Shown here piece after piece: positions 1 to 64,000 of a DNA stretch of 64,000 nucleotides (position 1 is its first letter; each line of letters begins with the position of its first letter). The DNA is from Spirochaetae bacterium HGW-Spirochaetae-3 (GTDB taxonomy: Bacteria > Spirochaetota > Spirochaetia > Treponematales > UBA12059). The stretch spans positions 125,176 through 189,175 of the forward strand of contig PGXV01000006.1 in NCBI GenBank assembly GCA_002839315.1. The letters are read 5' to 3'. A program made the position numbers and the translations under genes. A model generated the notes under the pieces. That model did no database searches. It had not been told where the DNA came from and saw only the letters and a program-made list of their open reading frames with translations.

Positions 1-1
1 G

Positions 2-370
2 CCTATACGCGGCTGGATAACCAGCTGGTACGGATGGAGGGACGACCCGTTCTCCGGAGCCCGTAGCTTCCACACGGGCGTGGATATCGGCGCCCGCAGG
101 GGCGCCTCGGTAAGGGCCGCGATGGAGGGCGTCGTGTCCGCTACCGGGTATTCGACCGTGTCGGGCAACTACGTCGTCATCAGGCACCACTCCGGCTATA
201 CGTCGCTGTATGCGCACCTGGACCGGATAGACGTCAAGCCGGGCCGCAGCGTGTCTCAGGCGACCGTGATTGGCGCCGTCGGCAGTACCGGCTACAGCAC
301 CGGGCCGCACCTGCATTTTACCGTCAGCAAGAACGGGCGTACGATGAACCCCATGACGGTCCTTCGCTAG
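2..370 (+). CDS. M23-family metallopeptidase, C-terminal part (5' end outside window)
   Basis: This is the end of a secreted or envelope zinc endopeptidase of the LytM/M23 class, which cuts peptide cross-links in peptidoglycan. The reading frame is open from base 2 and the start codon lies upstream of the window; about 122 residues are visible. The zinc-site motifs are present: FHTGVDIG (the HxxxD pair) near visible residues 24-31 and GPHLHFTV (the HxH site) close to the end. The sequence YGWRDDPFSG before the first motif is typical of these enzymes. The N-terminal targeting or LysM region cannot be seen. The family assignment is firm, but the substrate and cellular role are not. Confidence 0.93.
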   Translation, partial: PIRGWITSWYGWRDDPFSGARSFHTGVDIGARRGASVRAAMEGVVSATGYSTVSGNYVVIRHHSGYTSLYAHLDRIDVKPGRSVSQATVIGAVGSTGYSTGPHLHFTVSKNGRTMNPMTVLR

Positions 371-383
371 TCGCCTGATTAGT

Positions 384-412
384 TTGACAGGCCTACCCTT
401 TTGGACTACCAT
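384..412 (+). promoter_or_regulatory. sigma-70-type promoter of ptsI
   Basis: TTGACA (384-389), a 17-bp spacer and TACCAT (407-412). The -10 box ends 9 nt before the ATG at 422, so the predicted transcript would begin almost at the start codon. No clear Shine-Dalgarno is present. Confidence 0.6.
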
Positions 413-421
413 GCGGTGAAT

Positions 422-2164
422 ATGAGAAACCTTCAGGGCATACCGGCATCCCCCGGCATAGCCATAGGTTCTGCTTTCGCGTTCCTCGACGACGAGGAGC
501 CGACGATCCCGCGATATACCGTCACGGAGCTTGAGCTCGACGGCGAGTGGGATCGTTTCGTCGTCGCCGTCGGCAAGGCCAAGGACGACGTGACGGTGCT
601 TCGCGACAGGGCGACGCGGGAGATGGGCTCCGAGCACGGCGCCATCTTCGACGCGCACCTCCTGATGCTCGACGACCCCGAGGTGCTCGACGCCATCGAT
701 CTGTCGCTACGGGATTCCTTCCTCAACATAGAGTGGATAGTCCATCAGTACGAGCAGACCATCGTCAAGCGGCTCGAGGGCCTCGACGACCCGATACTGC
801 AGGAACGCACGGTAGACGTGCACGACATAATAAAGCGCGTCCTCAACCACCTGATGTTCCGCGAGCGCTTCTCGCTGGCGGACCTCGGCTCCGACGTCGT
901 GCTGGTCGCCCACAACCTCCTGCCGTCGGACATGATCGCGATGAACCGCGCCAGGGTGAAGGCCATCGTTATGGACGCGGGCGGCAAGACGAGCCATACG
1001 GCCATCCTGGCCCGCGCCTTCGAGATACCGGCGGTGCTCGGGCTCGGCGGCGCGGTGCGCGGCATAAAGAGCGGCGCCATCGTCGTCGTCGACGGCAATA
1101 CCGGCGACGTCAGGGTCGACCCGGACGCCCAGACCCTCGAACGCTACGAGCGCGTGCGCGCGAAGATGGCCGAGCGGGACGAGGACCTGACCGCCATCGC
1201 CTCGTTGCCGGCGAGGACGCTGGACGGCAGGGACGTGCTGATAAAGGCCAATATCGAGGTGCCCGAGGAGACCGATTCCGTGCTCAGGCACGGCGCGGCG
1301 GGGGTCGGCCTGTTCCGGTCGGAGTTCCTCTTCCTGCAGCCGGGGCGCGCGCCCAGCGAGGACTCCCAGTACGCCGCGTACCGTCGGGTCATCGAGGCCA
1401 TGGCCGGCCGTCCCGTCACCATCAGGACCCTGGACGTAGGCGGCGACAAGGTCGTTCCCGACCTCGCGATAGAGGAAGAGAAGAATCCCCTGCTGGGCTG
1501 GCGGGCGATACGGTACTGCCTGTCCGATCCCGAGCTGTTCCAGGATCAGCTGCGCGCCATCCTGCGCGCCAGCGCCCACGGGGACGCGCGTATCATGTTC
1601 CCGATGATATCCGGTCCCGTCGAGCTCGACTCGGCGATAGCCGCGCTCGAGCGCGCCAAGGCCGAGTGCCGCAAGCGTAACCAGGCGTTCCGCGAGGACA
1701 TCCCGGTCGGCATCATGATCGAGGTGCCGAGCGCGGCGCTGATAGCCGATATCCTGGCGACCAAGGTCGACTTCTTCTCGATCGGAACGAACGACCTGAT
1801 CCAGTATACGATAGCCGTCGACCGGGGCAATGAACGGGTAGCGTACCTGCACGAGCCCTTCCATCCGGCCGTGCTGCGCCTCGTCAAGAAGGTGATAGAC
1901 GACGGCCACGCCGCCGGCATACCGGTGTCCATGTGCGGCGAGATGGCCAGCGATCCCTTCGCGGCCATCGTTCTCCTCGGCCTCGGCCTGGACGAATTCT
2001 CCATGTCGGCCGTCTCCGTGCCCGACGTGAAGCGCACGATACGCTCCATCAGCTTCGAGGAGGCGACCGCCGTGGCCGCCGAGGCGCTCAAGCTCTGCTC
2101 TCATCAGGAGACCGAGGCCTTCCTAGCCTCGCGCCTGGCCGACCGCGTATCGCGCGGCGCGTAG
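422..2164 (+). CDS. ptsI: Phosphoenolpyruvate-protein phosphotransferase (PTS enzyme I)
   Basis: Enzyme I transfers phosphate from PEP to HPr, the first step of the phosphotransferase system; it is cytosolic and dimeric. The phosphorylated histidine sits in GGKTSHTAILAR (His about residue 192), and the C-terminal PEP-binding barrel shows IMIEVPSA, SIGTNDLIQY and the catalytic-Cys loop PVSMCGEMASDP. The length of 580 aa is normal for the family. A TTG at 401 would add seven residues, but the family begins right at LQGIPASPGIAIG, and 401 lies between the promoter boxes, so ATG 422 was chosen. No HPr or EII gene lies nearby, so a sugar or a regulatory (nitrogen-type) role cannot be told apart here. 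Confidence 0.95.
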   Translation: MRNLQGIPASPGIAIGSAFAFLDDEEPTIPRYTVTELELDGEWDRFVVAVGKAKDDVTVLRDRATREMGSEHGAIFDAHLLMLDDPEVLDAIDLSLRDSFLNIEWIVHQYEQTIVKRLEGLDDPILQERTVDVHDIIKRVLNHLMFRERFSLADLGSDVVLVAHNLLPSDMIAMNRARVKAIVMDAGGKTSHTAILARAFEIPAVLGLGGAVRGIKSGAIVVVDGNTGDVRVDPDAQTLERYERVRAKMAERDEDLTAIASLPARTLDGRDVLIKANIEVPEETDSVLRHGAAGVGLFRSEFLFLQPGRAPSEDSQYAAYRRVIEAMAGRPVTIRTLDVGGDKVVPDLAIEEEKNPLLGWRAIRYCLSDPELFQDQLRAILRASAHGDARIMFPMISGPVELDSAIAALERAKAECRKRNQAFREDIPVGIMIEVPSAALIADILATKVDFFSIGTNDLIQYTIAVDRGNERVAYLHEPFHPAVLRLVKKVIDDGHAAGIPVSMCGEMASDPFAAIVLLGLGLDEFSMSAVSVPDVKRTIRSISFEEATAVAAEALKLCSHQETEAFLASRLADRVSRGA

Positions 2165-2218
2165 GCGGGTAAGACTCTCTAGCCCAACGGCCCCGTTCCG
2201 GTATATCCTGTAGTACTA

Positions 2219-3607
2219 ATGAACAAAGAAACCATCATAGAGCCGCCCCGCGTACGCTGGCGCGGCCTTCCTACGATCGCCATAGCCGGGCGTCCCAACG
2301 TCGGCAAGTCGACGCTTTTCAATAGGCTCCTCCACTCGCGCCGCGCGATAGTCGATCCCACTCCCGGGGTCACGCGCGACCCGATAGAGGGCGAGTGGAC
2401 GCCCGACGGCGCGGATATGCCCGTCCTGATCATCGACACCGGCGGACTCAAGATCGACCGGGACGACATGGACGACCTCGTCGCCAAGAAGAGCTGGGAA
2501 CGCATCGCGTCGGCCGATCTCGTGCTGTTCCTGCTGGACTGCGTCAACGTCACGCCGGAGGACGAGGAATTCGCGGCGATGCTCAGGCGCTACTCGGACA
2601 AGGTCGTCGTCGTCGTAAACAAGGCGGACAGCCCGGAGCGGGACGCCAGGGCCTGGTCCCACGCGTCGTGGGGCTACAAGGACATGGTGTTCGTCTCCGC
2701 GGAGCACGGCCGCAACATAGACCAGCTCGAGGAGCTCATCGTCTCCCGCATGGACTGGTCCCGGGCCGAGCGCGAGGAAGAGACGCACGACGATATACGC
2801 GTCGCGATCATGGGCAAGCCGAACGTCGGCAAGTCGACGCTCCTCAACCGGCTCCTGGGCGCGGAACGCTCCATCGTCAGCGACATGCCGGGCACGACGC
2901 GCGACGTCGTCGAGGGACACTTCGTATGGAAGGGCCGTACCTTCACGGTGCTCGATACCGCCGGGATGCGGCGCAAGGCCAAGGTGACCGAGGACGTCGA
3001 GTACTACTCGGTGAACCGGGCGATCAGGACGCTAGACCGCGCCGACGTCGTCGTGCTGATGATAGACGCCCAGGAAGGCCTGTCCGACCAGGACAAGAAG
3101 ATAGTCCGCCTGGCAACCGACAAGGGCCGCGGCGTCGTGTTCGCGCTTAATAAGTGGGACCAGATGCCCGCTATCAAGAATACCTTCGAGGCGGCCAGGG
3201 ACAAGCTCCAGTTCTTCTTCGCGCAGATGGCATACGCTCCCGTGCTGCCCCTGTCGGCCAAGGACGGCGAGGGAGTCGACAAGCTCCTCAAGACCGTCGC
3301 CGAGCTGTTCGACCAGCTCAATACCAAGATCGAGACGTCGAGGCTCAACAAGGCGGTGCACGACTGGATCGACAGCTCTCCGCCGCCCGCGAGCCCCCGG
3401 GCCCGGTTCAAGCTACGCTACGCCGTGCAGACGGGCGTCAACCCGGTCTCGTTCGCCATCTTCGCGACGCGGCCCGAACTCGTAGGCGATTCGTACCGGT
3501 CCTACCTGCGGAACAAGATACGGACGGACCTCGGCTTCAAGAACGTGCCCATCGAGGTGGAGATGCGCGCCTCACGCAAACGCTTCGAGGACCTGGACAA
3601 GGGATAG
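2219..3607 (+). CDS. der: Ribosome biogenesis GTPase Der (EngA)
   Basis: Der is a double-GTPase that helps assemble the 50S ribosomal subunit. Two G domains are visible in tandem: GRPNVGKST (about residues 24-32) with DTGG and NKAD, then GKPNVGKST (about 199-207) with DTAG and NKWD. A C-terminal KH-like domain follows and ends at a basic tail. At 462 aa it has the usual length. The ATG at 2219 lacks a clear ribosome-binding site; a TATCCT hexamer ends 9 nt upstream but has no good -35 partner. The MerR gene starts 3 nt after the stop. Confidence 0.97.
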   Translation: MNKETIIEPPRVRWRGLPTIAIAGRPNVGKSTLFNRLLHSRRAIVDPTPGVTRDPIEGEWTPDGADMPVLIIDTGGLKIDRDDMDDLVAKKSWERIASADLVLFLLDCVNVTPEDEEFAAMLRRYSDKVVVVVNKADSPERDARAWSHASWGYKDMVFVSAEHGRNIDQLEELIVSRMDWSRAEREEETHDDIRVAIMGKPNVGKSTLLNRLLGAERSIVSDMPGTTRDVVEGHFVWKGRTFTVLDTAGMRRKAKVTEDVEYYSVNRAIRTLDRADVVVLMIDAQEGLSDQDKKIVRLATDKGRGVVFALNKWDQMPAIKNTFEAARDKLQFFFAQMAYAPVLPLSAKDGEGVDKLLKTVAELFDQLNTKIETSRLNKAVHDWIDSSPPPASPRARFKLRYAVQTGVNPVSFAIFATRPELVGDSYRSYLRNKIRTDLGFKNVPIEVEMRASRKRFEDLDKG

Positions 3608-3610
3608 TCG

Positions 3611-3994
3611 GTGGGCGGCCCGTATCGTACCGGCGACGTGGAACGCCTCCTGGGGCTAGGGGAGCACGTGCTCCGCTACTGGGAGCGGGAACTGCCCATC
3701 CTGTCGCCGGCGCGGTCTCCGTTCGGTCGCCGTGAATGGTCGGAATCCGACATTTCGCTGCTGTTGCGGGTCCGGCACCTGGTCAAGGACCGGGGATTCG
3801 GGCTTTCGGCTACCATGGACGCGCTGATAGCCGAGCGATCGGGCTCGGCCGCTGACGTAGCCGCCGCGATGGCCGAGCTTAGGGCCGGCCTCGTATCTTC
3901 GTATTTCGAATCCAGGGCGCTCGCGGAGCGTATCGCGTCCCGCTCGCTAATAAAAAATACTATGGAGGAAATCAATGCCCGCACAGAACGCTAA
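3611..3994 (+). CDS. MerR-family transcriptional regulator
   Basis: A small (127 aa) regulator with an N-terminal MerR winged helix: YRTGDVERLLGLGEHVLRYWERE, then a wing containing GRREWSESD and the helix LLRVRHLVKDRGFGL. The remaining 60 residues are a short helical tail without the paired cysteines of metal-sensing MerR proteins, so its signal is unknown. It starts with GTG three bases after der and its last 20 bases overlap the aminopeptidase gene, whose Shine-Dalgarno (GGAGG) lies inside this coding sequence. The two are therefore translationally linked. Homologues of this heat-shock/differentiation-like MerR type are common in spirochaetes; the target here is unknown. Confidence 0.8.
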   Translation: MGGPYRTGDVERLLGLGEHVLRYWERELPILSPARSPFGRREWSESDISLLLRVRHLVKDRGFGLSATMDALIAERSGSAADVAAAMAELRAGLVSSYFESRALAERIASRSLIKNTMEEINARTER

Positions 3995-5297
3995 ATCGCT
4001 ATGCGATTTCATAGACGCCTCTCCTACGCCGTACCACGCCGTCGATTCTGCCCAGGCGACCCTCAACGCCGTCGGGGCCGTTCGCCTCGACGAGCGCGAC
4101 GCGTGGCGCCTGGAACCCGGCCGGACCTACTACGTCGCTCGCGACGGCGCTTCGCTCGTCGCGTTCCGGATGGGACGCCTGGCGCCGTCCGAGGCCGGTT
4201 TCGCCTTCGCGGGCGCGCATACCGACGCTCCGGGGTTACGGGCGCGGATAGAGAAATCGGTGGCCGCGAGGGGCTTCGAACGAGCGGCCGTCGAGGCGTA
4301 CGGCGGCCCGATACACTCGACCTGGCTCGACCGCCCGCTGTCCTTGGCGGGCCGCGTCGTCGTGAGATCGGCCGGGGGGCGCACTGAGCGGCGGCTCGTC
4401 AACTTCGCGAGGCCCGTGGCCGTGATTCCCAACCTGGCCATACACTTCAATAGGGACATGAACAAGGGCGTCGAGTACGCCATGAACGGTTCCTTGCTAC
4501 CTATCGTATCGGCTTCAGGCCATAACGGGAAGGAAGGCGGCGCCGGCGCGTCCTGGCTCGTACGAGCCGTAGCCGCGGAGCTCTGCGTCGAAACCGATGC
4601 CGTCGTCGCGGCGGAGCTGACCTTCGTCGACGCGGCTCCGTCCATAGCGTTCGGCATGGACTCCGAGCTGCTCTCGGCTCCGCGCATCGATAACCTGGAA
4701 GGCTGTCACGCGGTGCTTTCGGCGTTCGCGTCGGCAACAGCGCGCGATCACGGCCAGGTGGCCGTCCTGTTCGATAACGAGGAGATTGGCTCCGGCACGT
4801 CGCGGGGCGCCGATTCGGCCTTCCTCCGTGACATAGTAGAGCGTATCGTCGCGCTTTCCGACGGTTCCGGACCGGAGGCGGCGCATCGGGCGCTCGCGCG
4901 GTCGTTCAGCGTATCGGTCGACGGCGCGCAGGGGTGGCATCCGTCGTACGCGGACAAATTCGACGAGGACTTCGCGCCCGTGCTCAATGGAGGGCCGGCG
5001 GTAAAGGCGAACGCCAACGTGCGCTACGCCACCGACGCGGTAGGCGAGGCTGCGTTCAGGGGGCTGTGCGAGTCTTCCGGCGTTCCATGCCAGCGCTTCA
5101 GGATGCGCGCCGACCTCGCTCCCGGAACGACCATAGGGCCCATCAGCTCCGCCATGCTCGGCGTGAGGACCGTCGACGTAGGCGTACCGATGCTCGCGAT
5201 GCACTCCTGTCGCGAGACGGCCGGCGCGTACGACCACGACTACATGATAAGCGCCCTCCGCGCCCTGTACGCCTCCGGTCCATCCATTGTCGACTGA
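3975..5297 (+). CDS. apeB: M18-family aminopeptidase (apeB-like)
   Basis: A cytosolic zinc aminopeptidase of the aspartyl-aminopeptidase family (M18), which forms a tetrahedral dodecamer and removes N-terminal residues from peptides. Metal-site motifs are visible: AGAHTDAPGLR (His and Asp) near residue 80, FDNEEIGSGTSRGA (the catalytic and metal glutamates) near 265, and MLAMHSCRETAG (the last metal His) near 413. The 440-aa length is typical. ATG 3975 is preceded by GGAGGAAATCA, a good ribosome-binding site located inside the merR gene. The gene ends at a strong hairpin shared with the convergent neighbour. Confidence 0.93.
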   Translation: MPAQNAKSLCDFIDASPTPYHAVDSAQATLNAVGAVRLDERDAWRLEPGRTYYVARDGASLVAFRMGRLAPSEAGFAFAGAHTDAPGLRARIEKSVAARGFERAAVEAYGGPIHSTWLDRPLSLAGRVVVRSAGGRTERRLVNFARPVAVIPNLAIHFNRDMNKGVEYAMNGSLLPIVSASGHNGKEGGAGASWLVRAVAAELCVETDAVVAAELTFVDAAPSIAFGMDSELLSAPRIDNLEGCHAVLSAFASATARDHGQVAVLFDNEEIGSGTSRGADSAFLRDIVERIVALSDGSGPEAAHRALARSFSVSVDGAQGWHPSYADKFDEDFAPVLNGGPAVKANANVRYATDAVGEAAFRGLCESSGVPCQRFRMRADLAPGTTIGPISSAMLGVRTVDVGVPMLAMHSCRETAGAYDHDYMISALRALYASGPSIVD

Positions 5298-5315
5298 TTC
5301 CATAGCTTCTTCATA

Positions 5316-5349
5316 AAAAGCGAGGCCGCCCCGGGAGGGGCGGCCTCGC
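5316..5349 (-). terminator. Intrinsic terminator between convergent genes
   Basis: A perfect 13-bp stem (5320-5332 / 5337-5349) with loop GGGA. Read on the minus strand it is followed by five T, so it terminates the minus-strand envelope genes. On the plus strand it has no T-tract but may still slow RNA polymerase after the aminopeptidase gene. Confidence 0.85.
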
Positions 5350-5369
5350 TGCATCTAGCGGCGGACGTA

Positions 5370-6068
5370 TTACTCTGCGATCCCGAAGGTCGGGTATTTC
5401 TCGCCGTCGATCCAGACGCCGTCTCGGAGCTCGTTGGCGAGCGGCGGAATGGAAAGCGTCATGCCGGGAAGGATCAGGTCGGGATTCGCCGGATTAGGCA
5501 ACGCCTTCTTGTTGGCCTGATACAGGAGCGGCCACTTGAGTGGATCGTTGTAGATGAACGGCAGTCCTGCGATGCGCCATAGGCAGTCGGTGTTCTTCTC
5601 CAGCTCCCTGACGACGAAGTACGCCGGCAGCGCCTGCTCGTCGGTGACGGCCGCCAGGTACGCGTCCACCGTATACGCGTGCGTGGTCGCGTCGTCGTAC
5701 CGTTCGGCGGTGAACGCCGCGCGGGCCGCCGCGAGGGAGGCCGTGGCCCCGGCGTAGTCCTCGGGGAAGCGGATCTGGGCGCGTACTCCGGTCGCCCAAT
5801 CGTAACGAGCCTGGGCCGAGTCGATGGCCTTCCTCGCGGTGCGCATGGAGAGGATCATCGCGACGTACTCGTCGGACAGCCTCGCGTTCTCCTGCGCCTG
5901 GGCCGCCAGGTCCGCGGCCTCGTCGTATTCGCCCTCGTCGAAGGCTACGCGGGCGGCGGCCTCCAGTTGGAGGCTCTTTCGGTAGTACGTATTGTCGACG
6001 AGGCTCTGGGCCTGCGCCGCGGTGACGATAAAAGCGAGGACGATGAAGGCGATTATGGTTTTCTTCAT
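5370..6068 (-). CDS. Secreted LysM-like repeat protein
   Basis: A periplasmic or envelope protein of 232 aa. The signal peptide MKKTIIAFIVLAFIVTAAQA is followed by a probable cut before QS. The middle is alpha-helical and TPR-like (EAAARVAFDEGEYDEAADLA and similar), and the last 60 residues resemble a LysM module (DCLWRIAG, then WPLLYQANK, then LILPGMTLSIP), which would bind peptidoglycan. ATG 6068 is preferred to GTG 6077 because GGAGGAG lies 8 nt before it. The Shine-Dalgarno is made of the last codons of the upstream lipoprotein gene, so the two form an operon. The exact function is unknown; treponemes carry similar LysM proteins in pairs like this one. Confidence 0.72.
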   Translation of the reverse strand: MKKTIIAFIVLAFIVTAAQAQSLVDNTYYRKSLQLEAAARVAFDEGEYDEAADLAAQAQENARLSDEYVAMILSMRTARKAIDSAQARYDWATGVRAQIRFPEDYAGATASLAAARAAFTAERYDDATTHAYTVDAYLAAVTDEQALPAYFVVRELEKNTDCLWRIAGLPFIYNDPLKWPLLYQANKKALPNPANPDLILPGMTLSIPPLANELRDGVWIDGEKYPTFGIAE

Positions 6069-6073
6069 GGCGT

Positions 6074-7198
6074 TCACTCCTCCTCGCCTTCGGTTGCCGG
6101 CGCTTCGACGACCGGTTCGTCGGAGTCGAGAACGTCGGTTCCGATCGCTTCATCGCCCTTCTCGGCGATCGTCGCGCTCCGCGCGTTCTTGTCGCCTGCC
6201 GCCTGTATGGCCGCTACGGCGGCCGCGCGCTTGGTCGCTGCTAGCTCGTAGACTTCCTGGAACAGGTATTCTGACTTCTCGAAGAGCGGCGCGGCCGCTT
6301 CGTTGTCGCCGGATGCCGAGGCCGCTACCGCGGCGTCCCATACGGCCTTGGCGTCGGCATAGCCTTGCTTGACCGCGACCTGGGCCTTTATCGCCTCGGC
6401 GTCGACCTTGAACCGTTCCGCGGCGGAGCGATTCCGTCCGGCGGTCAGTTCCCATCCCTTGGACAATACCAGCCGGTATCGCAACAGGGACTCGTCGGCC
6501 GCGTCGCCTGCGGCCTTCGGATCGGTAGCCATGAGCCCGTCTACGGCGGCGAGCTTCTGGCCGGCGAGCTCGTAGTTGCCGGCGTCCATGGGGCCGTATT
6601 CAAGATTGTCTACGGTAGTCTTCACCGATACGGCGGTCGAGCGCTTCTCTACCGCGTCGAACGCGGCGATAGCCAGTCCGTACGCGTCTATGGCTCCCCG
6701 GATGTCGCCGGCGGCGAGGGCCGCGTCAGCCGCGACAAGGAGCGCGTCGGCTTGCGCGAGGGCCTCGGGCGACAGCGTCTCGGCGTCCGCGTTCAGGGCT
6801 CGCTGCCTGGAGTCGGCCGCGGCGGCCTTGCGGTTCTGGGCGGCGAGCGGGCCGCCCTTGGAGACGAGGTCGGCGAACAGCGGCTCGGCCGCGCCGAGCT
6901 CTGCCATGGCGGTCGGCCTGTCGTCCGCGTCGAGGGCGGCCTTGCCGGCTACGTACCGAGCCTCGGCCGCGGCGTAGTCCTCGGCCATGCTGTCCTTGAG
7001 GCCCAGTTCGAAGGCCTCTTTCCTGAGCGCCAGGACACGGCCGTGCAACGCGTCCAGGTCCTCTTTGGATATTTCGGGTCCCTTAACGGGTTCTACGGTT
7101 TGCGGCTCCGGTTCCGGGGCGGCGGGCGGCTTGGTAGCGCAGGCCGACAGTATAACGGCCGCGGCCAATCCGAGTATCGATACGCGTCGTAGCGTCAT
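6074..7198 (-). CDS. Alanine-rich TPR-like lipoprotein
   Basis: A 374-aa lipoprotein with signal MTLRRVSILGLAAAVILSAC (lipobox LSAC), a Pro/Glu-rich linker, then repeated helix pairs such as DYAAAEARYVAGKAAL and GDIRGAIDAYGLAIAAF, which look like degenerate tetratricopeptide repeats. The C-terminus is acidic and disordered. ATG 7198 has GGAGG five bases upstream; the in-frame ATG at 7210 overlaps that site and is less likely. It precedes the LysM-like protein by 5 nt, suggesting that both act together at the cell wall. I do not recognise a specific function. Confidence 0.72.
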   Translation of the reverse strand: MTLRRVSILGLAAAVILSACATKPPAAPEPEPQTVEPVKGPEISKEDLDALHGRVLALRKEAFELGLKDSMAEDYAAAEARYVAGKAALDADDRPTAMAELGAAEPLFADLVSKGGPLAAQNRKAAAADSRQRALNADAETLSPEALAQADALLVAADAALAAGDIRGAIDAYGLAIAAFDAVEKRSTAVSVKTTVDNLEYGPMDAGNYELAGQKLAAVDGLMATDPKAAGDAADESLLRYRLVLSKGWELTAGRNRSAAERFKVDAEAIKAQVAVKQGYADAKAVWDAAVAASASGDNEAAAPLFEKSEYLFQEVYELAATKRAAAVAAIQAAGDKNARSATIAEKGDEAIGTDVLDSDEPVVEAPATEGEEE

Positions 7199-7336
7199 TC
7201 GTACCTCCATTTGATTATCGTTGCGGCAGAGCCGCAGGGGACGGGCATAAACGATTCCTTGCCTTCGACTTATGGATTACATGACAGTACCACATTCAAA
7301 GGCGTCGTTGACAACATTATAGTATAAAAAAGCCCT
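7199..7336 (-). promoter_or_regulatory. Intergenic region with AT-rich probable promoter
   Basis: Between the lipoprotein gene and the ileS terminator. On the minus strand TATACTATAAT (about 7316-7326) offers overlapping -10 boxes, but no good -35 could be assigned because the upstream side is the terminator T-tract. Nothing else is seen here. Confidence 0.4.
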
Positions 7337-7368
7337 GAAAAAAAGGGGAAAGGCGCGAGCCTTTCCCC
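7337..7368 (-). terminator. Intrinsic terminator of ileS
   Basis: A 10-bp perfect stem (7345-7354 / 7359-7368) with loop GCGA, followed on the minus strand by a run of eight T-type bases. It lies 24 nt after the ileS stop codon. Confidence 0.92.
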
Positions 7369-7392
7369 GATAGGACTATTTACGCTATCGAA

Positions 7393-10300
7393 TCAGGCTT
7401 TTTCGAGCGCGACCTTCCACGAATCGTCGCCCGCCTCGATATCGACCTGCCCGGGGATGGCTTCCCATCGTAGGGCTACGGTGAGGGTCTCGCCGGAGAC
7501 GAAGTCGCCGAACGCGTCGAACGCGCGTTTCAGCTCGTCGGATCCGAATACGGACAACCGTATGCGGTCGGTGACGGCCAAGCCGGAATCCTTGCGGAGC
7601 GTCTGCACGCCGCGGACGAGGTCTCGCGCGTTGCCTTCGTCCAGTAGGGCCTGCGATATCTGCGCGTCGAGGGCTACGGTCAGCGTGCCTTCGTTAACGA
7701 CGCGTAGCCCGGCCTTCTCCTGGCGGCGTACCTCGACCTTGTCCAGGGTAAGCTCGACGTGGCGGCCGGCGACCTCTATGACCAGGGTCGAGCCGGATAG
7801 CAGGCTGGCGATCTGCTTCGGCGACAGCGCCTCGACCATCGCCGCGCCGGCCTTCATGTCCTTGCCCAGTTCCTTGCCGAGCGCGCGGAAATTCGCCTTG
7901 GCCTGGTACTCGACGAGCTCTTCCTCGTCGTCGCGGAATATCACTTCCTTGACGTTGAGCTCGTCGCGGATGATGTCCTCCATCTCGAGGAGGACGGCGC
8001 GCTCGCGGGCGTCCTTGGTCACGAGGTGTACTGCGGCCAGCGGCTGGCGGATCTTGAGCTCGTGCTGGTAGCGGAGCGAGCGGCCCATCGTCACGGCCTT
8101 GCGCACCGCTTCCATCTTCCACTCCAGGTCCTCGTCGCGATAGCGCTCGTCGTACTCGGGGTACGAGGCCAGGTGTATGCTCCGCGGGGCGTCCTCGTTC
8201 GAGCCGTCGCCGCGGAGGTTCGTCCACATGGTTTCGGTGATGAAGGGCGTTACCGGGGCCATGCACAGCGCGAGCCGCCGGAGGACGCGGTACAGCGTGG
8301 CGTACGCCTCCACCTTGTCCCCGTCGTTCTCGGAGCGCCAGAAGCGCCTTCGGGAGCGCCGTATGTACCAGTTGTTGAGCGCGTCTATGAAGTCGAGCAT
8401 CGGGCCGATCGCCGCCTGCATGTCGTAGCCCTCGAGCCCGGCGCCCACCGCGCGCACCATCGTCTCGCACCTGGACAGTATCCAGCGGTCCATCGGGTTG
8501 GCCGCGGATATCGGCGCCTCTCCCGGCTCGATCTTGTCGATGTTGGCGTACGTGACGAAGAAGCCGTAGGCGCTCCATAGCGGTAACAGTATGCTCTTGA
8601 CGATCTCGCGGACGCCGTCGTCCGTGAAGCACAGGTCGTCGGCCCGTAGCACCGGGGAACCCATAAGGTACAGCCTGAGCGCGTCCGCGCCGAATTTGTT
8701 TATCGCTTCCATCGGGTCGGTATAGTTACGCTGCGACTTGGACATCTTCTTGCCGTCGGCCGCGAGCACCATGCCCGATACGATGCAGTTCTGGAAGGCG
8801 GGCCGGTCGAAGAGCGCCGCCGCGAGCACGGTGAGCGAATAGAACCATCCGCGCGTCTGGTCGAGGCTCTCCGATATGAAGTCGGCCGGGAAGTGGCCCT
8901 CGAAGTGCTCCTTGTTCTCGAACGGGTAGTGGACCTGCGCGTAGGGCATGGATCCCGACTCGAACCAGCAGTCGAGCACCTCGGGGATGCGGGCCATCGT
9001 CGATCCGCAGGAGCACGGCATCGTCACCTCGTCGACGAAATGCTTATGGAGATCCGTGAGCCTGACGCCCGACAGCCGCTCGAGTTCCGCGCGCGAGCCG
9101 ACGCAGACGGTCTTGCCGCAATCGGGGCATTTCCAGATCGGCAGCGGGTTTCCCCAGTAGCGGCTCCGTGATATCGCCCAGTCGCGGGCGCCCTCGAGCC
9201 ACTTGCCGAATCGGCCGTTCTTTATATGGGCGGGCTCCCAGTGGATCTTCTGGTTGGCCGCGATGAATTTCGGCTTTATCGGGTCGATCTTGACGAACCA
9301 GCTGCCGACCGCCCGGTAGATGAGCGGGTGCTCGCAGCGCCAGCAGTGCGGGTACGCGTGGAGTATCTGGTCGCGCTTGGCCAGCTTGCCCTCGGCCTTG
9401 AGCCGCTCCATGATATCCTTGTCGCAGTCCTTGACGAAGCGGCCCGCGTAGTCGGATACCTCGGCGGTGAACTTGCACTCCGCGTCTATCGGGCAGACGG
9501 TCGGGACGCCGGTGCCTTTGAGTACCTCGTGGTCCTCCTCGCCGAAGCCCGGGGCCGTATGCACGATGCCGGTGCCGTCCTCGGTGGTGACATGGCCTCC
9601 CGTATACGTGCGGAACGCGTTCTGGGCGGCTAGCTCGGCGAAGTAGGGGAACAGCGGCTCGTATTCGATGCCGGCGAGCTCCGAGCCCTTCTTGCGCCAC
9701 AGGATCTCGGGTAGCTGACCCTCTTTATAGTACGCGCCGAGGCGCGATTCGGCGAGGATGTAGCGCTCTGCGTTATCCTTAACGAGGACGTAGTCGATGT
9801 CCGGCCCGAGGCAGAGGGCCAGGTTCGACGGCAGGGTCCAGGGCGTCGTCGTCCAGGCCAGGAGATAGGTCGACCCGTCCGGGAGGCCGTCCAGGCCCTT
9901 CGGCGCGGCCTTTACCTTGAACTTGAGCGTTATGGCCGGATCGTGCACGTCCTTGTATCCGCCTAGCGCCAGCTCGTGGTTGGAGAGTACGGTGGAGCAA
10001 CGGGGGCAGTAGGGGAGGATGTAATGGCCTTCGTAAACGAGGCCCTTATCCCAGAGGCTCTTCACTACCCACCAGATCGACTCCATGTAGTCGGGATCCA
10101 TCGTCTTGTAATCGTTGTCGAAGTCTACCCAGCGGCCGGCGCGCGTCATGATGGTGCGCCATTCCTGGACGTAGCGTAGTACCGACGAGCGGCACGCCTC
10201 GTTGAAGTTGGCCACGCCGAAGCGCTCGATATCGGTCTTGGAGTCGAGGCCGAGCTCCTTTTCTATCAGGTTCTCAACCGGAAGCCCGTGACAGTCCCAG

Positions 10301-10551
10301 CCGAAGCGTCGTTCGACCTTGAAGCCCTTCATCGTCTTGTAGCGGGGGATGATATCTTTTATCGTGCCCGGGACGAAGTGCCCGAAATGGGGTAGCCCTG
10401 TAGCGAAGGGGGGGCCGTCATAGAAGACGTACTCGGGAGAGCCGTCGCGCTCCGAGATGGATCGCTCGAAGACGTCGTGCTCCTTCCAGAACGCGAGGAC
10501 CGTTTCCTCCATCGAAGGGAAACTGGCTTTTGAATCTACAGGCTCGTACAT
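7393..10551 (-). CDS. ileS: Isoleucyl-tRNA synthetase (long, eukaryote-like type)
   Basis: Charges tRNA-Ile in the cytosol. The class-I signatures are present: GLPHFGHFVPG near residue 53 (the HIGH element) and KKMSKSQRN near 605. Between them is a CP1 editing domain, and zinc-like cysteine pairs occur (CPRC, then CPDCGKTVC and CSCG). The 1052-aa length and long C-terminal domain match the archaeal/eukaryote-like IleRS class, which is intrinsically tolerant to mupirocin in other bacteria; that property is inferred for this protein. ATG 10551 is preceded by GGAGGAGCATCC. The gene is divergent from the beta-helix lipoprotein and ends in a strong terminator. Confidence 0.97.
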   Translation of the reverse strand: MYEPVDSKASFPSMEETVLAFWKEHDVFERSISERDGSPEYVFYDGPPFATGLPHFGHFVPGTIKDIIPRYKTMKGFKVERRFGWDCHGLPVENLIEKELGLDSKTDIERFGVANFNEACRSSVLRYVQEWRTIMTRAGRWVDFDNDYKTMDPDYMESIWWVVKSLWDKGLVYEGHYILPYCPRCSTVLSNHELALGGYKDVHDPAITLKFKVKAAPKGLDGLPDGSTYLLAWTTTPWTLPSNLALCLGPDIDYVLVKDNAERYILAESRLGAYYKEGQLPEILWRKKGSELAGIEYEPLFPYFAELAAQNAFRTYTGGHVTTEDGTGIVHTAPGFGEEDHEVLKGTGVPTVCPIDAECKFTAEVSDYAGRFVKDCDKDIMERLKAEGKLAKRDQILHAYPHCWRCEHPLIYRAVGSWFVKIDPIKPKFIAANQKIHWEPAHIKNGRFGKWLEGARDWAISRSRYWGNPLPIWKCPDCGKTVCVGSRAELERLSGVRLTDLHKHFVDEVTMPCSCGSTMARIPEVLDCWFESGSMPYAQVHYPFENKEHFEGHFPADFISESLDQTRGWFYSLTVLAAALFDRPAFQNCIVSGMVLAADGKKMSKSQRNYTDPMEAINKFGADALRLYLMGSPVLRADDLCFTDDGVREIVKSILLPLWSAYGFFVTYANIDKIEPGEAPISAANPMDRWILSRCETMVRAVGAGLEGYDMQAAIGPMLDFIDALNNWYIRRSRRRFWRSENDGDKVEAYATLYRVLRRLALCMAPVTPFITETMWTNLRGDGSNEDAPRSIHLASYPEYDERYRDEDLEWKMEAVRKAVTMGRSLRYQHELKIRQPLAAVHLVTKDARERAVLLEMEDIIRDELNVKEVIFRDDEEELVEYQAKANFRALGKELGKDMKAGAAMVEALSPKQIASLLSGSTLVIEVAGRHVELTLDKVEVRRQEKAGLRVVNEGTLTVALDAQISQALLDEGNARDLVRGVQTLRKDSGLAVTDRIRLSVFGSDELKRAFDAFGDFVSGETLTVALRWEAIPGQVDIEAGDDSWKVALEKA

Positions 10552-10674
10552 GGATGCTCCTCCGGGACGATGTGACGACGGATTATGCCATAAAGGAAGG
10601 CGTTAGCGCCAGCGGTGAGTATGCTATACTGCGGCGCTTACGTAGTTGTGTGGCCTATTTCGAGGGAGAAAAAA
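10552..10674. promoter_or_regulatory. Divergent promoter region, ileS / lipoprotein gene
   Basis: On plus, TATACT (10625-10630) is a good -10 with a weak -35 (TTAGCG at 10603). The lipoprotein ATG at 10675 is preceded by GGGAG. On minus, CATAAT upstream of the ileS ribosome-binding site GGAGGAG is a possible -10. No operator-like palindrome is evident. Confidence 0.5.
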
Positions 10675-12384
10675 ATGTTTCATGCAAGACCAAACTACGC
10701 GTCGCGTACGCGTTCTATTCGCGGCGCCACGACGACGGCGCTGATAGTCGTCATGGTTCTTTCCCAGGCCGGATGCGGTTCGTCGCTGGACGCCGCGTCC
10801 TCGCGGCGGAAGTCGGGAGCCGTGACGGAGCTTGAGGCCCAGGCCCTGGCGGACGCCCGGGCCGCCGAAGCCGCAGCGGCAGCGGCCGCGGCCGAAGCCG
10901 CGGCTGGAACCGGCGCGATGACGGAAGAGGAAAAAGCCGCCGCGGAGCGGCAGGCTGAAGCCGAGAGGATAGCGGCTATCGATGTTCCGCCCCCTATCCT
11001 GTCCGGTCCCCCCCAGGGCGTCTACGCCGCGGGCGTCACCGTGAGCGCGTCCGTGCAGCAGGCGGAAGCCAGGCTCGTCTATACGCTTGACGGCAGCGCT
11101 CCCGTGCCGGGAAAGGGCGAGGAGTATACGGGTCCCGTCAGTATCCCGGCGAGCGCCGTCCTGCGGATCGCGGCCTACGTCCCGGGCGGCAAGGCGTCGC
11201 GGACCGTGTCGGCCGAGTATACGATAGGTGAAATATGCGCCGCGTCCGGAGCGTCCGGCGACGGTAGGCGCGGAGCGCCTATGGGCGACCTCGCCGCGGC
11301 GCTGGAGAAGGCCGTCGCCCTGGGCTTGCCCGTAGTCAAGCTGGCGGCCGGCTCCACGTTCGCGGGGTCGCTCGATATCGGCGCCCCCATAGACTTGTCC
11401 GGCGGCTGGAATCGGGGCTTCTCCGCCCGAACGGGCGAGCGCAGCGCCATCGTCGGCCGCGAGTTCGACGGTACGACCAAGAAGGCGCCGGGATACGCGC
11501 TTAGGGTTTCGGGAGCCAAGGCGAATTCCGGCGTCAGGATCGAGCGCGTCGAATTCCGCGGAGGCTCCGCCTCGTATTCCGCCGGCCTCGTCGTGGCCGA
11601 CGGCGCTACCCCGAGCCTCGTCGATTGCCGAGCATTCGGCGGAGACGGTAGCTACGGGTACGGCGCCGCTGTGCTCTCCGGCGCCGCCCCGAGCTTCCGG
11701 TCATGCAGGCTGTCGGGCGGGGACGGCGCCACGTCGTACGGCCTGTCCGTCGACTCGGCCCGCGCGACCGTCGCCTCTTCCTTCCTGCTCGCGGGCGCGG
11801 GCGCCGTCGGCGGCTACGGCCTGTCGGCCACCGACGCCGCGGTCAAGGCGTCCAGCACGGTACTTGCGGGCAACGCGGCTAACGTAAGCTACGGCGCCGC
11901 GTTCTATAACTGCGAGGAATCGAGCCTGGAATCGTGCACCGCAGTCGGCGGCTCCGGCAAGGAATCCGCCGGCGTCTTCATCTCGGCCTGCAATCCCGCG
12001 ATAGAGGATTGCATCGTCGGCGCGTTCGGCGCGGCCAAGTCCTATGGCATCATCGATAATTACGGCGACTCGGCGCCGGCCCGCCTGAGCTCGGTCGTCT
12101 TCGTCGGCTGCTCCGGCGGCCTGTACTACGACGCCGATACGAAGATAGCCTACGCCGCCGTCTCCGCGACCGGCGGCCTCGCCGCCCCTGACGGCTCCGC
12201 GCCCGCCAAGCCCAAGGCGACCGCCTGCGCCGTCGGCGACTTTACCCTGTCCGCCGCCGACGATTACGCCACTCCCCGGTCCGCCGCGATGCCCCAAGGT
12301 AAGCCCCTCGCCGGCGCCGCCGCGATAGACGTCACCGGCAAGGCCCGCACCGCCCCTTGGACGATAGGCGCCTACGAACTCTAG
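10675..12384 (+). CDS. Lipoprotein with chitobiase-C-like and beta-helix regions
   Basis: A 569-aa surface or periplasmic lipoprotein. The N-terminus is a late hydrophobic segment (ALIVVMVLSQAGC) that fits a relaxed spirochaetal lipobox. An Ala/Glu-rich coiled-coil-like stretch follows at about residues 45-100, then a domain resembling the chitobiase/hexosaminidase C-terminal fold (GVYAAGVTVSASVQQ, LVYTLDGSAPVPGKG, LRIAAYVPG) at about 110-185. The remainder is repetitive with Cys and Gly-rich turns (GVRIERVEFRGGSA, PSLVDCRAFGGDGSYGYG), as expected of a right-handed parallel beta-helix. Start 10675 was chosen over 10615 because GGGAG lies 8 nt upstream and the earlier start would lie at or before the -10 box. 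Role unknown; binding of a surface glycan is a guess. Confidence 0.7.
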   Translation: MFHARPNYASRTRSIRGATTTALIVVMVLSQAGCGSSLDAASSRRKSGAVTELEAQALADARAAEAAAAAAAAEAAAGTGAMTEEEKAAAERQAEAERIAAIDVPPPILSGPPQGVYAAGVTVSASVQQAEARLVYTLDGSAPVPGKGEEYTGPVSIPASAVLRIAAYVPGGKASRTVSAEYTIGEICAASGASGDGRRGAPMGDLAAALEKAVALGLPVVKLAAGSTFAGSLDIGAPIDLSGGWNRGFSARTGERSAIVGREFDGTTKKAPGYALRVSGAKANSGVRIERVEFRGGSASYSAGLVVADGATPSLVDCRAFGGDGSYGYGAAVLSGAAPSFRSCRLSGGDGATSYGLSVDSARATVASSFLLAGAGAVGGYGLSATDAAVKASSTVLAGNAANVSYGAAFYNCEESSLESCTAVGGSGKESAGVFISACNPAIEDCIVGAFGAAKSYGIIDNYGDSAPARLSSVVFVGCSGGLYYDADTKIAYAAVSATGGLAAPDGSAPAKPKATACAVGDFTLSAADDYATPRSAAMPQGKPLAGAAAIDVTGKARTAPWTIGAYEL

Positions 12385-12503
12385 CAGGCAAGACCGGGCC
12401 GCGCAGCGGTCTCGGTCGCCCGTAACCGTACCCGGTCGCCCAGAAACCGTAGCGACGACGCGCGAAGCGCGCTCGTCGCCCCCTAACGACCCCTGGTTCC
12501 CGC

Positions 12504-12553
12504 CCCGAAATTAAGCGGCACGCGCCAAGGCGCGCGCCCGCTTGAATTTCGGG
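12504..12553. repeat. Long imperfect inverted repeat
   Basis: Arms 12504-12526 and 12529-12553 pair almost completely around a two-base centre, with one mismatch and two single-base bulges. It sits between convergent genes in a 199-nt gap and would form a very stable hairpin in RNA from either strand. It has no T-tract of its own. Confidence 0.7.
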
Positions 12554-12555
12554 CG

Positions 12556-12591
12556 GCGATCGCGGCCTACGGGCCCGCGATCGCTATTTTT
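12556..12591 (+). terminator. Hairpin with T-tract after the lipoprotein gene
   Basis: A 10-bp stem (GCGATCGCGG at 12556-12565, complement 12575-12584) with a 9-nt loop, followed by TATTTTT. It works as an intrinsic terminator on the plus strand and overlaps the stop codon of the convergent cyclase gene. Confidence 0.7.
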
Positions 12592-15295
12592 CCGTAAGGC
12601 TGAACACTCCGTCCCAGTCCGGGGCGGGCGGCTTCAGCGAGAATACCTCGCACTTCTTGATATACGATTTCGTCGGCCCGTCGTCCGGCCGTTCGGCCGC
12701 CATTGCCAGTAGCAGCTTCGTCGCCTTCTTCCAATCGCGCAGGTCGAAGGCCTCGTGGGCCTCTTCGAAGCGAGCGAGGAAGTCGAGCGTGTCGGGCGTC
12801 GCCTCCGACCTGAACCCGAGGAGCTCCCACAACTGGACGGGCGTGTTGATGCCGACCACGCGGACCTTGTCGAATCGCCGTACCAGGAATTCGTCGCCGG
12901 TCTCCTTGTAGGTATCGTCGGACATCAATATCCAGCTACCGTACTGCTTGTTGACGCCCTCGAGCCTGGCCGCGAGGTTAACCGCGTTGCCCATGATGGT
13001 GTAGTCCATCTTTCGCTCTGTGCCCATGTTGCCTACGACCATGTCGCCGGTGTTGAGGCCGATGCGCGTCAGCAGCGGGTTTGGCGTCATCTTGTCGGCC
13101 ATGAAGCGCTCGTTCAGCTCGTTTTCCTTGCGCTTCATCTGGATAGCCGAGCGGCACATCAGCGTCGCGTGCTCCTTGTATCCGAGCGGCGCGCCGAAGA
13201 ACGATATGATGGCGTCGCCCTCGTACTTGTCTATCGTCCCGCGGTTCTCGAGGATGATGTCGCTCATGCCGGACAGGTAGATGTTCAGTAGCTTGACGAG
13301 CTGCTCTGCGTCGAGCGCCTCGGATATCGTCGAGAAGCCGCGGACGTCGGTGAACATCGCGCTGATCCACTTCTTCTGGCCGCCGAGCTTCAGCATCGAC
13401 GGGTCGGAGATGATCTCGTTGATGACGTCGCCGGAGAGATAGGTGCCGAAGGCCTTGCGGAGGAAGCTCTTCTCGCGCTCGGACAGGATGAACTCGAGGA
13501 GCGAGTATACGAGGAACGACGAGAACGTCGCGAGCAACGGAGACATGACCGCGACGTAGATACCGGATACATGGAACACCGCGTAATCCGCGACGAACAC
13601 CGCGACCGTCGCGCCCAGGCCGACGAATATCTGGTTCTTCGTCGACAGCTTCCCGGCGAGCAGCAGCACGCCGCCCGCGAGCGCGAGCGATAGGAGCGAG
13701 GATATCCACAGCGGGGCTTCCGACAGGAAATCCTGCTGGAGAATCGTGTTCGCTACCACGGCGTGCGTGCCTACGTTCTCGTATTTCTCGTTGAACGGGT
13801 TGACGCCGAAGTCCGTCGTGCCCGTGCTCGTCCAGCCGATGATGCAGAAAGCGCCCGCGAGCTTGGCGCGGAGGCTGGCGTCCATCTCGACGTGGCGGCC
13901 ATAGTCGCCGGCCGTTTTCTTCCAGAGCAGCTCGAAATCGTTCTTCATCTTGTCGTACAGCTCGGCGTACCCGGGATCGTCGGCGTCGCGGGCCGCGTCG
14001 AACAACGGCGGTACGGTCTCTCCGTAGCCCTCTCCGATGAACGCCGCTACGGTTTCCCAGTATTCGCGCCGCGACAGGAGCCACGTCGCCCTATCCTCAT
14101 CGGCGCCGCTCTCCAGAGCCGCGTGCCTGTACGCCTCCGATCGGTCCCAAGCCTCGAGGCACGCGTCGACCGGGGCGTATCCGGGACCGAGGGTCCATCC
14201 CTGGTTGGACTTGAGCCGCCGTAGGTTGTCGGCCGTGGATTCGCCGTCCGAGCGATAGGATAGCAGGTAATGGAACGCGATATGGTCGAAGCTGTCCTTG
14301 AAATCCGTCTTGGGCCACCTGATGAGCATCCGGCCTTCGCGGTCCAACGGGATGCTTACGTCGCGAACGCCGTCGGGGTATCGGGCGCCCTTGAGGATGA
14401 GCTCGCCGTCGCCGATGACCATCTCCGGCTCGCCGAGCCGGCGCAGGAGCGGCGATATCGCGAGCTGGAGGTATGTCTTGCCGTCCACCACATCGAAGAG
14501 CCGTATGCGCCTGCGGACGCCGTCCGGGTCGATCTCGACGTTGGTGAACCCGGCGTTACGCGACATGGTGCTGATCTCGGGTATCGGAATGAGGAAGCCC
14601 GTCGTCTCGCTCGGCTGGCCGCCCTCTATGCGGACATTGGGGTAGACGTAGCGCTCCTCCGCGATAGGTAGCCGTTCGGCGAATATCTCGCTCATGGCCG
14701 ACTGCTGAATGTTGAGGGTGGTGTACGAATTGCCGAACAGCCGCATGGCCTGGCCGAGGTACACGTCGTTCTCTATGGCGACGAGACTGGTCTTGCCGTA
14801 CAGATCGTCCCTGGCACCGTCGATGTACTCGACGAGGGCCGCTCCGTATTCTCCCGCGTCCGCGAGCGGAATGCGCTTGTTCGCGAGCGCCTGGAATACG
14901 TCCGCCATATTGGAGCCGATCTCCTCGAACGCCGTGGAGAATTCCGATCGCAGCGACCCTTGGAGATACGTGCTGTCCACGGTCATCGGACTCTTCTCCA
15001 GGTATTCGATATCGAACACGGTGTAGTCCGCGCCGAGCTCAGTCAGCGCTTCCAGTCCCTGGGCGAGCAAGCCGCGCGGCCATGGATACGTACCGATCTT
15101 GTCTATGGAGGTATCGTCGATATCGAGTAGCACGATGGACGAATCCTGCTTGACCGCCGGCTTTAGCCACAGGAAGAGGTCGTAGGCGTTGTGCTCTAGA
15201 TCCTGCCATGCGGGGAGCAGGTACAGGAGGGCGAATACCGCTCCGATGGCGAGCGGAAAAATGACGAGCCTACGGTGGATTCGTTTCTTCGGCAT
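12584..15295 (-). CDS. CHASE2-domain class III adenylate cyclase
   Basis: A 903-aa membrane signalling enzyme that would make cAMP. Order: N-terminal transmembrane helix (RLVIFPLAIGAVFALLYLL), a large extracytoplasmic CHASE2 sensor (about residues 40-500), a cluster of about three transmembrane helices (about 510-590), then a class III cyclase domain. The catalytic set is visible: metal Asp in FTDVRGFST and YEGDAIISFFG, adenine-selecting Lys in DKYEGDA and Asp in MDYTIMGNAVN, and Asn/Arg in NAVNLAARLEG. It therefore looks active and ATP-specific. ATG 15295 has GGAG six bases upstream; ATG 15307 overlaps that site. It is divergent from an SLH-like/beta-barrel/FecR set, a neighbourhood known for CHASE2 cyclases. 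Confidence 0.92.
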   Translation of the reverse strand: MPKKRIHRRLVIFPLAIGAVFALLYLLPAWQDLEHNAYDLFLWLKPAVKQDSSIVLLDIDDTSIDKIGTYPWPRGLLAQGLEALTELGADYTVFDIEYLEKSPMTVDSTYLQGSLRSEFSTAFEEIGSNMADVFQALANKRIPLADAGEYGAALVEYIDGARDDLYGKTSLVAIENDVYLGQAMRLFGNSYTTLNIQQSAMSEIFAERLPIAEERYVYPNVRIEGGQPSETTGFLIPIPEISTMSRNAGFTNVEIDPDGVRRRIRLFDVVDGKTYLQLAISPLLRRLGEPEMVIGDGELILKGARYPDGVRDVSIPLDREGRMLIRWPKTDFKDSFDHIAFHYLLSYRSDGESTADNLRRLKSNQGWTLGPGYAPVDACLEAWDRSEAYRHAALESGADEDRATWLLSRREYWETVAAFIGEGYGETVPPLFDAARDADDPGYAELYDKMKNDFELLWKKTAGDYGRHVEMDASLRAKLAGAFCIIGWTSTGTTDFGVNPFNEKYENVGTHAVVANTILQQDFLSEAPLWISSLLSLALAGGVLLLAGKLSTKNQIFVGLGATVAVFVADYAVFHVSGIYVAVMSPLLATFSSFLVYSLLEFILSEREKSFLRKAFGTYLSGDVINEIISDPSMLKLGGQKKWISAMFTDVRGFSTISEALDAEQLVKLLNIYLSGMSDIILENRGTIDKYEGDAIISFFGAPLGYKEHATLMCRSAIQMKRKENELNERFMADKMTPNPLLTRIGLNTGDMVVGNMGTERKMDYTIMGNAVNLAARLEGVNKQYGSWILMSDDTYKETGDEFLVRRFDKVRVVGINTPVQLWELLGFRSEATPDTLDFLARFEEAHEAFDLRDWKKATKLLLAMAAERPDDGPTKSYIKKCEVFSLKPPAPDWDGVFSLTEK

Positions 15296-15367
15296 CTTTA
15301 ACTCCATACGTGAAAAAATCTATTTATCGTAGTATACTCCCCACATATCCTTGTTGTAAGGTGTTAT
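15296..15367. promoter_or_regulatory. Bidirectional promoter with symmetric -10
   Basis: AGTATACT (15331-15338) is self-complementary, so each strand reads a TATACT -10 box at nearly the same position. It could serve both the cyclase on minus and the SLH-like gene on plus. The plus gene has AAGGTG upstream of its ATG at 15368. Confidence 0.55.
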
Positions 15368-15820
15368 ATGAAACGTTTTATTGTTATAACAGGATTCCTG
15401 CTCGTGGCCGTAATCGGCGCGGTAGCGCAATCCAACGAGTTCGTAGACGGACTACTCGAGTCGGACGCCGTAACCGTCGGCCAGGCCGCGTATCTCGTAC
15501 TCGTCGCCTCCGACAACCTGGGCGGCGATGCTGACGAGGCCAGGGCCTTCGAGCTCCTCGATAACTTCGGCTGGGCTCCGGAGGGCGCAACCGTCGATAC
15601 TCCCATCCTCATGAAGGACTACTCGTTCCTCCTCATGAACGCCTTCGGCCTTAAGGGCGGCTTCATGTACGGATTCTTCCCCTCTCCGAGGTACGCCTAT
15701 AGGCAACTGAAGTCGTCTCTCGTCATACAGGGCCGGTCGGATCCCGACATGACGGTAGTAGGCAATTCCGCCATACGGATGCTCGGTAGGGTGTTCGACA
15801 TCAAGGGGATATCGGAGTGA
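15368..15820 (+). CDS. Small secreted protein, SLH-like
   Basis: A 150-aa exported protein with signal MKRFIVITGFLLVAVIGAVAQ and a likely cut before SNEF. The mature part (TVGQAAYLVLVASDNLGG, then DTPILMKDYSFLLMNAFGL and SPRYAYRQL) resembles the paired helices of S-layer-homology-like modules found in spirochaetal envelope proteins. It is translationally coupled to the next gene: the beta-barrel gene starts at GTG 15817 and overlaps this stop by 4 nt. It probably helps place or anchor the outer-membrane protein, which is inference from position only. Confidence 0.6.
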   Translation: MKRFIVITGFLLVAVIGAVAQSNEFVDGLLESDAVTVGQAAYLVLVASDNLGGDADEARAFELLDNFGWAPEGATVDTPILMKDYSFLLMNAFGLKGGFMYGFFPSPRYAYRQLKSSLVIQGRSDPDMTVVGNSAIRMLGRVFDIKGISE

Positions 15821-16983
15821 AGCGCATCAATCTCGTTGCGATGGCGCTCGTCGCCATCGTCGCCGTAGGTCCCGCGACGGCGCTCGACTTCGGCCTCGAC
15901 ATTACCGAGAAGACATCGCTGTCGGGCGCGGGCGACGAAGTCGCGCTATACCAGAAAAACCAGGCCATAGCCTGGCTATCATTACCCGTCGGGGCGTATT
16001 CATCCTTGTACGCGTCGGCGCTGTACCAGTTCACCGGGGACTTCGAACTATCGCCTAACGCGTCGGCCGCGATCGTGCCGTATGCCTTTACCCTCGGGCG
16101 CTTCGAGCTGGAGGGATTCAAGAGCCTGGATTCCGGCTCGAGCCTCAAGTGGTCCGTCGGCCGCGTGCCGTTCCAGGACTACTCGGGCCGTATCGTCAAC
16201 TCCCTGCTCGACGGCGCCAAGGCAGAGCTGGCCCTCGGGACGACGCTCCTCTCCGCGTCGGCCGGCTACTCCGGGCTGATATTCAAGGACGACGCCAGCA
16301 TGCTTATCGACACCGACGATGATAACATAAATAGCGACGACGGCCTCGTATTCGCTCCGAAGCGGCTCGTGCTGTCTATGGGCGCCCGGTTCGTCGAGCT
16401 CTTGGCCCTGCACGATTTCGGCGTCGACGGCTGGGCCCAGTTCGACCTCGACTCCGGCGGCTCCGCCGTTACTCATACGCAGTACCTCGAGCCGTATATC
16501 GAGGGGCGCGTCGGCAGGACGCTACGCTGGCGGTTCTGGAGCGCGCTGGAACTCGGGCAGGATCCCGATTTCTTCTACGCGCTCGCTAGCGGCGCGCGTC
16601 TCAGGATGACGCTTCCCGAGACCTACGGCCTCCGATTGACCGGCGCCCTGTCTTGGGCCGGCGGCGACTACGACGGAACCGGCGCGATGGCGGCTTTCAA
16701 GCCCGTCACGTCAAGCTCGCTTTCGACCATAGGCACTACGCTGTTCAGCGACGCGCTCAGCGCGTCGGTCGACGCGCAGGTCTCGCCGGCGAGAGGACTT
16801 GCAGTCGGCTCCAACTGCGCCGCCGACTTCTCGGCGGACGGGTACCTCGGCTTCGAAATTTCCGGACGCGCCGCATACCGTCCCGTCAACGATTTTTCCG
16901 CCACCTTTACCGGCGGCGCCTTCATCCCGTCCGCAGGCGATCTCCAGTGGCTTCTGATGGTCACCGCCGAGGTCAAGCTATGA
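15817..16983 (+). CDS. Predicted outer-membrane beta-barrel protein
   Basis: A 388-aa protein with signal peptide MKRINLVAMALVAIVAVGPATA and a mature chain of alternating hydrophobic and polar residues ending in LLMVTAEVKL, as expected of a transmembrane beta-barrel. Strand-like segments include SLYASALYQFTG, GARLRMTLPETYGLRLTGAL and GYLGFEISGRAAYRPV. There is no recognisable ligand-binding signature. It starts with GTG inside the stop of the SLH-like gene and precedes the FecR gene by 55 nt, so the three appear co-transcribed and divergent from the CHASE2 cyclase. Confidence 0.7.
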   Translation: MKRINLVAMALVAIVAVGPATALDFGLDITEKTSLSGAGDEVALYQKNQAIAWLSLPVGAYSSLYASALYQFTGDFELSPNASAAIVPYAFTLGRFELEGFKSLDSGSSLKWSVGRVPFQDYSGRIVNSLLDGAKAELALGTTLLSASAGYSGLIFKDDASMLIDTDDDNINSDDGLVFAPKRLVLSMGARFVELLALHDFGVDGWAQFDLDSGGSAVTHTQYLEPYIEGRVGRTLRWRFWSALELGQDPDFFYALASGARLRMTLPETYGLRLTGALSWAGGDYDGTGAMAAFKPVTSSSLSTIGTTLFSDALSASVDAQVSPARGLAVGSNCAADFSADGYLGFEISGRAAYRPVNDFSATFTGGAFIPSAGDLQWLLMVTAEVKL

Positions 16984-17038
16984 CCCGTCTCCGCGATACC
17001 GCGACGAGCGCCGTCGTCGGCGGCGAAAGGAACCGTAC

Positions 17039-17707
17039 ATGAAGAAGCTTATACTCGCGATCACGACGCTCTTGATCCTATCGGCCGCCGTTCAGGCGGC
17101 GACCGTGACGGCGACCGTCGTAGAGATAGCCGGCAAGGTGGAATACCAGCTACCGGGGAAGGGGTGGAGGCCGGCGAAGGCCGGTGACGCGCTACCCAAG
17201 GGCACCATCATATCGACGGGCTTCAAGAGCACCGCGGTGCTCAAGGTAGGGACGTCCAGCATCACGGTCAAGCCGATAACCAGGCTGTCGCTCGAGGACC
17301 TTATCCAGTCGGATTCGGGGTCCCAGACGCAGCTCTTCCTGATGGCCGGACGCGTCAAGGCGGAAGTCACGCCCCAGGCCGGGAAGAAGATAGAGTTCCA
17401 GGTGAAGAGCGCGACCGCGACGGCGTCCGTTCGCGGCACCGGCTTCGAGTTCGACGGCATCAACCTGCTCGTCGATAAGGGCACCGTACAGCTCAGGACC
17501 CCATCCGGCATGATACGGTACGTCGGAGCCGGTGAGTTCAGCTACGTATCTGCCAACGGGTCCGTATCGGTCCCCGTCGCGGCGTCGATGGAGACCGGCC
17601 TGGACCGCATCGACGAGCTCGTGGATCAGGCTGATTCCGACGCGTCGGCGCTATCCCAGACCGTTCCGCTCAACCCGACCGCTAGCCTGATCTTTAATTT
17701 TATGTAA
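17039..17707 (+). CDS. FecR-domain periplasmic protein
   Basis: A 222-aa exported protein: signal MKKLILAITTLLILSAAVQA, then a FecR domain (about residues 22-170) with the usual pattern of a low-complexity strand start (VVEIAGKVEYQLPGKGWRPA), GDALPKGTIISTGFKSTAVL, the central ATASVRGTGFEF and a VDKGTVQLRTPSG segment. In classical systems FecR relays outer-membrane receptor signals to an anti-sigma module. No sigma factor is present here, and FecR domains also occur next to CHASE2 cyclases as periplasmic partners. AAAGGA lies upstream of ATG 17039. A terminator follows directly. Confidence 0.85.
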   Translation: MKKLILAITTLLILSAAVQAATVTATVVEIAGKVEYQLPGKGWRPAKAGDALPKGTIISTGFKSTAVLKVGTSSITVKPITRLSLEDLIQSDSGSQTQLFLMAGRVKAEVTPQAGKKIEFQVKSATATASVRGTGFEFDGINLLVDKGTVQLRTPSGMIRYVGAGEFSYVSANGSVSVPVAASMETGLDRIDELVDQADSDASALSQTVPLNPTASLIFNFM

Positions 17708-17723
17708 CGCCCGCCCTGACGAT

Positions 17724-17755
17724 AAGGCCGTCGGATCGCTCCGGCGGCCTTTTTT
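17724..17755 (+). terminator. Intrinsic terminator after the FecR gene
   Basis: A 12-bp stem with one G-T pair (17724-17735 / 17740-17751), loop TCGC and a run of six T. It closes the SLH-like/barrel/FecR transcript. Confidence 0.88.
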
Positions 17756-17766
17756 CGTTGCGAGAA

Positions 17767-18834
17767 TCAGAACGCGAGCGCCAGCCTCATGCCGAAGGAT
17801 GCCGCGTCGTTACCGTCGAGGCTCGTCATCGAGCCGGAGGAGTAGCCGGCCCATATCGTCAGCGAGGCGTCCTGCTCAACGTCGAGGGCGGCGGACAGCG
17901 TGACGGAGGCGATGCCGTCGCCCAGGTCGACGACCGATCCGATGCCGAGCGACGCGAAGTCCCCGGCCTTGGCGCTCGCGTCGGCGTACAGGTAGTGCCT
18001 GGCCGGATAGGCCTCGCCTTCGGCCGCCGCTTCGAGCGCCTCGGCCGCGTCACGGGCTCCGCCGGCGTTATACCGGTACTCGGCGGCTACGAAGAACCAC
18101 GAGCCAATGGACCAGTCGGCGCCGGCGACCGTCTCCAGGCTGCCGTCGCCGGGTCCGGCCCCGTCCGGGACGGCGTACGCGATCTCGGCCCAGAGTCCGA
18201 GGACGAGGTCTGTCTTGACGGCGGCCGAGACGGTCGTCTTCGCCGCGGCGCCGTCCCGCGCGGCCTGCAGCCCGAAGTCGGAGCCGAGCGCGTATCCGTA
18301 CAGCCTGCCGCCGTACGAGCCGTCGGACGGGTCCGACGCGGGCGCCGCCACCGCCTCGACGCCGCCGAGCGCTCCCAGCGGCAACGCGACGCGTATCGCG
18401 TCGGCTCCGACGCGCTCAGGAGACAATCCGACCAGCCGGGTCTCGGCGAACAGGTCGGCGGGGCTCCACAGGAGGCCGTTGCCCCAGTTGACGATCTGGC
18501 GCCCGAGCGTGACGACGACGGGTCCGGGCGACCAGCGGAGGTAGGCCCGTTCCAGCGAGAAAGCCGCCGTCGCCCCGTCGGGACCGGTCAGCGCGTCGGC
18601 CGTGCCGGAGAATTCCGCCCTGATGCCGGGACGCCTGGCCTTAAGGGTCAGTTCCAGCGCCGAGTCCGAACCGTACTGCGGCGATGTCGCCCAGGCGGCC
18701 GTACCCGAGAAGGAGGCCTCCCCGGACAGGCTCCACGACGGGCCTTCGGGTCGGAAGTCTTGGGACGCGACCGTAGCGACGCCGATCGCGGCCATCGCCG
18801 CGGCCAATGCGATCCGATAGCCCGTCGCGTTCAT
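17767..18834 (-). CDS. Predicted outer-membrane beta-barrel, last gene of the ABC/LolA operon
   Basis: A 355-aa barrel-like protein: signal MNATGYRIALAAAMAAIGVATVASQ, then strands such as LELTLKARRPGIRAEFSG, AFSLERAYLRWSPGPVVVTLG and a final FGMRLALAF ending in Phe, the usual C-terminal signature for BAM-dependent barrels. The RQIVNWGNGLLWSPADLFAE segment resembles barrels of the alginate-export/DUF1302-like type. ATG 18834 overlaps the stop of the LolA-like gene (ATGA), so the two are translationally coupled. Its position after an ABC transporter and a periplasmic carrier suggests it is the outer-membrane end of one export or lipid-transfer path. Confidence 0.7.
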   Translation of the reverse strand: MNATGYRIALAAAMAAIGVATVASQDFRPEGPSWSLSGEASFSGTAAWATSPQYGSDSALELTLKARRPGIRAEFSGTADALTGPDGATAAFSLERAYLRWSPGPVVVTLGRQIVNWGNGLLWSPADLFAETRLVGLSPERVGADAIRVALPLGALGGVEAVAAPASDPSDGSYGGRLYGYALGSDFGLQAARDGAAAKTTVSAAVKTDLVLGLWAEIAYAVPDGAGPGDGSLETVAGADWSIGSWFFVAAEYRYNAGGARDAAEALEAAAEGEAYPARHYLYADASAKAGDFASLGIGSVVDLGDGIASVTLSAALDVEQDASLTIWAGYSSGSMTSLDGNDAASFGMRLALAF

Positions 18835-19580
18835 CGTTCGAGCGCCGCCCTGGTGAACAGCCCCGGGTCGAGGTCTATATCGAGCACGAGCGAGCCGAGC
18901 GACATCGTGGTGCTGGTATTCTTCCGTAGCTTGTCCTCGAGCACGAATACCGTCGGATACCATCGGCCGCCCAGTCGCTCCACCTTCCTGGCCTCCATGG
19001 TCTTCAGCAGCCGGCCCGACCGAGCGTACATGTCCTCGGAAAGCACGACGAAGCGCTCGGCGTCGACCCTCATCACCCGCCGGTCGAACTTGGCCTTCGG
19101 CGTGAGCGCCTTGAGCTCGACGACGAAGGCCCGCCTGCCGCCTATCTCCGCCTCTCCCGTGACGGTCGCCGAATACGTCGACGACAGCTCGTCGGATTCC
19201 AGCGCGTCCTCGTACGACACGTCCGAGCCCATCATGCCTTCCTTGAGCAGGTGCCCGGAGATGCGGACCGTATCCTGCTCCTTGGGGAAGTACATCCACA
19301 GGTCCTTATCGAGCTTCAGCATCCTCGTGCCGGCGTCCTCGGGGTTGGTGAATTCGACCATGGCCTTGTCGGCGCCTATAGCCTGGACGCGCATCGTCTT
19401 TATCCGAAATTCCTCGCCGATGCGGATCTCCATGCGGCCCGTGTACTCGATGCTCTTGAACGACTCGTTCGAGTCTATCCTCGCCAGGATGGCCGCGGCG
19501 CTCGGCGCGTCCGCGGGGGCCTGAGCCCAGGCGTATACTGCGGCCCATAGAGCGCAGGCCATGATCAACGATCGCTTCAT
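18831..19580 (-). CDS. LolA-like periplasmic carrier
   Basis: A 249-aa exported protein of the outer-membrane lipoprotein-sorting (LolA/YP-like) fold. The signal is MKRSLIMACALWAAVYAWAQ. The mature chain has the incomplete-barrel pattern of the family: YTGRMEIRIGEEFRIKTMRVQAIG, KAMVEFTNPEDAGTRMLKLD, DLWMYFPKEQDTVRIS, and a terminal strand set. There is no lipobox, so the protein is probably soluble. AAGGAG precedes the ATG. It follows two FtsX-type permeases by 15 nt and overlaps the barrel gene. A role carrying lipoprotein or lipid from the ABC transporter to the outer membrane is inferred from family and context. Confidence 0.8.
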   Translation of the reverse strand: MKRSLIMACALWAAVYAWAQAPADAPSAAAILARIDSNESFKSIEYTGRMEIRIGEEFRIKTMRVQAIGADKAMVEFTNPEDAGTRMLKLDKDLWMYFPKEQDTVRISGHLLKEGMMGSDVSYEDALESDELSSTYSATVTGEAEIGGRRAFVVELKALTPKAKFDRRVMRVDAERFVVLSEDMYARSGRLLKTMEARKVERLGGRWYPTVFVLEDKLRKNTSTTMSLGSLVLDIDLDPGLFTRAALER

Positions 19581-19595
19581 ACGTATCTCTCCTTG

Positions 19596-20834
19596 CTACG
19601 CCGACCGGATGGCGTCTATCGGGTTCATCCTCGCGGCGCTCCTCGACGGCAGTATCGCGACGACCGCGGAGACCAGCGCGCCGAGGGCGAACAGGGCCAT
19701 GGTCGCCGTGACGCTGACCGTGAAGAACACGACGTTGTCCATCGGCCATTCGAAGCTCGCCAGCGAGGCGCTCATGTCGAGGCCGACCTTGCTCATGACC
19801 AGGTTCACGGCCAGCCCGAGCGTCGCGCCCGTGGCCGATCCTAGTATGCCCATCATCGTCCCTTCGGCCAGGAACAGCGCGAGTATCTCGGCCTTGGGCA
19901 TGCCCATGCTCTTGAGGAGGCCTATCTCCTTCTTGCGCTCCAGCACGACCATCATCATGATGTTGGTGATGATGAACGCCCCGAGGAACGCGACGACGAC
20001 GTACATCCAGCGGTACATCGACTCGGCCATCATGACGAATCGCGGGAAGTCGCCCATCTCCGTCCACGACTTCACCGATAGCCCGTCCATGCCCCGCTCC
20101 GCGAGGGCCTCTCTGATGGCCGCCGCCGCCGCGTCCGCTATCCGGTAGTCGTCGAGCATCACGAGGACCTGCTGGGCCCCGGGACCGAGGGCCAGCAGGT
20201 CCCGGGCGTCGTCGAGGCCTATCTGGAATACCGCGTTGTCCAGCGTGTTGACCCTGGTGCGGAACAGCCCGACGATACGGAACTTCTTGAAGCCGAGGCC
20301 GTAGTCGGCGCGTTGCGTCAGGACCTTCAGCTGGTCTCCGACGCCCAGGCCGAGGTCCCTCGCGAGGCTCTCGCCGAGTATCGTCTCGCCCGGCCCCTCG
20401 ATATACCGGCCGCCCACCATGACGCTACGGTCGAGCATCAGCAGCGAGCGCTCGGCCTCGGGATCGCCGGCTACGCCGAGGGCGGCCTTGGTATTCGGCC
20501 CGGACGAAAGCAATACGCCGAAACGGGCCCTCTCCGCGAATACGGCGCCCTCCAGCCCCGGTTCGTCCCTCAGCGCGGCTATGATCGCGCCGGAGTCGGG
20601 GATGGCGGCGTTTACCGGCGAGAACCGTTCCCTGGAGCGATACTCCTCGGTGACGATATTCACGTGCCCGACGTCGTTCTTCGTATAGTTCTTGACGATG
20701 GAACCGAGGAAGCCGCCTATCATGCCGTTCAGGACAACCACGAGCATGATCGCGATCGCCACCGAAGCGGCGGCGAGTATCGTCCGCCTCTTGTTGCGGC
20801 CCAGGTTCCGTATCGCCATGGTCAGTATTCTCAT
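19596..20834 (-). CDS. FtsX/MacB-type ABC transporter permease (second)
   Basis: A 412-aa inner-membrane permease with the MacB/LolCE plan: one N-terminal transmembrane helix (ILAAASVAIAIMLVVVLNGMI), a large periplasmic domain (about residues 40-270), and three C-terminal helices (WMYVVVAFLGAFIITNIMMMVV, then GILGSATGATLGLAVNLV and VTATMALFALGALVSAVVAI). The cytosolic coupling segment KEIGLLKSMGMPKAEILALF is clear. The ATG pair 20837/20834 follows GGGAGGG; 20834 has the better spacing. These transporters usually push substrates out of the inner-membrane outer leaflet rather than across it. Confidence 0.9.
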   Translation of the reverse strand: MRILTMAIRNLGRNKRRTILAAASVAIAIMLVVVLNGMIGGFLGSIVKNYTKNDVGHVNIVTEEYRSRERFSPVNAAIPDSGAIIAALRDEPGLEGAVFAERARFGVLLSSGPNTKAALGVAGDPEAERSLLMLDRSVMVGGRYIEGPGETILGESLARDLGLGVGDQLKVLTQRADYGLGFKKFRIVGLFRTRVNTLDNAVFQIGLDDARDLLALGPGAQQVLVMLDDYRIADAAAAAIREALAERGMDGLSVKSWTEMGDFPRFVMMAESMYRWMYVVVAFLGAFIITNIMMMVVLERKKEIGLLKSMGMPKAEILALFLAEGTMMGILGSATGATLGLAVNLVMSKVGLDMSASLASFEWPMDNVVFFTVSVTATMALFALGALVSAVVAILPSRSAARMNPIDAIRSA

Positions 20835-20844
20835 CATGCCCTCC

Positions 20845-22104
20845 CTAGGCGAAGCGCAGCGCGTCGGTGACCTCGAGCCGGGCCGCGCGCTTGGCCGGTA
20901 TCCTGGCCGAGACGAAAGCGACGACGATACCGAACGCGAAGCCGAACGCCATGGTGGCGGGGTTCCACTCGCCGTAGAGCGTGCCAGAAAGCGGTAGCCC
21001 CCCCATGTCGACGTCTCCGACCATCGCGCTTATCGATATGCCCCTCGTCGCCATCAGCCAGACGAGGAACGACCCGAGCGCCACTCCCGCCGCGCTGCCC
21101 AGCGCCCCGACGATGACGCCTTCCAGCGTGAAGAGGCGCCGTATCTCGGCGGGCGGCATGCCGTACGCCTTGAGCACGCCTATCTCCCGTATACGCGCGT
21201 AGACGCTCATCAGTATCGTGTTGACTATCCCGACGGCGGCGATGAGCAGGACGACCATGATGATGAAGTACGACGCCTTGCCCTTCATCGCGCGCATCGC
21301 CAGGTAATCCTTGGCCAGCTCCGTCAGCGGATCCGCCCGGAGCCCGGGCAGCGCGGCTGAGACCCTGGCGGCGGCGTCCGAGGACGCGTCGAGCAGGTCG
21401 CCGAGGCTCGGCATGCGCTCGGACGCTACGACGATCTCGCTGACGAATCCGTCGGTGCCGAGCAGCGCGTCGGCGTCGGCGTAGGTCATGAAGAGACCGC
21501 CCTGGTTTATCTCCGGCATCGGGCTGAAGACGATCCCGGCCACGAGGTACTCGTCGGCGTTGACGTTGTCGTAGACCGTGGACGCCGAGACCATCGCGTA
21601 GTCGCCGGCCGTCAGGCCCATCTCCGCGGCGAGGCCGGAGCCTATGACGATGGAGCGCGGCGCGGCCGAGTCGAGCCAGGAGCCCTCCACGACGGCCTCG
21701 CTCAGGCGGAAGACCGCCTCGTCCCTGGCCGGGTCTATCGCCAGGGCGATCACCGGCAACGCGTCCTCGTAATTGGAGACGTTCGCGACGAACCGGGTGC
21801 GCGGGGCCGTCGCGACGATGCGATCGTCCGACGCCATCGCCGTCCGCATGACCGCCTCCGGGTCGGGGACGCCGTGCTCCAGGGGCGTGCCCTGAAGGTT
21901 GGATATGTATTCGGGCGTGCGTATCTTCATGAACGACTCGGTATAGGCGACCATGTTGTCTATCGTCAGCCTGTCCATGCCCTTGAGCATGGAGTCCGCC
22001 ATGATGAAGAGCCCTATGCCCGCCATCATCACGACGCCCGTGATCATCGTCCTGCGCTTGTTCCTGAGCACGTTGCGCCACGCGATCTTCAGTATGGTAC
22101 CCAT
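20845..22104 (-). CDS. FtsX/MacB-type ABC transporter permease (first)
   Basis: A 419-aa permease with the same plan as its neighbour: an N-terminal helix (MITGVVMMAGIGLFIMADSML), a periplasmic domain, and three C-terminal helices around the coupling segment REIGVLKAYGMPPAEIRRLF. Having two different permeases with one ATPase matches the LolC/LolE heterodimer. ATG 22104 lies five bases after AGAGG; the GTG at 22110 overlaps the ATPase stop and is less likely. It is separated from the second permease by 10 nt. Confidence 0.9.
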   Translation of the reverse strand: MGTILKIAWRNVLRNKRRTMITGVVMMAGIGLFIMADSMLKGMDRLTIDNMVAYTESFMKIRTPEYISNLQGTPLEHGVPDPEAVMRTAMASDDRIVATAPRTRFVANVSNYEDALPVIALAIDPARDEAVFRLSEAVVEGSWLDSAAPRSIVIGSGLAAEMGLTAGDYAMVSASTVYDNVNADEYLVAGIVFSPMPEINQGGLFMTYADADALLGTDGFVSEIVVASERMPSLGDLLDASSDAAARVSAALPGLRADPLTELAKDYLAMRAMKGKASYFIIMVVLLIAAVGIVNTILMSVYARIREIGVLKAYGMPPAEIRRLFTLEGVIVGALGSAAGVALGSFLVWLMATRGISISAMVGDVDMGGLPLSGTLYGEWNPATMAFGFAFGIVVAFVSARIPAKRAARLEVTDALRFA

Positions 22105-22106
22105 GC

Positions 22107-22793
22107 TCACCTCTTCTCGTCCGAGACGATGCGGCCGTCCCTGACGGTGACGACGCGCCCCGCCTTCTCCATCACCATCCTGTCGTGGGTGGAGAACACG
22201 AAGGTCGTGCCGCGCTCGGCGTTGATGCGGCGCATGAGCTCTACGGTCTCCTCGGCGGTATGGCTGTCGAGGTTCGCCGTCGGCTCGTCCGCCAGCACGA
22301 CGGACGGCTCCTTGACGAGCGCGCGCGCTATCGCGACACGCTGCTCCTGGCCGCCGGACAGCTCGCGGGGAAAGCGGTTCTCCATTCCCTGGAGCCCGAC
22401 CGCCGCCAGCATCTCCAGCGCCTTGGCCCGCATCGCCGACTTGCCGTGGCGCTTCTCTATCACGAGCGGCAGCTCGACGTTCTCCGCGACGGTCAATACC
22501 GGGATCAGGTTGTAGGACTGGAAGATGAAGCTGATCCGGTCCTTCCGGTACGCCGAGAGCTCCTTCTGCGACGCCGCGCCGAGGTCCGCGCCCCCGTAGA
22601 CGACGCGACCGGAGCTCGGCGCGTCCAGGCAGCCTATGATGTTGAGCAGCGTCGTCTTGCCGGAGCCGGAAGGCCCGACGACGGCCAGGAATTCCCCCGC
22701 GTCCACGCGGAGCGATACGCCGTCCAGGGCCCGAACCTCGCTCTCGCCCTTGCGGTATACCTTTGTCAGGTCATGCAGTTCCAGAACGCTCAT
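22107..22793 (-). CDS. ABC transporter ATPase, LolD/MacB type
   Basis: A 228-aa nucleotide-binding subunit that powers the two adjacent permeases. Walker A is GPSGSGKTTLL (about residues 39-49), the signature is LSGGQEQRVAIARAL, Walker B is VVLADEPTANLD, and the switch His is in FVFSTHDRMV. It groups by sequence with the LolD/MacB/FtsE class (MSVLELHDLTKVYRKG, LNIIGCLDAPSSGRV). GGAGG precedes the ATG, which overlaps the stop of the regulator gene. Confidence 0.95.
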   Translation of the reverse strand: MSVLELHDLTKVYRKGESEVRALDGVSLRVDAGEFLAVVGPSGSGKTTLLNIIGCLDAPSSGRVVYGGADLGAASQKELSAYRKDRISFIFQSYNLIPVLTVAENVELPLVIEKRHGKSAMRAKALEMLAAVGLQGMENRFPRELSGGQEQRVAIARALVKEPSVVLADEPTANLDSHTAEETVELMRRINAERGTTFVFSTHDRMVMEKAGRVVTVRDGRIVSDEKR

Positions 22794-23128
22794 GTCGCCT
22801 CCCCGCGCTTCGATCGCGCCGTCGTCAGTATGGTTTCCAGTTCGCCGAGGTATCCGTCAAGCGCGCGCCTGCCTTCGACGCTCAAGCGCACGGCGGTATA
22901 CGGTTTATTGTTCTTGAAGCTCTTCTCGATGGCCACGTAGCCGGCTTCTTCAAGGGTCTTGAGCTGGATGGACAGATTGCCCGAGCTCAGCTCCAGCGCG
23001 TCTCGCAGCTCGGTAAAGCCCGTTTCCGGCGCGTCTCCCGACGAGAGGTACGTCAGGATCATGAGGCGCGCCTTCTCGTGTATCAGCCTGTCGAGCCCCA
23101 GCTCGACGAGGCGCTTCCGCCCGCTCAT
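22790..23128 (-). CDS. Winged-helix transcriptional regulator of the ABC operon
   Basis: A 112-aa DNA-binding protein, probably a repressor. The winged helix is seen as KARLMILTYLSSGDAP, TGFTELRDALELSSGNLSIQ (recognition helix) and LKTLEEAGYVAIEKSFKNNKPYTAV (wing), matching the small MarR/ArsR-like regulators often called HTH_34. There are no metal-binding cysteines. ATG 23128 overlaps the TGA of the preceding membrane gene; a much longer open frame upstream is only a shadow of that gene. A perfect palindrome in the promoter ahead of the operon is the natural candidate for its binding site, so autoregulation is likely. Confidence 0.85.
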   Translation of the reverse strand: MSGRKRLVELGLDRLIHEKARLMILTYLSSGDAPETGFTELRDALELSSGNLSIQLKTLEEAGYVAIEKSFKNNKPYTAVRLSVEGRRALDGYLGELETILTTARSKRGEAT

Positions 23129-23814
23129 CGGCCCGGCGCCCGATCGTCGTCGCCTTTGCCCGTCGCGCGCGTCTCGGCGAACTGGGCCAGCGCGAATACG
23201 AAGAGCATTCCGCCGTAGATGATGAGCAGCCACAGGAAGGGCGCCGCCTCGACGAAGGGCGCCGATACGAGGCCCATGAGTATCCCCCAGTAGCCTATGA
23301 CGTAGTACGAGCGCAGGCCGCACCGTATCGCCACGCCGTTCGCTATGACGCCGATCAGGAAAGACGTGACGGGTAGCGCTATCCACGGCTCGCCGACGAA
23401 GAACGCGTACGCCGCGGCGGCGACGAAGCCGACCGTCAGCGGTATCGTCACGTGGGCCTGGCGCCCACCGTAGAACGCGTCGACCACCTTCGCGAGGCCG
23501 TCGCGCCCGTCGACCCGCGCCGCCTTCCTCGTCATGAGCAGGACCTTCGATACGCCGCCGCCGATGAGGAACAGGGCCAGTACCGCCCAGAGGGCCGTCT
23601 TCGCTCCCGTCGGGATAGCGTCGAACGAACCGTACCTCGTCGTCAGTATATGGGCCGGTAACGCGAACAGCGTAAGGATTATGCCCGCGACCAGCGAGAA
23701 CGCCGCCCAGCCGGGAGGCGCCGCTACGTCATGGAGCAGGGGGTCGTTACGCTTCACCGCGCGCTTGATGTCGGCTATGTCGTCGCTCAGCTTCTTCAGC
23801 GTGTCTTCGTCCAT
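23125..23814 (-). CDS. Six-helix membrane protein, first gene of the ABC/LolA operon
   Basis: A 229-aa inner-membrane protein with a short charged N-terminus (MDEDTLKKLSDDIADIKRAV) and about six hydrophobic helices, e.g. AAFSLVAGIILTLFALPAHI, TALWAVLALFLIGGGVSKVL and LWLLIIYGGMLFVFALAQF. I do not recognise a functional family. Proteins of this shape often precede the winged-helix gene in such operons and may act as membrane partner or sensor for it; this is inference. GGAGA is the ribosome-binding site. The stop overlaps the start of the regulator. Confidence 0.75.
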   Translation of the reverse strand: MDEDTLKKLSDDIADIKRAVKRNDPLLHDVAAPPGWAAFSLVAGIILTLFALPAHILTTRYGSFDAIPTGAKTALWAVLALFLIGGGVSKVLLMTRKAARVDGRDGLAKVVDAFYGGRQAHVTIPLTVGFVAAAAYAFFVGEPWIALPVTSFLIGVIANGVAIRCGLRSYYVIGYWGILMGLVSAPFVEAAPFLWLLIIYGGMLFVFALAQFAETRATGKGDDDRAPGR

Positions 23815-23832
23815 TGATGTCTCCTGTAAACA

Positions 23833-23861
23833 AGTTTATGACATAAACAATGAATCGTCAA
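23833..23861 (-). promoter_or_regulatory. Promoter of the ABC/LolA operon with embedded operator
   Basis: On the minus strand: TTGACG (23861-23856), a 17-bp spacer and TAAACT (23838-23833). A 15-bp perfect palindrome, GTTTATG-A-CATAAAC (23834-23848), covers the -10 box and the adjacent spacer. Binding there would block RNA polymerase, and the operon's own winged-helix protein is the likely binder. Confidence 0.7.
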
Positions 23862-23933
23862 TAGTCGATCCGTTTTTTCCTGCATCCGTCTCCGCGGCTG
23901 GCCTTTTGAACTATATAATAGTAATTTCAATAT

Positions 23934-24569
23934 ATGAGATACTTTATACTATCGCTCATAGTAGTACTCTCTTCGTGCGGGCCCCGCGAGGCGGCGTCGC
24001 AGGGAGTAGAGGCCGGCGGTAGAAAGGCAGATATCGTGTACAGGGAAGGCTCTCGCTCGCTCGTGCTGGGCGGCGGTTGTTTCTGGTGCCTGGAGGCGGC
24101 GTACGAGATAGTGCCCGGCGTGCTCGACGTGGAGTCCGGCTACGCCGGAGGCTCGCGCGCCGACCCGAGCTACGAGCAGGTGTCGACGGGACTGACCGGG
24201 CATGCAGAGGTCGTGCGCGTCGTCTACGATCCGGCCGTCGTTTCGATACGAACCCTGCTCGAGCTGTTCTTCCGCATCCACGACCCGACCACCGAAGACC
24301 GGCAGGGGGCCGACGTCGGAACCCAGTACCGCTCTATAGTCCTGTACGCCGACGAGGAGCAGAAGGCCGCCGCCGAGGCCGCCATCCGCGACGCTCAGGC
24401 AGGCTTCCGCGATCCTATCGTCACCGACCTCGCGGCCCTCGATCGGTTCTGGCCCGCCGAGGACTACCATCAGGACTTCTTCCGCAAGAATCCCGCGTAC
24501 GGCTACTGCCAGGTTATCGTCGCCCCAAAGGTCGAGAAGACCAAGAGCTTCGTCGACGCGTTACCGTAA
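23934..24569 (+). CDS. msrA: Peptide methionine sulfoxide reductase MsrA, lipoprotein form
   Basis: Repairs oxidised methionine (S-sulfoxide) in proteins. The catalytic motif GCFWCLEAAYE is at about residues 48-58, followed by the family's GYAGG, HAEVVRVVYDP, GTQYRS and WPAEDYHQDFF. Unlike most MsrA proteins this one has an export signal with lipobox (MRYFILSLIVVLSSC), so it should be a membrane-anchored enzyme working in the periplasm. The start has no Shine-Dalgarno; TATAAT (23915-23920) ends 13 nt upstream, so the leader is at most a few bases. It is divergent from the ABC operon and not part of it. Confidence 0.94.
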   Translation: MRYFILSLIVVLSSCGPREAASQGVEAGGRKADIVYREGSRSLVLGGGCFWCLEAAYEIVPGVLDVESGYAGGSRADPSYEQVSTGLTGHAEVVRVVYDPAVVSIRTLLELFFRIHDPTTEDRQGADVGTQYRSIVLYADEEQKAAAEAAIRDAQAGFRDPIVTDLAALDRFWPAEDYHQDFFRKNPAYGYCQVIVAPKVEKTKSFVDALP

Positions 24570-24585
24570 TGAGTGTGAGTCATAT

Positions 24586-24629
24586 GCGCGAGTGTGAGTA
24601 GGATACGCTACCTTCACTCACACTCGCGC
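24586..24629. terminator. Inverted repeat between convergent msrA and acyl-CoA synthetase
   Basis: A perfect 14-bp stem (24586-24599 / 24616-24629) containing GAGTGTGAGT. A further direct copy of GAGTGTGAGT lies just ahead at 24571-24580. There is no T-tract, so termination on either strand is probable but not certain. Confidence 0.55.
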
Positions 24630-24632
24630 TGA

Positions 24633-26546
24633 TCACTTGTCCTTGAACATCTTCGCTATCAGGTGCTTGTATTGTTCGGCGACCACGTGGCGCTTGACTT
24701 CCTGCTTGGCCGACAGCTCCCGTCCTACCTCGAACGGCGTCGACAGGAGCTCGAAACGGAAGATGCGCTCGAAGCTCTTGAACCCCGTCTTCTGGTTGAC
24801 GGCCTCGTTTATCTCGTAATCGATAAGCTCCCTGACCTCTGGTTGGGCGAGGAGAGCCTCGTAGTCGACTATGGGCACGGTGTTGTCCTTGGCCCAGGCG
24901 GTGACCATCTCCTGGTCCGGCACGACGATCGCCGCCAGGAATCGCTGGTCCTGCCCGAGCACCACGGCCTGCTTGACGTACGGGCTGTCGCAGATGCGCT
25001 GCTCTATCGGAAGCGGCTCGACGTTCTCGCCGCCGCGCAGCACTATGGTGTCCTTGGCGCGGCCGGTCAGCTTGAGGAATCGCTGCTTCGTCAGCATGCC
25101 CAGGTCGCCCGTGTCGAGCCACCCGTCCTTGGACAGCACCTTGGCCGTCAGCTCCGGCTTCTTATAGTAGCCGAGCATTACCTGCGGTCCCCTGACATGG
25201 ACGACGCCCTTGCGGCAGGTGCCTACGTCGGCGCCCGACTCGTCGACGATCCGGAATTCCGTGCCCCTGATAGCGGGTCCTACGGTACCCATGACCGGTT
25301 TCCGCTGCGGCCGTAGCCCGATGACCGGCGCCGTCTCCGTGAGGCCGTAGCCTTCCAGAATCTGTACGCCTATCGTATCGAAGAAGATGTCCACCGAAGC
25401 GGGCATCGCGCCTCCGCCGGAGACTCCGGCCTTGAAGCGGCCGCCGAGCTTCGTCTTTATCTTCTTGAAGATGAGTAGCTCTCCCAGGCCTCGTAGCGGC
25501 GCCAGGAGCAGGAGCGGCACTATCGGCACGACCGCGTCGAGTATTCGAGAGCGGTTGCCGTAGTCGGGAAGCAGGCCGAGCAGCATGTTGCGGAAATAGG
25601 CGTAGCTCTCGCCGACGCCGACGAAGAACCCGAAGAGAGCCTTCTTCATGCCGCCTGATTGCCTGATGTTCTTGTAGATGCCGTCCTTGACGGATTCCCA
25701 TATGCGAGGAACGCTCGCCATCCAGTGGGGCTTGATAGCCTGGAAGTCTGGCAGCATGATCGCTCCGATGGGCTTGGAGTACGCGATACTGTCATATACG
25801 GCTATGATCGCGTACTGGACTATGCGCTCGAACGAATGCCAGACGGGTAATACCGATAGCCATATCTGGCCGGGGGCAAGGTCGATGATCTCCGGCAGCA
25901 CCTCCGTCTGATGGAGGAAATTCGCGTGCGACAGCATGACGCCTTTCGGCTCTCCGGTGGTTCCGCTGGTATAGATGACGGTCGCGACGTCCGAGCTCTT
26001 GCCCTTGGCGGTTTCCGACTCGTAGAAACCCGGGGAGGCCGCGCGGCGCGCCTGTCCCGCGGCGAATACGTCGCGGAACGACAGGACCTCGATACCGGCC
26101 GCCTTCGCCTCCGCGACGGCCCCGGCGGACGCGGGGTCGAACAGTACTGCTCTCTTGAATAAGGGCATCTCGCCCTTGCGGGAGACGATCTTGGCGAGCT
26201 GTTTCTCGTTCTCCAGTATCGCCATCGAGCATTCGCTCCACGACAGGATGTACGACAGCTCCTGCTCCGTAGCGTCGCATCCGCGGGGGACGTCGGCGGC
26301 GCCGAGGCCGATGACCGCTAGGTCGCTGACGAGCCATTCCTTGCGGTTGTCGGCGATCAGTCCTATAAGGTCGCCGCGCGCCAGGCCTAGATCCGCCAGT
26401 CCGTCGGCGAAGGCGGCTACCTCCTCGAGGAGCTCCGCGTACGTCGTCGGCCGGAAGACGTTCCGCTCGTCCTTGCTGTACTGCATGACGAGCTCGGGCT
26501 TCGCGCGAACTCTTTCCATGAACATGAGCGCCAGGGTCTCGGCCAT
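24633..26546 (-). CDS. Long-chain acyl-CoA synthetase (AMP-forming)
   Basis: Activates fatty acids to acyl-CoA through an acyl-adenylate, usually at the inner membrane. The AMP-binding signature VIYTSGTTGEPKGVMLSH is at about residues 190-207. Later adenylation motifs are GYGLTETAPVIG and WLDTGDLGML, with the C-terminal lysine region near LTGRAKDTIVL. At 637 aa it fits the FadD/long-chain class. ATG 26546 is preceded by GGAGGATTATC; the longer frame upstream is not supported. It is a single-gene unit with its own promoter, so it may serve phospholipid acylation or import of host fatty acids. Confidence 0.93.
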   Translation of the reverse strand: MAETLALMFMERVRAKPELVMQYSKDERNVFRPTTYAELLEEVAAFADGLADLGLARGDLIGLIADNRKEWLVSDLAVIGLGAADVPRGCDATEQELSYILSWSECSMAILENEKQLAKIVSRKGEMPLFKRAVLFDPASAGAVAEAKAAGIEVLSFRDVFAAGQARRAASPGFYESETAKGKSSDVATVIYTSGTTGEPKGVMLSHANFLHQTEVLPEIIDLAPGQIWLSVLPVWHSFERIVQYAIIAVYDSIAYSKPIGAIMLPDFQAIKPHWMASVPRIWESVKDGIYKNIRQSGGMKKALFGFFVGVGESYAYFRNMLLGLLPDYGNRSRILDAVVPIVPLLLLAPLRGLGELLIFKKIKTKLGGRFKAGVSGGGAMPASVDIFFDTIGVQILEGYGLTETAPVIGLRPQRKPVMGTVGPAIRGTEFRIVDESGADVGTCRKGVVHVRGPQVMLGYYKKPELTAKVLSKDGWLDTGDLGMLTKQRFLKLTGRAKDTIVLRGGENVEPLPIEQRICDSPYVKQAVVLGQDQRFLAAIVVPDQEMVTAWAKDNTVPIVDYEALLAQPEVRELIDYEINEAVNQKTGFKSFERIFRFELLSTPFEVGRELSAKQEVKRHVVAEQYKHLIAKMFKDK

Positions 26547-26629
26547 GATAATCCTCCAGAACCGGGGATACGGGACGCGCACGGGACGCGTCCGGTCGGG
26601 CGCCTTCCAGGCGCGGTAACTATCATGAC

Positions 26630-26658
26630 AATATAATCAAATATGTAAACTGACGCAA
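26630..26658 (-). promoter_or_regulatory. Promoter of the acyl-CoA synthetase gene
   Basis: On the minus strand TTGCGT (26658-26653), a 17-bp spacer and TATATT (26635-26630) within a locally AT-rich stretch. It leaves an untranslated leader of about 75 nt that contains a small GCGCC/GGCGC hairpin. Confidence 0.55.
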
Positions 26659-26689
26659 GGGTGAAATGGCGTCGATATCAGGCTCGCGC

Positions 26690-27685
26690 TTACCGCTCCA
26701 TCCTTACGCGTTCAGCCGGCACCTCGTCGAAGTAGGCCTTGAAGAGCCGCTCGATATCGTCAAGCCGATCGGAATTCTGGATGGCGTAGCGCAGGTGATG
26801 GCCAAACGACAGATTGTCGCAATAATAGAAGAAGAACCTGCGGGCGCGGCTCTTGTGAAATGACTCGGGCAGCAGCTCCCGTATCAGCGACAACATCCGC
26901 AGTCCCGTCTCCTCGACGCGGGCCTCCATCTCGAAGCCCGGATCGGCTTCCTTGCCGCGGAGGAGCGCGAAGAACCAGGGGCGACGAACGGCCTCGCGGC
27001 CTATCATCGCGCCCGCGCCGCCGTACTCGTCCACCGCGGATCGGTACCGTTCCCAGCTCCTGACGTCGCCGTTGCCGACGACGGGTATGCTTATGGCCTC
27101 GGCGACCGCGCGTACGTGGCTCCAGCGTCCCAGTCGCCTGAATTTCTCGTTCTTGAGCCTGGGGTGTATCACGAGATAATCCGCGCCCGCGTCGGCCAGC
27201 GCGCGGCAGAAGTCGACGAGCGCGGATTCGGATTCCTCGTACCCCAGTCTCAGCTTAGCCGATATCGGTACTCCGGGGGCGGCCGCCTTGAGCGCCGCGA
27301 TCAAGGACGCGGCCCGCGAGGCGTCCTTCATCCAGCTGACGCCGCCTCCGGACTTCTCTATATGGGGGGCCGAGCAGCCGAAATTGGCGTCTATGCCGCC
27401 GAGCGGCATGCCGGAATCGCGGCGCTCCTGTACGAGGCGGGCCGCGGCCTTGGCCATCGGATCGACTTCGGAGTCGTATAACTGGACCACGGTCCGTTCG
27501 GGGGCCGGTTCCGAGTCCATGAACCAGCGGTCGAACGGCGAACGGGCGAGGTATCCCGAGGCGCTCGTCATCTCGGTATAATAGCGATCGCATGAGCCGA
27601 ACGACGCGATGAGCTCGCGAAGCGGCCTGTGGCTCAGCTCGACCATCGGGGCGAGGAGGAGCGCTTTGGGGGGTAGTATCGGCAT
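26690..27685 (-). CDS. dus: tRNA-dihydrouridine synthase
   Basis: An FMN-dependent enzyme that reduces uridine to dihydrouridine in tRNA D-loops. The TIM-barrel core shows LLAPMVELSHRPLRELI, the catalytic-Cys region NFGCSAPHIEKSGGG (about residues 102-116), SAKLRLGYEE, VIHPR, PVVGNGDV and GREAVRRPWFF. In most Dus proteins the Cys is followed directly by Pro (GCP); here it reads GCSAP, which seems to be a family variant and not damage. At 331 aa it is standard in length. The start has no Shine-Dalgarno and a -10 box 7 nt upstream, so the mRNA is probably leaderless. Confidence 0.92.
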   Translation of the reverse strand: MPILPPKALLLAPMVELSHRPLRELIASFGSCDRYYTEMTSASGYLARSPFDRWFMDSEPAPERTVVQLYDSEVDPMAKAAARLVQERRDSGMPLGGIDANFGCSAPHIEKSGGGVSWMKDASRAASLIAALKAAAPGVPISAKLRLGYEESESALVDFCRALADAGADYLVIHPRLKNEKFRRLGRWSHVRAVAEAISIPVVGNGDVRSWERYRSAVDEYGGAGAMIGREAVRRPWFFALLRGKEADPGFEMEARVEETGLRMLSLIRELLPESFHKSRARRFFFYYCDNLSFGHHLRYAIQNSDRLDDIERLFKAYFDEVPAERVRMER

Positions 27686-27692
27686 CGCGTGG

Positions 27693-27722
27693 ACTATACG
27701 CCGCGCCTCGCTATCGAAGCAA
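27693..27722 (-). promoter_or_regulatory. Promoter of dus (leaderless type)
   Basis: On the minus strand TTGCTT (27722-27717), an 18-bp spacer and TATAGT (27698-27693), ending 7 nt before the ATG. Confidence 0.55.
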
Positions 27723-27747
27723 GCTCGCGCGACGCGCGACGCGACGA

Positions 27748-27777
27748 TTGACTCTATCAGGACTTATGAGGTATAAA
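27748..27777 (+). promoter_or_regulatory. Promoter of the rpsP operon
   Basis: TTGACT (27748-27753), an 18-bp spacer and TATAAA (27772-27777). The predicted 5' leader of about 115 nt up to the GTG at 27901 is GC-rich and can form hairpins. It may hold translational control, but no known leader motif was recognised. Confidence 0.65.
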
Positions 27778-27900
27778 CCCAAAGCGCGAGTATCGGCGCT
27801 TCCGCGTCGCGGTCGCTATTCGATCGGCGGCGCGGCTCGCGGACGTACCGCGGCCCAACAACCGAAATCGACGTTCCGGCAATACTACCAGGAGGAATTC

Positions 27901-28152
27901 GTGAGCGTAAAGATCAGGCTCAAGAAATTTGGCGCCAAGAAGCGCCCTTACTATCGTATCGTGGTGCTCGACACCAAGCAGGCCCGTGACGGCAAGACCA
28001 TCGACGAGCTCGGTATCTACCACCCGATCGAGAAGGAAGGCGCCCAGATCCGCGTCAACGAGGAGAAGGCCCGCGCTTGGCTCGCCAAGGGCGCCCTCCC
28101 GACCGACACGGTGCGCAGCATCTTCAACAAGCAGAATATCCGCCTCGGTTAA
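27901..28152 (+). CDS. rpsP: Small ribosomal subunit protein S16
   Basis: An 83-aa protein of the 30S body. The sequence starts MSVKIRLKKFGAKKRPYYR and contains DGKTIDELGIYHPI, both diagnostic of S16. GTG 27901 follows a strong GGAGGAATTC ribosome-binding site. An in-frame TTG at 27748 is the -35 box of the promoter and not a start. It is the first gene of a conserved rpsP-khpA-rimM-trmD-rplS operon. Confidence 0.97.
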   Translation: MSVKIRLKKFGAKKRPYYRIVVLDTKQARDGKTIDELGIYHPIEKEGAQIRVNEEKARAWLAKGALPTDTVRSIFNKQNIRLG

Positions 28153-28286
28153 GTGGCGGGGCTCCGCTATCGGCGAGGTTCCGCGCAAGGCGGACGTCCG
28201 GGGCCCATCGCTTCCGCGTACGCGCGGCGGCGAGGTCGCCTGCGGAGGCGCCTCATGGCGCGGAAGCCGAACGAAAGGGCCATGTG

Positions 28287-28520
28287 ATGGAACGAGATTT
28301 CATTGAATACGTAGCGAAATCCCTCGTGGACGATCCGGCCGCCGTCGCGGTCAACCTCGTCGAGACGGACGAGGGCACGGTGATCGAGCTACGCGTCGCT
28401 CAGGACGATATAGGCAAGGTCATCGGCAAGCGCGGCCGCATCGCGAAGGCCATCAGGACCTTGCTGTCCGCCGCCGCGACCAGGGGCGGTAAAGACGTCA
28501 AGCTCCAGATCCTGGACTGA
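28287..28520 (+). CDS. khpA: KH-domain RNA-binding protein KhpA
   Basis: A 77-aa single KH domain (YlqC family) with the loop GKVIGKRGRIAKAIRTLL in which the GxxG of the RNA-binding turn (GKRG) is intact. In other bacteria KhpA works with KhpB to bind small RNAs and influence cell envelope growth. It starts at ATG 28287, 134 nt after rpsP, a longer gap than elsewhere in the operon, with only a weak AAAGGG site. It ends one base before rimM. Confidence 0.92.
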   Translation: MERDFIEYVAKSLVDDPAAVAVNLVETDEGTVIELRVAQDDIGKVIGKRGRIAKAIRTLLSAAATRGGKDVKLQILD

Positions 28521-28521
28521 C

Positions 28522-29022
28522 GTGGACGAACTCGCACTCGGCCGCCTCGGCGCCCCGCACGGCATCGATGGCCGCATCAAGCTCGTATCGTTCTCCGGCG
28601 AGACCGATCACCTACTCAGCCTCACCGAGGCGACGCTCAAAGGCGGCGGTCGAACCCTGCGCGTAAGCATCGAGTCCGTCGTACCGAACGGCGCGGGGGT
28701 CCTGCTCGCGATCGCGGGGTACGACTCTCCCGAGACGGTCCGTTCCCTGTCTGGCATGGAACTGTGGGCTCCCCGCGACAAGGCCGCCCCGCTGGAAGAC
28801 GACCAATACTATTACGCTGACCTCGTCGGTTGCGCCCTTGTCTCGGGTGACCGTATCGTCGCGACCGTTATCGCCGTCTGCGATAGCGGCGGCGGCGATC
28901 TCCTGGAGGCGCAGAAGCCCGACGGCGTATCGTCCTACGTACCCTTCCGCAAGGAGTTCGTCGGCCGCGTCGATATCGCCGCGAGGCGCATAGAGCTCGT
29001 CGCGCCGTGGATACTCGAGTAA
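28522..29022 (+). CDS. rimM: Ribosome maturation factor RimM
   Basis: Helps mature the 30S head around S19. The N-terminal RimM domain ([23 protein letters not shown]) and the PRC-barrel C-terminal half ([33 protein letters not shown]) are both visible. Start GTG 28522 lies one base after the khpA stop. The length of 166 aa is normal. Confidence 0.95.
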
Positions 29023-29035
29023 GGAAGCCGTCGTA

Positions 29036-29767
29036 ATGAAGATAGACGTGCTCACGCTTTTCCCGGGAATACTCGAAGGCTTCTTCACGAGCTCTATCAT
29101 GGCGCGAGCCGTAGAGCGCGGACTCGTGTCGTACGGGCTCACCGATATCAGGGACTTCGCGACCGACAAGCACCATAAATGCGACGACGAGATATTCGGA
29201 GGCGGCGCGGGCATGCTCATGCTGCCGTCTCCCGTGTCGGGGGCCCTCGATTCGGTGAACGCCGCCGATGCGCGCGTCGTCTTCGTGACTCCCGGCGGCA
29301 GGCTCTTTAATCAGGCGTACGCCCGCGAGCTCGCGTCCGAGGAACGGCTCGTCATACTCTGCGGCCGTTACGAGGGCGTGGACCAACGCGTCGTCGATAA
29401 GTACGTGACCGACGAGATAAGCATCGGCGACTACGTGCTGTCGTCCGGAGAGACGGCGGCACTCGTTATCGTCGACGCTATTTACCGGCTGATTCCGGGC
29501 GTCATCACGGGAGAATCGCTCGATGAGGAGAGCTTCGAAGGCGGCCTTCTCGAGTACCCCCAGTATACACGACCGGCGGTCTATGATAATATGACAGTCC
29601 CTGACGTTCTCGTCTCGGGCCATCACGCGAACATCGTCAAGTGGCGCATGAAGAAAAGGCTCGAGAAGACTCTCCTGTACCGTCCCGACCTGCTCCAGGG
29701 TAAGGGACTCGAGGGCGAACTCAGGGCCATGATACTGGAATTAATTGGACAAGGGGGAGAGGCATGA
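29036..29767 (+). CDS. trmD: tRNA (guanine-N1)-methyltransferase
   Basis: Makes m1G37 next to the anticodon, preventing +1 frameshifting. The SPOUT knot motifs are present: [42 protein letters not shown] and [16 protein letters not shown]. The 243-aa length is typical. It overlaps rplS by 4 nt (ATGA) and lies 13 nt after rimM. Confidence 0.97.
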
Positions 29768-30144
29768 ACCTCATAAAGATGATCGAGGCCGGACAGACCA
29801 AGGCCTATCAGGACGTCAAGGCCGGAGATACCGTTCGCATCCACTTCAAGATCGTAGAAGGCAAGACCGAGCGCATCCAGCTCTACGAAGGCCTCGTCAT
29901 AGCGATGAAGAACGCCGGCGTGGGCAAGACCCTGACCGTCCGCAAGAATTCGTACGGCGTCGGCGTCGAGCGCGTGTTTCCCATGCACTCACCGCGTATC
30001 GAGAAGATCGAGATACTCAGGTACGGCAAGGTTCGCCGCGCCAAGCTCTATTACATCCGCGAGAAGGTCGGCAAGAAGGCCAAGATAAAGGAACTGCTCG
30101 GCGGGCGAAAGCCGGCCGTCCGATCCCAGGCGGCTCAGGCCTAA
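29764..30144 (+). CDS. rplS: Large ribosomal subunit protein L19
   Basis: A 126-aa protein at the 30S-50S interface. The L19 core [37 protein letters not shown] and [10 protein letters not shown] is clear. The final residues ([13 protein letters not shown]) extend a little past the usual end. It is followed after 4 nt by the FliK-like gene, so the flagellar-type genes downstream share the ribosomal operon. Confidence 0.97.
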
Positions 30145-30148
30145 GAAC

Positions 30149-31135
30149 TTGCGGCCGGTCGGACCGGACGACGGAACTGTAAAACCGCGACAATCTGACG
30201 TCGGCGACGGGCATAAGCCGTCCGCCGGCGTTCGTATTTTAAAAGCCCGCGGGAGCGAACCGGGCCAGGCCGCCCGCGGCGCGTCGCCGAAGGCCGCGCC
30301 ATCCCTTTCGTCGGTCGCGGCGGCGCGAGCATCGGCCGCCGCTTCCCGCCCGGCCGGCTCGCCTCCCGTAGCCGCGCGCCCCTTGCCGTGGATGGCGACC
30401 GCCGCCGAATTATGCTCGACGCTCAGACTCCCCCCCGACGCCGCCTCGTACGCTACCCTGTCGGCGATGCTCGGCGAGCGCATGCCCCTCGACGCGCGGA
30501 CGGCCTCCGCGATACGACGGGCGGTACGTCGGCATGAAGACGATCCGGCCGCGGCGCGCGCCGCCGCGAGGGCGACGGCCGCCGGGCTCGATCCGGACGA
30601 CCCCGCGATCGAGCGCTTGTTAGGCGCGCTCGACTCTTCAGGCGCGGGCGCCCGCGGCGGCACGGGCGGTGAAGCGGATACCGGCCGTCGACGCGACGAT
30701 AAGGGAGACCGCGAGGAGCTCGAAGCGCTGGCGACCTCGCTACGAGCCGCCACGGAGGCCGCGATGGCCGACGGAGACTTCTCCGCGATGGCCGAACCAG
30801 GCCCCGACGGCTCGGGATGGGCCTGCGTACCGTTCTCCGCGCCTTTCGGCGACGTTTCTTTCCATGGCTACATGCGAATATGGTATACTAGTAATGGCTC
30901 GACGCGACGCGTCGGTCGCTTCGTCGCCGATATACGGTTCGGCGACGAGAGAAGGCTCTTCGAGCTGTCCATGGCCGGAGGACGACGTACGGTAGCGTAC
31001 TATTCCGACGACGCGCCCGAACGAGACGCATTCGAGGCCGAATTCGGAGGCGCCGATGCCGTACGTACGGCGGCTCTGGATCTCGGTTACTTTTCTGAGT
31101 TGGTTTCTCGTCGGAGCATAGACGAAGATGCCTAA
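30149..31135 (+). CDS. FliK/YlqG-like protein
   Basis: A 328-aa protein with a low-complexity Ala/Ser/Arg/Pro-rich N-terminal half and a compact C-terminal domain (about residues 225-320: GWACVPFSAPFGDVSFHGYM, GRFVADIRFGDERRLFELSM, RRTVAYYSDDAPERDAFEAE). That domain has the layout of the C-terminal domain of flagellar hook-length protein FliK and of Bacillus YlqG, which also lies between rplS and an FlhB-like gene. FliK contacts the FlhB C-domain during export switching, and here an isolated FlhB C-domain is the very next gene (8-nt overlap). The function is inferred from this pairing. TTG 30149 is the predicted start, but it is weak; a later start within the low-complexity part cannot be excluded. 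Confidence 0.55.
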   Translation: MRPVGPDDGTVKPRQSDVGDGHKPSAGVRILKARGSEPGQAARGASPKAAPSLSSVAAARASAAASRPAGSPPVAARPLPWMATAAELCSTLRLPPDAASYATLSAMLGERMPLDARTASAIRRAVRRHEDDPAAARAAARATAAGLDPDDPAIERLLGALDSSGAGARGGTGGEADTGRRRDDKGDREELEALATSLRAATEAAMADGDFSAMAEPGPDGSGWACVPFSAPFGDVSFHGYMRIWYTSNGSTRRVGRFVADIRFGDERRLFELSMAGGRRTVAYYSDDAPERDAFEAEFGGADAVRTAALDLGYFSELVSRRSIDEDA

Positions 31136-31382
31136 GCACCGTCGCTCGTCCGTCGCCCTTCGCTATGACGAATCGCTGCCCGCGCCCGTAATCGTCGCGA
31201 AGGGTACCGGGCGTATCGCCGATAGGATAGACAGGATCGCGGTCGACGCGGGGATACCGATCGTCCGTAACGCGGAGGTCGCCGCGGGCCTGGAACCGAT
31301 CGATATTGGTGAGTTCGTGCCGCCTGAGTATTGGGAGCTCGTAGCGCGCGTCCTCGTTTTTATAAGGAAAGTACGACGATGA
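31128..31382 (+). CDS. Free-standing FlhB C-terminal domain (YlqH-like)
   Basis: An 84-aa protein equal to the cytoplasmic C-terminal domain of the export-gate protein FlhB: VALRYDESLPAPVIVAKG, IDRIAVDAGIPIVRN, and FVPPEYWELVARVLVFI. Full FlhB cleaves itself between Asn and Pro in NPTH; this protein begins MPKHRRSSVALRY, so its N-terminus lines up with the cleaved PTH fragment. It has no membrane segment. Such FlhB-C relatives are known in Bacillus (YlqH) and spirochaetes and can partly replace the FlhB C-domain. It overlaps the FliK-like gene and, by ATGA, the HD-GYP gene. Confidence 0.88.
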   Translation: MPKHRRSSVALRYDESLPAPVIVAKGTGRIADRIDRIAVDAGIPIVRNAEVAAGLEPIDIGEFVPPEYWELVARVLVFIRKVRR

Positions 31383-32536
31383 AAAAGAAGTATTCGCTAG
31401 ACAGGATCTTGCCCGGTACTCGATTCACCGCTGACGCGTTCTCCGAGGGCGACATCCTGTTCGCTTCGGCCGGCGTGTCGATACGGGCTAAGGATATCGA
31501 CGGGCTCAAGCGCTGGGGCATAAGCGCCGTATTCAGCGAGGGGCAACTCGAAGAGCCAAAGGAAAGCATCCAGGAACCGGGCGTAAACGCCGCCGCCGAT
31601 AACGCGAGGAGTTCCCTCTCCGCCTTCGCCGACCACGCTCTCTACGCCTCCTATACCGACATGATAGACCGGCTCAAGAGCCTTATGGATCGGATCGCAG
31701 CCAGCGAGCGCGTAGAGGCGAAGAACGTAGACCGGCTGTCTCAGGATCTGGTACAGCTCGTTCGTGAAAAAGAGGCGGCGATCGTTTCGGCGATCCTCTC
31801 GGCCGACGTAAAGGGGTACGACCTGGCCCGGGCCGGAGTCAACTGCGCCATCCTGTCGGTCGTCGTCGGCCAGACGATGAAGCTGCCGCCGCATCGCCTC
31901 GTTCACTTGGCGTCGGGCGCCTTGCTCCACGACGTCGGCATGCTTCGCGTTCCCGAGGAGATCATCAAGAAGAAGGGTACGCTTAATCCCGAAGAGGCGC
32001 AGAAGATGCGCGCGCATCCTCTCCTGTCGTACCGCATCGTCATCAGGGAACTGCAGTACCCGGACGACGTGGGGCTCGTCGGCCTCCAGCATCACGAACG
32101 CTGGGATGGCGACGGCTACCCGCGCAAGACGGCGGGCCAGGAAATAGACCTGCTGGCCCGTATCGTATCGGTCGCTGACGCCTTCGAGGCGATGGTAAGC
32201 CAGAAGCCTTACCGTAATTCCATGATCGGGTATGCGGCGATGAAGAACCTGCTGTCCGACAACTCCCGACGCTTCGATCCCGACGTGCTCAAGGCCTTCG
32301 TGCGGAGCATGGGCATCTACCCGATCGGCTCTATCGTCGTGCTCAACAACGCCGCTATAGCCAAGGTCGTCGATACCCACGCCAACGCTCCGCTCAGGCC
32401 TCGGCTCAGGATCATCGTCGACGAATTCGGCAAGCACTTCAAGGACGAATCGGGGGATACCCTGGACCTGCTCTCGGAGAAGACCTTGTTCATAGCCAGG
32501 GCCGTCGATCCCCGCGAGCTCGCCGCCCCCGCTTGA
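31379..32536 (+). CDS. HD-GYP phosphodiesterase
   Basis: A 385-aa cytosolic protein likely to hydrolyse cyclic di-GMP. The N-terminal 120 residues are a regulatory region (MKKKYSLDRILPGTRFTADAF). The HD-GYP domain follows with HDVGMLRVPEEIIKKKG, AHPLLSYRIV, LQHHERWDGDGYPRK and SVADAFEAMVSQKPYR, so the metal and GYP motifs are present. ATG 31379 follows AAGGAAA and overlaps the FlhB-C stop. In spirochaetes c-di-GMP controls motility, which fits the two flagella-type genes upstream. A GGDEF protein is encoded 2.2 kb further on. Confidence 0.92.
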   Translation: MKKKYSLDRILPGTRFTADAFSEGDILFASAGVSIRAKDIDGLKRWGISAVFSEGQLEEPKESIQEPGVNAAADNARSSLSAFADHALYASYTDMIDRLKSLMDRIAASERVEAKNVDRLSQDLVQLVREKEAAIVSAILSADVKGYDLARAGVNCAILSVVVGQTMKLPPHRLVHLASGALLHDVGMLRVPEEIIKKKGTLNPEEAQKMRAHPLLSYRIVIRELQYPDDVGLVGLQHHERWDGDGYPRKTAGQEIDLLARIVSVADAFEAMVSQKPYRNSMIGYAAMKNLLSDNSRRFDPDVLKAFVRSMGIYPIGSIVVLNNAAIAKVVDTHANAPLRPRLRIIVDEFGKHFKDESGDTLDLLSEKTLFIARAVDPRELAAPA

Positions 32537-32892
32537 TAAGCCGGAGCGCCAAGGGGCGCGCGTCCGAGGACGTCGTCGCGGCCTCGTTGGTCGCCGCCGG
32601 GTGGACGGTCGTCGCCAGGAACTGGCGACGGGGCAGGGGAGAGCTGGATATCGTCGCGCTGAAGACGGGGATCCTCGCCGTCGTCGAGGTGAAGAACGTC
32701 GACGCATACGGCCTCGAGAGCCTGGAACGGTCGGTCGGACCGTTAAAACGCCTGCGAATAGTCGAAACGTCTAAACTCTTCGTCGCTGCGCATCGAGAAT
32801 TTAGTAACGCGACCGTCAGGTACGATGTCGCCGCCGTCTCGGCCGGGGCCGTCACGGATTACTTCGAGAACGCGTTCGCGGAGCGCAGATGA
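32533..32892 (+). CDS. yraN: YraN-family putative endonuclease
   Basis: A 119-aa member of the YraN/UPF0102 family with a Holliday-junction-resolvase-like fold. The family signature appears as AASLVAAGWTVVARNWR, RGRGELDIVALKTGILAVVEVKN, with the Glu-Asp and ExK residues of the nuclease core. The biochemical role is unproven in most bacteria. Start TTG 32533 overlaps the HD-GYP stop (TTGA). The next small gene overlaps its stop (ATGA). Confidence 0.92.
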   Translation: MISRSAKGRASEDVVAASLVAAGWTVVARNWRRGRGELDIVALKTGILAVVEVKNVDAYGLESLERSVGPLKRLRIVETSKLFVAAHREFSNATVRYDVAAVSAGAVTDYFENAFAERR

Positions 32893-33065
32893 CCAAAGAA
32901 GCACGACGACCCGATACGGACGAGGACAGACTTGAAGAACTCAAGGCCATGGTGCATGATGAGAGGTATATGGCCGGGGCCATACTTCGCATAGCATACG
33001 TGCTCAGCGACGAAATCATGGACGGCATCGGAGTAAGTCATGGCGGATGGAAACAAGGATTCTAG
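32889..33065 (+). CDS. Small conserved-looking hypothetical protein (58 aa)
   Basis: A short acidic, helical protein (MTKEARRPDTDEDRLEEL, then MVHDERYMAGAILRIAYVLS and EIMDGIGVSHGG). It is supported by tight packing: its ATG overlaps the yraN TGA and its last 26 bases overlap the following gene in another frame. Codon use resembles its neighbours. I do not recognise a family. Confidence 0.6.
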   Translation: MTKEARRPDTDEDRLEELKAMVHDERYMAGAILRIAYVLSDEIMDGIGVSHGGWKQGF

Positions 33066-33477
33066 GCGGCGTTTCGGCCGTAGGGGGCGGGGACGCGGCG
33101 GTCCGAGGGAAGGCGAGAAATCTTCCGAAAAGGCGCGCGCGGACGAAGCGCCCGAAGAGCGGAAAACCGTACTGGCCGATCAGCCGCCCGTTATCTGCTC
33201 CATATGCGCGAAGCAGATTTTCGACCTGTCCAGCGCCTTGGCGGGCAGGGATGGCGGACTACCGGTTCATTTCGATTGCGCGCTGGCGCAGGCCGCCGAG
33301 GGCGAGCCCCTGGAACCGAGCGAGCGCGTAGCCTACGTAGGCCGCGGGGCGTTCGCCGTCGTGGAATACCGTGACAAGAGCATGACCGCCTTTACCATCA
33401 AGCGCCGTATCCAGTGGGAAAAGGAAGGCGAGAAGTACGACTGGCGCAAATCGATACAGCACAGGATGGGGCTGTAG
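33040..33477 (+). CDS. RG-rich protein with Cys-His cluster
   Basis: A 145-aa protein. The first 25 residues are a basic RG/RGG-type tail (SRRRFGRRGRGRGG), which is typical of RNA-binding disordered regions. A putative zinc site follows: CSIC, 21 residues, then HFDC (about residues 53-82). The C-terminal half (GRGAFAVVEYRDKSMTAFTI, RIQWEKEGEKYDWRK) is folded but unrecognised. It closes the operon that begins with rpsP, so a link to translation or RNA is plausible; this is inference. Confidence 0.65.
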   Translation: MADGNKDSRRRFGRRGRGRGGPREGEKSSEKARADEAPEERKTVLADQPPVICSICAKQIFDLSSALAGRDGGLPVHFDCALAQAAEGEPLEPSERVAYVGRGAFAVVEYRDKSMTAFTIKRRIQWEKEGEKYDWRKSIQHRMGL

Positions 33478-33543
33478 GCCGGGACCGTATACCAAGCCCT
33501 GGCGCCCTATACGTTTTAGCCTATACTGTATTGCGGAGGCCGT

Positions 33544-34656
33544 ATGATCGACGCTTCGTATACCGTACTCGTGGTCGACGACTCGGGCGCCAACAGGGCG
33601 TTCCTCGCTAGCATCCTCGAGGAAGACGGCTATCGCATAGTCCAGGCCGTCGACGGCGAAGCCTGCCTGACCGTCGCGGTAGCCGAGCGGCCGGTGCTGA
33701 TCCTGCTCGACGTGGTGATGCCGGGCATAGACGGGTTCGAGACCCTGCGCAGGCTCAAGGCCGACGCGGCGACCCGGCGAATCGCCGTCATCATGCTGAC
33801 GAGCCTGGGCGACCAGGAATCCAAGCTCAAGGCCTTCGATTTCGGCGCCGTCGACTATATCGTCAAGTCGGCCAACGAGGCCGAGGTCCGCGCGAGGGTG
33901 CGCGTCCACGTGAGGCTCGCGATGGCCAACGAGGAGCTGATGGCCGCGAGGGCGGAGAGCCTCCAGCAGATAGCCGCCGCCCAGCGTTCCCTGCTCGTCA
34001 AGCCTTCAGAGATGCCCGACGCCGGATTCTCGATATACTATCGCTCCCTCCACGAGGCCGGCGGCGATTTTTATGATGTCGTTCCCGTATCCGACGGCGT
34101 CTATTTCTACTTGATGGCGGACGTCGCCGGCCATGACGTCGGAACGAGCTACGTAACGCCGGCGGTCAAGGTTCTACTCAAGCAATGCGCCACTCCGGCC
34201 CATTCGGTAGAGGAATCCCTGGCCTACCTGAACGGCGTCCTGTCCAAGACGATCCTCGAGGACAACTACCTGACCGCGTTCGCGCTTCGCATCAACCGAA
34301 GGGCGGGCAAGGCCGTGTTCGCCGCGGCGGGCCACCCTCCGGCCCTGTATATCCCGAAGGACGGCCCCGCGTCGTTCGCGGAGTGCGAGAACCCCTTCGT
34401 CGGCATGCTCGAGGAGTCGACTTACCGCTCCGCGTCGATGGACGTGCGGGCAGGGGACCGCTTCCTCCTGTATACCGACGGGCTCGTAGAAGGCGGAAGC
34501 CGGAAAGAGAACTGGATCGACGCCAAGGATGGCCTGATCGCGGTCGCCGAGCGCCTGCGAGGCATGGCGCTATCCGAAATTCCCCTTGCTTTCGTTCGCG
34601 GGATGGGAGCCGATCGGCCGGACGACGACGTCGCCGTGATGGTCGTAGAGGTATAG
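33544..34656 (+). CDS. Response regulator with SpoIIE-type phosphatase domain
   Basis: A 370-aa two-domain protein: receiver (residues 6-125, phosphoacceptor Asp56 in LILLDVVMPGIDG) and a PP2C/SpoIIE (RsbU-type) serine phosphatase (about 150-370) with metal motifs GGDFYDVVPVSDG, LMADVAGHDVGTS and DDDVAVMVV. Such proteins dephosphorylate anti-anti-sigma factors in partner-switching cascades that control stress sigma factors; no partner (STAS or HATPase) is encoded nearby. It starts at ATG 33544 after GGAGGCCGT and has a TATACT box about 25 nt upstream. Confidence 0.93.
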   Translation: MIDASYTVLVVDDSGANRAFLASILEEDGYRIVQAVDGEACLTVAVAERPVLILLDVVMPGIDGFETLRRLKADAATRRIAVIMLTSLGDQESKLKAFDFGAVDYIVKSANEAEVRARVRVHVRLAMANEELMAARAESLQQIAAAQRSLLVKPSEMPDAGFSIYYRSLHEAGGDFYDVVPVSDGVYFYLMADVAGHDVGTSYVTPAVKVLLKQCATPAHSVEESLAYLNGVLSKTILEDNYLTAFALRINRRAGKAVFAAAGHPPALYIPKDGPASFAECENPFVGMLEESTYRSASMDVRAGDRFLLYTDGLVEGGSRKENWIDAKDGLIAVAERLRGMALSEIPLAFVRGMGADRPDDDVAVMVVEV

Positions 34657-34692
34657 CGCTAGCCCTTCCTCGGCATCGCCGTAAGCCGCGTC

Positions 34693-34721
34693 TTCTATTT
34701 TTCGCTCCTTTGGCGTATCCT
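34693..34721 (+). promoter_or_regulatory. Promoter of the GGDEF-hemerythrin gene (leaderless type)
   Basis: TTCTAT (34693-34698), a 17-bp spacer and TATCCT (34716-34721), only 6 nt before the ATG at 34728. No Shine-Dalgarno. Confidence 0.5.
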
Positions 34722-34727
34722 TGATCC

Positions 34728-36326
34728 ATGGATTCCAGAACGTTTTCGCTCGCGGTCGCGTTGGTCGGCGCGTCCCTCTCGTTGATGACCGCTTACTATG
34801 CCTCGTTCCGTAGGGAACGAGGCATAGCTATTTACGCTACCGGATACTTCGCCGCCGTCATCGGCTTCGTCCTGCTACTCGGGCAGGGATCGCTACCGCG
34901 CTCTATCTGCCTCGTCCTCGCCAATCTGCTTATCCTCTTCTATCAGCTGAGCCTCGCCTGGGGGTTGCGCTACCGCATAGGGCTCGCCCCCGCCTGGCCT
35001 CGTCGCTTCTGGCTGTACCTGTCGGCATGGCTCGCCGTTCTCGTCTTCGCCTCGTACATCGTAGACTCGTTCATAGTACGGGCCGTATTCTCGTCGGCGT
35101 TCATAATCGCGGGAGCGACGGAGTTCATCGTCGCCTTCCGTCGCGGGCCGGACGGGAGGCCCTCGGCGATCATGCGCCTCGCGTTCGCCGTAACCCTTTC
35201 GTTCTCCGCCTTCCACGCGATCCGCATCGCGCTCCTGCTTACGTACTCGACCGGGCGCGCTACCCTCATGGACTCGGGGTTCGTTAATTCCTATACGTTC
35301 GCGTTTACGATATTCTTCTCCGTCCTGTGGGCCGGGCTCATCCTTATCATCGACGCGACGGATCTTCTGGCGCAGTTGGAGCACCGGAGCGAGGTCTTCA
35401 AGTCGTTGGCGACGACAGACGAGCTTACCGGGCTCTACAATCGGCACAGTCTGTACGCCAGGCTCGAGTCTGAGATGGAGCGGTCATCCAGGTACGCCGC
35501 GCCGCTGTCTATCCTCATGTTCGACGTCGACCATTTCAAGCGCGTCAACGATACCTGGGGGCACGACGCCGGAGACGAGGTGCTGAAAAGGATAGCGGCC
35601 ATATCCGGCGCCTCGGTCCGCGAGCCGGACAGCGTCTATCGCTGGGGCGGCGAGGAATTCATCGTGCTGGCTCCTCATACTTCGCTCGACGGGGCCGTCG
35701 CCGTCGCCGAGAAGCTGCGGAAGGCCATCGCCGCGGGGATCTTCCCCAGGGTCGGAAACGTGACGGTCAGTTTCGGCGTAGCGGAATTCATCCCGGGGGA
35801 GGGCGGCGACCGATGGTTCAAGCGCGTCGACCAGGCCCTGTACCGGGCCAAGAACACGGGGCGCGACAAGGTCGTCGCCTTCGGTCCGGGAGACGAACTC
35901 CCGGTCGCGCGCGTAAGCATCCCGTGGCGGGCCGAATGGGAGTCGGGAGACCGGCTGATAGACGAAGGACACAGGCGGCTTCTCGATCGGGCGAACGACC
36001 TGCTCGACGTCTCGCAGTCGGGTTGCTCCCGGGAACGCCTGCTCGCCGGCATGGACGCGCTGCTGGCCGAGATCGGGACGCATTTCTCCGAGGAGGAATC
36101 CGTGCTGGCCGGGCTCGGATACCCGGGGCTCGAGATCCACGCGGGCCTGCACCGGGAGCTCGTCCGCGCCGCGACGGAACTACGGGCGAGGTCAGAGGCC
36201 GAAGGCTTCGAGACTGGGGCCCTGCTCGACTTCCTGGTCGAGCGCGTGGTCATGAACCACCTGGTCAGCGCGGACGCGCTCTTCTTCGGGTATCTACGCG
36301 GTTCCGAGGCCCCCGGAGACGAGTAG
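34728..36326 (+). CDS. Membrane diguanylate cyclase fused to hemerythrin
   Basis: A 532-aa protein that would make cyclic di-GMP. The N-terminal 210 residues hold about seven transmembrane helices, the middle is a GGDEF domain (about 230-390), and the last 130 residues are a hemerythrin. The catalytic motif is GGEEF, with an inhibitory I-site RxxD (REPD) five residues upstream, so product feedback is expected. The hemerythrin keeps its di-iron ligand pattern: DEGHRRLLD, HFSEEE, HAGLH and MNHLVSAD. Known DGC-hemerythrin fusions respond to oxygen through the iron state; the same is inferred here. It probably opposes the HD-GYP enzyme encoded upstream. Confidence 0.9.
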   Translation: MDSRTFSLAVALVGASLSLMTAYYASFRRERGIAIYATGYFAAVIGFVLLLGQGSLPRSICLVLANLLILFYQLSLAWGLRYRIGLAPAWPRRFWLYLSAWLAVLVFASYIVDSFIVRAVFSSAFIIAGATEFIVAFRRGPDGRPSAIMRLAFAVTLSFSAFHAIRIALLLTYSTGRATLMDSGFVNSYTFAFTIFFSVLWAGLILIIDATDLLAQLEHRSEVFKSLATTDELTGLYNRHSLYARLESEMERSSRYAAPLSILMFDVDHFKRVNDTWGHDAGDEVLKRIAAISGASVREPDSVYRWGGEEFIVLAPHTSLDGAVAVAEKLRKAIAAGIFPRVGNVTVSFGVAEFIPGEGGDRWFKRVDQALYRAKNTGRDKVVAFGPGDELPVARVSIPWRAEWESGDRLIDEGHRRLLDRANDLLDVSQSGCSRERLLAGMDALLAEIGTHFSEEESVLAGLGYPGLEIHAGLHRELVRAATELRARSEAEGFETGALLDFLVERVVMNHLVSADALFFGYLRGSEAPGDE

Positions 36327-36352
36327 CCTCCCTGTGGCTACGCGTCGCGGAA

Positions 36353-36370
36353 GGGGGGCGAGAGCCCCCC
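36353..36370. terminator. Hairpin between convergent genes
   Basis: A perfect 7-bp stem GGGGGGC/GCCCCCC with loop GAGA, directly before the serS stop. It is short on T residues, so it is a weak terminator candidate on both strands. Confidence 0.45.
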
Positions 36371-36373
36371 GAG

Positions 36374-37648
36374 TCATTTCTGCTTTATGACGTCGAACCC
36401 GACGTACGGAATCAGCGCCGGCGGGATCCTCACGGTGCCGTCCGCCTGCTGGTAGTTCTCGAGCAGGGCGATGATGCCGCGGCTGATCGCTATCGCCGTA
36501 CCGTTGAGCGTGTGGACGTACTTGTTTTTGCCGTCGTCGTCCTTGTACTTGATGTTGAGGCGGCGCGACTGGTAATCGGTGCAGTTGGAGGTGCTGGTCA
36601 CCTCGCCCCATTCGCCTCCGTTGCGGCCGGGCATCCACGCTTCCAGGTCCCACTTTCGGTACGCGGGGGCTCCGAGGTCGCCGGTGCAGGTGTCGACGAC
36701 GCGGAACGGAATGCCGAGGCCGGAGAATATCTCTTCCTCAATGAGGCGAAGCTCCTCGTGTACGCGGTCGGAATCCTCGGGCAGGCAGTACGCGAACATC
36801 TCCAGCTTGGTAAACTGGTGCACGCGGTACAATCCCTTGGAGAACTGCCCCGCCGAGCCCGCCTCGCGGCGGAAGCAATGGGACAGGCCCGCCATGCGGA
36901 GCGGCAGCTTGTCCTTGGGCAGGATGGTGTCGGCGTAGTAGCCTCCCAGGGTTATCTCCGCGGTGCCGACGAGGCAGGAACCCTCGCCCTCGACCGAGTA
37001 TACGTTCGACTCGGCGCCGCGCGGATTGAAGCCTATGCCTTCCAGGATCTCCATCTTGGCGACGTCCGGCGTTATGAACGGCGTGAAGCCCTTCTTCGCG
37101 AGGATATCCAGCGCGTAGCGCACGAGGCCGAGCTCGAGGAACACGCCCTCGTTCTTGAGGTAGTAGAATTTGGTTCCCGACACCTTGGTTCCGGCGTCGA
37201 AATCTATGATATCGAGTTCCTGGCCCAGCTGGACGTGGTCCTTGGGCTCGAAATCGAAGGTCGTCGGCTCTCCGACGCGCTTCACCTCGAGGTTGTCCTT
37301 GTCTTCCTTGCCGACCGGAGCGTCGGGATGCGCCATGTTCGGTATCTTGCGAACTTCGGCGTCGAGGCGCGATATGACCTCGTCAGCCTCGGCTTCCATC
37401 GCGGTTATCGCGTCCTTGAGGCGCTTACCCTCGATAATCAGCCTGTCGCGGACGGCGGTTTCTAGCTTGCCCTTCATCGCGGCCGCGTTCTCGTTGCGGG
37501 CGCGGCGCTCGTCCTCGAGTCTCTTTAAAAGCTCGTTGCGCTTGTCGAAGAGGGCAGCGACGAGTTCGGCGTCGGCCTTCATGAAGCGGTCTCCGATATT
37601 TTTCTTGACCGCGTCCAGGTTGTCCTTGATGAAGCGTAGGTCTAGCAT
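36374..37648 (-). CDS. serS: Seryl-tRNA synthetase
   Basis: Charges tRNA-Ser and tRNA-Sec. The N-terminal coiled-coil arm that grips the long variable arm is present (residues 1-110), followed by the class II catalytic core: motif 2 region HCFRREAGSAGQFSKGLYR and motif 3 region GTAIAISRGIIALLENYQ. The 424-aa length is standard. ATG 37648 was chosen: the family begins MLDLRFIKDN, and TTGAAT-17-TATGAT ends 10 nt upstream. A longer start at 37663 would fall inside the promoter -10 region. Confidence 0.96.
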   Translation of the reverse strand: MLDLRFIKDNLDAVKKNIGDRFMKADAELVAALFDKRNELLKRLEDERRARNENAAAMKGKLETAVRDRLIIEGKRLKDAITAMEAEADEVISRLDAEVRKIPNMAHPDAPVGKEDKDNLEVKRVGEPTTFDFEPKDHVQLGQELDIIDFDAGTKVSGTKFYYLKNEGVFLELGLVRYALDILAKKGFTPFITPDVAKMEILEGIGFNPRGAESNVYSVEGEGSCLVGTAEITLGGYYADTILPKDKLPLRMAGLSHCFRREAGSAGQFSKGLYRVHQFTKLEMFAYCLPEDSDRVHEELRLIEEEIFSGLGIPFRVVDTCTGDLGAPAYRKWDLEAWMPGRNGGEWGEVTSTSNCTDYQSRRLNIKYKDDDGKNKYVHTLNGTAIAISRGIIALLENYQQADGTVRIPPALIPYVGFDVIKQK

Positions 37649-37658
37649 GGTGATGCAG

Positions 37659-37707
37659 ATCATAGACTAAAGGTAGCTTGTATTCAACGGGCTTTTTTTG
37701 GTACCCT
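37659..37707. promoter_or_regulatory. Divergent overlapping promoters, serS / small Cys-rich gene
   Basis: Minus strand (serS): TTGAAT (37687-37682), 17 bp, TATGAT (37664-37659). Plus strand: TTGTAT (37678-37683), 18 bp, TACCCT (37702-37707), 5 nt before the ATG. The two -35 boxes overlap, so the promoters may compete for polymerase. Confidence 0.55.
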
Positions 37708-37712
37708 AAGCC

Positions 37713-37888
37713 ATGAAGCTAGAGATAAACCCGAGAGGCAACGGCGCCTGCCCCCTGTGCGTTTCGCACGGTTCCTGCCGCGTACAACGCAAGCTCGCCG
37801 ATAACGTCGACCCGCTCGGATCGATCGATGACGAAGGGATGGAGATCGTGATCTATTCTTGCCCCTATTTCAAGGAAAAGATCGCGCC

Positions 37889-37892
<4 letters not shown>
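37713..37892 (+). CDS. Cys-rich 59-aa protein upstream of prfA
   Basis: A short protein beginning [20 protein letters not shown] and ending [12 protein letters not shown], with four cysteines at about 13, 16, 22 and 50 (CPLC, SC, SC). The spacing could bind zinc or an iron-sulphur cluster. The stop TGA overlaps the prfA start (GTGA), so translation of prfA is coupled to it. It has its own leaderless-type promoter. I know no named family; its function is unknown. Confidence 0.7.
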
Positions 37893-38959
<1,067 letters not shown>

Positions 38960-38981
38960 TCCCCGGCGCGGAGCCGCGTCC

Positions 38982-39839
38982 GTGAACGTACGGGCGGCCC
39001 TGGCGGAAGGATCCGGCGCCCTCGGGGGCAGTAGTCCGGGATCGCCTTTCCTGGATGCCGCCCTTCTCCTCGGGCTCGCGCTGGGCCTGGAGCGCGACCG
39101 CGTTCTCGCGGCGATGCCCGACGAGGTTCCTCCCGCCGCGCTCCGGTCCTACCGCGCTTATATCGGGCGCAGGTGCTCCGGAGAACCCGTGGCGTACATC
39201 CTGGGATATAAAGAATTCTACGGTCGACGCTACTCGGTCGACCCGCGCGTGCTCGTGCCGAGGCCCGATACCGAATTGCTCGTGGAGACAGCCCTGAGGC
39301 TCCTTCCGCGCCCCGGGACTTCCCGGGAACCGCGTTGCCACGACGCGTTCACCGGCTCCGGCTGCGTCGGCGTCTCGATAGCCGCCGAGCGGCCCGACGT
39401 CGAGGTGTCGCTGTCGGACGCATCGGCCGACGCGCTCGAGCTCGCCTCGGCCAACGCCCGCGCCCTGCTCGGCCGCGCCTTGGACGCCCGCGAGGGCGAC
39501 GTGCTATCCGCGGCGGTCGGCCCGTTCGACCTTATCGTCGCCAACCCGCCCTACGTGACGAAGGCGCTGACCGACGAACTGCTCCTGGGCGGCGACGCGG
39601 AGCCGCGGATGGCGCTGGACGGTGGTGAACTCGGGCTCGACCTCTATCCGGATATAGCCGCGCAGGCGTACGCCCTGCTTTCCGAGGGCGGCGCGCTGGC
39701 CGTCGAGATAGGCGAGGAACAGGGCGAGGCCGTCGCTGCGATCTTTAGGGGCGCAGGCTTCGGAGACGTGACCGTCCATACCGACCTGGCAGGTTCCGAC
39801 CGGGTCGTTGCGGGGGTGAAGCATGCAGTACGACGATAG
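38982..39839 (+). CDS. prmC: Protein-(glutamine-N5) methyltransferase, release-factor specific
   Basis: Methylates the Gln of the GGQ loop of release factors. The N-terminal helical domain and the methyltransferase signatures are visible: PVAYILGYKEFYGRRYSVD, PRPDTELLVE, and the catalytic NPPY in LIVANPPYV. Start GTG 38982, 22 nt after prfA; 285 aa. Its last 17 bases overlap the Rel/SpoT start. Confidence 0.96.
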   Translation: MNVRAALAEGSGALGGSSPGSPFLDAALLLGLALGLERDRVLAAMPDEVPPAALRSYRAYIGRRCSGEPVAYILGYKEFYGRRYSVDPRVLVPRPDTELLVETALRLLPRPGTSREPRCHDAFTGSGCVGVSIAAERPDVEVSLSDASADALELASANARALLGRALDAREGDVLSAAVGPFDLIVANPPYVTKALTDELLLGGDAEPRMALDGGELGLDLYPDIAAQAYALLSEGGALAVEIGEEQGEAVAAIFRGAGFGDVTVHTDLAGSDRVVAGVKHAVRR

Positions 39840-41901
39840 GCTCGACGATTACCTTGGCAAATTCTCGGCCGAAGACGCGGATCGCGTGCGCGCGGCCCGC
39901 TCCTGGGCCGCGGAGCTGCACGCCGGCAGTTTCCGCGCGTCCGGCGAACCGACCGTTACCCACCCGGAGCGGGTCGCCGCGATACTAGCCGGCATGGGCA
40001 TGGACGCGGACAGCGTCATAGCGGGGCTGCTCCACCAGGCGATAGAGGACGGGGTCGCGACGGGCAAGGCCGTCGGCGAGCGATTCGGCGAGCGGGTCGG
40101 GTCGCTCGTGGACGAGCTGTCCCGCATGGCGTCGCTCAAGGCCAAGAACAAGACGAACCAGGCCGCCGAGGCCATACGCAAGATGCTGTTCGCGATGACC
40201 CGCGACCTCCGCGTCATTATCGTCAAGCTGGCCGATAAGCTCGACAACATGCGTACTATCCGTTGGCTACCCGAGGAAGACCGGCGCCGCATAGCCGCCG
40301 AGTGCGTCGACGTGTTCGCGCCGTTGGCGGACCGTCTAGGCATCAGCTGGATGAAGGACGAGCTGGAGGACCTCGCTCTCAAGGAGATCAACCGTGAGGC
40401 GTTCGACCAGATAAAGCTGCTCGTGTCCGCGAAGAAGCCGGAGCGCGAGGCCTTCCTCGAGCGCGCCCGGGAGGATATCCAGCTGGCCGCGAAGGACGAG
40501 GGCCTGTCCGTCGATGTGATGTCCCGGGCGAAGCACTTCTATTCCATCTACCAGAAGATGCGGAAGCGAGCCAAGGGCGCCGACGAGCTGTACGATCTGT
40601 CTGGAATACGCGTGCTCGTCGACGAGGAGAGTCAATGCTACACCGCGCTCGGTATCGTGCACGGCCTGTGGAAACCGCTCGAAGGTCGCTTCAAGGACTA
40701 TATCGCGATGCCCAAGTCCAACGGGTACCGCAGCCTGCATACGACGGTGATGGCGTACGACGGCACGCTCCTCGAGATCCAGATACGGACCCGCGACATG
40801 CACAACGTGGCCGAGTACGGCGTCGCGTCGCACTGGCTGTACAAGAAGGGCTCGAGCGCCGAGATAGTCCGCCCCGAGGACGTCTCCATAGTCAACCGGC
40901 TCAAGGGCTGGAGCGCGATGCTCGACGAAGGATCGGATTTCCTGGAGGACATCAAGCGGGAGATACTCAAGGATTCCATCATCGTGTTCACGCCCAAGGG
41001 CGACGCGATAGAGCTACCCGCGGGCTCCACGCCGCTGGACTTCGCGTACGCGATACACAGCGACGTGGGCAACCGTTGCCTCGCGGCCAAGACCGACGGC
41101 GCCATCGTCTCGCTCGACTCCGAGCTAAGGAATACCCAGGTCGTCGAGATCGTGACCGGCGCCAACGCCAGGCCCAACGTCAACTGGCTCAAGATGGTGC
41201 GGACGAGCAAGGCGCGCGCCAAGATACGCTCCTACCTCGTCGCCGACGGTTCCGTCATCGCGATAGACAAGAACGTCGTAGCCCGTAAGCGCGACGAACG
41301 GCACGAGGAGCGGGGCAAGGCGCATCCCGGGGACCGCAAGCCCGAGCTGGAGGTCCGGCACGGCGAGGCCAAGCATACGGAGCCGAAGAAGCCGGAAGCG
41401 CCGGAGGCCGCGATCGCGCAGATGGACTACCGGCCCTACGTGCCCGGAGAGGCCACCGACTCGTCGCGCGCGGGAGTCAGCGTGTCCGGCGCGGATAACC
41501 TTATGATACGGTTCGCCGCGTGCTGCAAGCCGGCCGTCGGCGAGCGCATCGTCGGCTACGTCTCGCGGGGGCGCGGCATCATCGTACACCGAGCCTCGTG
41601 CAAGAACCTGCCGGCGATACCCGAGTTCACCGAGCGCCGCGTCGAGGTGACGTGGGAATCCGCGCCGTCGCTGACGCGGCGTTACCACGTAACGGGGCGA
41701 CGCGTCCTCGACCTGTTCTCCGAGATAGAGAACGCGGTGCGCAAGCACGGCGGCCGCCTCGTCGAGGGCCGTCTCGAGGACGGCCTGGATACGCTCTCCG
41801 GCTTCTTTACGATGGCGTATCCGAGCGCCGAGGACGCGCGTACCGCTGAGCGCAACCTGCGACACGTACCGTCCATACTGAAGATCAAGCGCACGGACTA
41901 A
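39823..41901 (+). CDS. RelA/SpoT-family (p)ppGpp enzyme with altered HD site
   Basis: A 692-aa long RSH protein controlling (p)ppGpp. Order: N-terminal HD hydrolase domain (about residues 25-190), synthetase domain (about 230-350, with GRFKDYIAMPKSNGYRSLHT and LLEIQIRTRDMHNVAEYG), TGS (about 390-450, DSIIVFTPKGDAIELP), and a C-terminal zinc-finger/ACT part (ACCKPAVGERIVGYVS). The synthetase looks intact. In the hydrolase the metal-binding His-Asp reads His71-Gln72 (GLLHQAIEDG in place of LLHDVVED), and the later LADRLHNMR is LADKLDNMR. The hydrolase may therefore be weak or lost, as in the RelA type. No other RSH is seen in this window. Confidence 0.92.
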   Translation: MQYDDRLDDYLGKFSAEDADRVRAARSWAAELHAGSFRASGEPTVTHPERVAAILAGMGMDADSVIAGLLHQAIEDGVATGKAVGERFGERVGSLVDELSRMASLKAKNKTNQAAEAIRKMLFAMTRDLRVIIVKLADKLDNMRTIRWLPEEDRRRIAAECVDVFAPLADRLGISWMKDELEDLALKEINREAFDQIKLLVSAKKPEREAFLERAREDIQLAAKDEGLSVDVMSRAKHFYSIYQKMRKRAKGADELYDLSGIRVLVDEESQCYTALGIVHGLWKPLEGRFKDYIAMPKSNGYRSLHTTVMAYDGTLLEIQIRTRDMHNVAEYGVASHWLYKKGSSAEIVRPEDVSIVNRLKGWSAMLDEGSDFLEDIKREILKDSIIVFTPKGDAIELPAGSTPLDFAYAIHSDVGNRCLAAKTDGAIVSLDSELRNTQVVEIVTGANARPNVNWLKMVRTSKARAKIRSYLVADGSVIAIDKNVVARKRDERHEERGKAHPGDRKPELEVRHGEAKHTEPKKPEAPEAAIAQMDYRPYVPGEATDSSRAGVSVSGADNLMIRFAACCKPAVGERIVGYVSRGRGIIVHRASCKNLPAIPEFTERRVEVTWESAPSLTRRYHVTGRRVLDLFSEIENAVRKHGGRLVEGRLEDGLDTLSGFFTMAYPSAEDARTAERNLRHVPSILKIKRTD

Positions 41902-41960
41902 CCGGCGAGCCTCCTATAGATCGCTACGATTCTTGACGATACTCGATAACAGGAGCAACG

Positions 41961-43568
41961 ATGTTAAACGCTATCATGGATCGATTCCTGGTTAAGTACG
42001 CCGACAGCGAGGGCCTGGAGAAGACTCAGGTCTCGGCTCTCGTCTATACTCTCGTCGCTATCGCCGGCGCCGCGATAACCGCGTTCATCATGATACGCAA
42101 TCCCATGATGAGACTCGTGATAGGAATCCTCGCGGCCGTATCGATCGGGCTCATCGGGCTCGTCAGGGGCGGCTTCGCCGTCGGGGCCAGCGCTGGGGCT
42201 ACGACCCTCGTCTCCCTGCTTTTCGCGGCCATACCGTTTCTCCAGCCGTTCGAAGCGGCTTACGAGCTCTACCTGCTCGCGACGCTCGAATGCTTCGCGC
42301 TCGTAGTCACGGGGCTCGTCGCAAGGAGGCAGTGGCAATCGTTCGGCGTACTCGTCGTCGCGCTCGCCGCCCTGTTCGCCGATTATTTCATCCGAGTCGT
42401 CCCCGGGACCGCGGAAGCGAACAAGAATCTCGACGACCTCATCATCGCCTCGATTATCCTCGTCGTATCGACCGCTATCGAGCGTGCCATAAAGGCGCGG
42501 GACTATTCGCTCATGTCGATAAGCCGGGCCGAAGCCGCGAGGAACCGGGCTCAGGTCGAAAGGCTAGAAGGCATCATACGATCGAGCGGGGACGCGCTGG
42601 GCCTGGGAATAGCCGCCAAGAACTCCGCCGAATCGACCGCCAGGCTGGTCCGCGAGATGAAGGCGACCCTCGAGTCCGTGGGGTCGGAGTTCCAGGATCT
42701 CGAGGGCCACGCCCGGGCCATCACGGAATCCTACGCTCGTATCGGCGAATCATCGCGGCTCGTTGAATCCAAGGTCTCCGATCAATCCGCCGTCATAACC
42801 GAGTCGTCCGCGGCCATAGAGCAGATGACCTCGTCCGTCAACAGCATCGCGGCGATAGCCTCGGTGCGTCGAGCCGCGATCGGCAACCTGAAGAACGCTA
42901 CTGAGGAGGGACGCTCGCAGATGAGCGGATCCGCCGACGCCCTCCGCACGATGCGGGACTCCGCGTCCTCCATAGTCGAAGTAGTGAACGTCATACGCTC
43001 GGTCGCGAGCCAGACGAACCTCTTGGCGATGAATGCGGCGATCGAGGCCGCCCACGCGGGTGAAGCCGGCAAGGGCTTTTCCGTAGTGGCGGACGAGATC
43101 CGCAAGCTGTCGGAAGAGACGAACGAGAACGTGCGCATCATCGACGCCGATATAGAGAAGACGTTCGCTTCGATGAAGACCGCGACCGACGTCAACGAAA
43201 GCGCCCAGGCCATCTTCAAGAAGGTAGACGAGGAAGCCGACGCGGTAGCCTCGGCGATGGACGAGATAGGCCGGGGCCTCTCCGAGATATCGGCCGGATC
43301 GGGTGAAATACTCCAGGGAACGACCGAGTCGGTGCAGTTCACCCAGACGGTCAAGGACGCGTCCCGGAAGATGGGCGAGGTGATAACGGCGTCGGAATCC
43401 GACCTGAGCCACCTGACCGGCAAGGCCGATAGCGTCAGGGCCAACCTGTCATCCGTCGAACGGAAGTTCGACCGGATCCAGGCCGAGTCCGAGGCCCTAG
43501 GCGAGGCGGGTCGCCTCAACGAGCTGGCCCTTACGAATCTCATGGAGAGCCTGGAAGCGAGTCGTTAG
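41961..43568 (+). CDS. Methyl-accepting chemotaxis-like protein without periplasmic sensor
   Basis: A 535-aa chemoreceptor. Residues 30-175 form about five to six hydrophobic segments with very short loops, so there is no extracytoplasmic ligand domain; it may sense the membrane state or an internal cue. The C-terminal signalling hairpin is standard: [51 protein letters not shown], the tip that binds CheA/CheW. It starts at ATG 41961 after AGGAGCAACG. It stands alone between relA/spoT and the ABM gene. Confidence 0.9.
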
Positions 43569-43588
43569 GGCTCGTCGTCCATGACGTA

Positions 43589-43605
43589 CCCGTCCGTAGG
43601 ACGGG
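43589..43605 (+). terminator. Hairpin after the chemoreceptor gene
   Basis: A 7-bp perfect stem CCCGTCC/GGACGGG with loop GTA, followed by a larger imperfect GGCTCG/CGAGCC hairpin (about 43604-43636). No T-tract, so only moderate support. Confidence 0.4.
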
Positions 43606-43642
43606 CTCGTGCGGGGGGCGCGCGTCCGTGCGAGCCTATAGT

Positions 43643-43671
43643 TTGACTCGCGCCGGGAATTCACATAGAGT
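43643..43671 (+). promoter_or_regulatory. Promoter of the ABM-domain gene
   Basis: TTGACT (43643-43648), a 17-bp spacer and TAGAGT (43666-43671), followed by GGAGG and the ATG at 43690. It has a normal short leader. Confidence 0.6.
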
Positions 43672-43689
43672 CTTATCGGAGGCATTGCC

Positions 43690-43989
43690 ATGTACGTGAT
43701 CATCGTCGATATAATCGTCAAGGACGGATTCGAGGACAGGTACCGCGACGCCGTCATGATACACGCGCGTACCTGCCTGTCCCTGGAAGAGTCCTGCCTG
43801 CGGTTCGACGTGCTCCAGGCGCCGGGCGACGCGCGTCGCTTTACCCTATGCGAGGCTTACCCCGACGAGGCGACGTTCATGAACGTACACCGGAAGACGG
43901 CGCACTTCGAGCGCTACCTGGAAACCACGACGGCATGGGTTCAGAGCAAGGACGCGCGGACCTTTACGAGGTTGTACCCCGAGGATTGA
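43690..43989 (+). CDS. ABM-domain (LsrG/YgiN-like) protein
   Basis: A 99-aa antibiotic-biosynthesis-monooxygenase-fold protein: MYVIIVDIIVKDGFEDRYRDA, ESCLRFDVLQAPGDARRFTLCE, ETTTAWVQSK. Members form dimers with a ferredoxin-like fold; some are quinol monooxygenases, and LsrG acts on phospho-AI-2. It converges with the glyoxalase/transketolase operon and could handle a reactive intermediate of the same pathway, but this is only a neighbourhood argument. Confidence 0.85.
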   Translation: MYVIIVDIIVKDGFEDRYRDAVMIHARTCLSLEESCLRFDVLQAPGDARRFTLCEAYPDEATFMNVHRKTAHFERYLETTTAWVQSKDARTFTRLYPED

Positions 43990-44037
43990 GGCTCGGGAAC
44001 GGCGATTCGCCGCCGCTCCCGAACCATAGCTCCGATG

Positions 44038-44556
44038 TTATTCTCCTTTATAGTACTTCGAGTACTTCCCTCGTTTCAGCAGTGTCCCTAGCGCCCCGCC
44101 TATGAGCCCGATGGCGACGCGGAGCGCCTTCATGTCAATAAGCTCGACGAGGTTGCCGTCGGGATCCCTCATGAATACCCAGTCGACCGATCCCGTCCGC
44201 TGCGGGGGCGTGACGAAGTCCGCGCCACCGGATCTCAGGCGTTCATGCCAGCGCGAGACGTTAGTCACGTTCATCGCGAGGTGCGTGAACCCCGGCGCGT
44301 TCCAGACCGCGTCCCGCTTCTCGGCCTTGGGGCTGAATTCGAACAGTTCCAGGACCGATCCGCCGGGAGCCCTCAGGAATCCCATGCGAACCCGGGCGCC
44401 GTCAACCCCGTAGAGCGGGAACAGCGCTCTTGTCGCGGATGGTTCCAGCGTGTCCTCCGATATGAGGAGGAAGCCGAACGTCTCGTGGTACCAGCGTACC
44501 GAGGCCTCGAAGTCCGATACTGTCAATCCGGCGTGGCAGATTGAATGCGCCTTCAT
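44038..44556 (-). CDS. Glyoxalase/VOC-fold protein, last gene of the SCP2/transketolase operon
   Basis: A 172-aa vicinal-oxygen-chelate protein. Two beta-alpha-beta-beta-beta modules are visible: HAGLTVSDFEASVRWYHETF with VLELFEFSP, and THLAMNVTNVSRWHERL with FMRDPDGNLVELIDM, giving candidate metal ligands (His near residue 8, Glu near 70, His near 91 and Glu near 140). A short positively charged tail follows. The reaction could be lyase, isomerase or dioxygenase. It lies 10 nt after the second SCP2-like gene. Confidence 0.85.
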   Translation of the reverse strand: MKAHSICHAGLTVSDFEASVRWYHETFGFLLISEDTLEPSATRALFPLYGVDGARVRMGFLRAPGGSVLELFEFSPKAEKRDAVWNAPGFTHLAMNVTNVSRWHERLRSGGADFVTPPQRTGSVDWVFMRDPDGNLVELIDMKALRVAIGLIGGALGTLLKRGKYSKYYKGE

Positions 44557-44566
44557 ACCTCGCCCC

Positions 44567-45373
44567 CTACTTCGCGTAGCTACCGACGAGCATCATGTAC
44601 TCGCCGATGGCCGCCCCGTATTCCGGCGCGCCCTTCATGATGATACGGCCGGCCTTCGTGGCCTCGACCATGTCGTCGGTCGACAGGAGTATGCCGAGCG
44701 CGCTCGTCGTAGAGTCGAAGCTCATCGTGAAGAACGGTTTCGCCCGCTCGTACGTTCCCCGCGCCGCGCGGCTGTTGCCGGCCTTGATCCTGAGGTAGGC
44801 CGACAGCTCCGGCCTTCCCTCGACGGTCCACGCGTAAACGCGGTCCGGGCTCGCCTTGACCCACTTGGCTACGTCCGGATGCCCCGCCTTGTTCAGCCGG
44901 CTTATGCCCGACGACAGCAGGTAGAAGTACATCTTGACGACCATCGATCGGGTCGCCTCGTCGTCAGGCGCTTCTTGAACCCCGAGCGCGGCCGCCATCG
45001 CTAGCAGCGCCTTGAAGGTGGATACGAGGATGCCCGGATGCCTGAGCCCGCCCTTTATCCTGGGTAGCTTCTTCGACTTGCCCGAAAAGAAACCGTTGAG
45101 GGCGGCGACCGACGGGAACTCCAGCTCCACGTCGGGCGTCTCGAACAGGCCCTTGCCGAAGCGGAGCGCCCCGTCCTCTATGAGGAAGTGCGTGCCTATC
45201 TTCGGGGCGCCGTAGACGCTCTCGCGATTCCCGGTGAGGGCGCTCACCTGGACGGCGCCGTTCTTCCCGGCGAAGCCCTTCTTGACGCTCTCCTTGTCCT
45301 CGGCTATCACCTTGAGGAGGGGGAGGGCTGCGCCGAGGAATATCCTCGACGCGTACAGTTCGTCGTCGCCCAT
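44567..45373 (-). CDS. SCP2-like protein B
   Basis: A 268-aa protein resembling a tandem sterol-carrier-protein-2 fold, which forms a hydrophobic cavity for lipids or other apolar ligands. Key segment: VELEFPSVAALNGFFSG followed by LPRIKGGL; the matching segment in the paralogue reads INLWFPNAAALNAMFAG and IPIKGL, so the two genes are related. The C-terminal half has a second module (AYLRIKAGNSRAARGTYERA, SALGILLSTDDMVEATKAG). No signal peptide, so cytosolic. The gene follows the transketolase C subunit by 2 nt. The ligand is unknown. Confidence 0.6.
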   Translation of the reverse strand: MGDDELYASRIFLGAALPLLKVIAEDKESVKKGFAGKNGAVQVSALTGNRESVYGAPKIGTHFLIEDGALRFGKGLFETPDVELEFPSVAALNGFFSGKSKKLPRIKGGLRHPGILVSTFKALLAMAAALGVQEAPDDEATRSMVVKMYFYLLSSGISRLNKAGHPDVAKWVKASPDRVYAWTVEGRPELSAYLRIKAGNSRAARGTYERAKPFFTMSFDSTTSALGILLSTDDMVEATKAGRIIMKGAPEYGAAIGEYMMLVGSYAK

Positions 45374-45375
45374 AG

Positions 45376-46383
45376 CTAGACCTCGTCTTCCCAGTTATCG
45401 TCGGCCTCGAAGTCCTTGCCCATCATCTCGCGCACGGAGGCGGCTATGCCGTTCTCGTCGATGCCGTAGTGAGCGAGCAGGTCCTCGTGCAGGCCTATGA
45501 TGGAGAAGCAGTCGGGGACGCCGAGGCGCTTGAAGCTGAAGGCCTTGCCGGTGCTCGCCGCTACCTCGGCGACGGCGCTGCCGAGTCCTCCTATCGTTGA
45601 GTGATCCTCGACGGTGATGACGCGCCTCGTCTCCTTGACCGCCCGCTCCACGGCCTCGACGTCGATCGGCTTGATCGTATGCATGTTGAGCACGCGCACC
45701 TTGAGGCCGTCGACCTTCTCCAGCATCTTGGCCGCCTCGAGCGCGCGCCAAACGGTGGCGCCGCAGGCGATGATGGTCAGGTCGGAGCCCTCGTGCAGGG
45801 TAACGGCTTTCCCGATCTGGAAGCCGTAGTCCGGCTTGTCGTAGACGACCTGGTCGAACCCGCGGTTGATGCGTATGTACACGGGGCCCTTGCGGTCGTA
45901 CGCCGCGCGTACCGCGTGGGCCGTCTCTATGCCGTCGGCCGGTACGATGACGGTCATGTTGGCCATCGAGCGCATGATCGCTATGTCCTCGGTGCAATGG
46001 TGCGTCGTGCCGGCCTGCCCGAACGACAGGCCCGCGTGCGTCGCTATCATCTTGACGTCGAGGTTCTGGTAGCAGATGTCGGTGTGCACCTGGTCGAGCG
46101 CGCGCATCGAGGTAAAGATGGCGAACGTGGAGACGTAGGGGACGAGCCCGGTCTTGGCCATGCCGGCCGCCATGCCGAACATGTTCTGCTCGGCTATGCC
46201 GACGTTGAAGAAACGCCCCGGGAATTTATCGCCGAACACGCCGATCTTCGTCGACTTGGCCAGGTCGGCCGACAGGCCTACTATCTCGGGATGCTCGTCG
46301 CCCAGGTCGCACAGGGTCTGCCCGTATATCTCCGCCGTCGACATCTTGGCCGCGTCGAGCATGGTAAAGGTCATGCCGCTCAT
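45376..46383 (-). CDS. Transketolase, C-terminal subunit
   Basis: A 335-aa subunit holding the pyrimidine-binding and C-terminal domains of a split transketolase: RFFNVGIAEQNMFGMAAGMA (with the conserved Glu that activates TPP), GLSFGQAGTTHHCTEDIAIM and RVLNMHTIKPID. Together with the N-subunit encoded just upstream it would transfer two-carbon ketol groups between sugars or to an aldehyde acceptor. ATG 46383 overlaps the N-subunit stop (ATGA) and follows AAGGA. Split transketolases are common in archaea and in special-purpose bacterial pathways. Confidence 0.93.
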   Translation of the reverse strand: MSGMTFTMLDAAKMSTAEIYGQTLCDLGDEHPEIVGLSADLAKSTKIGVFGDKFPGRFFNVGIAEQNMFGMAAGMAKTGLVPYVSTFAIFTSMRALDQVHTDICYQNLDVKMIATHAGLSFGQAGTTHHCTEDIAIMRSMANMTVIVPADGIETAHAVRAAYDRKGPVYIRINRGFDQVVYDKPDYGFQIGKAVTLHEGSDLTIIACGATVWRALEAAKMLEKVDGLKVRVLNMHTIKPIDVEAVERAVKETRRVITVEDHSTIGGLGSAVAEVAASTGKAFSFKRLGVPDCFSIIGLHEDLLAHYGIDENGIAASVREMMGKDFEADDNWEDEV

Positions 46384-47249
46384 TTCGCCGTTCCTTTCTC
46401 GCCGGAGGCCCTGGCCGCGTGGAAGCGCGCGAGGCTCTCCTTGGCCTTGGCCGTCTTCTCTCCGTCGAAGCCGCCGTAGTGCCACTTGTAGTCGCCCGAT
46501 ATGAAGTCTATGCCGCAGCCCTTGATCGTATTCGCTATGATGACGACCGGCTTTTCCCTGGCCGCGGCCGCCGTATCCAACGCGGCCGCGAGCGAGTCGA
46601 AGTCGTGCCCGTCCGCCTCTACCACCTCGAAGCCGAAGGCGCGCCACTTGTCGGCGAACGGTTCGAGGGCCATCACCTCCTCGGTCGGGCCGTCTATCAT
46701 GCACTTGTTACGGTCGACGATGGTCACCAGGTTGGTCGCCTTGAAGTGGGCGGCGGCCATCGCCGATTCCCATACCTCGCCCTCGTCGCACTCGCCGTCC
46801 CCGAGCAGCACGTACGTCTTCCAGTCTCGGCCCTGGAGCCTGGCTCCGAGCGCCATGCCCAGCCCGATGGCCAGGCCGTGCCCGAGCGAGCCGGTGGACG
46901 CCTCTACGCCGGTGACCTTCCTGGAGTCCAGATGCATGCCGAGCGGGCTACCGGTGTGGTTGTACTCCTTGAGCAGTTCCTTGTCGAAGTAGCCGAGGTC
47001 GGCGAGTACGGGCGCGTATCCGACCCCGACGTGCCCCTTGGACAGGATGAAGCGGTCGCGGTCGGGCATGGCCGGGTTCTTCGGGTCGATCCTCATGTAC
47101 TTGTGGTACAGGATGGTCATGATGTCCATCGCCGACATCGAGCCGCCGACGTGGCCCGAGCCAGCCCATACGATCGTGTCTACGCAGAGCGTCCGCAATT
47201 CGTGCGCCTTGTCTTCCAGGCGGCGCTTATCCTCGGTCGTGAGTGCCAT
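46380..47249 (-). CDS. Transketolase, N-terminal subunit
   Basis: A 289-aa TPP-diphosphate-binding subunit. The thiamine motif runs from GDGECDEG to NK about 30 residues later (VTIVDRNKCMIDG). Substrate and cofactor histidines are visible in GSGHVGGSMS, SKGHVGVGYAP and STGSLGHGLAIGLG. It forms one enzyme with the C subunit. The start is 2 nt after the aminotransferase stop, so production is coordinated. A catalytic link between the two enzymes (a ketose made by one and aminated by the other) is inferred from the operon. Confidence 0.94.
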   Translation of the reverse strand: MALTTEDKRRLEDKAHELRTLCVDTIVWAGSGHVGGSMSAMDIMTILYHKYMRIDPKNPAMPDRDRFILSKGHVGVGYAPVLADLGYFDKELLKEYNHTGSPLGMHLDSRKVTGVEASTGSLGHGLAIGLGMALGARLQGRDWKTYVLLGDGECDEGEVWESAMAAAHFKATNLVTIVDRNKCMIDGPTEEVMALEPFADKWRAFGFEVVEADGHDFDSLAAALDTAAAAREKPVVIIANTIKGCGIDFISGDYKWHYGGFDGEKTAKAKESLARFHAARASGEKGTAK

Positions 47250-47251
47250 GG

Positions 47252-48520
47252 TTACCGGCCTTTCCGGGCCGACGCGGGCCCGTCTTTCGAGACGGCGGCG
47301 AACGCTTCGTCGGCTACCTCGAGCGTAAAAGCTATGTCCTCGTCGGACAGCGCCGCGTTGATGAATTGATTATGATGATTCGTGAAGAAGACGCCGCGTC
47401 GCACGCATTCCGAGACCCAGGCCTGGTGCAGGTCGAAGTTGGGATCGTTGGCCATGTCCATGAACCACATGGCGGGCTCTCCCGATATCCGTAGCTCGTA
47501 GCCGTGCTTCTTCCCGGCCTCTACGAGTCCGCTCGTCAGTTTCTTGCCCTTCTCGGTGCAGACCTTCGCCGAGTCTATCTTCCTCATCTTCGTGATGCAG
47601 GCGATGGCCGCCGCGATCGGAACCGCGGAAAGCCAGTAAGAGCCCGTGTACATAACCGAGCCGGCGGCTTCCTTGAGCCATTCCTTGCCGCAGACCGAGG
47701 ATATGTTCCAGCCGTTGGCGAGCGCCTTGCAGAAGCACTCGATGTCGGCCTCGAAACCGTAATGAGCGTCCGAGCCGCGTACGTCGAGGCGGAAGCCGCA
47801 TCGCACGTCGTCTATCGCCAGCACGACGCCCTCGCGGGTGCACAGCTCCCTGACCTTCTTCCAGTATCCATCGGGCGGGAGCCTGTTGGGCTCGAACACC
47901 GGATGGTGGTACGGCGTGGCCATATAGCACGCGATCTTGCCGCGGTTCTCGGCGAATAGCCTCTCGAGCCCTTCATAGTCGCCGAACTCCACGTACAGGT
48001 TATTGGCGATATCCTCGGCCGTCACGCCTGGATGCCCCGCCTTCTGGGTCCACGGAGCGACGCCGTGATAGCCGCCCCTGGTCAGGACGATCTTGCTCCG
48101 GCCGGTCGCCGCCCTGGCGATCATGATCGCGAACATGGTGGTATCCCCGCCGTTCTTCGCGAAGAAGGCCCAGTCGGCCATGTCCACCGTGTCGACCATG
48201 AGCTCCCCGAGCTCGACCATCTTGGCGGTCGGGAAGGATACGCAGTTACCGTCCTTCATCTGCGCCTTGACCGCGGCGTCCACGTCCGGGTCGTTATAGC
48301 CCAGGATATTCGGGCCGTAGGCGCACATGTAGTCGATGAAGCGGTTGCCGTCGACGTCCCAGAAGTACGAGCCTTCCGCGCGGGAGGAGAAGAGGGGATA
48401 GGCGTCTATAGGCATGAAGCAACCCTCGGCGGGACCGAGGTGGCCGTACACGCCGCCCGGTATGACCTTGGCAGCCCGCATGAAAAGCTCTCTGCTCTTC
48501 GGATAGGTATAGGTGTTCAT
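47252..48520 (-). CDS. Class-III PLP aminotransferase (glutamate-semialdehyde-aminomutase-like)
   Basis: A 422-aa fold-type I enzyme related to glutamate-1-semialdehyde aminomutase. The Schiff-base lysine is Lys265 in CFCKALANGWN; the pyridine-nitrogen Asp237 is in AIDDVRCGFRLD; the phosphate-site region is KNGGDTTMFAIMIARAATG, followed by YHG. The middle Asp-Asp replaces the more usual Asp-Glu. Whether it transaminates, mutates or epimerises cannot be told from sequence; no other haem-biosynthesis gene is nearby, so a role in ALA synthesis is unlikely. It lies 12 nt after SCP2-like A. Confidence 0.9.
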   Translation of the reverse strand: MNTYTYPKSRELFMRAAKVIPGGVYGHLGPAEGCFMPIDAYPLFSSRAEGSYFWDVDGNRFIDYMCAYGPNILGYNDPDVDAAVKAQMKDGNCVSFPTAKMVELGELMVDTVDMADWAFFAKNGGDTTMFAIMIARAATGRSKIVLTRGGYHGVAPWTQKAGHPGVTAEDIANNLYVEFGDYEGLERLFAENRGKIACYMATPYHHPVFEPNRLPPDGYWKKVRELCTREGVVLAIDDVRCGFRLDVRGSDAHYGFEADIECFCKALANGWNISSVCGKEWLKEAAGSVMYTGSYWLSAVPIAAAIACITKMRKIDSAKVCTEKGKKLTSGLVEAGKKHGYELRISGEPAMWFMDMANDPNFDLHQAWVSECVRRGVFFTNHHNQFINAALSDEDIAFTLEVADEAFAAVSKDGPASARKGR

Positions 48521-48532
48521 CGCATCTCCTCC

Positions 48533-49288
48533 TTAGCTCAGGTAGCGGGGCACGAGGCCGAGTATCTTGTTCATATGGTCGATGATGGGCGTATAGCCCC
48601 CTAACGCGACTTGCCCGGTACCTATGGCCATATATGCCGAAAGTTCGCCTCGGATGAGGGCCCCCGCGTCGTCTAGGCTCGCGAATACCATGCGGGCTCG
48701 GTTTTCCGGAGCCCGGCCTTTTTTCGTCTCGAGCTTGCCGCCCGTGGCGACGACGCTGACGGCGGGGCCGCCGCTGGTCGATATGAGGATGCCTCCGTCG
48801 GCCATCCGCGCGGCGTTGACCTTTCCGTCCGGGTCGTTATTTGCTATCTCGGAGAGCGCGTAGAACGCTGTGTACAGCGACAGCTCGGCGTTGGCCCGGC
48901 GATACGCGGCGTCCTTGAGCAGTTCCGGCTTGGCTCGTAGGTAGTGGGTCAGGCGATCCGTCAGCGTCGTGAACGGACCCTTCAGGTAGGCTATCTTGGT
49001 AAGTCCCTTGATCGGGATTGGATTGCCCGTCCCCGCGAACATCGCGTTGAGCGCCGCCGCGTTCGGGAACCAGAGATTGATAGTCGCCCCGCCGCCGCCC
49101 GGCATGAACTCGATGCCGCCGTTCCCCACGGCGAGCCTGGCCTTGCCGACTCCGCCTACGGTGAATTGAATTACCTCTCGCTTACCGTTAGCGATCTTCC
49201 GCGTTTCTTCGTCGTGGCCTGGAAGCCCCTCGAGCGTGCGGAGCACCGCGAATAGGTTGACGCGCGCCAGCGTTACCTGATCGACCAT
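48533..49288 (-). CDS. SCP2-like protein A, first gene of the transketolase/aminotransferase operon
   Basis: A 251-aa relative of SCP2-like B. The first module is RKIANGKREVIQFTVGGVGK, INLWFPNAAALNAMFAG and IPIKGLTKIAYLKGP; the second module contains AARMADGGILISTSGGP and GALIRGELSAYMAIG. It has no signal peptide. GGGAGGTAATGC precedes the ATG. Two different SCP2-like proteins bracketing sugar-type enzymes is unusual: they may carry a hydrophobic substrate or form a heterodimeric binding unit; this is inference. The promoter has a TetR-like operator. Confidence 0.6.
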   Translation of the reverse strand: MVDQVTLARVNLFAVLRTLEGLPGHDEETRKIANGKREVIQFTVGGVGKARLAVGNGGIEFMPGGGGATINLWFPNAAALNAMFAGTGNPIPIKGLTKIAYLKGPFTTLTDRLTHYLRAKPELLKDAAYRRANAELSLYTAFYALSEIANNDPDGKVNAARMADGGILISTSGGPAVSVVATGGKLETKKGRAPENRARMVFASLDDAGALIRGELSAYMAIGTGQVALGGYTPIIDHMNKILGLVPRYLS

Positions 49289-49307
49289 GCATTACCTCCC
49301 TGTCGTT

Positions 49308-49334
49308 TTCAATTGTACGAGCGAGCACTCGCTC
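49308..49334 (-). promoter_or_regulatory. Promoter region of the SCP2/transketolase operon with TetR-like operator
   Basis: GAGCGAG-CA-CTCGCTC (49319-49334) is a perfect 7+7 palindrome of the kind bound by TetR-family repressors. On the minus strand it lies immediately before TACAAT, a good -10 box, so it fills the spacer between -35 and -10. The repressor is not encoded in the operon. The rest of the gap to 49479 shows nothing else. Confidence 0.6.
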
Positions 49335-49479
49335 TACGCTTATACGACACCACGGTTTCATGAATTCCGCAACAAGAATCGTTCTGGAAAGAATGGTGAA
49401 GCGGACCGTATTCCTGGTTCCGGTCCGCTATCCATGGTTCATCGGGGACGAAGCCTGTATCGGAGTCTCACCCGGAACG

Positions 49480-50790
49480 CTATGAGGCGGCCGTTTCTCC
49501 GGCGGATCGTAGCGGGGCCGACGGAGACTTGAATTTCGCCAGCACCGGCGGGACTATCAGGAGCATGGCCGCCGCGGTTACCCAGAACGGTGCCACCGGC
49601 GCGATACCCTGCCAGAGCATCGCCCCGAGCCACGGGGCGGGCAGCGCTATGAAGCCATTGCTCGTGGACAGGAAGCCGAAGGCTATGCCGCGCAGGTTCT
49701 CCGGTACCGACTTCGAGATAAGGCTCTGATACGCCGGCGAGAGCAGGCCGACCGCGGCCCCGAATACGACGAAGGAGGCTCCAGCCGCCCAGGGCGAGTC
49801 TACCAGTAGCAGTAGCAGGAAAGACGCGAAGGCCGTCAGGTAGCCCGCCGCTATAGCGAAGCGCTCGCCGAAGCGGTCTGAAAGATGGCCGGCCGGTATC
49901 ATCACCAGCATCGACGCCCCTCCGAACAGCGCGTTGAGGAGGCCTATTGCCGCTATGTCGATACCGCGCTCGTCCTGCAGGAAGACGGGCAGCAGGTTGC
50001 CGGACAGGCCCATGGCGATGTCCCTGACGCCGTCAGAGATCAGGAGCCAGGTGATGAGGCCCCCCGATACGGCCAAACCGAGCATCGTTCGTAACGAAGA
50101 GCCGAAGTCCTTGACCGACACCGATCCGGACGAGGACGAGGTCGAGCCGTGGTTCCTGGCCATGGAGAGCCGCATGACCGTAGCCACGCCGTAGAGCGAC
50201 GCGGCGCTCAGCATGAGGCCGCGCCAGCCCAGGTACTTCACGGCGAGTCCGCCGGCGAGGGGGCCTACGACGGCGACGACCTGGAAGATGGTCTGGCTGA
50301 CCGCGAATACCTTGCCGCGGTTCTTCTCGTCCGACTGCTCGGCTATGAACGCGTCGAAGCTCGGCGCGACGAAGGCGCCGGCGATGGAACCGACCGCCTG
50401 CCCGACGAGCAACCATCCCCAGCTCGGCGCCAGGATGATGCCTATCCAGCCGAGTACCCCTCCGACGGAACCTATGGCGATGGACTTGAGCCTGCCTATG
50501 CGATCGCTCATCCATCCGCCGGCGATCTGCAAGGCTAGCGGTACGATCATCGACAGCGTGAAGAACAGTCCGATCTCGGATACTCCGGCGTCGAGCTCCC
50601 GCAGATAGAGGGGCAGGAGAGGATAGAACATCTGCCCTCCGACGTTAGCCAGGACCATCGCGACGAGGAAGTTCCAGAGCAACGGACTAATGAGGCGCGC
50701 TTTTCGCGCCGCCCCGGCCGCGCCCCCGATAGGGGGCACCTCGGCGACGGCCCCTTCGGGCGCCGCGCCGTTCCGCGTTTCGTTTAGCAT
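49480..50790 (-). CDS. MFS transporter
   Basis: A 436-aa major-facilitator protein with about twelve hydrophobic helices. The loop-2/3 motif GGWMSDRIGRLK (about residues 95-106) and its repeat GHLSDRFGERFA in the second half identify MFS proteins of the drug/sugar-efflux type. The C-terminus is short and basic. The substrate is unknown. ATG 50790 is chosen: TTGAAA-18-TATTTT ends 6 nt upstream, and the in-frame TTG at 50826 is itself the -35 box. The mRNA should be leaderless. It lies 191 nt before the SCP2-like gene on the same strand, but the operator between them suggests separate regulation. Confidence 0.9.
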   Translation of the reverse strand: MLNETRNGAAPEGAVAEVPPIGGAAGAARKARLISPLLWNFLVAMVLANVGGQMFYPLLPLYLRELDAGVSEIGLFFTLSMIVPLALQIAGGWMSDRIGRLKSIAIGSVGGVLGWIGIILAPSWGWLLVGQAVGSIAGAFVAPSFDAFIAEQSDEKNRGKVFAVSQTIFQVVAVVGPLAGGLAVKYLGWRGLMLSAASLYGVATVMRLSMARNHGSTSSSSGSVSVKDFGSSLRTMLGLAVSGGLITWLLISDGVRDIAMGLSGNLLPVFLQDERGIDIAAIGLLNALFGGASMLVMIPAGHLSDRFGERFAIAAGYLTAFASFLLLLLVDSPWAAGASFVVFGAAVGLLSPAYQSLISKSVPENLRGIAFGFLSTSNGFIALPAPWLGAMLWQGIAPVAPFWVTAAAMLLIVPPVLAKFKSPSAPLRSAGETAAS

Positions 50791-50796
50791 GGAGAC

Positions 50797-50826
50797 AAAA
50801 TAACTGTAAGTCGTCTGGGTTTTCAA
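50797..50826 (-). promoter_or_regulatory. Promoter of the MFS gene (leaderless type)
   Basis: On the minus strand TTGAAA (50826-50821), an 18-bp spacer and TATTTT (50802-50797), ending 6 nt before the ATG. Confidence 0.6.
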
Positions 50827-50954
50827 GGAAAACTATCGCGGGTGCGATGGTTCCGCTGTTTGGTGGTCCGCCTTGTCGACGTGCCACGGGCTAGAGAATA
50901 TTCGATACTCTCCTTAGATTGTCTATGGTATACTAGCCGTAAAGGAACATAATA

Positions 50955-51560
50955 ATGAAAAGAACGCTGATCGCAGTGCTGGGCTTGTCCTTCTCCGTAT
51001 CGTCGCTCGTCGCCGCTCCTCTCCCCGGGACCATCGAGGAATTGCCGTTATTCCCTGGCGCCGTCCGCGTCGAGGAGCCGGGATTCGAACCGATGGAAGG
51101 ACAGCGCGAAGCGTCGTTCGAAATAGCCGAGTCCCCCGAAGACGTCGTCGCCTGGTACGTAAGCGCGCTGGCTTCCAAGCCCCGTACCGACCTGGACGCT
51201 CCGCCGTCGATAAGCGTAGGCTCGTTCTTCGGGCCGATGCACGACGTTACCTACTGGGAGCTCGATTCGATAGAAGACGGCTACGCCGACAGGACCAGGA
51301 CCTACGAGGGCAAGTGGATAATCGATCAGCTCAAGGGAAAGCGCAAGCCGATGGGCGAAGGCTACGTAACGAGCGCGAGCGTGTTCTGGGTATACCGAAA
51401 AGCCAAGAGCGAATATATCCAGTTTAACCTGGAGATCATGGATACGACCTTCGACCGGTACATGAACGGCGATCCCGAGACCGGCGACGGAAGGGGTAAG
51501 AAGGTGTATGCGGAGAGCTGCCGTATACGCCTCGTAACGGAGCCGATGTCAGGGTTCTAG
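50955..51560 (+). CDS. Secreted hypothetical protein
   Basis: A 201-aa periplasmic protein with signal MKRTLIAVLGLSFSVSSLVA and a cut before APL. The mature part begins IEELPLFPGAVRVEEPG and contains PEDVVAWYVSALASKP, a pattern seen in small periplasmic proteins of unknown function. The C-terminal half is charged with aromatic residues (SVFWVYRKAKSEYIQFNLE). AAAGGAA precedes ATG 50955 and TATACT (50929-50934) is its -10 box. No recognised family. Confidence 0.65.
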   Translation: MKRTLIAVLGLSFSVSSLVAAPLPGTIEELPLFPGAVRVEEPGFEPMEGQREASFEIAESPEDVVAWYVSALASKPRTDLDAPPSISVGSFFGPMHDVTYWELDSIEDGYADRTRTYEGKWIIDQLKGKRKPMGEGYVTSASVFWVYRKAKSEYIQFNLEIMDTTFDRYMNGDPETGDGRGKKVYAESCRIRLVTEPMSGF

Positions 51561-51780
51561 CGCATACGGCGTGAGTGTGAGTTGCAGATAATGGCTCGGG
51601 AATCCAGTCGGCCCCGTCGGGCGCTCATGGAACGCGCCGCCGCGCCGAAATCCTAAGAATACCCCGTCGTCACCCATCGCGCACTCATGCACGCTTATCT
51701 AGCGCGTGGCTACTGCAGAACCGCTATGCGTGTCTTGGCGCTATGCCAATAAGACGACTCCGTAGTATCATCGTTGTACG
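51561..51780. other. Intergenic region, GTGAGTGTGAGT element
   Basis: 220 nt without a gene. It carries GTGAGTGTGAGT (51571-51582), the same core as the repeat after msrA. TATCAT (51766-51771) ends 9 nt before the next ATG but has no convincing -35. Otherwise nothing is seen. Confidence 0.4.
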
Positions 51781-52269
51781 ATGAATACCAACGATATCCT
51801 GAGACGGCTACGGTTCGCCGTCAAGGTCAACGACGCGACGATGATGGAAATGATGGCTTTGGCCGGCTCTACGGTTAAACGCGAGGAGCTCGATTCCTAC
51901 TTCAAGAAAGAAGACGAAGAGGGCTATAGCGAATGCCCGAAGGTCGTTTTATCGGCATTGCTCGACGGGATGATACTGAAGTACCGCGGACCAAGGCCTG
52001 CCGCCGAAGGCGCTAAGGCGCCCGCCCTTGATATGCTCGATAACAACATGGTCCTCAAGAAGATTCGCATCGCGCTACAGCTCAAGGAAGACGACATGAT
52101 CGCGATCATGAAGCTGGCGGGTATAGAGCTTTCCAAGAACGAGCTTACGGCGCTATTCCGCAAGAAGGGCCAGAAGAACTACATGGAATGCATGGATCAG
52201 TTCCTGCGCAACTTCCTGACCGGGCTGGGGCAATACGTCCGCGCCGCTACGCCGAAAGAGGCGTTATAG
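51781..52269 (+). CDS. YehS/DUF1456-family protein
   Basis: A 162-aa protein made of two similar halves, each starting with a D(I/M)xRKxRxAL-like helix: ILRRLRFAVKVNDATMMEMMALAG and VLKKIRIALQLKEDDMIAIMKLAG. This matches the DUF1456 (YehS) family, whose function is unknown. The internal repeat is clear, with about 85 residues between copies. It has more AT-rich codons than its neighbours. No ribosome-binding site is evident at ATG 51781. Confidence 0.88.
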   Translation: MNTNDILRRLRFAVKVNDATMMEMMALAGSTVKREELDSYFKKEDEEGYSECPKVVLSALLDGMILKYRGPRPAAEGAKAPALDMLDNNMVLKKIRIALQLKEDDMIAIMKLAGIELSKNELTALFRKKGQKNYMECMDQFLRNFLTGLGQYVRAATPKEAL

Positions 52270-52307
52270 AAGGGCCCGTGTACGGATGTTAGCGAAGGAG
52301 TAGGCGT

Positions 52308-52856
52308 ATGGTCTTTGAACGTAAGAATCCCTCGTTCGCTCTGTGCGGGCTTAACTGTTGCCTCTGCCCCAGGTTCAATACGGAGGGATCCTCTCGGTGC
52401 CCGGGTTGCGGCGGGCCCGGTTTTACCGTGGTTCATCCGACCTGCGCGGTAGCTACATGTAATACCAAGCATGATAGTGTCGAGTACTGTTTCCAATGTA
52501 GCGAATATCCATGCAAGAAGTACCAGGAAGAGAGCGATCGCGATTCGTTTATCTCGTATAAGTGCGTGAAGCGGAATTTTGACGAAGCGAAGAGAGACCT
52601 TGCCAGGTATGAAAGCGAACTCGCTCTACGATACTCGATCCTGAAACTGCTACTGGAACGGTATAATGACGGAAAGTCAAAAGGGCTCTACTGTCTCGTC
52701 GCTAACGATATGCCGATGGATGAGCTGCCTGCGCTTATCGAGAGGATAAAGGAAATACCCGACGGGATCGATGGTAAAGAGAAAGCGAAGAGAGTAAGGC
52801 AGGAAATCGTTGCCCTCGAAAAAAAACTAGGCATCGAATTCAAGCTGAGGAAGTGA
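52308..52856 (+). CDS. DUF3795-like cysteine-rich protein
   Basis: A 182-aa protein whose first 75 residues hold about ten cysteines (ALCGLNCCLCPRFNTEG, SRCPGCGGPG, TCAVATCN, YCFQCSEYPCKKY), the pattern of DUF3795, a putative zinc-binding family of unknown function. The rest is helical and charged, with a coiled-coil-like end (KEKAKRVRQEIVALEKKL). GAAGGAG precedes the ATG. Codon use is visibly AT-richer than the surrounding genes, which suggests acquisition by transfer. Confidence 0.82.
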   Translation: MVFERKNPSFALCGLNCCLCPRFNTEGSSRCPGCGGPGFTVVHPTCAVATCNTKHDSVEYCFQCSEYPCKKYQEESDRDSFISYKCVKRNFDEAKRDLARYESELALRYSILKLLLERYNDGKSKGLYCLVANDMPMDELPALIERIKEIPDGIDGKEKAKRVRQEIVALEKKLGIEFKLRK

Positions 52857-52947
52857 TACGCCGTCTTACTCGGGCAGGGGTATGACCTAATGGCCCAGAA
52901 CCGTGAATCGACCCGACTCGAGCGTGGGCACAGGCTGAAAGGCGACC

Positions 52948-54318
52948 TTACCCGAACAGGAATTTCCTCGGTACCGTGGCGCACATGGTCTGGAGCGTCT
53001 TGGCGCCGAGCCGCTCCAGGAACAACAAGTAATAGGACTGTAGGGTTATCTCCCCGGGGGACAGAAAATACATCACGTCGAAGTCGCTGCCGAACATGAC
53101 GCGGGATCGTATCCTCCCGTCCTTCATATACGCGTCGGCGATGAAGTCGATCTCTTCAGCCTTGGTATAGCAGGACAGGTCGGAAAAAACGTTCGTGTTC
53201 TCGCGTATCAGCCTGGCGACCGTCTCGTGCCACGCCGGGTCCTCGGTTCGCGCGCCGAAGTGCGCGAGGTCGAGCCGGAGCTTCGGATAGGCCTTGACGA
53301 TGGGCTCCCAGTAGAGAGGGTCGCCGAAGTCGGCATGGTCCATCATGAAGTCGGGGAAGCCCTTATAGCTCGTATGCGAGGTGATCGGGACGGAATTCTC
53401 CGAGCAATAGCGATAGAGCGGTTGGAGCTCGGCGCATCCCGGATGGTAACCGAGTCGGGGGTATAGCTTGACTCCGTAGAACGGGCCTTCCTTCCCCGTT
53501 ATCTTGCCCGAACAGACGGCTTCTACCGCTCCGGGCCTCCGTGGATCGACGGCGAAGAACGGGAAGGCCCGTCCCGGGAATGCCGCGCCGAGCGCGGCGG
53601 CCGCCTTGATCTGGCGCTTGAATCCGGGCGTAAGGAAGAGTCCCTCGTACCGCTCCTCCTCGTCGAGCCTGAATTTGTCTTCCGCGCGCTCGACGAGAGC
53701 ACGCGCCAATTCGTCGATGCCCACGGCCTTCCTGGCCTTATCATGGGCTTCCCCTAGAAGGGATCCGAGCCGCGACAGCTCATCTCCAGCAGTGGTCGAC
53801 ATGGCGGCCAGGTCCTTTCGGAGCGACGACAGGTCGCTTCCCCATCGGGAATCCATCGTGGGCGTCGTCGCCTCCTCCGGCCCGTTCGCCCGCGCCGACG
53901 CGTTCGCGGGGCCTAGCGCTCCCGCCTGCATATAGTAGATGTCCATCATCAGCGGGACGAACCCGAACTCGGCGCGCGAGAACGCCGCCATCCCCGTCTC
54001 CGTGATGAACTCGCCGTTGCGCTCTTCCGAATCCGTCCCGGCGTCGAGGAGCTCCATCGCCCATGCCAGGAATTTCCTCGCGGAATCGCGGGGATCGGCG
54101 CGCCGCGCGCCGCGCCTCGATCCTTTAGCCGAGCCGATCAGGTCTGGAGCTTCTTTCCACGCGAGCGGGTACGTTCCGCGTATGATATCGAAGAGCATGC
54201 GAGAGGCCTCGAGCGCGAGGTACTCGACGTTGAATACGTGGCAGTGCGCGTCGAACCATAGACCCGACTCTGCGGGAATGCTACGTCGCCTGAAGTACGA
54301 GATGAACCGTTCGAACAT
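52948..54318 (-). CDS. TIM-barrel metal-dependent hydrolase (amidohydrolase-2 type)
   Basis: A 456-aa hydrolase. Metal-site motifs appear in order: DAHCHVFN (HxH, about residue 24), GVKLYPRLGYHPG, SHTSYKGFPDF, LRLDLAHFGA and MFGSDFDVMY (the catalytic Asp). An insert of about 200 helical residues lies between the first and second motifs, longer than most family members. ATG 54318 follows GGAGGCATGC; a start further upstream is not supported. Substrate unknown; amidohydrolase-2 enzymes are usually decarboxylases or hydrolases. Confidence 0.85.
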   Translation of the reverse strand: MFERFISYFRRRSIPAESGLWFDAHCHVFNVEYLALEASRMLFDIIRGTYPLAWKEAPDLIGSAKGSRRGARRADPRDSARKFLAWAMELLDAGTDSEERNGEFITETGMAAFSRAEFGFVPLMMDIYYMQAGALGPANASARANGPEEATTPTMDSRWGSDLSSLRKDLAAMSTTAGDELSRLGSLLGEAHDKARKAVGIDELARALVERAEDKFRLDEEERYEGLFLTPGFKRQIKAAAALGAAFPGRAFPFFAVDPRRPGAVEAVCSGKITGKEGPFYGVKLYPRLGYHPGCAELQPLYRYCSENSVPITSHTSYKGFPDFMMDHADFGDPLYWEPIVKAYPKLRLDLAHFGARTEDPAWHETVARLIRENTNVFSDLSCYTKAEEIDFIADAYMKDGRIRSRVMFGSDFDVMYFLSPGEITLQSYYLLFLERLGAKTLQTMCATVPRKFLFG

Positions 54319-54435
54319 GCATGCCTCCCTGGCGATCGCGTAGAGCATACCGCTACTGGGGCGTTTGATCAAATCGGATGGCGCTAAGCAGGTCGCTGTA
54401 CTCGCGGGCGATCCGAAGATAATCGGACGTCTGTA

Positions 54436-54464
54436 TTGACCGTGGGTACGACGCCAAGTACGAT
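54436..54464 (+). promoter_or_regulatory. Promoter of the thioredoxin-CcdA gene (leaderless type)
   Basis: TTGACC (54436-54441), a 17-bp spacer and TACGAT (54459-54464), ending 8 nt before the ATG at 54473. Confidence 0.6.
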
Positions 54465-54472
54465 GCGGTACT

Positions 54473-55612
54473 ATGAACAGACGACCGTTCATCGCTCGCC
54501 AGGAAATCCTAGCGGTTTCTCTTGTTCTATTTTCCGCGCTCGCCGCGGTATGGGCCGGCCCGAACCAGAGGCCTCCCGCACGCGCCGAGTATTACGGCGA
54601 GCTGGGATGCGCCCATTGCGACACCTTCGTCGACAAGGAGCTGCCGTCCGCCGAGGCGGCTAGCGGCGTTAGGGTGGAGCTCGAGGCGTTCGACATACTA
54701 TCCGAGGCGGGCTACGCCCGTTGCGAGGCGCGGGTTGAGGCATTAGGGTACTCGTTCCGCGTATTCCCGGTTCTCGTCATCGGGCAATCTGTCTATCAAG
54801 GCAACGCGGCTATCGAAGCGAATCTCGCGGCCGAGCTGAGGAGCTACGCCGAAACCGGATCGTTCCTGCCGCGGTTCGACGACGCGACGGAGAAAGTCGA
54901 GCCTACGCGCTGGTCGGCGCCTGCCATCATCGCGGCCGGCCTCGTCGACGGGGTCAATCCCTGCGCTTTCACGACGCTACTGTTCTTCATGTCGTACCTC
55001 AGCCTTCGAGGCGGCACGAAACGGCGTATGGCCGCGGCCGGGCTGGTCTTCGCCGCGGGAATATTCGCGGCGTATTTCCTCATCGGATTCGGATTATTCA
55101 ATGCGTTCCGACTGGGCGGCCGGCTCCAGGCGTTCAGGCTAGCGCTGAAGATAGCGATGAGCGCGATAACCGTCGTATTCTGCTTGTTTACGGTACGCGA
55201 TATCCTCTCGTTGAGGAACGGCAAATCGGCGGATATATCGCTCAAGTTACCGGAGCGGCTCAGGCTAGGGATAAACGCGGCTATTCGCAAAGGCGCCGGG
55301 AGCGCGGCCTTCCTAGCCGGCGTGTTCGTCGCGGGCGTCGTCGTCTCGGTCTTGGAATTGGCGTGCACGGGCCAGGTCTACTTCCCCGCCATTTCGATCA
55401 TGGTGCAGTCCGACGCGTCGTGGCGGGGGATCGGTAACCTCGCGCTCTACAACCTGGCCTTCGTCCTACCGCTCCTCTCCATCCTCGGACTGTCGCTGTT
55501 GGGCATGCGGCAGGAGGCGTTGCGCGCTTTCTTTACGCGGCACCTGGCCGCGTCGAAGGCCGCGCAGGCCCTGCTGTTCGCGGCGCTCGCCATTCTGGTG
55601 TGGGTGGTATAG
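54473..55612 (+). CDS. Thioredoxin-like domain fused to CcdA/DsbD-type membrane protein
   Basis: A 379-aa protein that likely moves electrons across the inner membrane. A signal-anchor (ILAVSLVLFSALAAVWA) is followed by a periplasmic thioredoxin-like domain with a CxxC centre (LGCAHCDTF, about residues 46-54), then about six transmembrane helices with the CcdA/DsbD cysteines: VDGVNPCAFTTLLFF and LELACTGQVYFPA. In DsbD the order is different (soluble domain, membrane part, thioredoxin), so this is a rearranged two-domain form. It would keep periplasmic thiols or MsrA-like enzymes reduced; the partner is inferred. Confidence 0.85.
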   Translation: MNRRPFIARQEILAVSLVLFSALAAVWAGPNQRPPARAEYYGELGCAHCDTFVDKELPSAEAASGVRVELEAFDILSEAGYARCEARVEALGYSFRVFPVLVIGQSVYQGNAAIEANLAAELRSYAETGSFLPRFDDATEKVEPTRWSAPAIIAAGLVDGVNPCAFTTLLFFMSYLSLRGGTKRRMAAAGLVFAAGIFAAYFLIGFGLFNAFRLGGRLQAFRLALKIAMSAITVVFCLFTVRDILSLRNGKSADISLKLPERLRLGINAAIRKGAGSAAFLAGVFVAGVVVSVLELACTGQVYFPAISIMVQSDASWRGIGNLALYNLAFVLPLLSILGLSLLGMRQEALRAFFTRHLAASKAAQALLFAALAILVWVV

Positions 55613-55654
55613 CGCGCCCTCCGCGAAGCCGGCATAGTCCTCGCTAACCGGGAT

Positions 55655-55708
55655 CGCGGTCGTTTCTAACTGAGGACGAGGTCGTTTCTAATTGAGTACG
55701 AGGTCGTT
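55655..55708 (+). repeat. Tandem 22-bp direct repeats, 2.5 copies
   Basis: Units at 55655-55676, 55677-55698 and a partial third copy 55699-55708. They share CGNGGTCGTTTCTAAYTGAG; the last half unit is used as the left arm of the hairpin that follows. The spacing of two helical turns suits a cooperatively binding protein. Confidence 0.75.
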
Positions 55709-55745
55709 ACCCACTGGAAACGACCTCGTATCTAGCTAGATACGA
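55697..55745. repeat. 12-bp hairpin overlapping a 20-bp palindrome
   Basis: Hairpin: TACGAGGTCGTT (55697-55708), loop of 10, AACGACCTCGTA (55719-55730). Palindrome: TCGTATCTAGCTAGATACGA (55726-55745), perfectly symmetric around AGCT. They share 55726-55730 and cannot form at the same time, so this could be a switch or a two-protein binding site. Confidence 0.75.
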
Positions 55746-55919
55746 AAATGAATAAGCTGGATACACCTCTGATTAAGCTACGTAATTCTCTTGGCGGCCT
55801 TGAAATATATCGCTTGCGCCCGCGCGGCGTTTGACCTATGCTGATAGCATCTCCGCTACGTTATGGCGCTTCCCCGCGACCGATAGCCATCGCCTCGCGT
55901 CGATCCGCGAGGAGGACGC

Positions 55920-56657
55920 ATGCCGCTGACCGTTTCGTCGAGGGTAAATACCCTTATCGGCCGCAAGAGGCAGTGGCGCTTCCACGTGAAGCACGCTGGC
56001 ATCGTCGGATTCGAGTCGCTGATGAAGGAGATGGCCAGGTCTAGCGGCTCGGCCTCGTTGCCGGATATAGCGCGCGTATTGCTAATGTATCGGGAAACGG
56101 TATCCAGGCTCGTATCCGACGGCTACTTCGTGCAGGGGCCGCTGGGCGATCATTACCTGAGCGCCGTGGGTACCGCGCGTTCCGAGGACGACCGGTTCAC
56201 GCCGAAGCTGGAGTCCAGCGGGCACGGCTATCGGCTGCGCTTCAGGCCCGACCGGGCCGTGGAGGCCGGCATCGTCGGGCGCGTCAGTTTCAGGCGCGAC
56301 AAGGATAGCGGCAGGTGGAACCCGTATCCGAGGGAGCTCGAGCAGATAGCCGGTGGCGTATCCGCGTACCTGGGCCACAAGAAGCCGCTGACCTTCTCCC
56401 GCGGCGAGTACGTCAAGCTCTACGGCACCCTGCTCTCCTTCGACTACAAGAGCGGCGAGCTGGGCGTATTCCTGGTGCGAAGGTACGGGAACGACGCGTA
56501 CCGCTGCGGGCCGTACGTGAGCGTCAAGCCGAGCCTGGTTATCTTCGCCTTGGCGGACGACGTTCCGGCCGGCGAGTACAGCCTCGTCGTCCGTACCGCC
56601 ACCAAGGCCGGCGCCGTCCGCTCGGGGACGCTACGGTACGTGGTTCGGATAGGCTAG
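55920..56657 (+). CDS. HU-like DNA-binding protein with Ig-like C-terminal domain
   Basis: A 245-aa protein. Residues 1-110 resemble the HU/IHF-like domains of Bacteroides and spirochaetes (ARSSGSASLPDIARVLLMYR, VSRLVSDGYFVQGPLGDHYL, GTARSEDDRFTP). A basic N-terminus (RVNTLIGRKRQWRFHVKHA) could touch DNA. Residues 145-245 (SAYLGHKKPLTFSRGEYVK, GEYSLVVRTATKAGAVRS) look like a DUF4469/Ig-type domain that is joined to such HU domains. A role in chromosome architecture is likely; the partner domain's function is unknown. GAGGAGG precedes ATG 55920. The repeat cluster lies directly upstream. Confidence 0.7.
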   Translation: MPLTVSSRVNTLIGRKRQWRFHVKHAGIVGFESLMKEMARSSGSASLPDIARVLLMYRETVSRLVSDGYFVQGPLGDHYLSAVGTARSEDDRFTPKLESSGHGYRLRFRPDRAVEAGIVGRVSFRRDKDSGRWNPYPRELEQIAGGVSAYLGHKKPLTFSRGEYVKLYGTLLSFDYKSGELGVFLVRRYGNDAYRCGPYVSVKPSLVIFALADDVPAGEYSLVVRTATKAGAVRSGTLRYVVRIG

Positions 56658-56725
56658 CCCCCCTGCATTCCCGCGTTTTCCTTGAATCATCCTAGAAACC
56701 GTGCGATACTCGCCGCCGAGGAATC

Positions 56726-57628
56726 ATGGAACAGACAGGCGCTTCCAGGGCGACCGCGAGGCGGCGCCGGTTCGGGGACCGATACGACGGCAGGCGTATC
56801 CGTACGCTCAATCCCTTCTATCAGATCACCCCGTATATCATGCGGAGCCGCGTAGACGCGCACGATTACTTCGAGGACCGGATAGATATATCGAATACTG
56901 AAGCCTGGCTGCGAAGGCAGCGCGACTCGGGATATCCGGAGATGGGTTACCTCCATGTATTCATCGCCGCCTATATCAGGATGATATCCCAGAAGCCGCG
57001 GCTCAATCGTTTCGTCGCGGGCAAGAAGATATTCGCGCGCAACGAGCTGACGTTCTCGCTCGCTCTCAAGAAGAAGCTGCGCGACGACAGCCCCGAGACG
57101 ACGATCAAGATGTGCTTCCGGCCTGAAGATACGATCTACGACGTCATGCGCGTCGTAAACGAGGCGATAGGCGCCAACAAGGAAACCGAGGCCAGCAACG
57201 CCACCGACAGGGCCGCGAGGCTGTTCATGCTATGCCCCGGGTTCCTGGTCGGCTTCCTGCTCTTCGCGGTGCGTACGCTCGACTATTTCGGCTTGATGCC
57301 CAGGGCGATACATAGGGCCAGCCCGTTCCATACCAGCGTGTTCATCACCGACCTGGGGTCGCTCGGCATCAAGCCGATCTATCATCACCTCTACGACTTC
57401 GGTACGACGTCGATCTTTATCGCGTTCGGCGCCAAGGAGCGGTCACGGGAGATCGCCAAGGACGGCTCGATAGTCGAGCGGAAGTACATAGGCATGAAGG
57501 TCGTCAACGACGAGCGCATATGCGACGGGCATTATTACGCCAGCGCGTTCAAGGTGCTGCTGGGATGCTTCAAGGACCCGAGCCAGCTGGAGCGTCCGCC
57601 CGAGGCCGTGGTTCTAGACCAAGACTAG
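56726..57628 (+). CDS. 2-oxoacid dehydrogenase E2-like protein without lipoyl domain or catalytic His
   Basis: A 300-aa protein with the fold of the E2 acyltransferase/CAT catalytic domain: TPYIMRSRVDAHDYFEDRI, MGYLHVFIAAYIRMISQKPR, RFVAGKKIFARNEL and FHTSVFITDLGSLGI. The usual HxxxDG active site reads ERICDG near residue 266, so the catalytic His is replaced by Glu. There is no lipoyl or subunit-binding domain. It is a stand-alone E2-like family seen in anaerobes, not a pyruvate dehydrogenase part. The promoter is TTGAAT-17-GATACT (56680-56708). Confidence 0.72.
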   Translation: MEQTGASRATARRRRFGDRYDGRRIRTLNPFYQITPYIMRSRVDAHDYFEDRIDISNTEAWLRRQRDSGYPEMGYLHVFIAAYIRMISQKPRLNRFVAGKKIFARNELTFSLALKKKLRDDSPETTIKMCFRPEDTIYDVMRVVNEAIGANKETEASNATDRAARLFMLCPGFLVGFLLFAVRTLDYFGLMPRAIHRASPFHTSVFITDLGSLGIKPIYHHLYDFGTTSIFIAFGAKERSREIAKDGSIVERKYIGMKVVNDERICDGHYYASAFKVLLGCFKDPSQLERPPEAVVLDQD

Positions 57629-57990
57629 TCGCCGGATGGCGAGGATCGGGCGGTATCGTCGCGGGGCGCGGCGGCGCTCGCCTTCGTCGCTTCAGTCGCC
57701 TTCTCAGCGGCCGCGGAGACTTTATCGTTTAAGGTCGTCTTCTCCTTCTCGAGCCGGTGCACCCTTCGCTTGAGTCCCGACGACTGGAACGACCGCTTGA
57801 ATACGGACGGCGCCATGATCAGCAGGCCTATCAGTATGCCCAGGGACAGCGTCAGGATGAGGACGAGCGACAGCGAGCCCGAAGCCGACCATGAGAAGAA
57901 CGTGATGGCTACCGTGGCGCTGTTCTGAGCGGCGAACATCACGGCGACTATAGCGACGATCAGCACGAGTATCAGGTAGGCTATCTTCAT
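57625..57990 (-). CDS. LapA-domain membrane protein
   Basis: A 121-aa inner-membrane protein with two hydrophobic helices (AYLILVLIVAIVAVMFAAQN and LSLVLILTLSLGILIGLLIM) joined by the short VAITFFSWSA segment typical of the LapA/DUF1049 family, then a coiled coil (LKRRVHRLEKEKTTLNDKV) and a disordered Ala/Ser tail. LapA-type proteins take part in envelope assembly in other bacteria. Its stop codon and that of the convergent E2-like gene share the bases CTAG (57625-57628). Confidence 0.85.
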   Translation of the reverse strand: MKIAYLILVLIVAIVAVMFAAQNSATVAITFFSWSASGSLSLVLILTLSLGILIGLLIMAPSVFKRSFQSSGLKRRVHRLEKEKTTLNDKVSAAAEKATEATKASAAAPRDDTARSSPSGD

Positions 57991-58039
57991 GTGGAGCTCC
58001 TTGTTCCTTCGCTAGTATATACCTGTTTTCCCAATATTT

Positions 58040-58816
58040 TCAGAATCGCAGGGAAAGGCACGATAGTCCGCCGTCGATCTTCCTGAACTCGCTCATGTCC
58101 AGCTCGATGGTCTCCATGCCCAGCTCACGTAGCGACGCCGCGACGCCGGGATGGCCGGAGGGGACGATTACGTAGTCGTTGACACGGAGGCAGTTGGCCG
58201 CGTACGCCTCCGCCAGCGCGACGTCGACGCGCTTGAAGCGGGAGAACTCCGGGTATGACGCGAAGGCGCGGTCGACGAGCAGTACGTCGTCCTCCATATA
58301 CGAGCAGCCGGTCTTGAGGTGCAGGGTCGGGGGCATCGTGACCCCGCGTCCCGAGAAGCCTCGCCGATTAAGGGCCGCGATGAATTGCGCCGCGCCCTCG
58401 GCGTTCGTCCTCGACGACAGGCCGACGAAGAACTCGTCGCCGACCATCATGACGTCGCCGCCTTCAAGTGTGCCTGGCTCCCGTATCTCGTCTATATCGT
58501 CGTAGTACTCGGCCAGGAGCGCTCGAACCCCCGCTATCTCTCCAGAGCGACTGACCGTAGCCGGCCTGGTTATCGTCGCGAAACGCTTCGTGCATACGGC
58601 CACGTCCTCGACGAAACAGGAATCGGGGAACTCTTCCAGCGCCGGCAATACCCGTACCGCCAGGCCGCATCGCTCGAGCGCCCGTACATAGGCGTCGTGC
58701 TGGCGCAAAGCCAGGTCGTAATCGGGCCTGCCCAGCTCGGGGTGCGTCGTGATGCCGTGGACGAGCGAACGGGCCGGCCTGCGAACGATGGCTTTCGTGA
58801 ACATCGGCTGCGTCAT
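58040..58816 (-). CDS. Dimethylarginine dimethylaminohydrolase-family protein
   Basis: A 258-aa guanidino-group-modifying enzyme (arginine deiminase/DDAH superfamily), likely hydrolysing methylarginine or arginine to a citrulline-type product. The catalytic Cys is in GGLSCLSLRF at the end; the substrate and catalytic residues are in FPDSCFVEDVAV, LEGGDVMM and LHLKTGCSYMEDDVL (His). The 258-aa length matches bacterial DDAH. ATG 58816 follows GAGGAG. Exact substrate (methylarginine or free arginine) is uncertain. Confidence 0.88.
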   Translation of the reverse strand: MTQPMFTKAIVRRPARSLVHGITTHPELGRPDYDLALRQHDAYVRALERCGLAVRVLPALEEFPDSCFVEDVAVCTKRFATITRPATVSRSGEIAGVRALLAEYYDDIDEIREPGTLEGGDVMMVGDEFFVGLSSRTNAEGAAQFIAALNRRGFSGRGVTMPPTLHLKTGCSYMEDDVLLVDRAFASYPEFSRFKRVDVALAEAYAANCLRVNDYVIVPSGHPGVAASLRELGMETIELDMSEFRKIDGGLSCLSLRF

Positions 58817-58892
58817 GGTTGGGCTCCTCGGTCCGGAAGGTATAGAACATGGTACGACGCTAAGATGCGTACGTCAACCGAACGAAGAAGTC

Positions 58893-59507
58893 CTATCGGG
58901 CGGTAATACCGTCAGTCAGTAGCGCGATATGCGCGGCGAGTTCCTCTCGCAGGTCGAACGCGGGAGCGCGGGCGCACCACTCGAATACCATGCCGCGGAT
59001 GGCCATGACGATATGCCCGGCGACTCGGGCGCCGTCGATATCCCGGCGGAAGGCCCCGTCGTCGCGTCCCCTCTCCAGTATCTCCTCGAATATGCGATAC
59101 AGGTCGCGGTCCCGCGATACGAAGGGATCGAGCGATATCTCCTGCGCGACCTCCGCGCGGTATACGGCGCGTAGCAGGTCGAGTCCAACGCAGGATCCAA
59201 GCATCTCCGCGACGGTATCGGCGAACGCCGACAAGGAGACGGATGGGTCTCCGTCCTTGGGGATAGCGGCGTAGCGACTACGGTAGTCGAGGTCGAGGGT
59301 GTCGAGGTATTCGCGGACAGGGCCGATCTTGGAATCGTAGTGAGCGTAGAACGCGCCCTTGGTTACCCCTGCCGAGTCGACTATCGCATCCAGGCTCGTA
59401 GCGTCGAAACCCCGTTCCCTGAATAGCTTCAGGGCGTTGTCGAGGATCCTCTGCCTGGTTTCCTGGGCGCGCTCCCTACGGATCCCGCCGGCGCCTGCGA
59501 CGCTCAT
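58893..59507 (-). CDS. TetR-family transcriptional regulator
   Basis: A 204-aa repressor. The DNA-binding domain is at residues 12-55: RAQETRQRILDNALKLFRER, then SLDAIVDSAGVTKGAFYAHY, a classic TetR helix-turn-helix. The C-terminal ligand domain is unspecific. ATG 59507 was chosen: the longer frame to 59699 crosses the promoter of the divergent M24 gene. TTGCTT-17-TATATT (59542-59514) ends 6 nt upstream and implies a leaderless mRNA. The palindrome between the two genes is its likely operator. Confidence 0.92.
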   Translation of the reverse strand: MSVAGAGGIRRERAQETRQRILDNALKLFRERGFDATSLDAIVDSAGVTKGAFYAHYDSKIGPVREYLDTLDLDYRSRYAAIPKDGDPSVSLSAFADTVAEMLGSCVGLDLLRAVYRAEVAQEISLDPFVSRDRDLYRIFEEILERGRDDGAFRRDIDGARVAGHIVMAIRGMVFEWCARAPAFDLREELAAHIALLTDGITAR

Positions 59508-59513
59508 GCTGGA

Positions 59514-59576
59514 AATATAAACTTGACAGCTCGTAGAAGCAATACTAGGCTGGCTTATTAACATACCGTGGTATGT
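59514..59576. promoter_or_regulatory. Divergent tetR/M24 control region with operator
   Basis: On minus: TTGCTT (59542-59537), 17 bp, TATATT (59519-59514). ACATACC-GT-GGTATGT (59561-59576) is a perfect 7+7 palindrome typical of TetR operators and lies between the two start codons. A TTGACA on plus (59523-59528) has no well-spaced -10 partner. Confidence 0.7.
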
Positions 59577-59601
59577 GAAATGAAATCGCGTGGAGGTCGA
59601 G

Positions 59602-60783
59602 ATGCCCGATGAAGAACTCATAGCCCGTATGGACCGATTGAGGGATGGAATGCGCCTCCACGGGCTGGATGCGTATATCGTATCCTCCGAAGAAAACATC
59701 TGGTACCTTACGAGGCTCGTCTATAGGCCGGAGGAACGCCCGTTCTTTATCGTCATTCCGGTAGACGGACGGCCGACTCTCGTCGTGCCTATGCTGGAGG
59801 CCCGGCATCTCGGTAGGCCTCCCATAGACAGCGATGTCGTCGCGTATTGGGAATACCCTTCTCCGAAGGGCTCCGGGTGGGCCGACGTCCTCAGAGAAAC
59901 GATCAAAGGGGCGAAGAGCATCGGCGTAGAAGGAAAGATGAAGGCCGTCGTCGCGCAGGAGCTAAGCGGCTTGTCGCTTTCCGTCGTCGACGCCGTAGAG
60001 GAGCTGCGGCTCGTGAAGAGTCCGGCCGAGGTCGCCCTGATACGGAAGTCCGCCGCCATAGCCTCCGCCTCGATGGGCCGACTCCTTAAGGCCGTCTGCA
60101 AGGGCTCGTCTGTCGTCGAGTCCTTCATAGTCTCGAAATCCGTACAGACTGACCTGATCAAGTCGGGCGAGTTCAATCCGCTCGCTACCGCTCTCCTCAC
60201 CGCGGCGTGGCCGGCGCCGTTGAGTTCCATGCCCCATTCCGTGCCGCCCCTCGGCGCTCGCTTCGGGGGGCCCGGGCCGAACGTGGCGATGTGCTACTTC
60301 CGTATCAACGGGTACGCGGCCGAATGCGAGCGGACGTTCTTCCTGGATCCGCCCGGAGCCGAGGATCTCGAACGTTTCGCGGAGATCTCGGAGGCGAGGC
60401 GCCGGGCCTTCGCCTTGCTGAGGCCCGGCGTACGATGCTCGGAGATCGACGCGGCAGCCAACGGCTATCTTCGCTCCCGGGGCTTCCCGGAACGGCTACT
60501 GCATCGCACCGGGCACGGCATAGGGCTCGGCAACCACGAAGAACCGTGGCTCGCGGAGGGGGACGACCGGCAGCTACGGGAGAATATGATCGTAAGCGTA
60601 GAGCCCGGGCTGTACTTCGACGACCGGGGCGGGTACCGCCATTCCGATACGGTGCTCGTCACGAAGGACGGCTACGAGGTCCTCACGGACTATCCCGACT
60701 CTATCGAGTCTCTGACCCTCGGGAACGGCGGGCTCGGGGCGAGGCTCAAGGGCCGCGTCATACGGTCGGCCTTGGGAATGTAG
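59602..60783 (+). CDS. M24 creatinase-like protein with degenerate metal site
   Basis: A 393-aa pita-bread-fold protein of the M24B (Xaa-Pro peptidase/creatinase) type. The N-terminal creatinase domain (residues 1-135) is followed by the catalytic domain with PHSVPP (His212), the segment MCYFRINGYAAECERTFF, GHGIGLGNHEEP (His305, His312) and VSVEPGLYF (Glu334). In metal-dependent M24 enzymes the INGYAA segment carries two Asp and the end carries RxED; here they read Met230/Glu241 and RHSDT, so three of five metal ligands are missing. Creatinase and some ectoine hydrolases show the same loss, so this is probably an amidino- or amide-hydrolase, not a prolidase. GGAGG lies 5 nt before ATG 59602. 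Controlled by the divergent TetR. Confidence 0.85.
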   Translation: MPDEELIARMDRLRDGMRLHGLDAYIVSSEENIWYLTRLVYRPEERPFFIVIPVDGRPTLVVPMLEARHLGRPPIDSDVVAYWEYPSPKGSGWADVLRETIKGAKSIGVEGKMKAVVAQELSGLSLSVVDAVEELRLVKSPAEVALIRKSAAIASASMGRLLKAVCKGSSVVESFIVSKSVQTDLIKSGEFNPLATALLTAAWPAPLSSMPHSVPPLGARFGGPGPNVAMCYFRINGYAAECERTFFLDPPGAEDLERFAEISEARRRAFALLRPGVRCSEIDAAANGYLRSRGFPERLLHRTGHGIGLGNHEEPWLAEGDDRQLRENMIVSVEPGLYFDDRGGYRHSDTVLVTKDGYEVLTDYPDSIESLTLGNGGLGARLKGRVIRSALGM

Positions 60784-60804
60784 CGGCGATGCGGTCGCGC
60801 TAGC

Positions 60805-61866
60805 TTATAGCTTTACCTTCGATAGGTGCTTGTACGCCAGGATCAGCTCGTAGCTCATGCCGCCTTCCCCCCGGACGGGGCAGGCGGTGATCTCCTCGAT
60901 CTTCTCCAGGCGACTCTTCAGCGTATGCCGGTGTATCCCCAGGCGCTCGGCCGTCTTGCGGAAGCTCCTGTCGAGTTCGAAGAACGTCTCGAGCGTCGAG
61001 AGAAGCAGGCTGCCGTGCCGTTCGTCCCATTCGCGTATCAGGCCGAGGTTGTCGCGCGAGAAGCTGAGCAGGATGTCGGGCCGGCCGTCGTCGATGAACG
61101 CCTTGTACAGATACAGGTTCTCGTAGAACGACACGTGCCCGCCGCCGAACAGCGCCGTGCCGAGGAGCAGCGCTTCCCTGGCACGCCCCACGTAGGGACC
61201 GACCGGCTCGCCCTGAAGGAAGGAATCGCTGGCGCCGATCGACAGCCGGTTGTCTCCGGCGGCCGCGCGGAGCGAAAGCCTGATTTCCGCGGGCGCTACG
61301 CCTTCGGCGATGAGCATCAGCAGGTAGCGCTCGCTTGTCGTGGTTTCCCGTAAGGAACGTATATCGACGCCGAAGGGCAGATAGGGTGCGAGAGCCGCGG
61401 CTATCCCCTCTGGCTCGGTGGACGATGAGACGGCGAGTACTCGCCGCCGCGTCGACGTATGGTTGGCGACGGTCGAGGCGGGAGCGCTTTCATTATACTT
61501 GTCGACGGCGACGAACGGCCATAGCGCGCGCGCCAGTAGCGCCGCCGCGCCGTGTCTCGATATCCACGACGGGTACGTAATCACGGCGATGTCCTCGTAG
61601 GCGTTCGAAGAGTCGATGCCGGCCGGAAGCGCTAGTGCGCATGCGCACGCCTTCGAGCACATGGCCTCGAGCCGCGGGAGGTCGTCCGTGTCTCGAGGCT
61701 CGCCCGCGACGACGATATCGCCCGGGCGCGGTTGCTCGGCGTCGTCGGGCCCCGTCGTCTCGAGCACCCATATCGGCATCGGCGGAATCGTCGGTATCCG
61801 TCTCGGGACGAACCCTGCCAACTCCGGATCGGAGAGTATACGCTCCAGCGAAACGGGCTCGGCCAT
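60805..61866 (-). CDS. PucR-family transcriptional regulator
   Basis: A 353-aa regulator with a C-terminal PucR HTH (LLSTLETFFELDRSFRKT, AERLGIHRHTLKSRLEKI) and a GGDEF-like middle (about residues 180-280) as in PucR/CdaR proteins. These usually activate catabolic genes for purines, sugars or amino compounds. ATG 61866 (MAEPVSLERI) is preferred: TTGCCG-17-TATACT (61901-61873) ends 6 nt upstream; the longer frame covers the promoter. Divergent from the LD-carboxypeptidase and convergent with the M24 gene. Confidence 0.87.
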   Translation of the reverse strand: MAEPVSLERILSDPELAGFVPRRIPTIPPMPIWVLETTGPDDAEQPRPGDIVVAGEPRDTDDLPRLEAMCSKACACALALPAGIDSSNAYEDIAVITYPSWISRHGAAALLARALWPFVAVDKYNESAPASTVANHTSTRRRVLAVSSSTEPEGIAAALAPYLPFGVDIRSLRETTTSERYLLMLIAEGVAPAEIRLSLRAAAGDNRLSIGASDSFLQGEPVGPYVGRAREALLLGTALFGGGHVSFYENLYLYKAFIDDGRPDILLSFSRDNLGLIREWDERHGSLLLSTLETFFELDRSFRKTAERLGIHRHTLKSRLEKIEEITACPVRGEGGMSYELILAYKHLSKVKL

Positions 61867-61872
61867 TGGCGC

Positions 61873-62000
61873 AGTATACGGGCAATTACCGCAAGCGGCA
61901 ACGAAAAAGGGCGCAGGCCTCCCCCGTATACAACCTGTACAATTATTCCGATCCCGATTGGACCGTTTGGCCATTTCGCGTATGGCGATAATCGCCATAC
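61873..62000. promoter_or_regulatory. Divergent PucR/LD-carboxypeptidase control region with operator
   Basis: The PucR promoter lies at 61873-61901 on minus. On plus, GTATGGCGAT-A-ATCGCCATAC (61980-62000) is a perfect palindrome of 10+10 bases and contains GATAAT, a possible -10. It lies 49 nt before the LD-carboxypeptidase ATG. A regulator, possibly PucR itself, could use it. Confidence 0.65.
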
Positions 62001-62049
62001 ACTGGTCTACGGCAGGACGTCGATGCGCGAGGAATCGAGGAGATCGAAC

Positions 62050-63003
62050 ATGATAAAGCCACGACGGCTCAAGAAGGGCGCGACTATACGCGTCGTCTCG
62101 CCGGCGAGCGGCATGTGGGCCCGAAGCGAGCTATGGCGAGGCATCGAGGGCATCGAGGCGCTCGGATTCAACGTCCAGACGGGCGCGAGTGCCTTCCGTA
62201 ACAAGCACTACCTCGCGGGCGAAGACGAGGAGCGGGCTCGGGATCTGATGGACGCCTTCGTCGACCCAGACGTCGACGCGATACTCTGTAGCCAGGGCGG
62301 CTACGGAAGCGCTCGCCTTTTCTCCCTGCTCGATTTTAGCGCCGTCGCGGCCAATCCTAAGCCCTTCGTAGGCTACAGCGACATCACTGCGTTGCATCTG
62401 ATGTTCGGTCGACTCTCCGGGCTGGTCACCTTCCATGGCCCGAACGCCGCAGGCTTCGAGCAGGGGTATCTCACCGAGTATACGCGCGTCGCCTGGGAAG
62501 CCGCGGTCGAAGGCGAGGCCCCGATCGGATCCATATCGATGGCGAACCCCGACGGGTATCTCCTCAAGGTTACCGGAGGCGTAGCGGAAGGTCCGATCGT
62601 CGGCGGGAACCTGACTCTCGTATGCGCGTCGCTCGGTACGCCCTTCGAGATCGACACGCGAGGCAAGCTCCTCTTCTTCGAAGAACTGGACACCGAGCCG
62701 TGGATCATGGATCACATGATCACGCAGCTCGCCAACGCGGGCAAGCTACGCGACGCCGCTGGTATCGTGATCGGCGATTGCCGCGACTGCGAGCCGCGAA
62801 AGCTCGATCCGGGTTTTCATAACCAGTGTAGCTTCGAAGACGTCATTTTCGATCTTTTAAAGCCCGTCGGCAAGCCGCTCATCTATGGGCTCCCGCTCGG
62901 GCACGGGAAGGACAAGGCTACGCTACCGTTAGGCATCGGCGCGAGGCTCGACGCGACGGCCGGGACGCTAACCTTGCTGGAAGCGGCTACGATAGCCCCT
63001 TAA
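62050..63003 (+). CDS. LD-carboxypeptidase (S66/MccF-like)
   Basis: A 317-aa serine peptidase of family S66, which removes D-Ala from tetrapeptides during murein recycling; MccF relatives instead cleave peptide-nucleotide antibiotics. Motifs: VVSPASGMW, ILCSQGGYGSARL, the nucleophile Ser in VGYSDITAL (about residue 114), EELDTEPW and the catalytic His in GHGKDKATLPLG. ATG 62050 follows GAGGAGATCGAAC. A longer frame upstream is not real: it overlaps the promoter region. The peptide-binding protein follows 35 nt downstream, suggesting murein-peptide recovery. Confidence 0.92.
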   Translation: MIKPRRLKKGATIRVVSPASGMWARSELWRGIEGIEALGFNVQTGASAFRNKHYLAGEDEERARDLMDAFVDPDVDAILCSQGGYGSARLFSLLDFSAVAANPKPFVGYSDITALHLMFGRLSGLVTFHGPNAAGFEQGYLTEYTRVAWEAAVEGEAPIGSISMANPDGYLLKVTGGVAEGPIVGGNLTLVCASLGTPFEIDTRGKLLFFEELDTEPWIMDHMITQLANAGKLRDAAGIVIGDCRDCEPRKLDPGFHNQCSFEDVIFDLLKPVGKPLIYGLPLGHGKDKATLPLGIGARLDATAGTLTLLEAATIAP

Positions 63004-63038
63004 CGGGGGCTCAACGCCATATACGGAGGTACCGGAGC

Positions 63039-64000
63039 ATGAAAAGAATCTTCTTCGCCATCGTCGTCGCCATCGTCGCGGCGGCCTCACTCTCGGCGCA
63101 GGGCGGATCGGCGCCGGGTTACACGCTCAGGCTCGGTACGAGCGAGGACCTGGACGCCCTGTCCCCCTTCCTCGCCTACGAGCGGGCGGCCACCGAATTG
63201 TTCCTCATGGTCTACGATTCGCTCAGCGAGTTCGATGCGAATCTGGAACCCGCCCCGGGCCTGGCCAAGAGTTGGTCGGTAAGCGATGACAAGTTGACCT
63301 GGACCTTCATGCTACGGTCGGACGTCGCGTGGAGCGACGGCGTGCCGTTCACGTCGAAGGACGTCAAGTTCACCTACGAGACGATGGCGTCAGCCGAACT
63401 CGGACTTTATTACGGGTTCCTTTCGGGGATAGAATCCATCGAGACGCCAGACGATCATACCGTCGTCATCAAGACGTCCGAGCCCAAGGCCAATATTCTC
63501 CAGAATCCTACGCCGATCCTGCCGGAGCATATCTGGAAGGAAGGTCTCGACGATTTGGAGACGTTCGAGGACCCGGCCATGGTAGGCACCGGGCCGTTCC
63601 GGTTCAAGGAATGGCAGAAGGGCCAGTATTTCAGCTTGGTGGCTAATCCAAACTATTACGGCGGGGCACCGAAGGTCGGTGGCGCCGTGTTCTCAATATT
63701 CGCTAACCGCGAGACCCTAGCCCAGTCGCTTTCCAACGGCGAGATCGACGTGGCCCTGAATCTGTACCCCGATCAGATCGCTCAGTTGGAGCGATCCGGG
63801 AACGTGACGGTGCGCTCGTTCGCTGGCAACGGTTTTACGCAGATGACCATCAACTGCTGGAACGATCCCGCCTCCGGCGGCGATCTGGCGCTCCGCGATC
63901 CGTTAGTGCGCCGGGCCATCGACATGGCTCTTAACAAGAAAGATATCGTCGAGATAGCGTTCAATCGCGGCGGCGTCGCGGCGGACTCGCTCATCCCGCC
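63039..64000 (+). CDS. Peptide ABC transporter substrate-binding protein (3' end outside window)
   Basis: The first 320 residues of a family-5 solute-binding protein (oligopeptide/dipeptide class). Signal MKRIFFAIVVAIVAAASLSA, then the family N-terminus TLRLGTSEDLDALSPFL, LAKSWSVSDDKLTWTFMLR, GVPFTSKDVKFTYE, GTGPFRFKEWQKGQYFSLVA and LVRRAIDMALNKKDIVEIAF. Start ATG 63039 lies after CGGAGGTACCGGAGC. The frame is open to the window end, where permease and ATPase genes are expected. With the upstream LD-carboxypeptidase it probably takes up murein or host peptides. Confidence 0.9.
   Translation, partial: MKRIFFAIVVAIVAAASLSAQGGSAPGYTLRLGTSEDLDALSPFLAYERAATELFLMVYDSLSEFDANLEPAPGLAKSWSVSDDKLTWTFMLRSDVAWSDGVPFTSKDVKFTYETMASAELGLYYGFLSGIESIETPDDHTVVIKTSEPKANILQNPTPILPEHIWKEGLDDLETFEDPAMVGTGPFRFKEWQKGQYFSLVANPNYYGGAPKVGGAVFSIFANRETLAQSLSNGEIDVALNLYPDQIAQLERSGNVTVRSFAGNGFTQMTINCWNDPASGGDLALRDPLVRRAIDMALNKKDIVEIAFNRGGVAADSLIP

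Follow-up and report, generated by a model that had tools for sequence, protein, structure and literature searches.

A conserved, apparently undescribed five-gene operon combines paired SCP2-like proteins, a FumI-like aminotransferase and a split transketolase, with a possible role in the breakdown of sphingoid-type lipids

The window, i.e. the whole stretch of 64,000 nucleotides from Spirochaetae bacterium HGW-Spirochaetae-3 that was analysed, carries a conserved and apparently undescribed five-gene metabolic operon that occurs across three phyla. The operon encodes an SCP2-like protein (SCP2-like A, SCPA), a class-III aminotransferase (AT), the two subunits of a split transketolase (TKN and TKC) and a second SCP2-like protein (SCP2-like B, SCPB). 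The chances are about even that the AT and the transketolase pair interconvert a lipid aminodiol and an aldehyde. As a more specific and tentative reading, the operon may be a breakdown pathway for long-chain 2-amino-1,3-diols of the sphingoid-base type; we consider this plausible, although its probability stays well short of one half.

The earlier note on this DNA had described six minus-strand genes with gaps of -4 to 12 nt, and these genes were confirmed, the intergenic gaps from SCP2-like A to the last gene being 12, 2, -4, 2 and 10 nt. SCP2-like A (48533-49288, minus strand, 251 aa) is followed by the AT (47252-48520, minus strand, 422 aa). The N-terminal (ThDP) subunit of the transketolase (46380-47249, minus strand, 289 aa; Pfam PF00456, 1.5e-47) keeps the ThDP and substrate histidines, while the C-terminal (Pyr + C) subunit (45376-46383, minus strand, 335 aa; PF02779 and PF02780) has an altered acceptor/phosphate site. 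SCP2-like B (44567-45373, minus strand, 268 aa) and a VOC/glyoxalase-fold protein (44038-44556, minus strand, 172 aa; PF00903, 2.7e-19) complete the run. The AT, both transketolase subunits and the VOC protein score far over the Pfam cut-offs, which backs the identities first given to them. An ABM gene (43690-43989) converges on the operon.

To describe the distribution of the unit, genome contigs were scanned with an alignment of SCP2-like B. A total of 308 contig stretches encode a relative, and the best 80 were kept. Among these, the order SCPA-AT-TKN-TKC-SCPB on a single strand is found in 66 of 66 complete loci, which is far beyond chance. The remaining 14 loci of the 80 have a partial run with the order unchanged, and most of them end at a contig end; SCP2-like A was undetected in the Austwickia locus L118. 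The carriers among the best 80 of the 308 stretches belong to Spirochaetota, Bacillota (mainly gut and rumen Clostridia, also Oceanirhabdus) and Actinomycetota (including Austwickia chelonae). Since the neighbours of the unit differ among four relatives of the window genome (G003, G004, G028 and G025), the unit travels or persists as a whole. In the congeneric genome G005, the transketolase pair alone is retained, beside a class-I aldolase. Spread by plasmids was examined in PLSDB, where TKC had no match at E 1e-80.

Two genes that the earlier note had included do not belong to the conserved core. In the best 80 of the 308 stretches, the VOC gene is located at the same position in a minority of the related operons, and it is an accessory rather than a core member. 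The LsrG-like ABM gene exists and converges as described, but it has no match beside any of the 80 related operons (0/80); it was therefore placed outside the unit and rejected as part of the system. The SecA, peptidase and EamA neighbours in gut Clostridia were judged to reflect lineage-specific synteny and not function.

Neither SCP2-like protein of the window has a Pfam or NCBIfam match, and a distant homologue of A reaches 15.3 bits to SCP2 (PF02036), against a cut-off of 21.3. Despite this, AlphaFold2 models built from alignments A3 (protein A) and A2 (protein B) had a mean pLDDT of 91.2 and 87.3, respectively, and both proteins are predicted with high confidence to have SCP2 folds. With VIA-align, each protein matched SCP2 with Z 12.4 and rmsd 2.6 over 111-113 residues, the match of A being to human MFE-2 SCP2L. 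This match covers the C-terminal half of each protein and other rows start in the N-terminal half, in keeping with two tandem SCP2-like domains in each; Foldseek also matched both models to SCP2 structures. A and B are thus SCP2-like by fold and not PF02036 members by score. They had been proposed to be paralogues, and hhalign supports this (A versus B, probability 98.1%, E 6e-14). The N-terminal and C-terminal halves of A also match each other (hhalign E 5e-9), which points to an internal duplication in A, and the two halves of B, compared by sequence profile, gave no match. SCP2 domains bind hydrophobic ligands. The solved example 1pz4 carries a C16 fatty acid, and by analogy SCP2-like A and B probably bind lipids.

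The best PDB match of the AT is FumI, an aminopentol aminotransferase (6hbs; 323 bits over 406 residues, about 40% identity), with the best glutamate-1-semialdehyde (GSA) aminomutase at 162 bits; tested FumI-type enzymes are >60% identical among themselves. In a maximum-likelihood tree, the operon ATs form a single clade (100/100). The tree unites this clade with FumI, which sits on a long branch, and with a second group of ATs linked to SCP2, and it separates all of these from HemL (98/97); the comparison sequences of FumI and of the C. hydrogenoformans transketolase discussed below are partial, being taken from alignments. Judged by sequence, the AT belongs to the FumI-like clade. A haem role was rejected on this tree placement and on a TIGR00713 (HemL) score of 198.8 bits, below the NCBIfam cut-off of 527; PigE appeared among the weak NCBIfam matches of the window proteins. 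With pyruvate as acceptor, FumI takes the 2-amino group off hydrolysed fumonisin B1 (PMC2933618), and fumonisins are described as resembling sphingosine and sphinganine in structure (PMC9858248). The second AT group (G015, G020, G022, G033, G036, G038, G041, G044 and G050) has no adjoining transketolase, and it adjoins DUF819 and CitMHS-type transporter genes. Because its AT gene also lies directly after an SCPA homologue, where the upstream sequence was read, the SCP2-AT pairing is likely older than the link to the transketolase.

The closest solved relatives of TKN and TKC are 6yak and 6yaj, respectively, from the split transketolase of Carboxydothermus hydrogenoformans. With positions numbered by alignment to E. 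coli TktA, the ThDP/catalytic residues H26, H66, H100, H261, E411 and H473 are invariant in the operon members. R358, which we take from transketolase structures to be a phosphate ligand, is replaced by Ala (65), Ser (9) or Gly (2) in 76/76 operon members, the window included; related genomes encode 23 other split transketolases, of which 23/23 have the Arg, and G026, the most distant order-level relative, retains it. The D469 equivalent is Ala in 76/76 operon members and the E468 equivalent is Gln, and the operon enzymes have a set of further invariant changes besides these three positions. In the window, TKC has Ala at both the R358 and the D469 equivalents. As D469 is also replaced (by N, G or A) in many other split transketolases, Ala at 469 is not unique to the operon, and the idea that it was had to be dropped. 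The phosphate-site residues S385, H461 and R520 are kept, so that one partner is likely still phosphorylated, with a sugar phosphate in one half-reaction. In E. coli transketolase, D469 mutations widen the acceptor range to linear aliphatic aldehydes (PMC3657141). The D469A variant itself was found to have better activity on propionaldehyde only, and the propionaldehyde-to-glycolaldehyde activity ratio went up from 0.04 to 0.20 (PMC3657141).

Other transketolase genes were found in 8/8 carrier genomes tested, with a full-length TktA-like enzyme in 6/8. Together with the active-site changes, this disfavours an ordinary pentose-phosphate transketolase. The earlier note had named a gene order without relatives, or ordinary haem and pentose-phosphate enzymes, as what would speak against the system. 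What was found is a gene order kept in every complete locus, an AT nearest to FumI and a transketolase pair that has lost R358 and Asp469 in all 76 members.

A TetR-type operator had also been proposed in the promoter. The sequence GAGCGAGTGCTCGCTC is located at 49319-49334, 30 nt upstream of SCP2-like A, and its palindrome GAGYGAGNNYTCRCTC has this place as its single match in the 3.88-Mb window genome. G003, G004, G006 and G028 each contain one copy of the palindrome and G025 contains two, the second lying ahead of a transporter-like ORF; a reversed control pattern gave zero matches in the same genomes. When one letter was relaxed, 8/8 motif matches in the best 80 of the 308 stretches were located about 30-105 nt upstream of SCP2-like A. 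TetR genes are recurrent near related operons, and a TetR encoded in the window genome on contig C17, away from the operon, is 53% identical to the operon-linked TetR of G004. The motif is a putative dedicated TetR-type operator in the operon promoter.

Some neighbouring genes fit the disposal of a long-chain aldehyde or 2-enal. A BaiCD/old-yellow-enzyme-like (OYE-type) reductase adjoins the operon in L069, L073, L074, L076 and L142, an aldehyde:ferredoxin oxidoreductase (AFOR) in L072, L076 and L079, and an aldehyde dehydrogenase (ALDH) in L103 and L123. In most copies from gut Clostridia, no aldehyde or ene enzyme adjoins the operon. No gene for a sphingosine-1-phosphate lyase or a sphingoid kinase was seen among those neighbours for which a family was looked up. 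A strong match to neutral ceramidase (474 bits) is present in Austwickia chelonae, the one clear case among 17 carriers; weak fragments were found in one carrier and none in 15, and ceramidase co-occurrence was set aside as a general test of breakdown. In the window genome, the only alpha-oxoamine synthase found with the TIGR01825 model is 2-amino-3-ketobutyrate CoA ligase-like (506 bits, versus 263 for serine palmitoyltransferase). Because this lone enzyme is nearest to the ligase, a canonical sphingoid synthase was not found.

Starting from the gene order, folds, clades, altered active-site residues and operator described above, we infer the substrates, the direction and the roles of SCP2-like A and B as follows. 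SCP2-like A would hold the lipid amine and present it to the FumI-like AT, which would turn the 2-amine into a 2-ketone while a keto acid accepts the amino group. The product, a 1,3-dihydroxy-2-ketone, would have the ketol structure typical of transketolase donors. The split transketolase could then pass C1-C2 as a ThDP-bound ketol to an aldose phosphate and release a long-chain fatty aldehyde, and SCP2-like B may take up or deliver the hydrophobic partner. Where present, the BaiCD/OYE-like reductase would saturate the 2-enal derived from a 4-ene base such as sphingosine, and AFOR or ALDH would convert the aldehyde to a fatty acid. Expression of the operon would be controlled by a TetR regulator at the operator. 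That sphingoid bases are dismantled or built in this manner, by transamination and transketolase ketol transfer with an SCP2 carrier pair, would be a previously undescribed, anaerobe-compatible chemistry shared by Spirochaetota and the Clostridia of gut and rumen, and we regard it as a real possibility at somewhat under even odds. The earlier note had suggested an aminated lipid head group, which comes close to this best explanation, a sphingoid-type lipid aminodiol. Natural sphinganine is 3R at C3, opposite to D-ketose donors (3S). Wild-type E. coli transketolase has a 3S preference (PMC3657141). The stereochemistry must therefore differ, which counts against the breakdown reading. Other points against it are the identity of only about 40% between the AT and FumI, the changes at D469 in other split transketolases, the retained S385, H461 and R520, the Arg at R358 in G026, the gut Clostridia copies without an adjoining aldehyde or ene enzyme, the single clear ceramidase among 17 carriers and the lone transketolase pair of G005.

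The same enzymes might also run in the opposite direction, a ketol from a sugar phosphate being joined to a fatty aldehyde and then aminated, so that a sphingoid base would form with no need of serine palmitoyltransferase. Each of the two reactions can run backwards, chiral aminodiols are known to be accessible by synthesis with a transketolase and a transaminase (PMC5073344), and the window genome yielded no canonical sphingoid synthase in the TIGR01825 search. We nevertheless consider synthesis unlikely. N-acyltransferase, kinase and head-group enzymes are not among the recurring neighbours looked up, and the recurring ALDH, AFOR and OYE genes fit aldehyde disposal, though AFOR can reduce acids too; a dedicated TetR-type operator is, moreover, more usual for an inducible catabolic set. 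Breakdown is preferred over synthesis by about two to one, because aldehyde-handling genes adjoin some operons, the operator is single and dedicated, and the neighbours looked up include no acyltransferase or head-group genes.

Two further explanations concern the substrate. The SCP2-like pair could carry another hydrophobic amine or ketone in place of sphingoid bases, such as a polyketide amino-polyol, an ether-lipid or a hopanoid-like side chain. FumI itself uses a polyketide-derived amino-polyol, and the retained R520, H461 and S385, with their probably phosphorylated partner, can be read in this sense as well. Contrary to what a dedicated polyketide or isoprenoid pathway would lead one to expect, no further cluster recurs in most of the 80 loci (best 80 of 308), and hosts ranging from rumen Clostridia to marine spirochaetes suggest a common substrate. 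We give this explanation roughly a one-in-four standing. Less probable still, and the least likely of those weighed here, is a pathway for soluble amino sugars or aminopolyols, with SCP2-like domains that would serve as structural or assembly factors and bind no lipid. Split transketolases and class-III aminotransferases often use sugars, the G005 pair stands alone beside a class-I aldolase, and the second AT group adjoins the DUF819 and CitMHS-type transporter genes. Such a pathway sits poorly with a transketolase that lacks the phosphate-binding arginine and Asp469 and with an AT that groups with FumI and not with sugar aminotransferases, and the conservation of two SCP2-fold proteins is difficult to account for unless they have a hydrophobic ligand.

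If breakdown of sphingoid bases, or its reverse, is true, sphingolipid carbon would be connected with the pentose-phosphate pool by a route that needs no kinase, lyase or serine palmitoyltransferase. The operon would then explain at the molecular level how gut and rumen Clostridia turn over sphingolipids, or point to another way in which bacterial sphingoid bases arise; for these organisms, the literature searched gave no such route. Nature would also offer a parallel to a directed-evolution biocatalytic cascade, with a changed active-site position in common. Even with another lipid substrate, a conserved five-gene unit for which no name was found, with paired tandem SCP2-fold paralogues in three phyla, is worth assigning.

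Among known systems, FumI, from the fumonisin-degradation cluster of Sphingopyxis sp. MTA144, is of the same class-III clade as the operon AT and deaminates a long-chain 2-amino-3-hydroxy compound at position 2, as proposed here. Its substrate, hydrolysed fumonisin, differs in having no C1 hydroxyl, which a transketolase donor needs, and to our knowledge FumI has no SCP2 or transketolase partner genes. The split transketolase of C. hydrogenoformans (6yaj/6yak) has two subunits like the operon enzyme. However, it keeps the equivalents of R358, E468 and D469, which are A/S/G, Q and A, respectively, in the operon enzyme. The sphingosine-1-phosphate lyase route yields a long-chain aldehyde that is then oxidized. 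The proposed operon product and its oxidation are alike, whereas kinase and lyase would be dispensed with and two carbons would stay in sugar phosphates. In prodigiosin biosynthesis, PigD and PigE are a ThDP enzyme and a class-III aminotransferase that act in turn on a lipid-derived aldehyde; PigD moves acetaldehyde from pyruvate and not a ketol, there are no SCP2 proteins, and the product differs from that proposed for the operon. Engineered transketolase (D469 variants) coupled to a transaminase gives 2-amino-1,3-diols, and shares with the operon the reaction logic and position 469 (PMC3657141, PMC5073344). That route is synthetic and uses hydroxypyruvate with short or aromatic aldehydes, while the operon is natural and conserved across phyla. 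With MFE-2 SCP2L, UbiJ and the alkylsulfatase C-terminal domain, SCP2-like A and B share the fold and probable hydrophobic ligand binding. Unlike these, the operon proteins have tandem domains, form a conserved paralogue pair and, in the window, fall below Pfam detection.

Ansamycin AHBA biosynthesis is a named pathway that combines ketol transfer and PLP transamination. Together with PigD/PigE and the synthetic transketolase/transaminase route, it makes the earlier claim that no named pathway joins the two reactions too strong. Open-access PMC full text yielded no account of the gene set of this operon and none of a transketolase route by which sphingoid bases are made or broken down. The parts are of known kinds; as far as could be tested, their combination and the proposed route are not.

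The ABM-domain, LsrG-like gene (43690-43989) does converge on the operon, as the earlier note had described, but it is not conserved beside the operon, and against the LsrG equivalog it scores 44 bits for a cut-off of 135. Only one genome, G025, was seen to carry the TetR-type operator twice; its additional copy precedes an MFS-like transporter ORF (L214:6746-8146) by about 47 nt, and this ORF is possibly an uptake gene belonging to the operon's regulon.

In the congeneric genome G005, the operon-type transketolase pair is the only part present (L182:8231-10128), the SCP2 and aminotransferase genes being missing. This pair is adjoined by a class-I aldolase gene and by a RelA/SpoT-like gene, the latter syntenic in the window. 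Relatives of the window genome from the same order have a second pair, composed of SCP2-A and a FumI-like aminotransferase, that lacks a transketolase and is often next to DUF819 or CitMHS-type transporter genes (L055, L056, L057, L058, L060, L061 and L062).

Contig C18 of the window genome carries a further class-III aminotransferase gene (L212:5654-7114), whose neighbours are of the sugar-kinase and aldolase types. The same contig also has an aldehyde:ferredoxin oxidoreductase-like gene (L212:11331-13124). In genome G002 (L183:7109-11601), another oxidoreductase-like gene of this type directly follows a related split transketolase pair, upstream of which lies an apparent phosphosulfolactate-synthase-type gene. 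This G002 set represents a pathway different from that of the operon, and an aldehyde may be a product there too.
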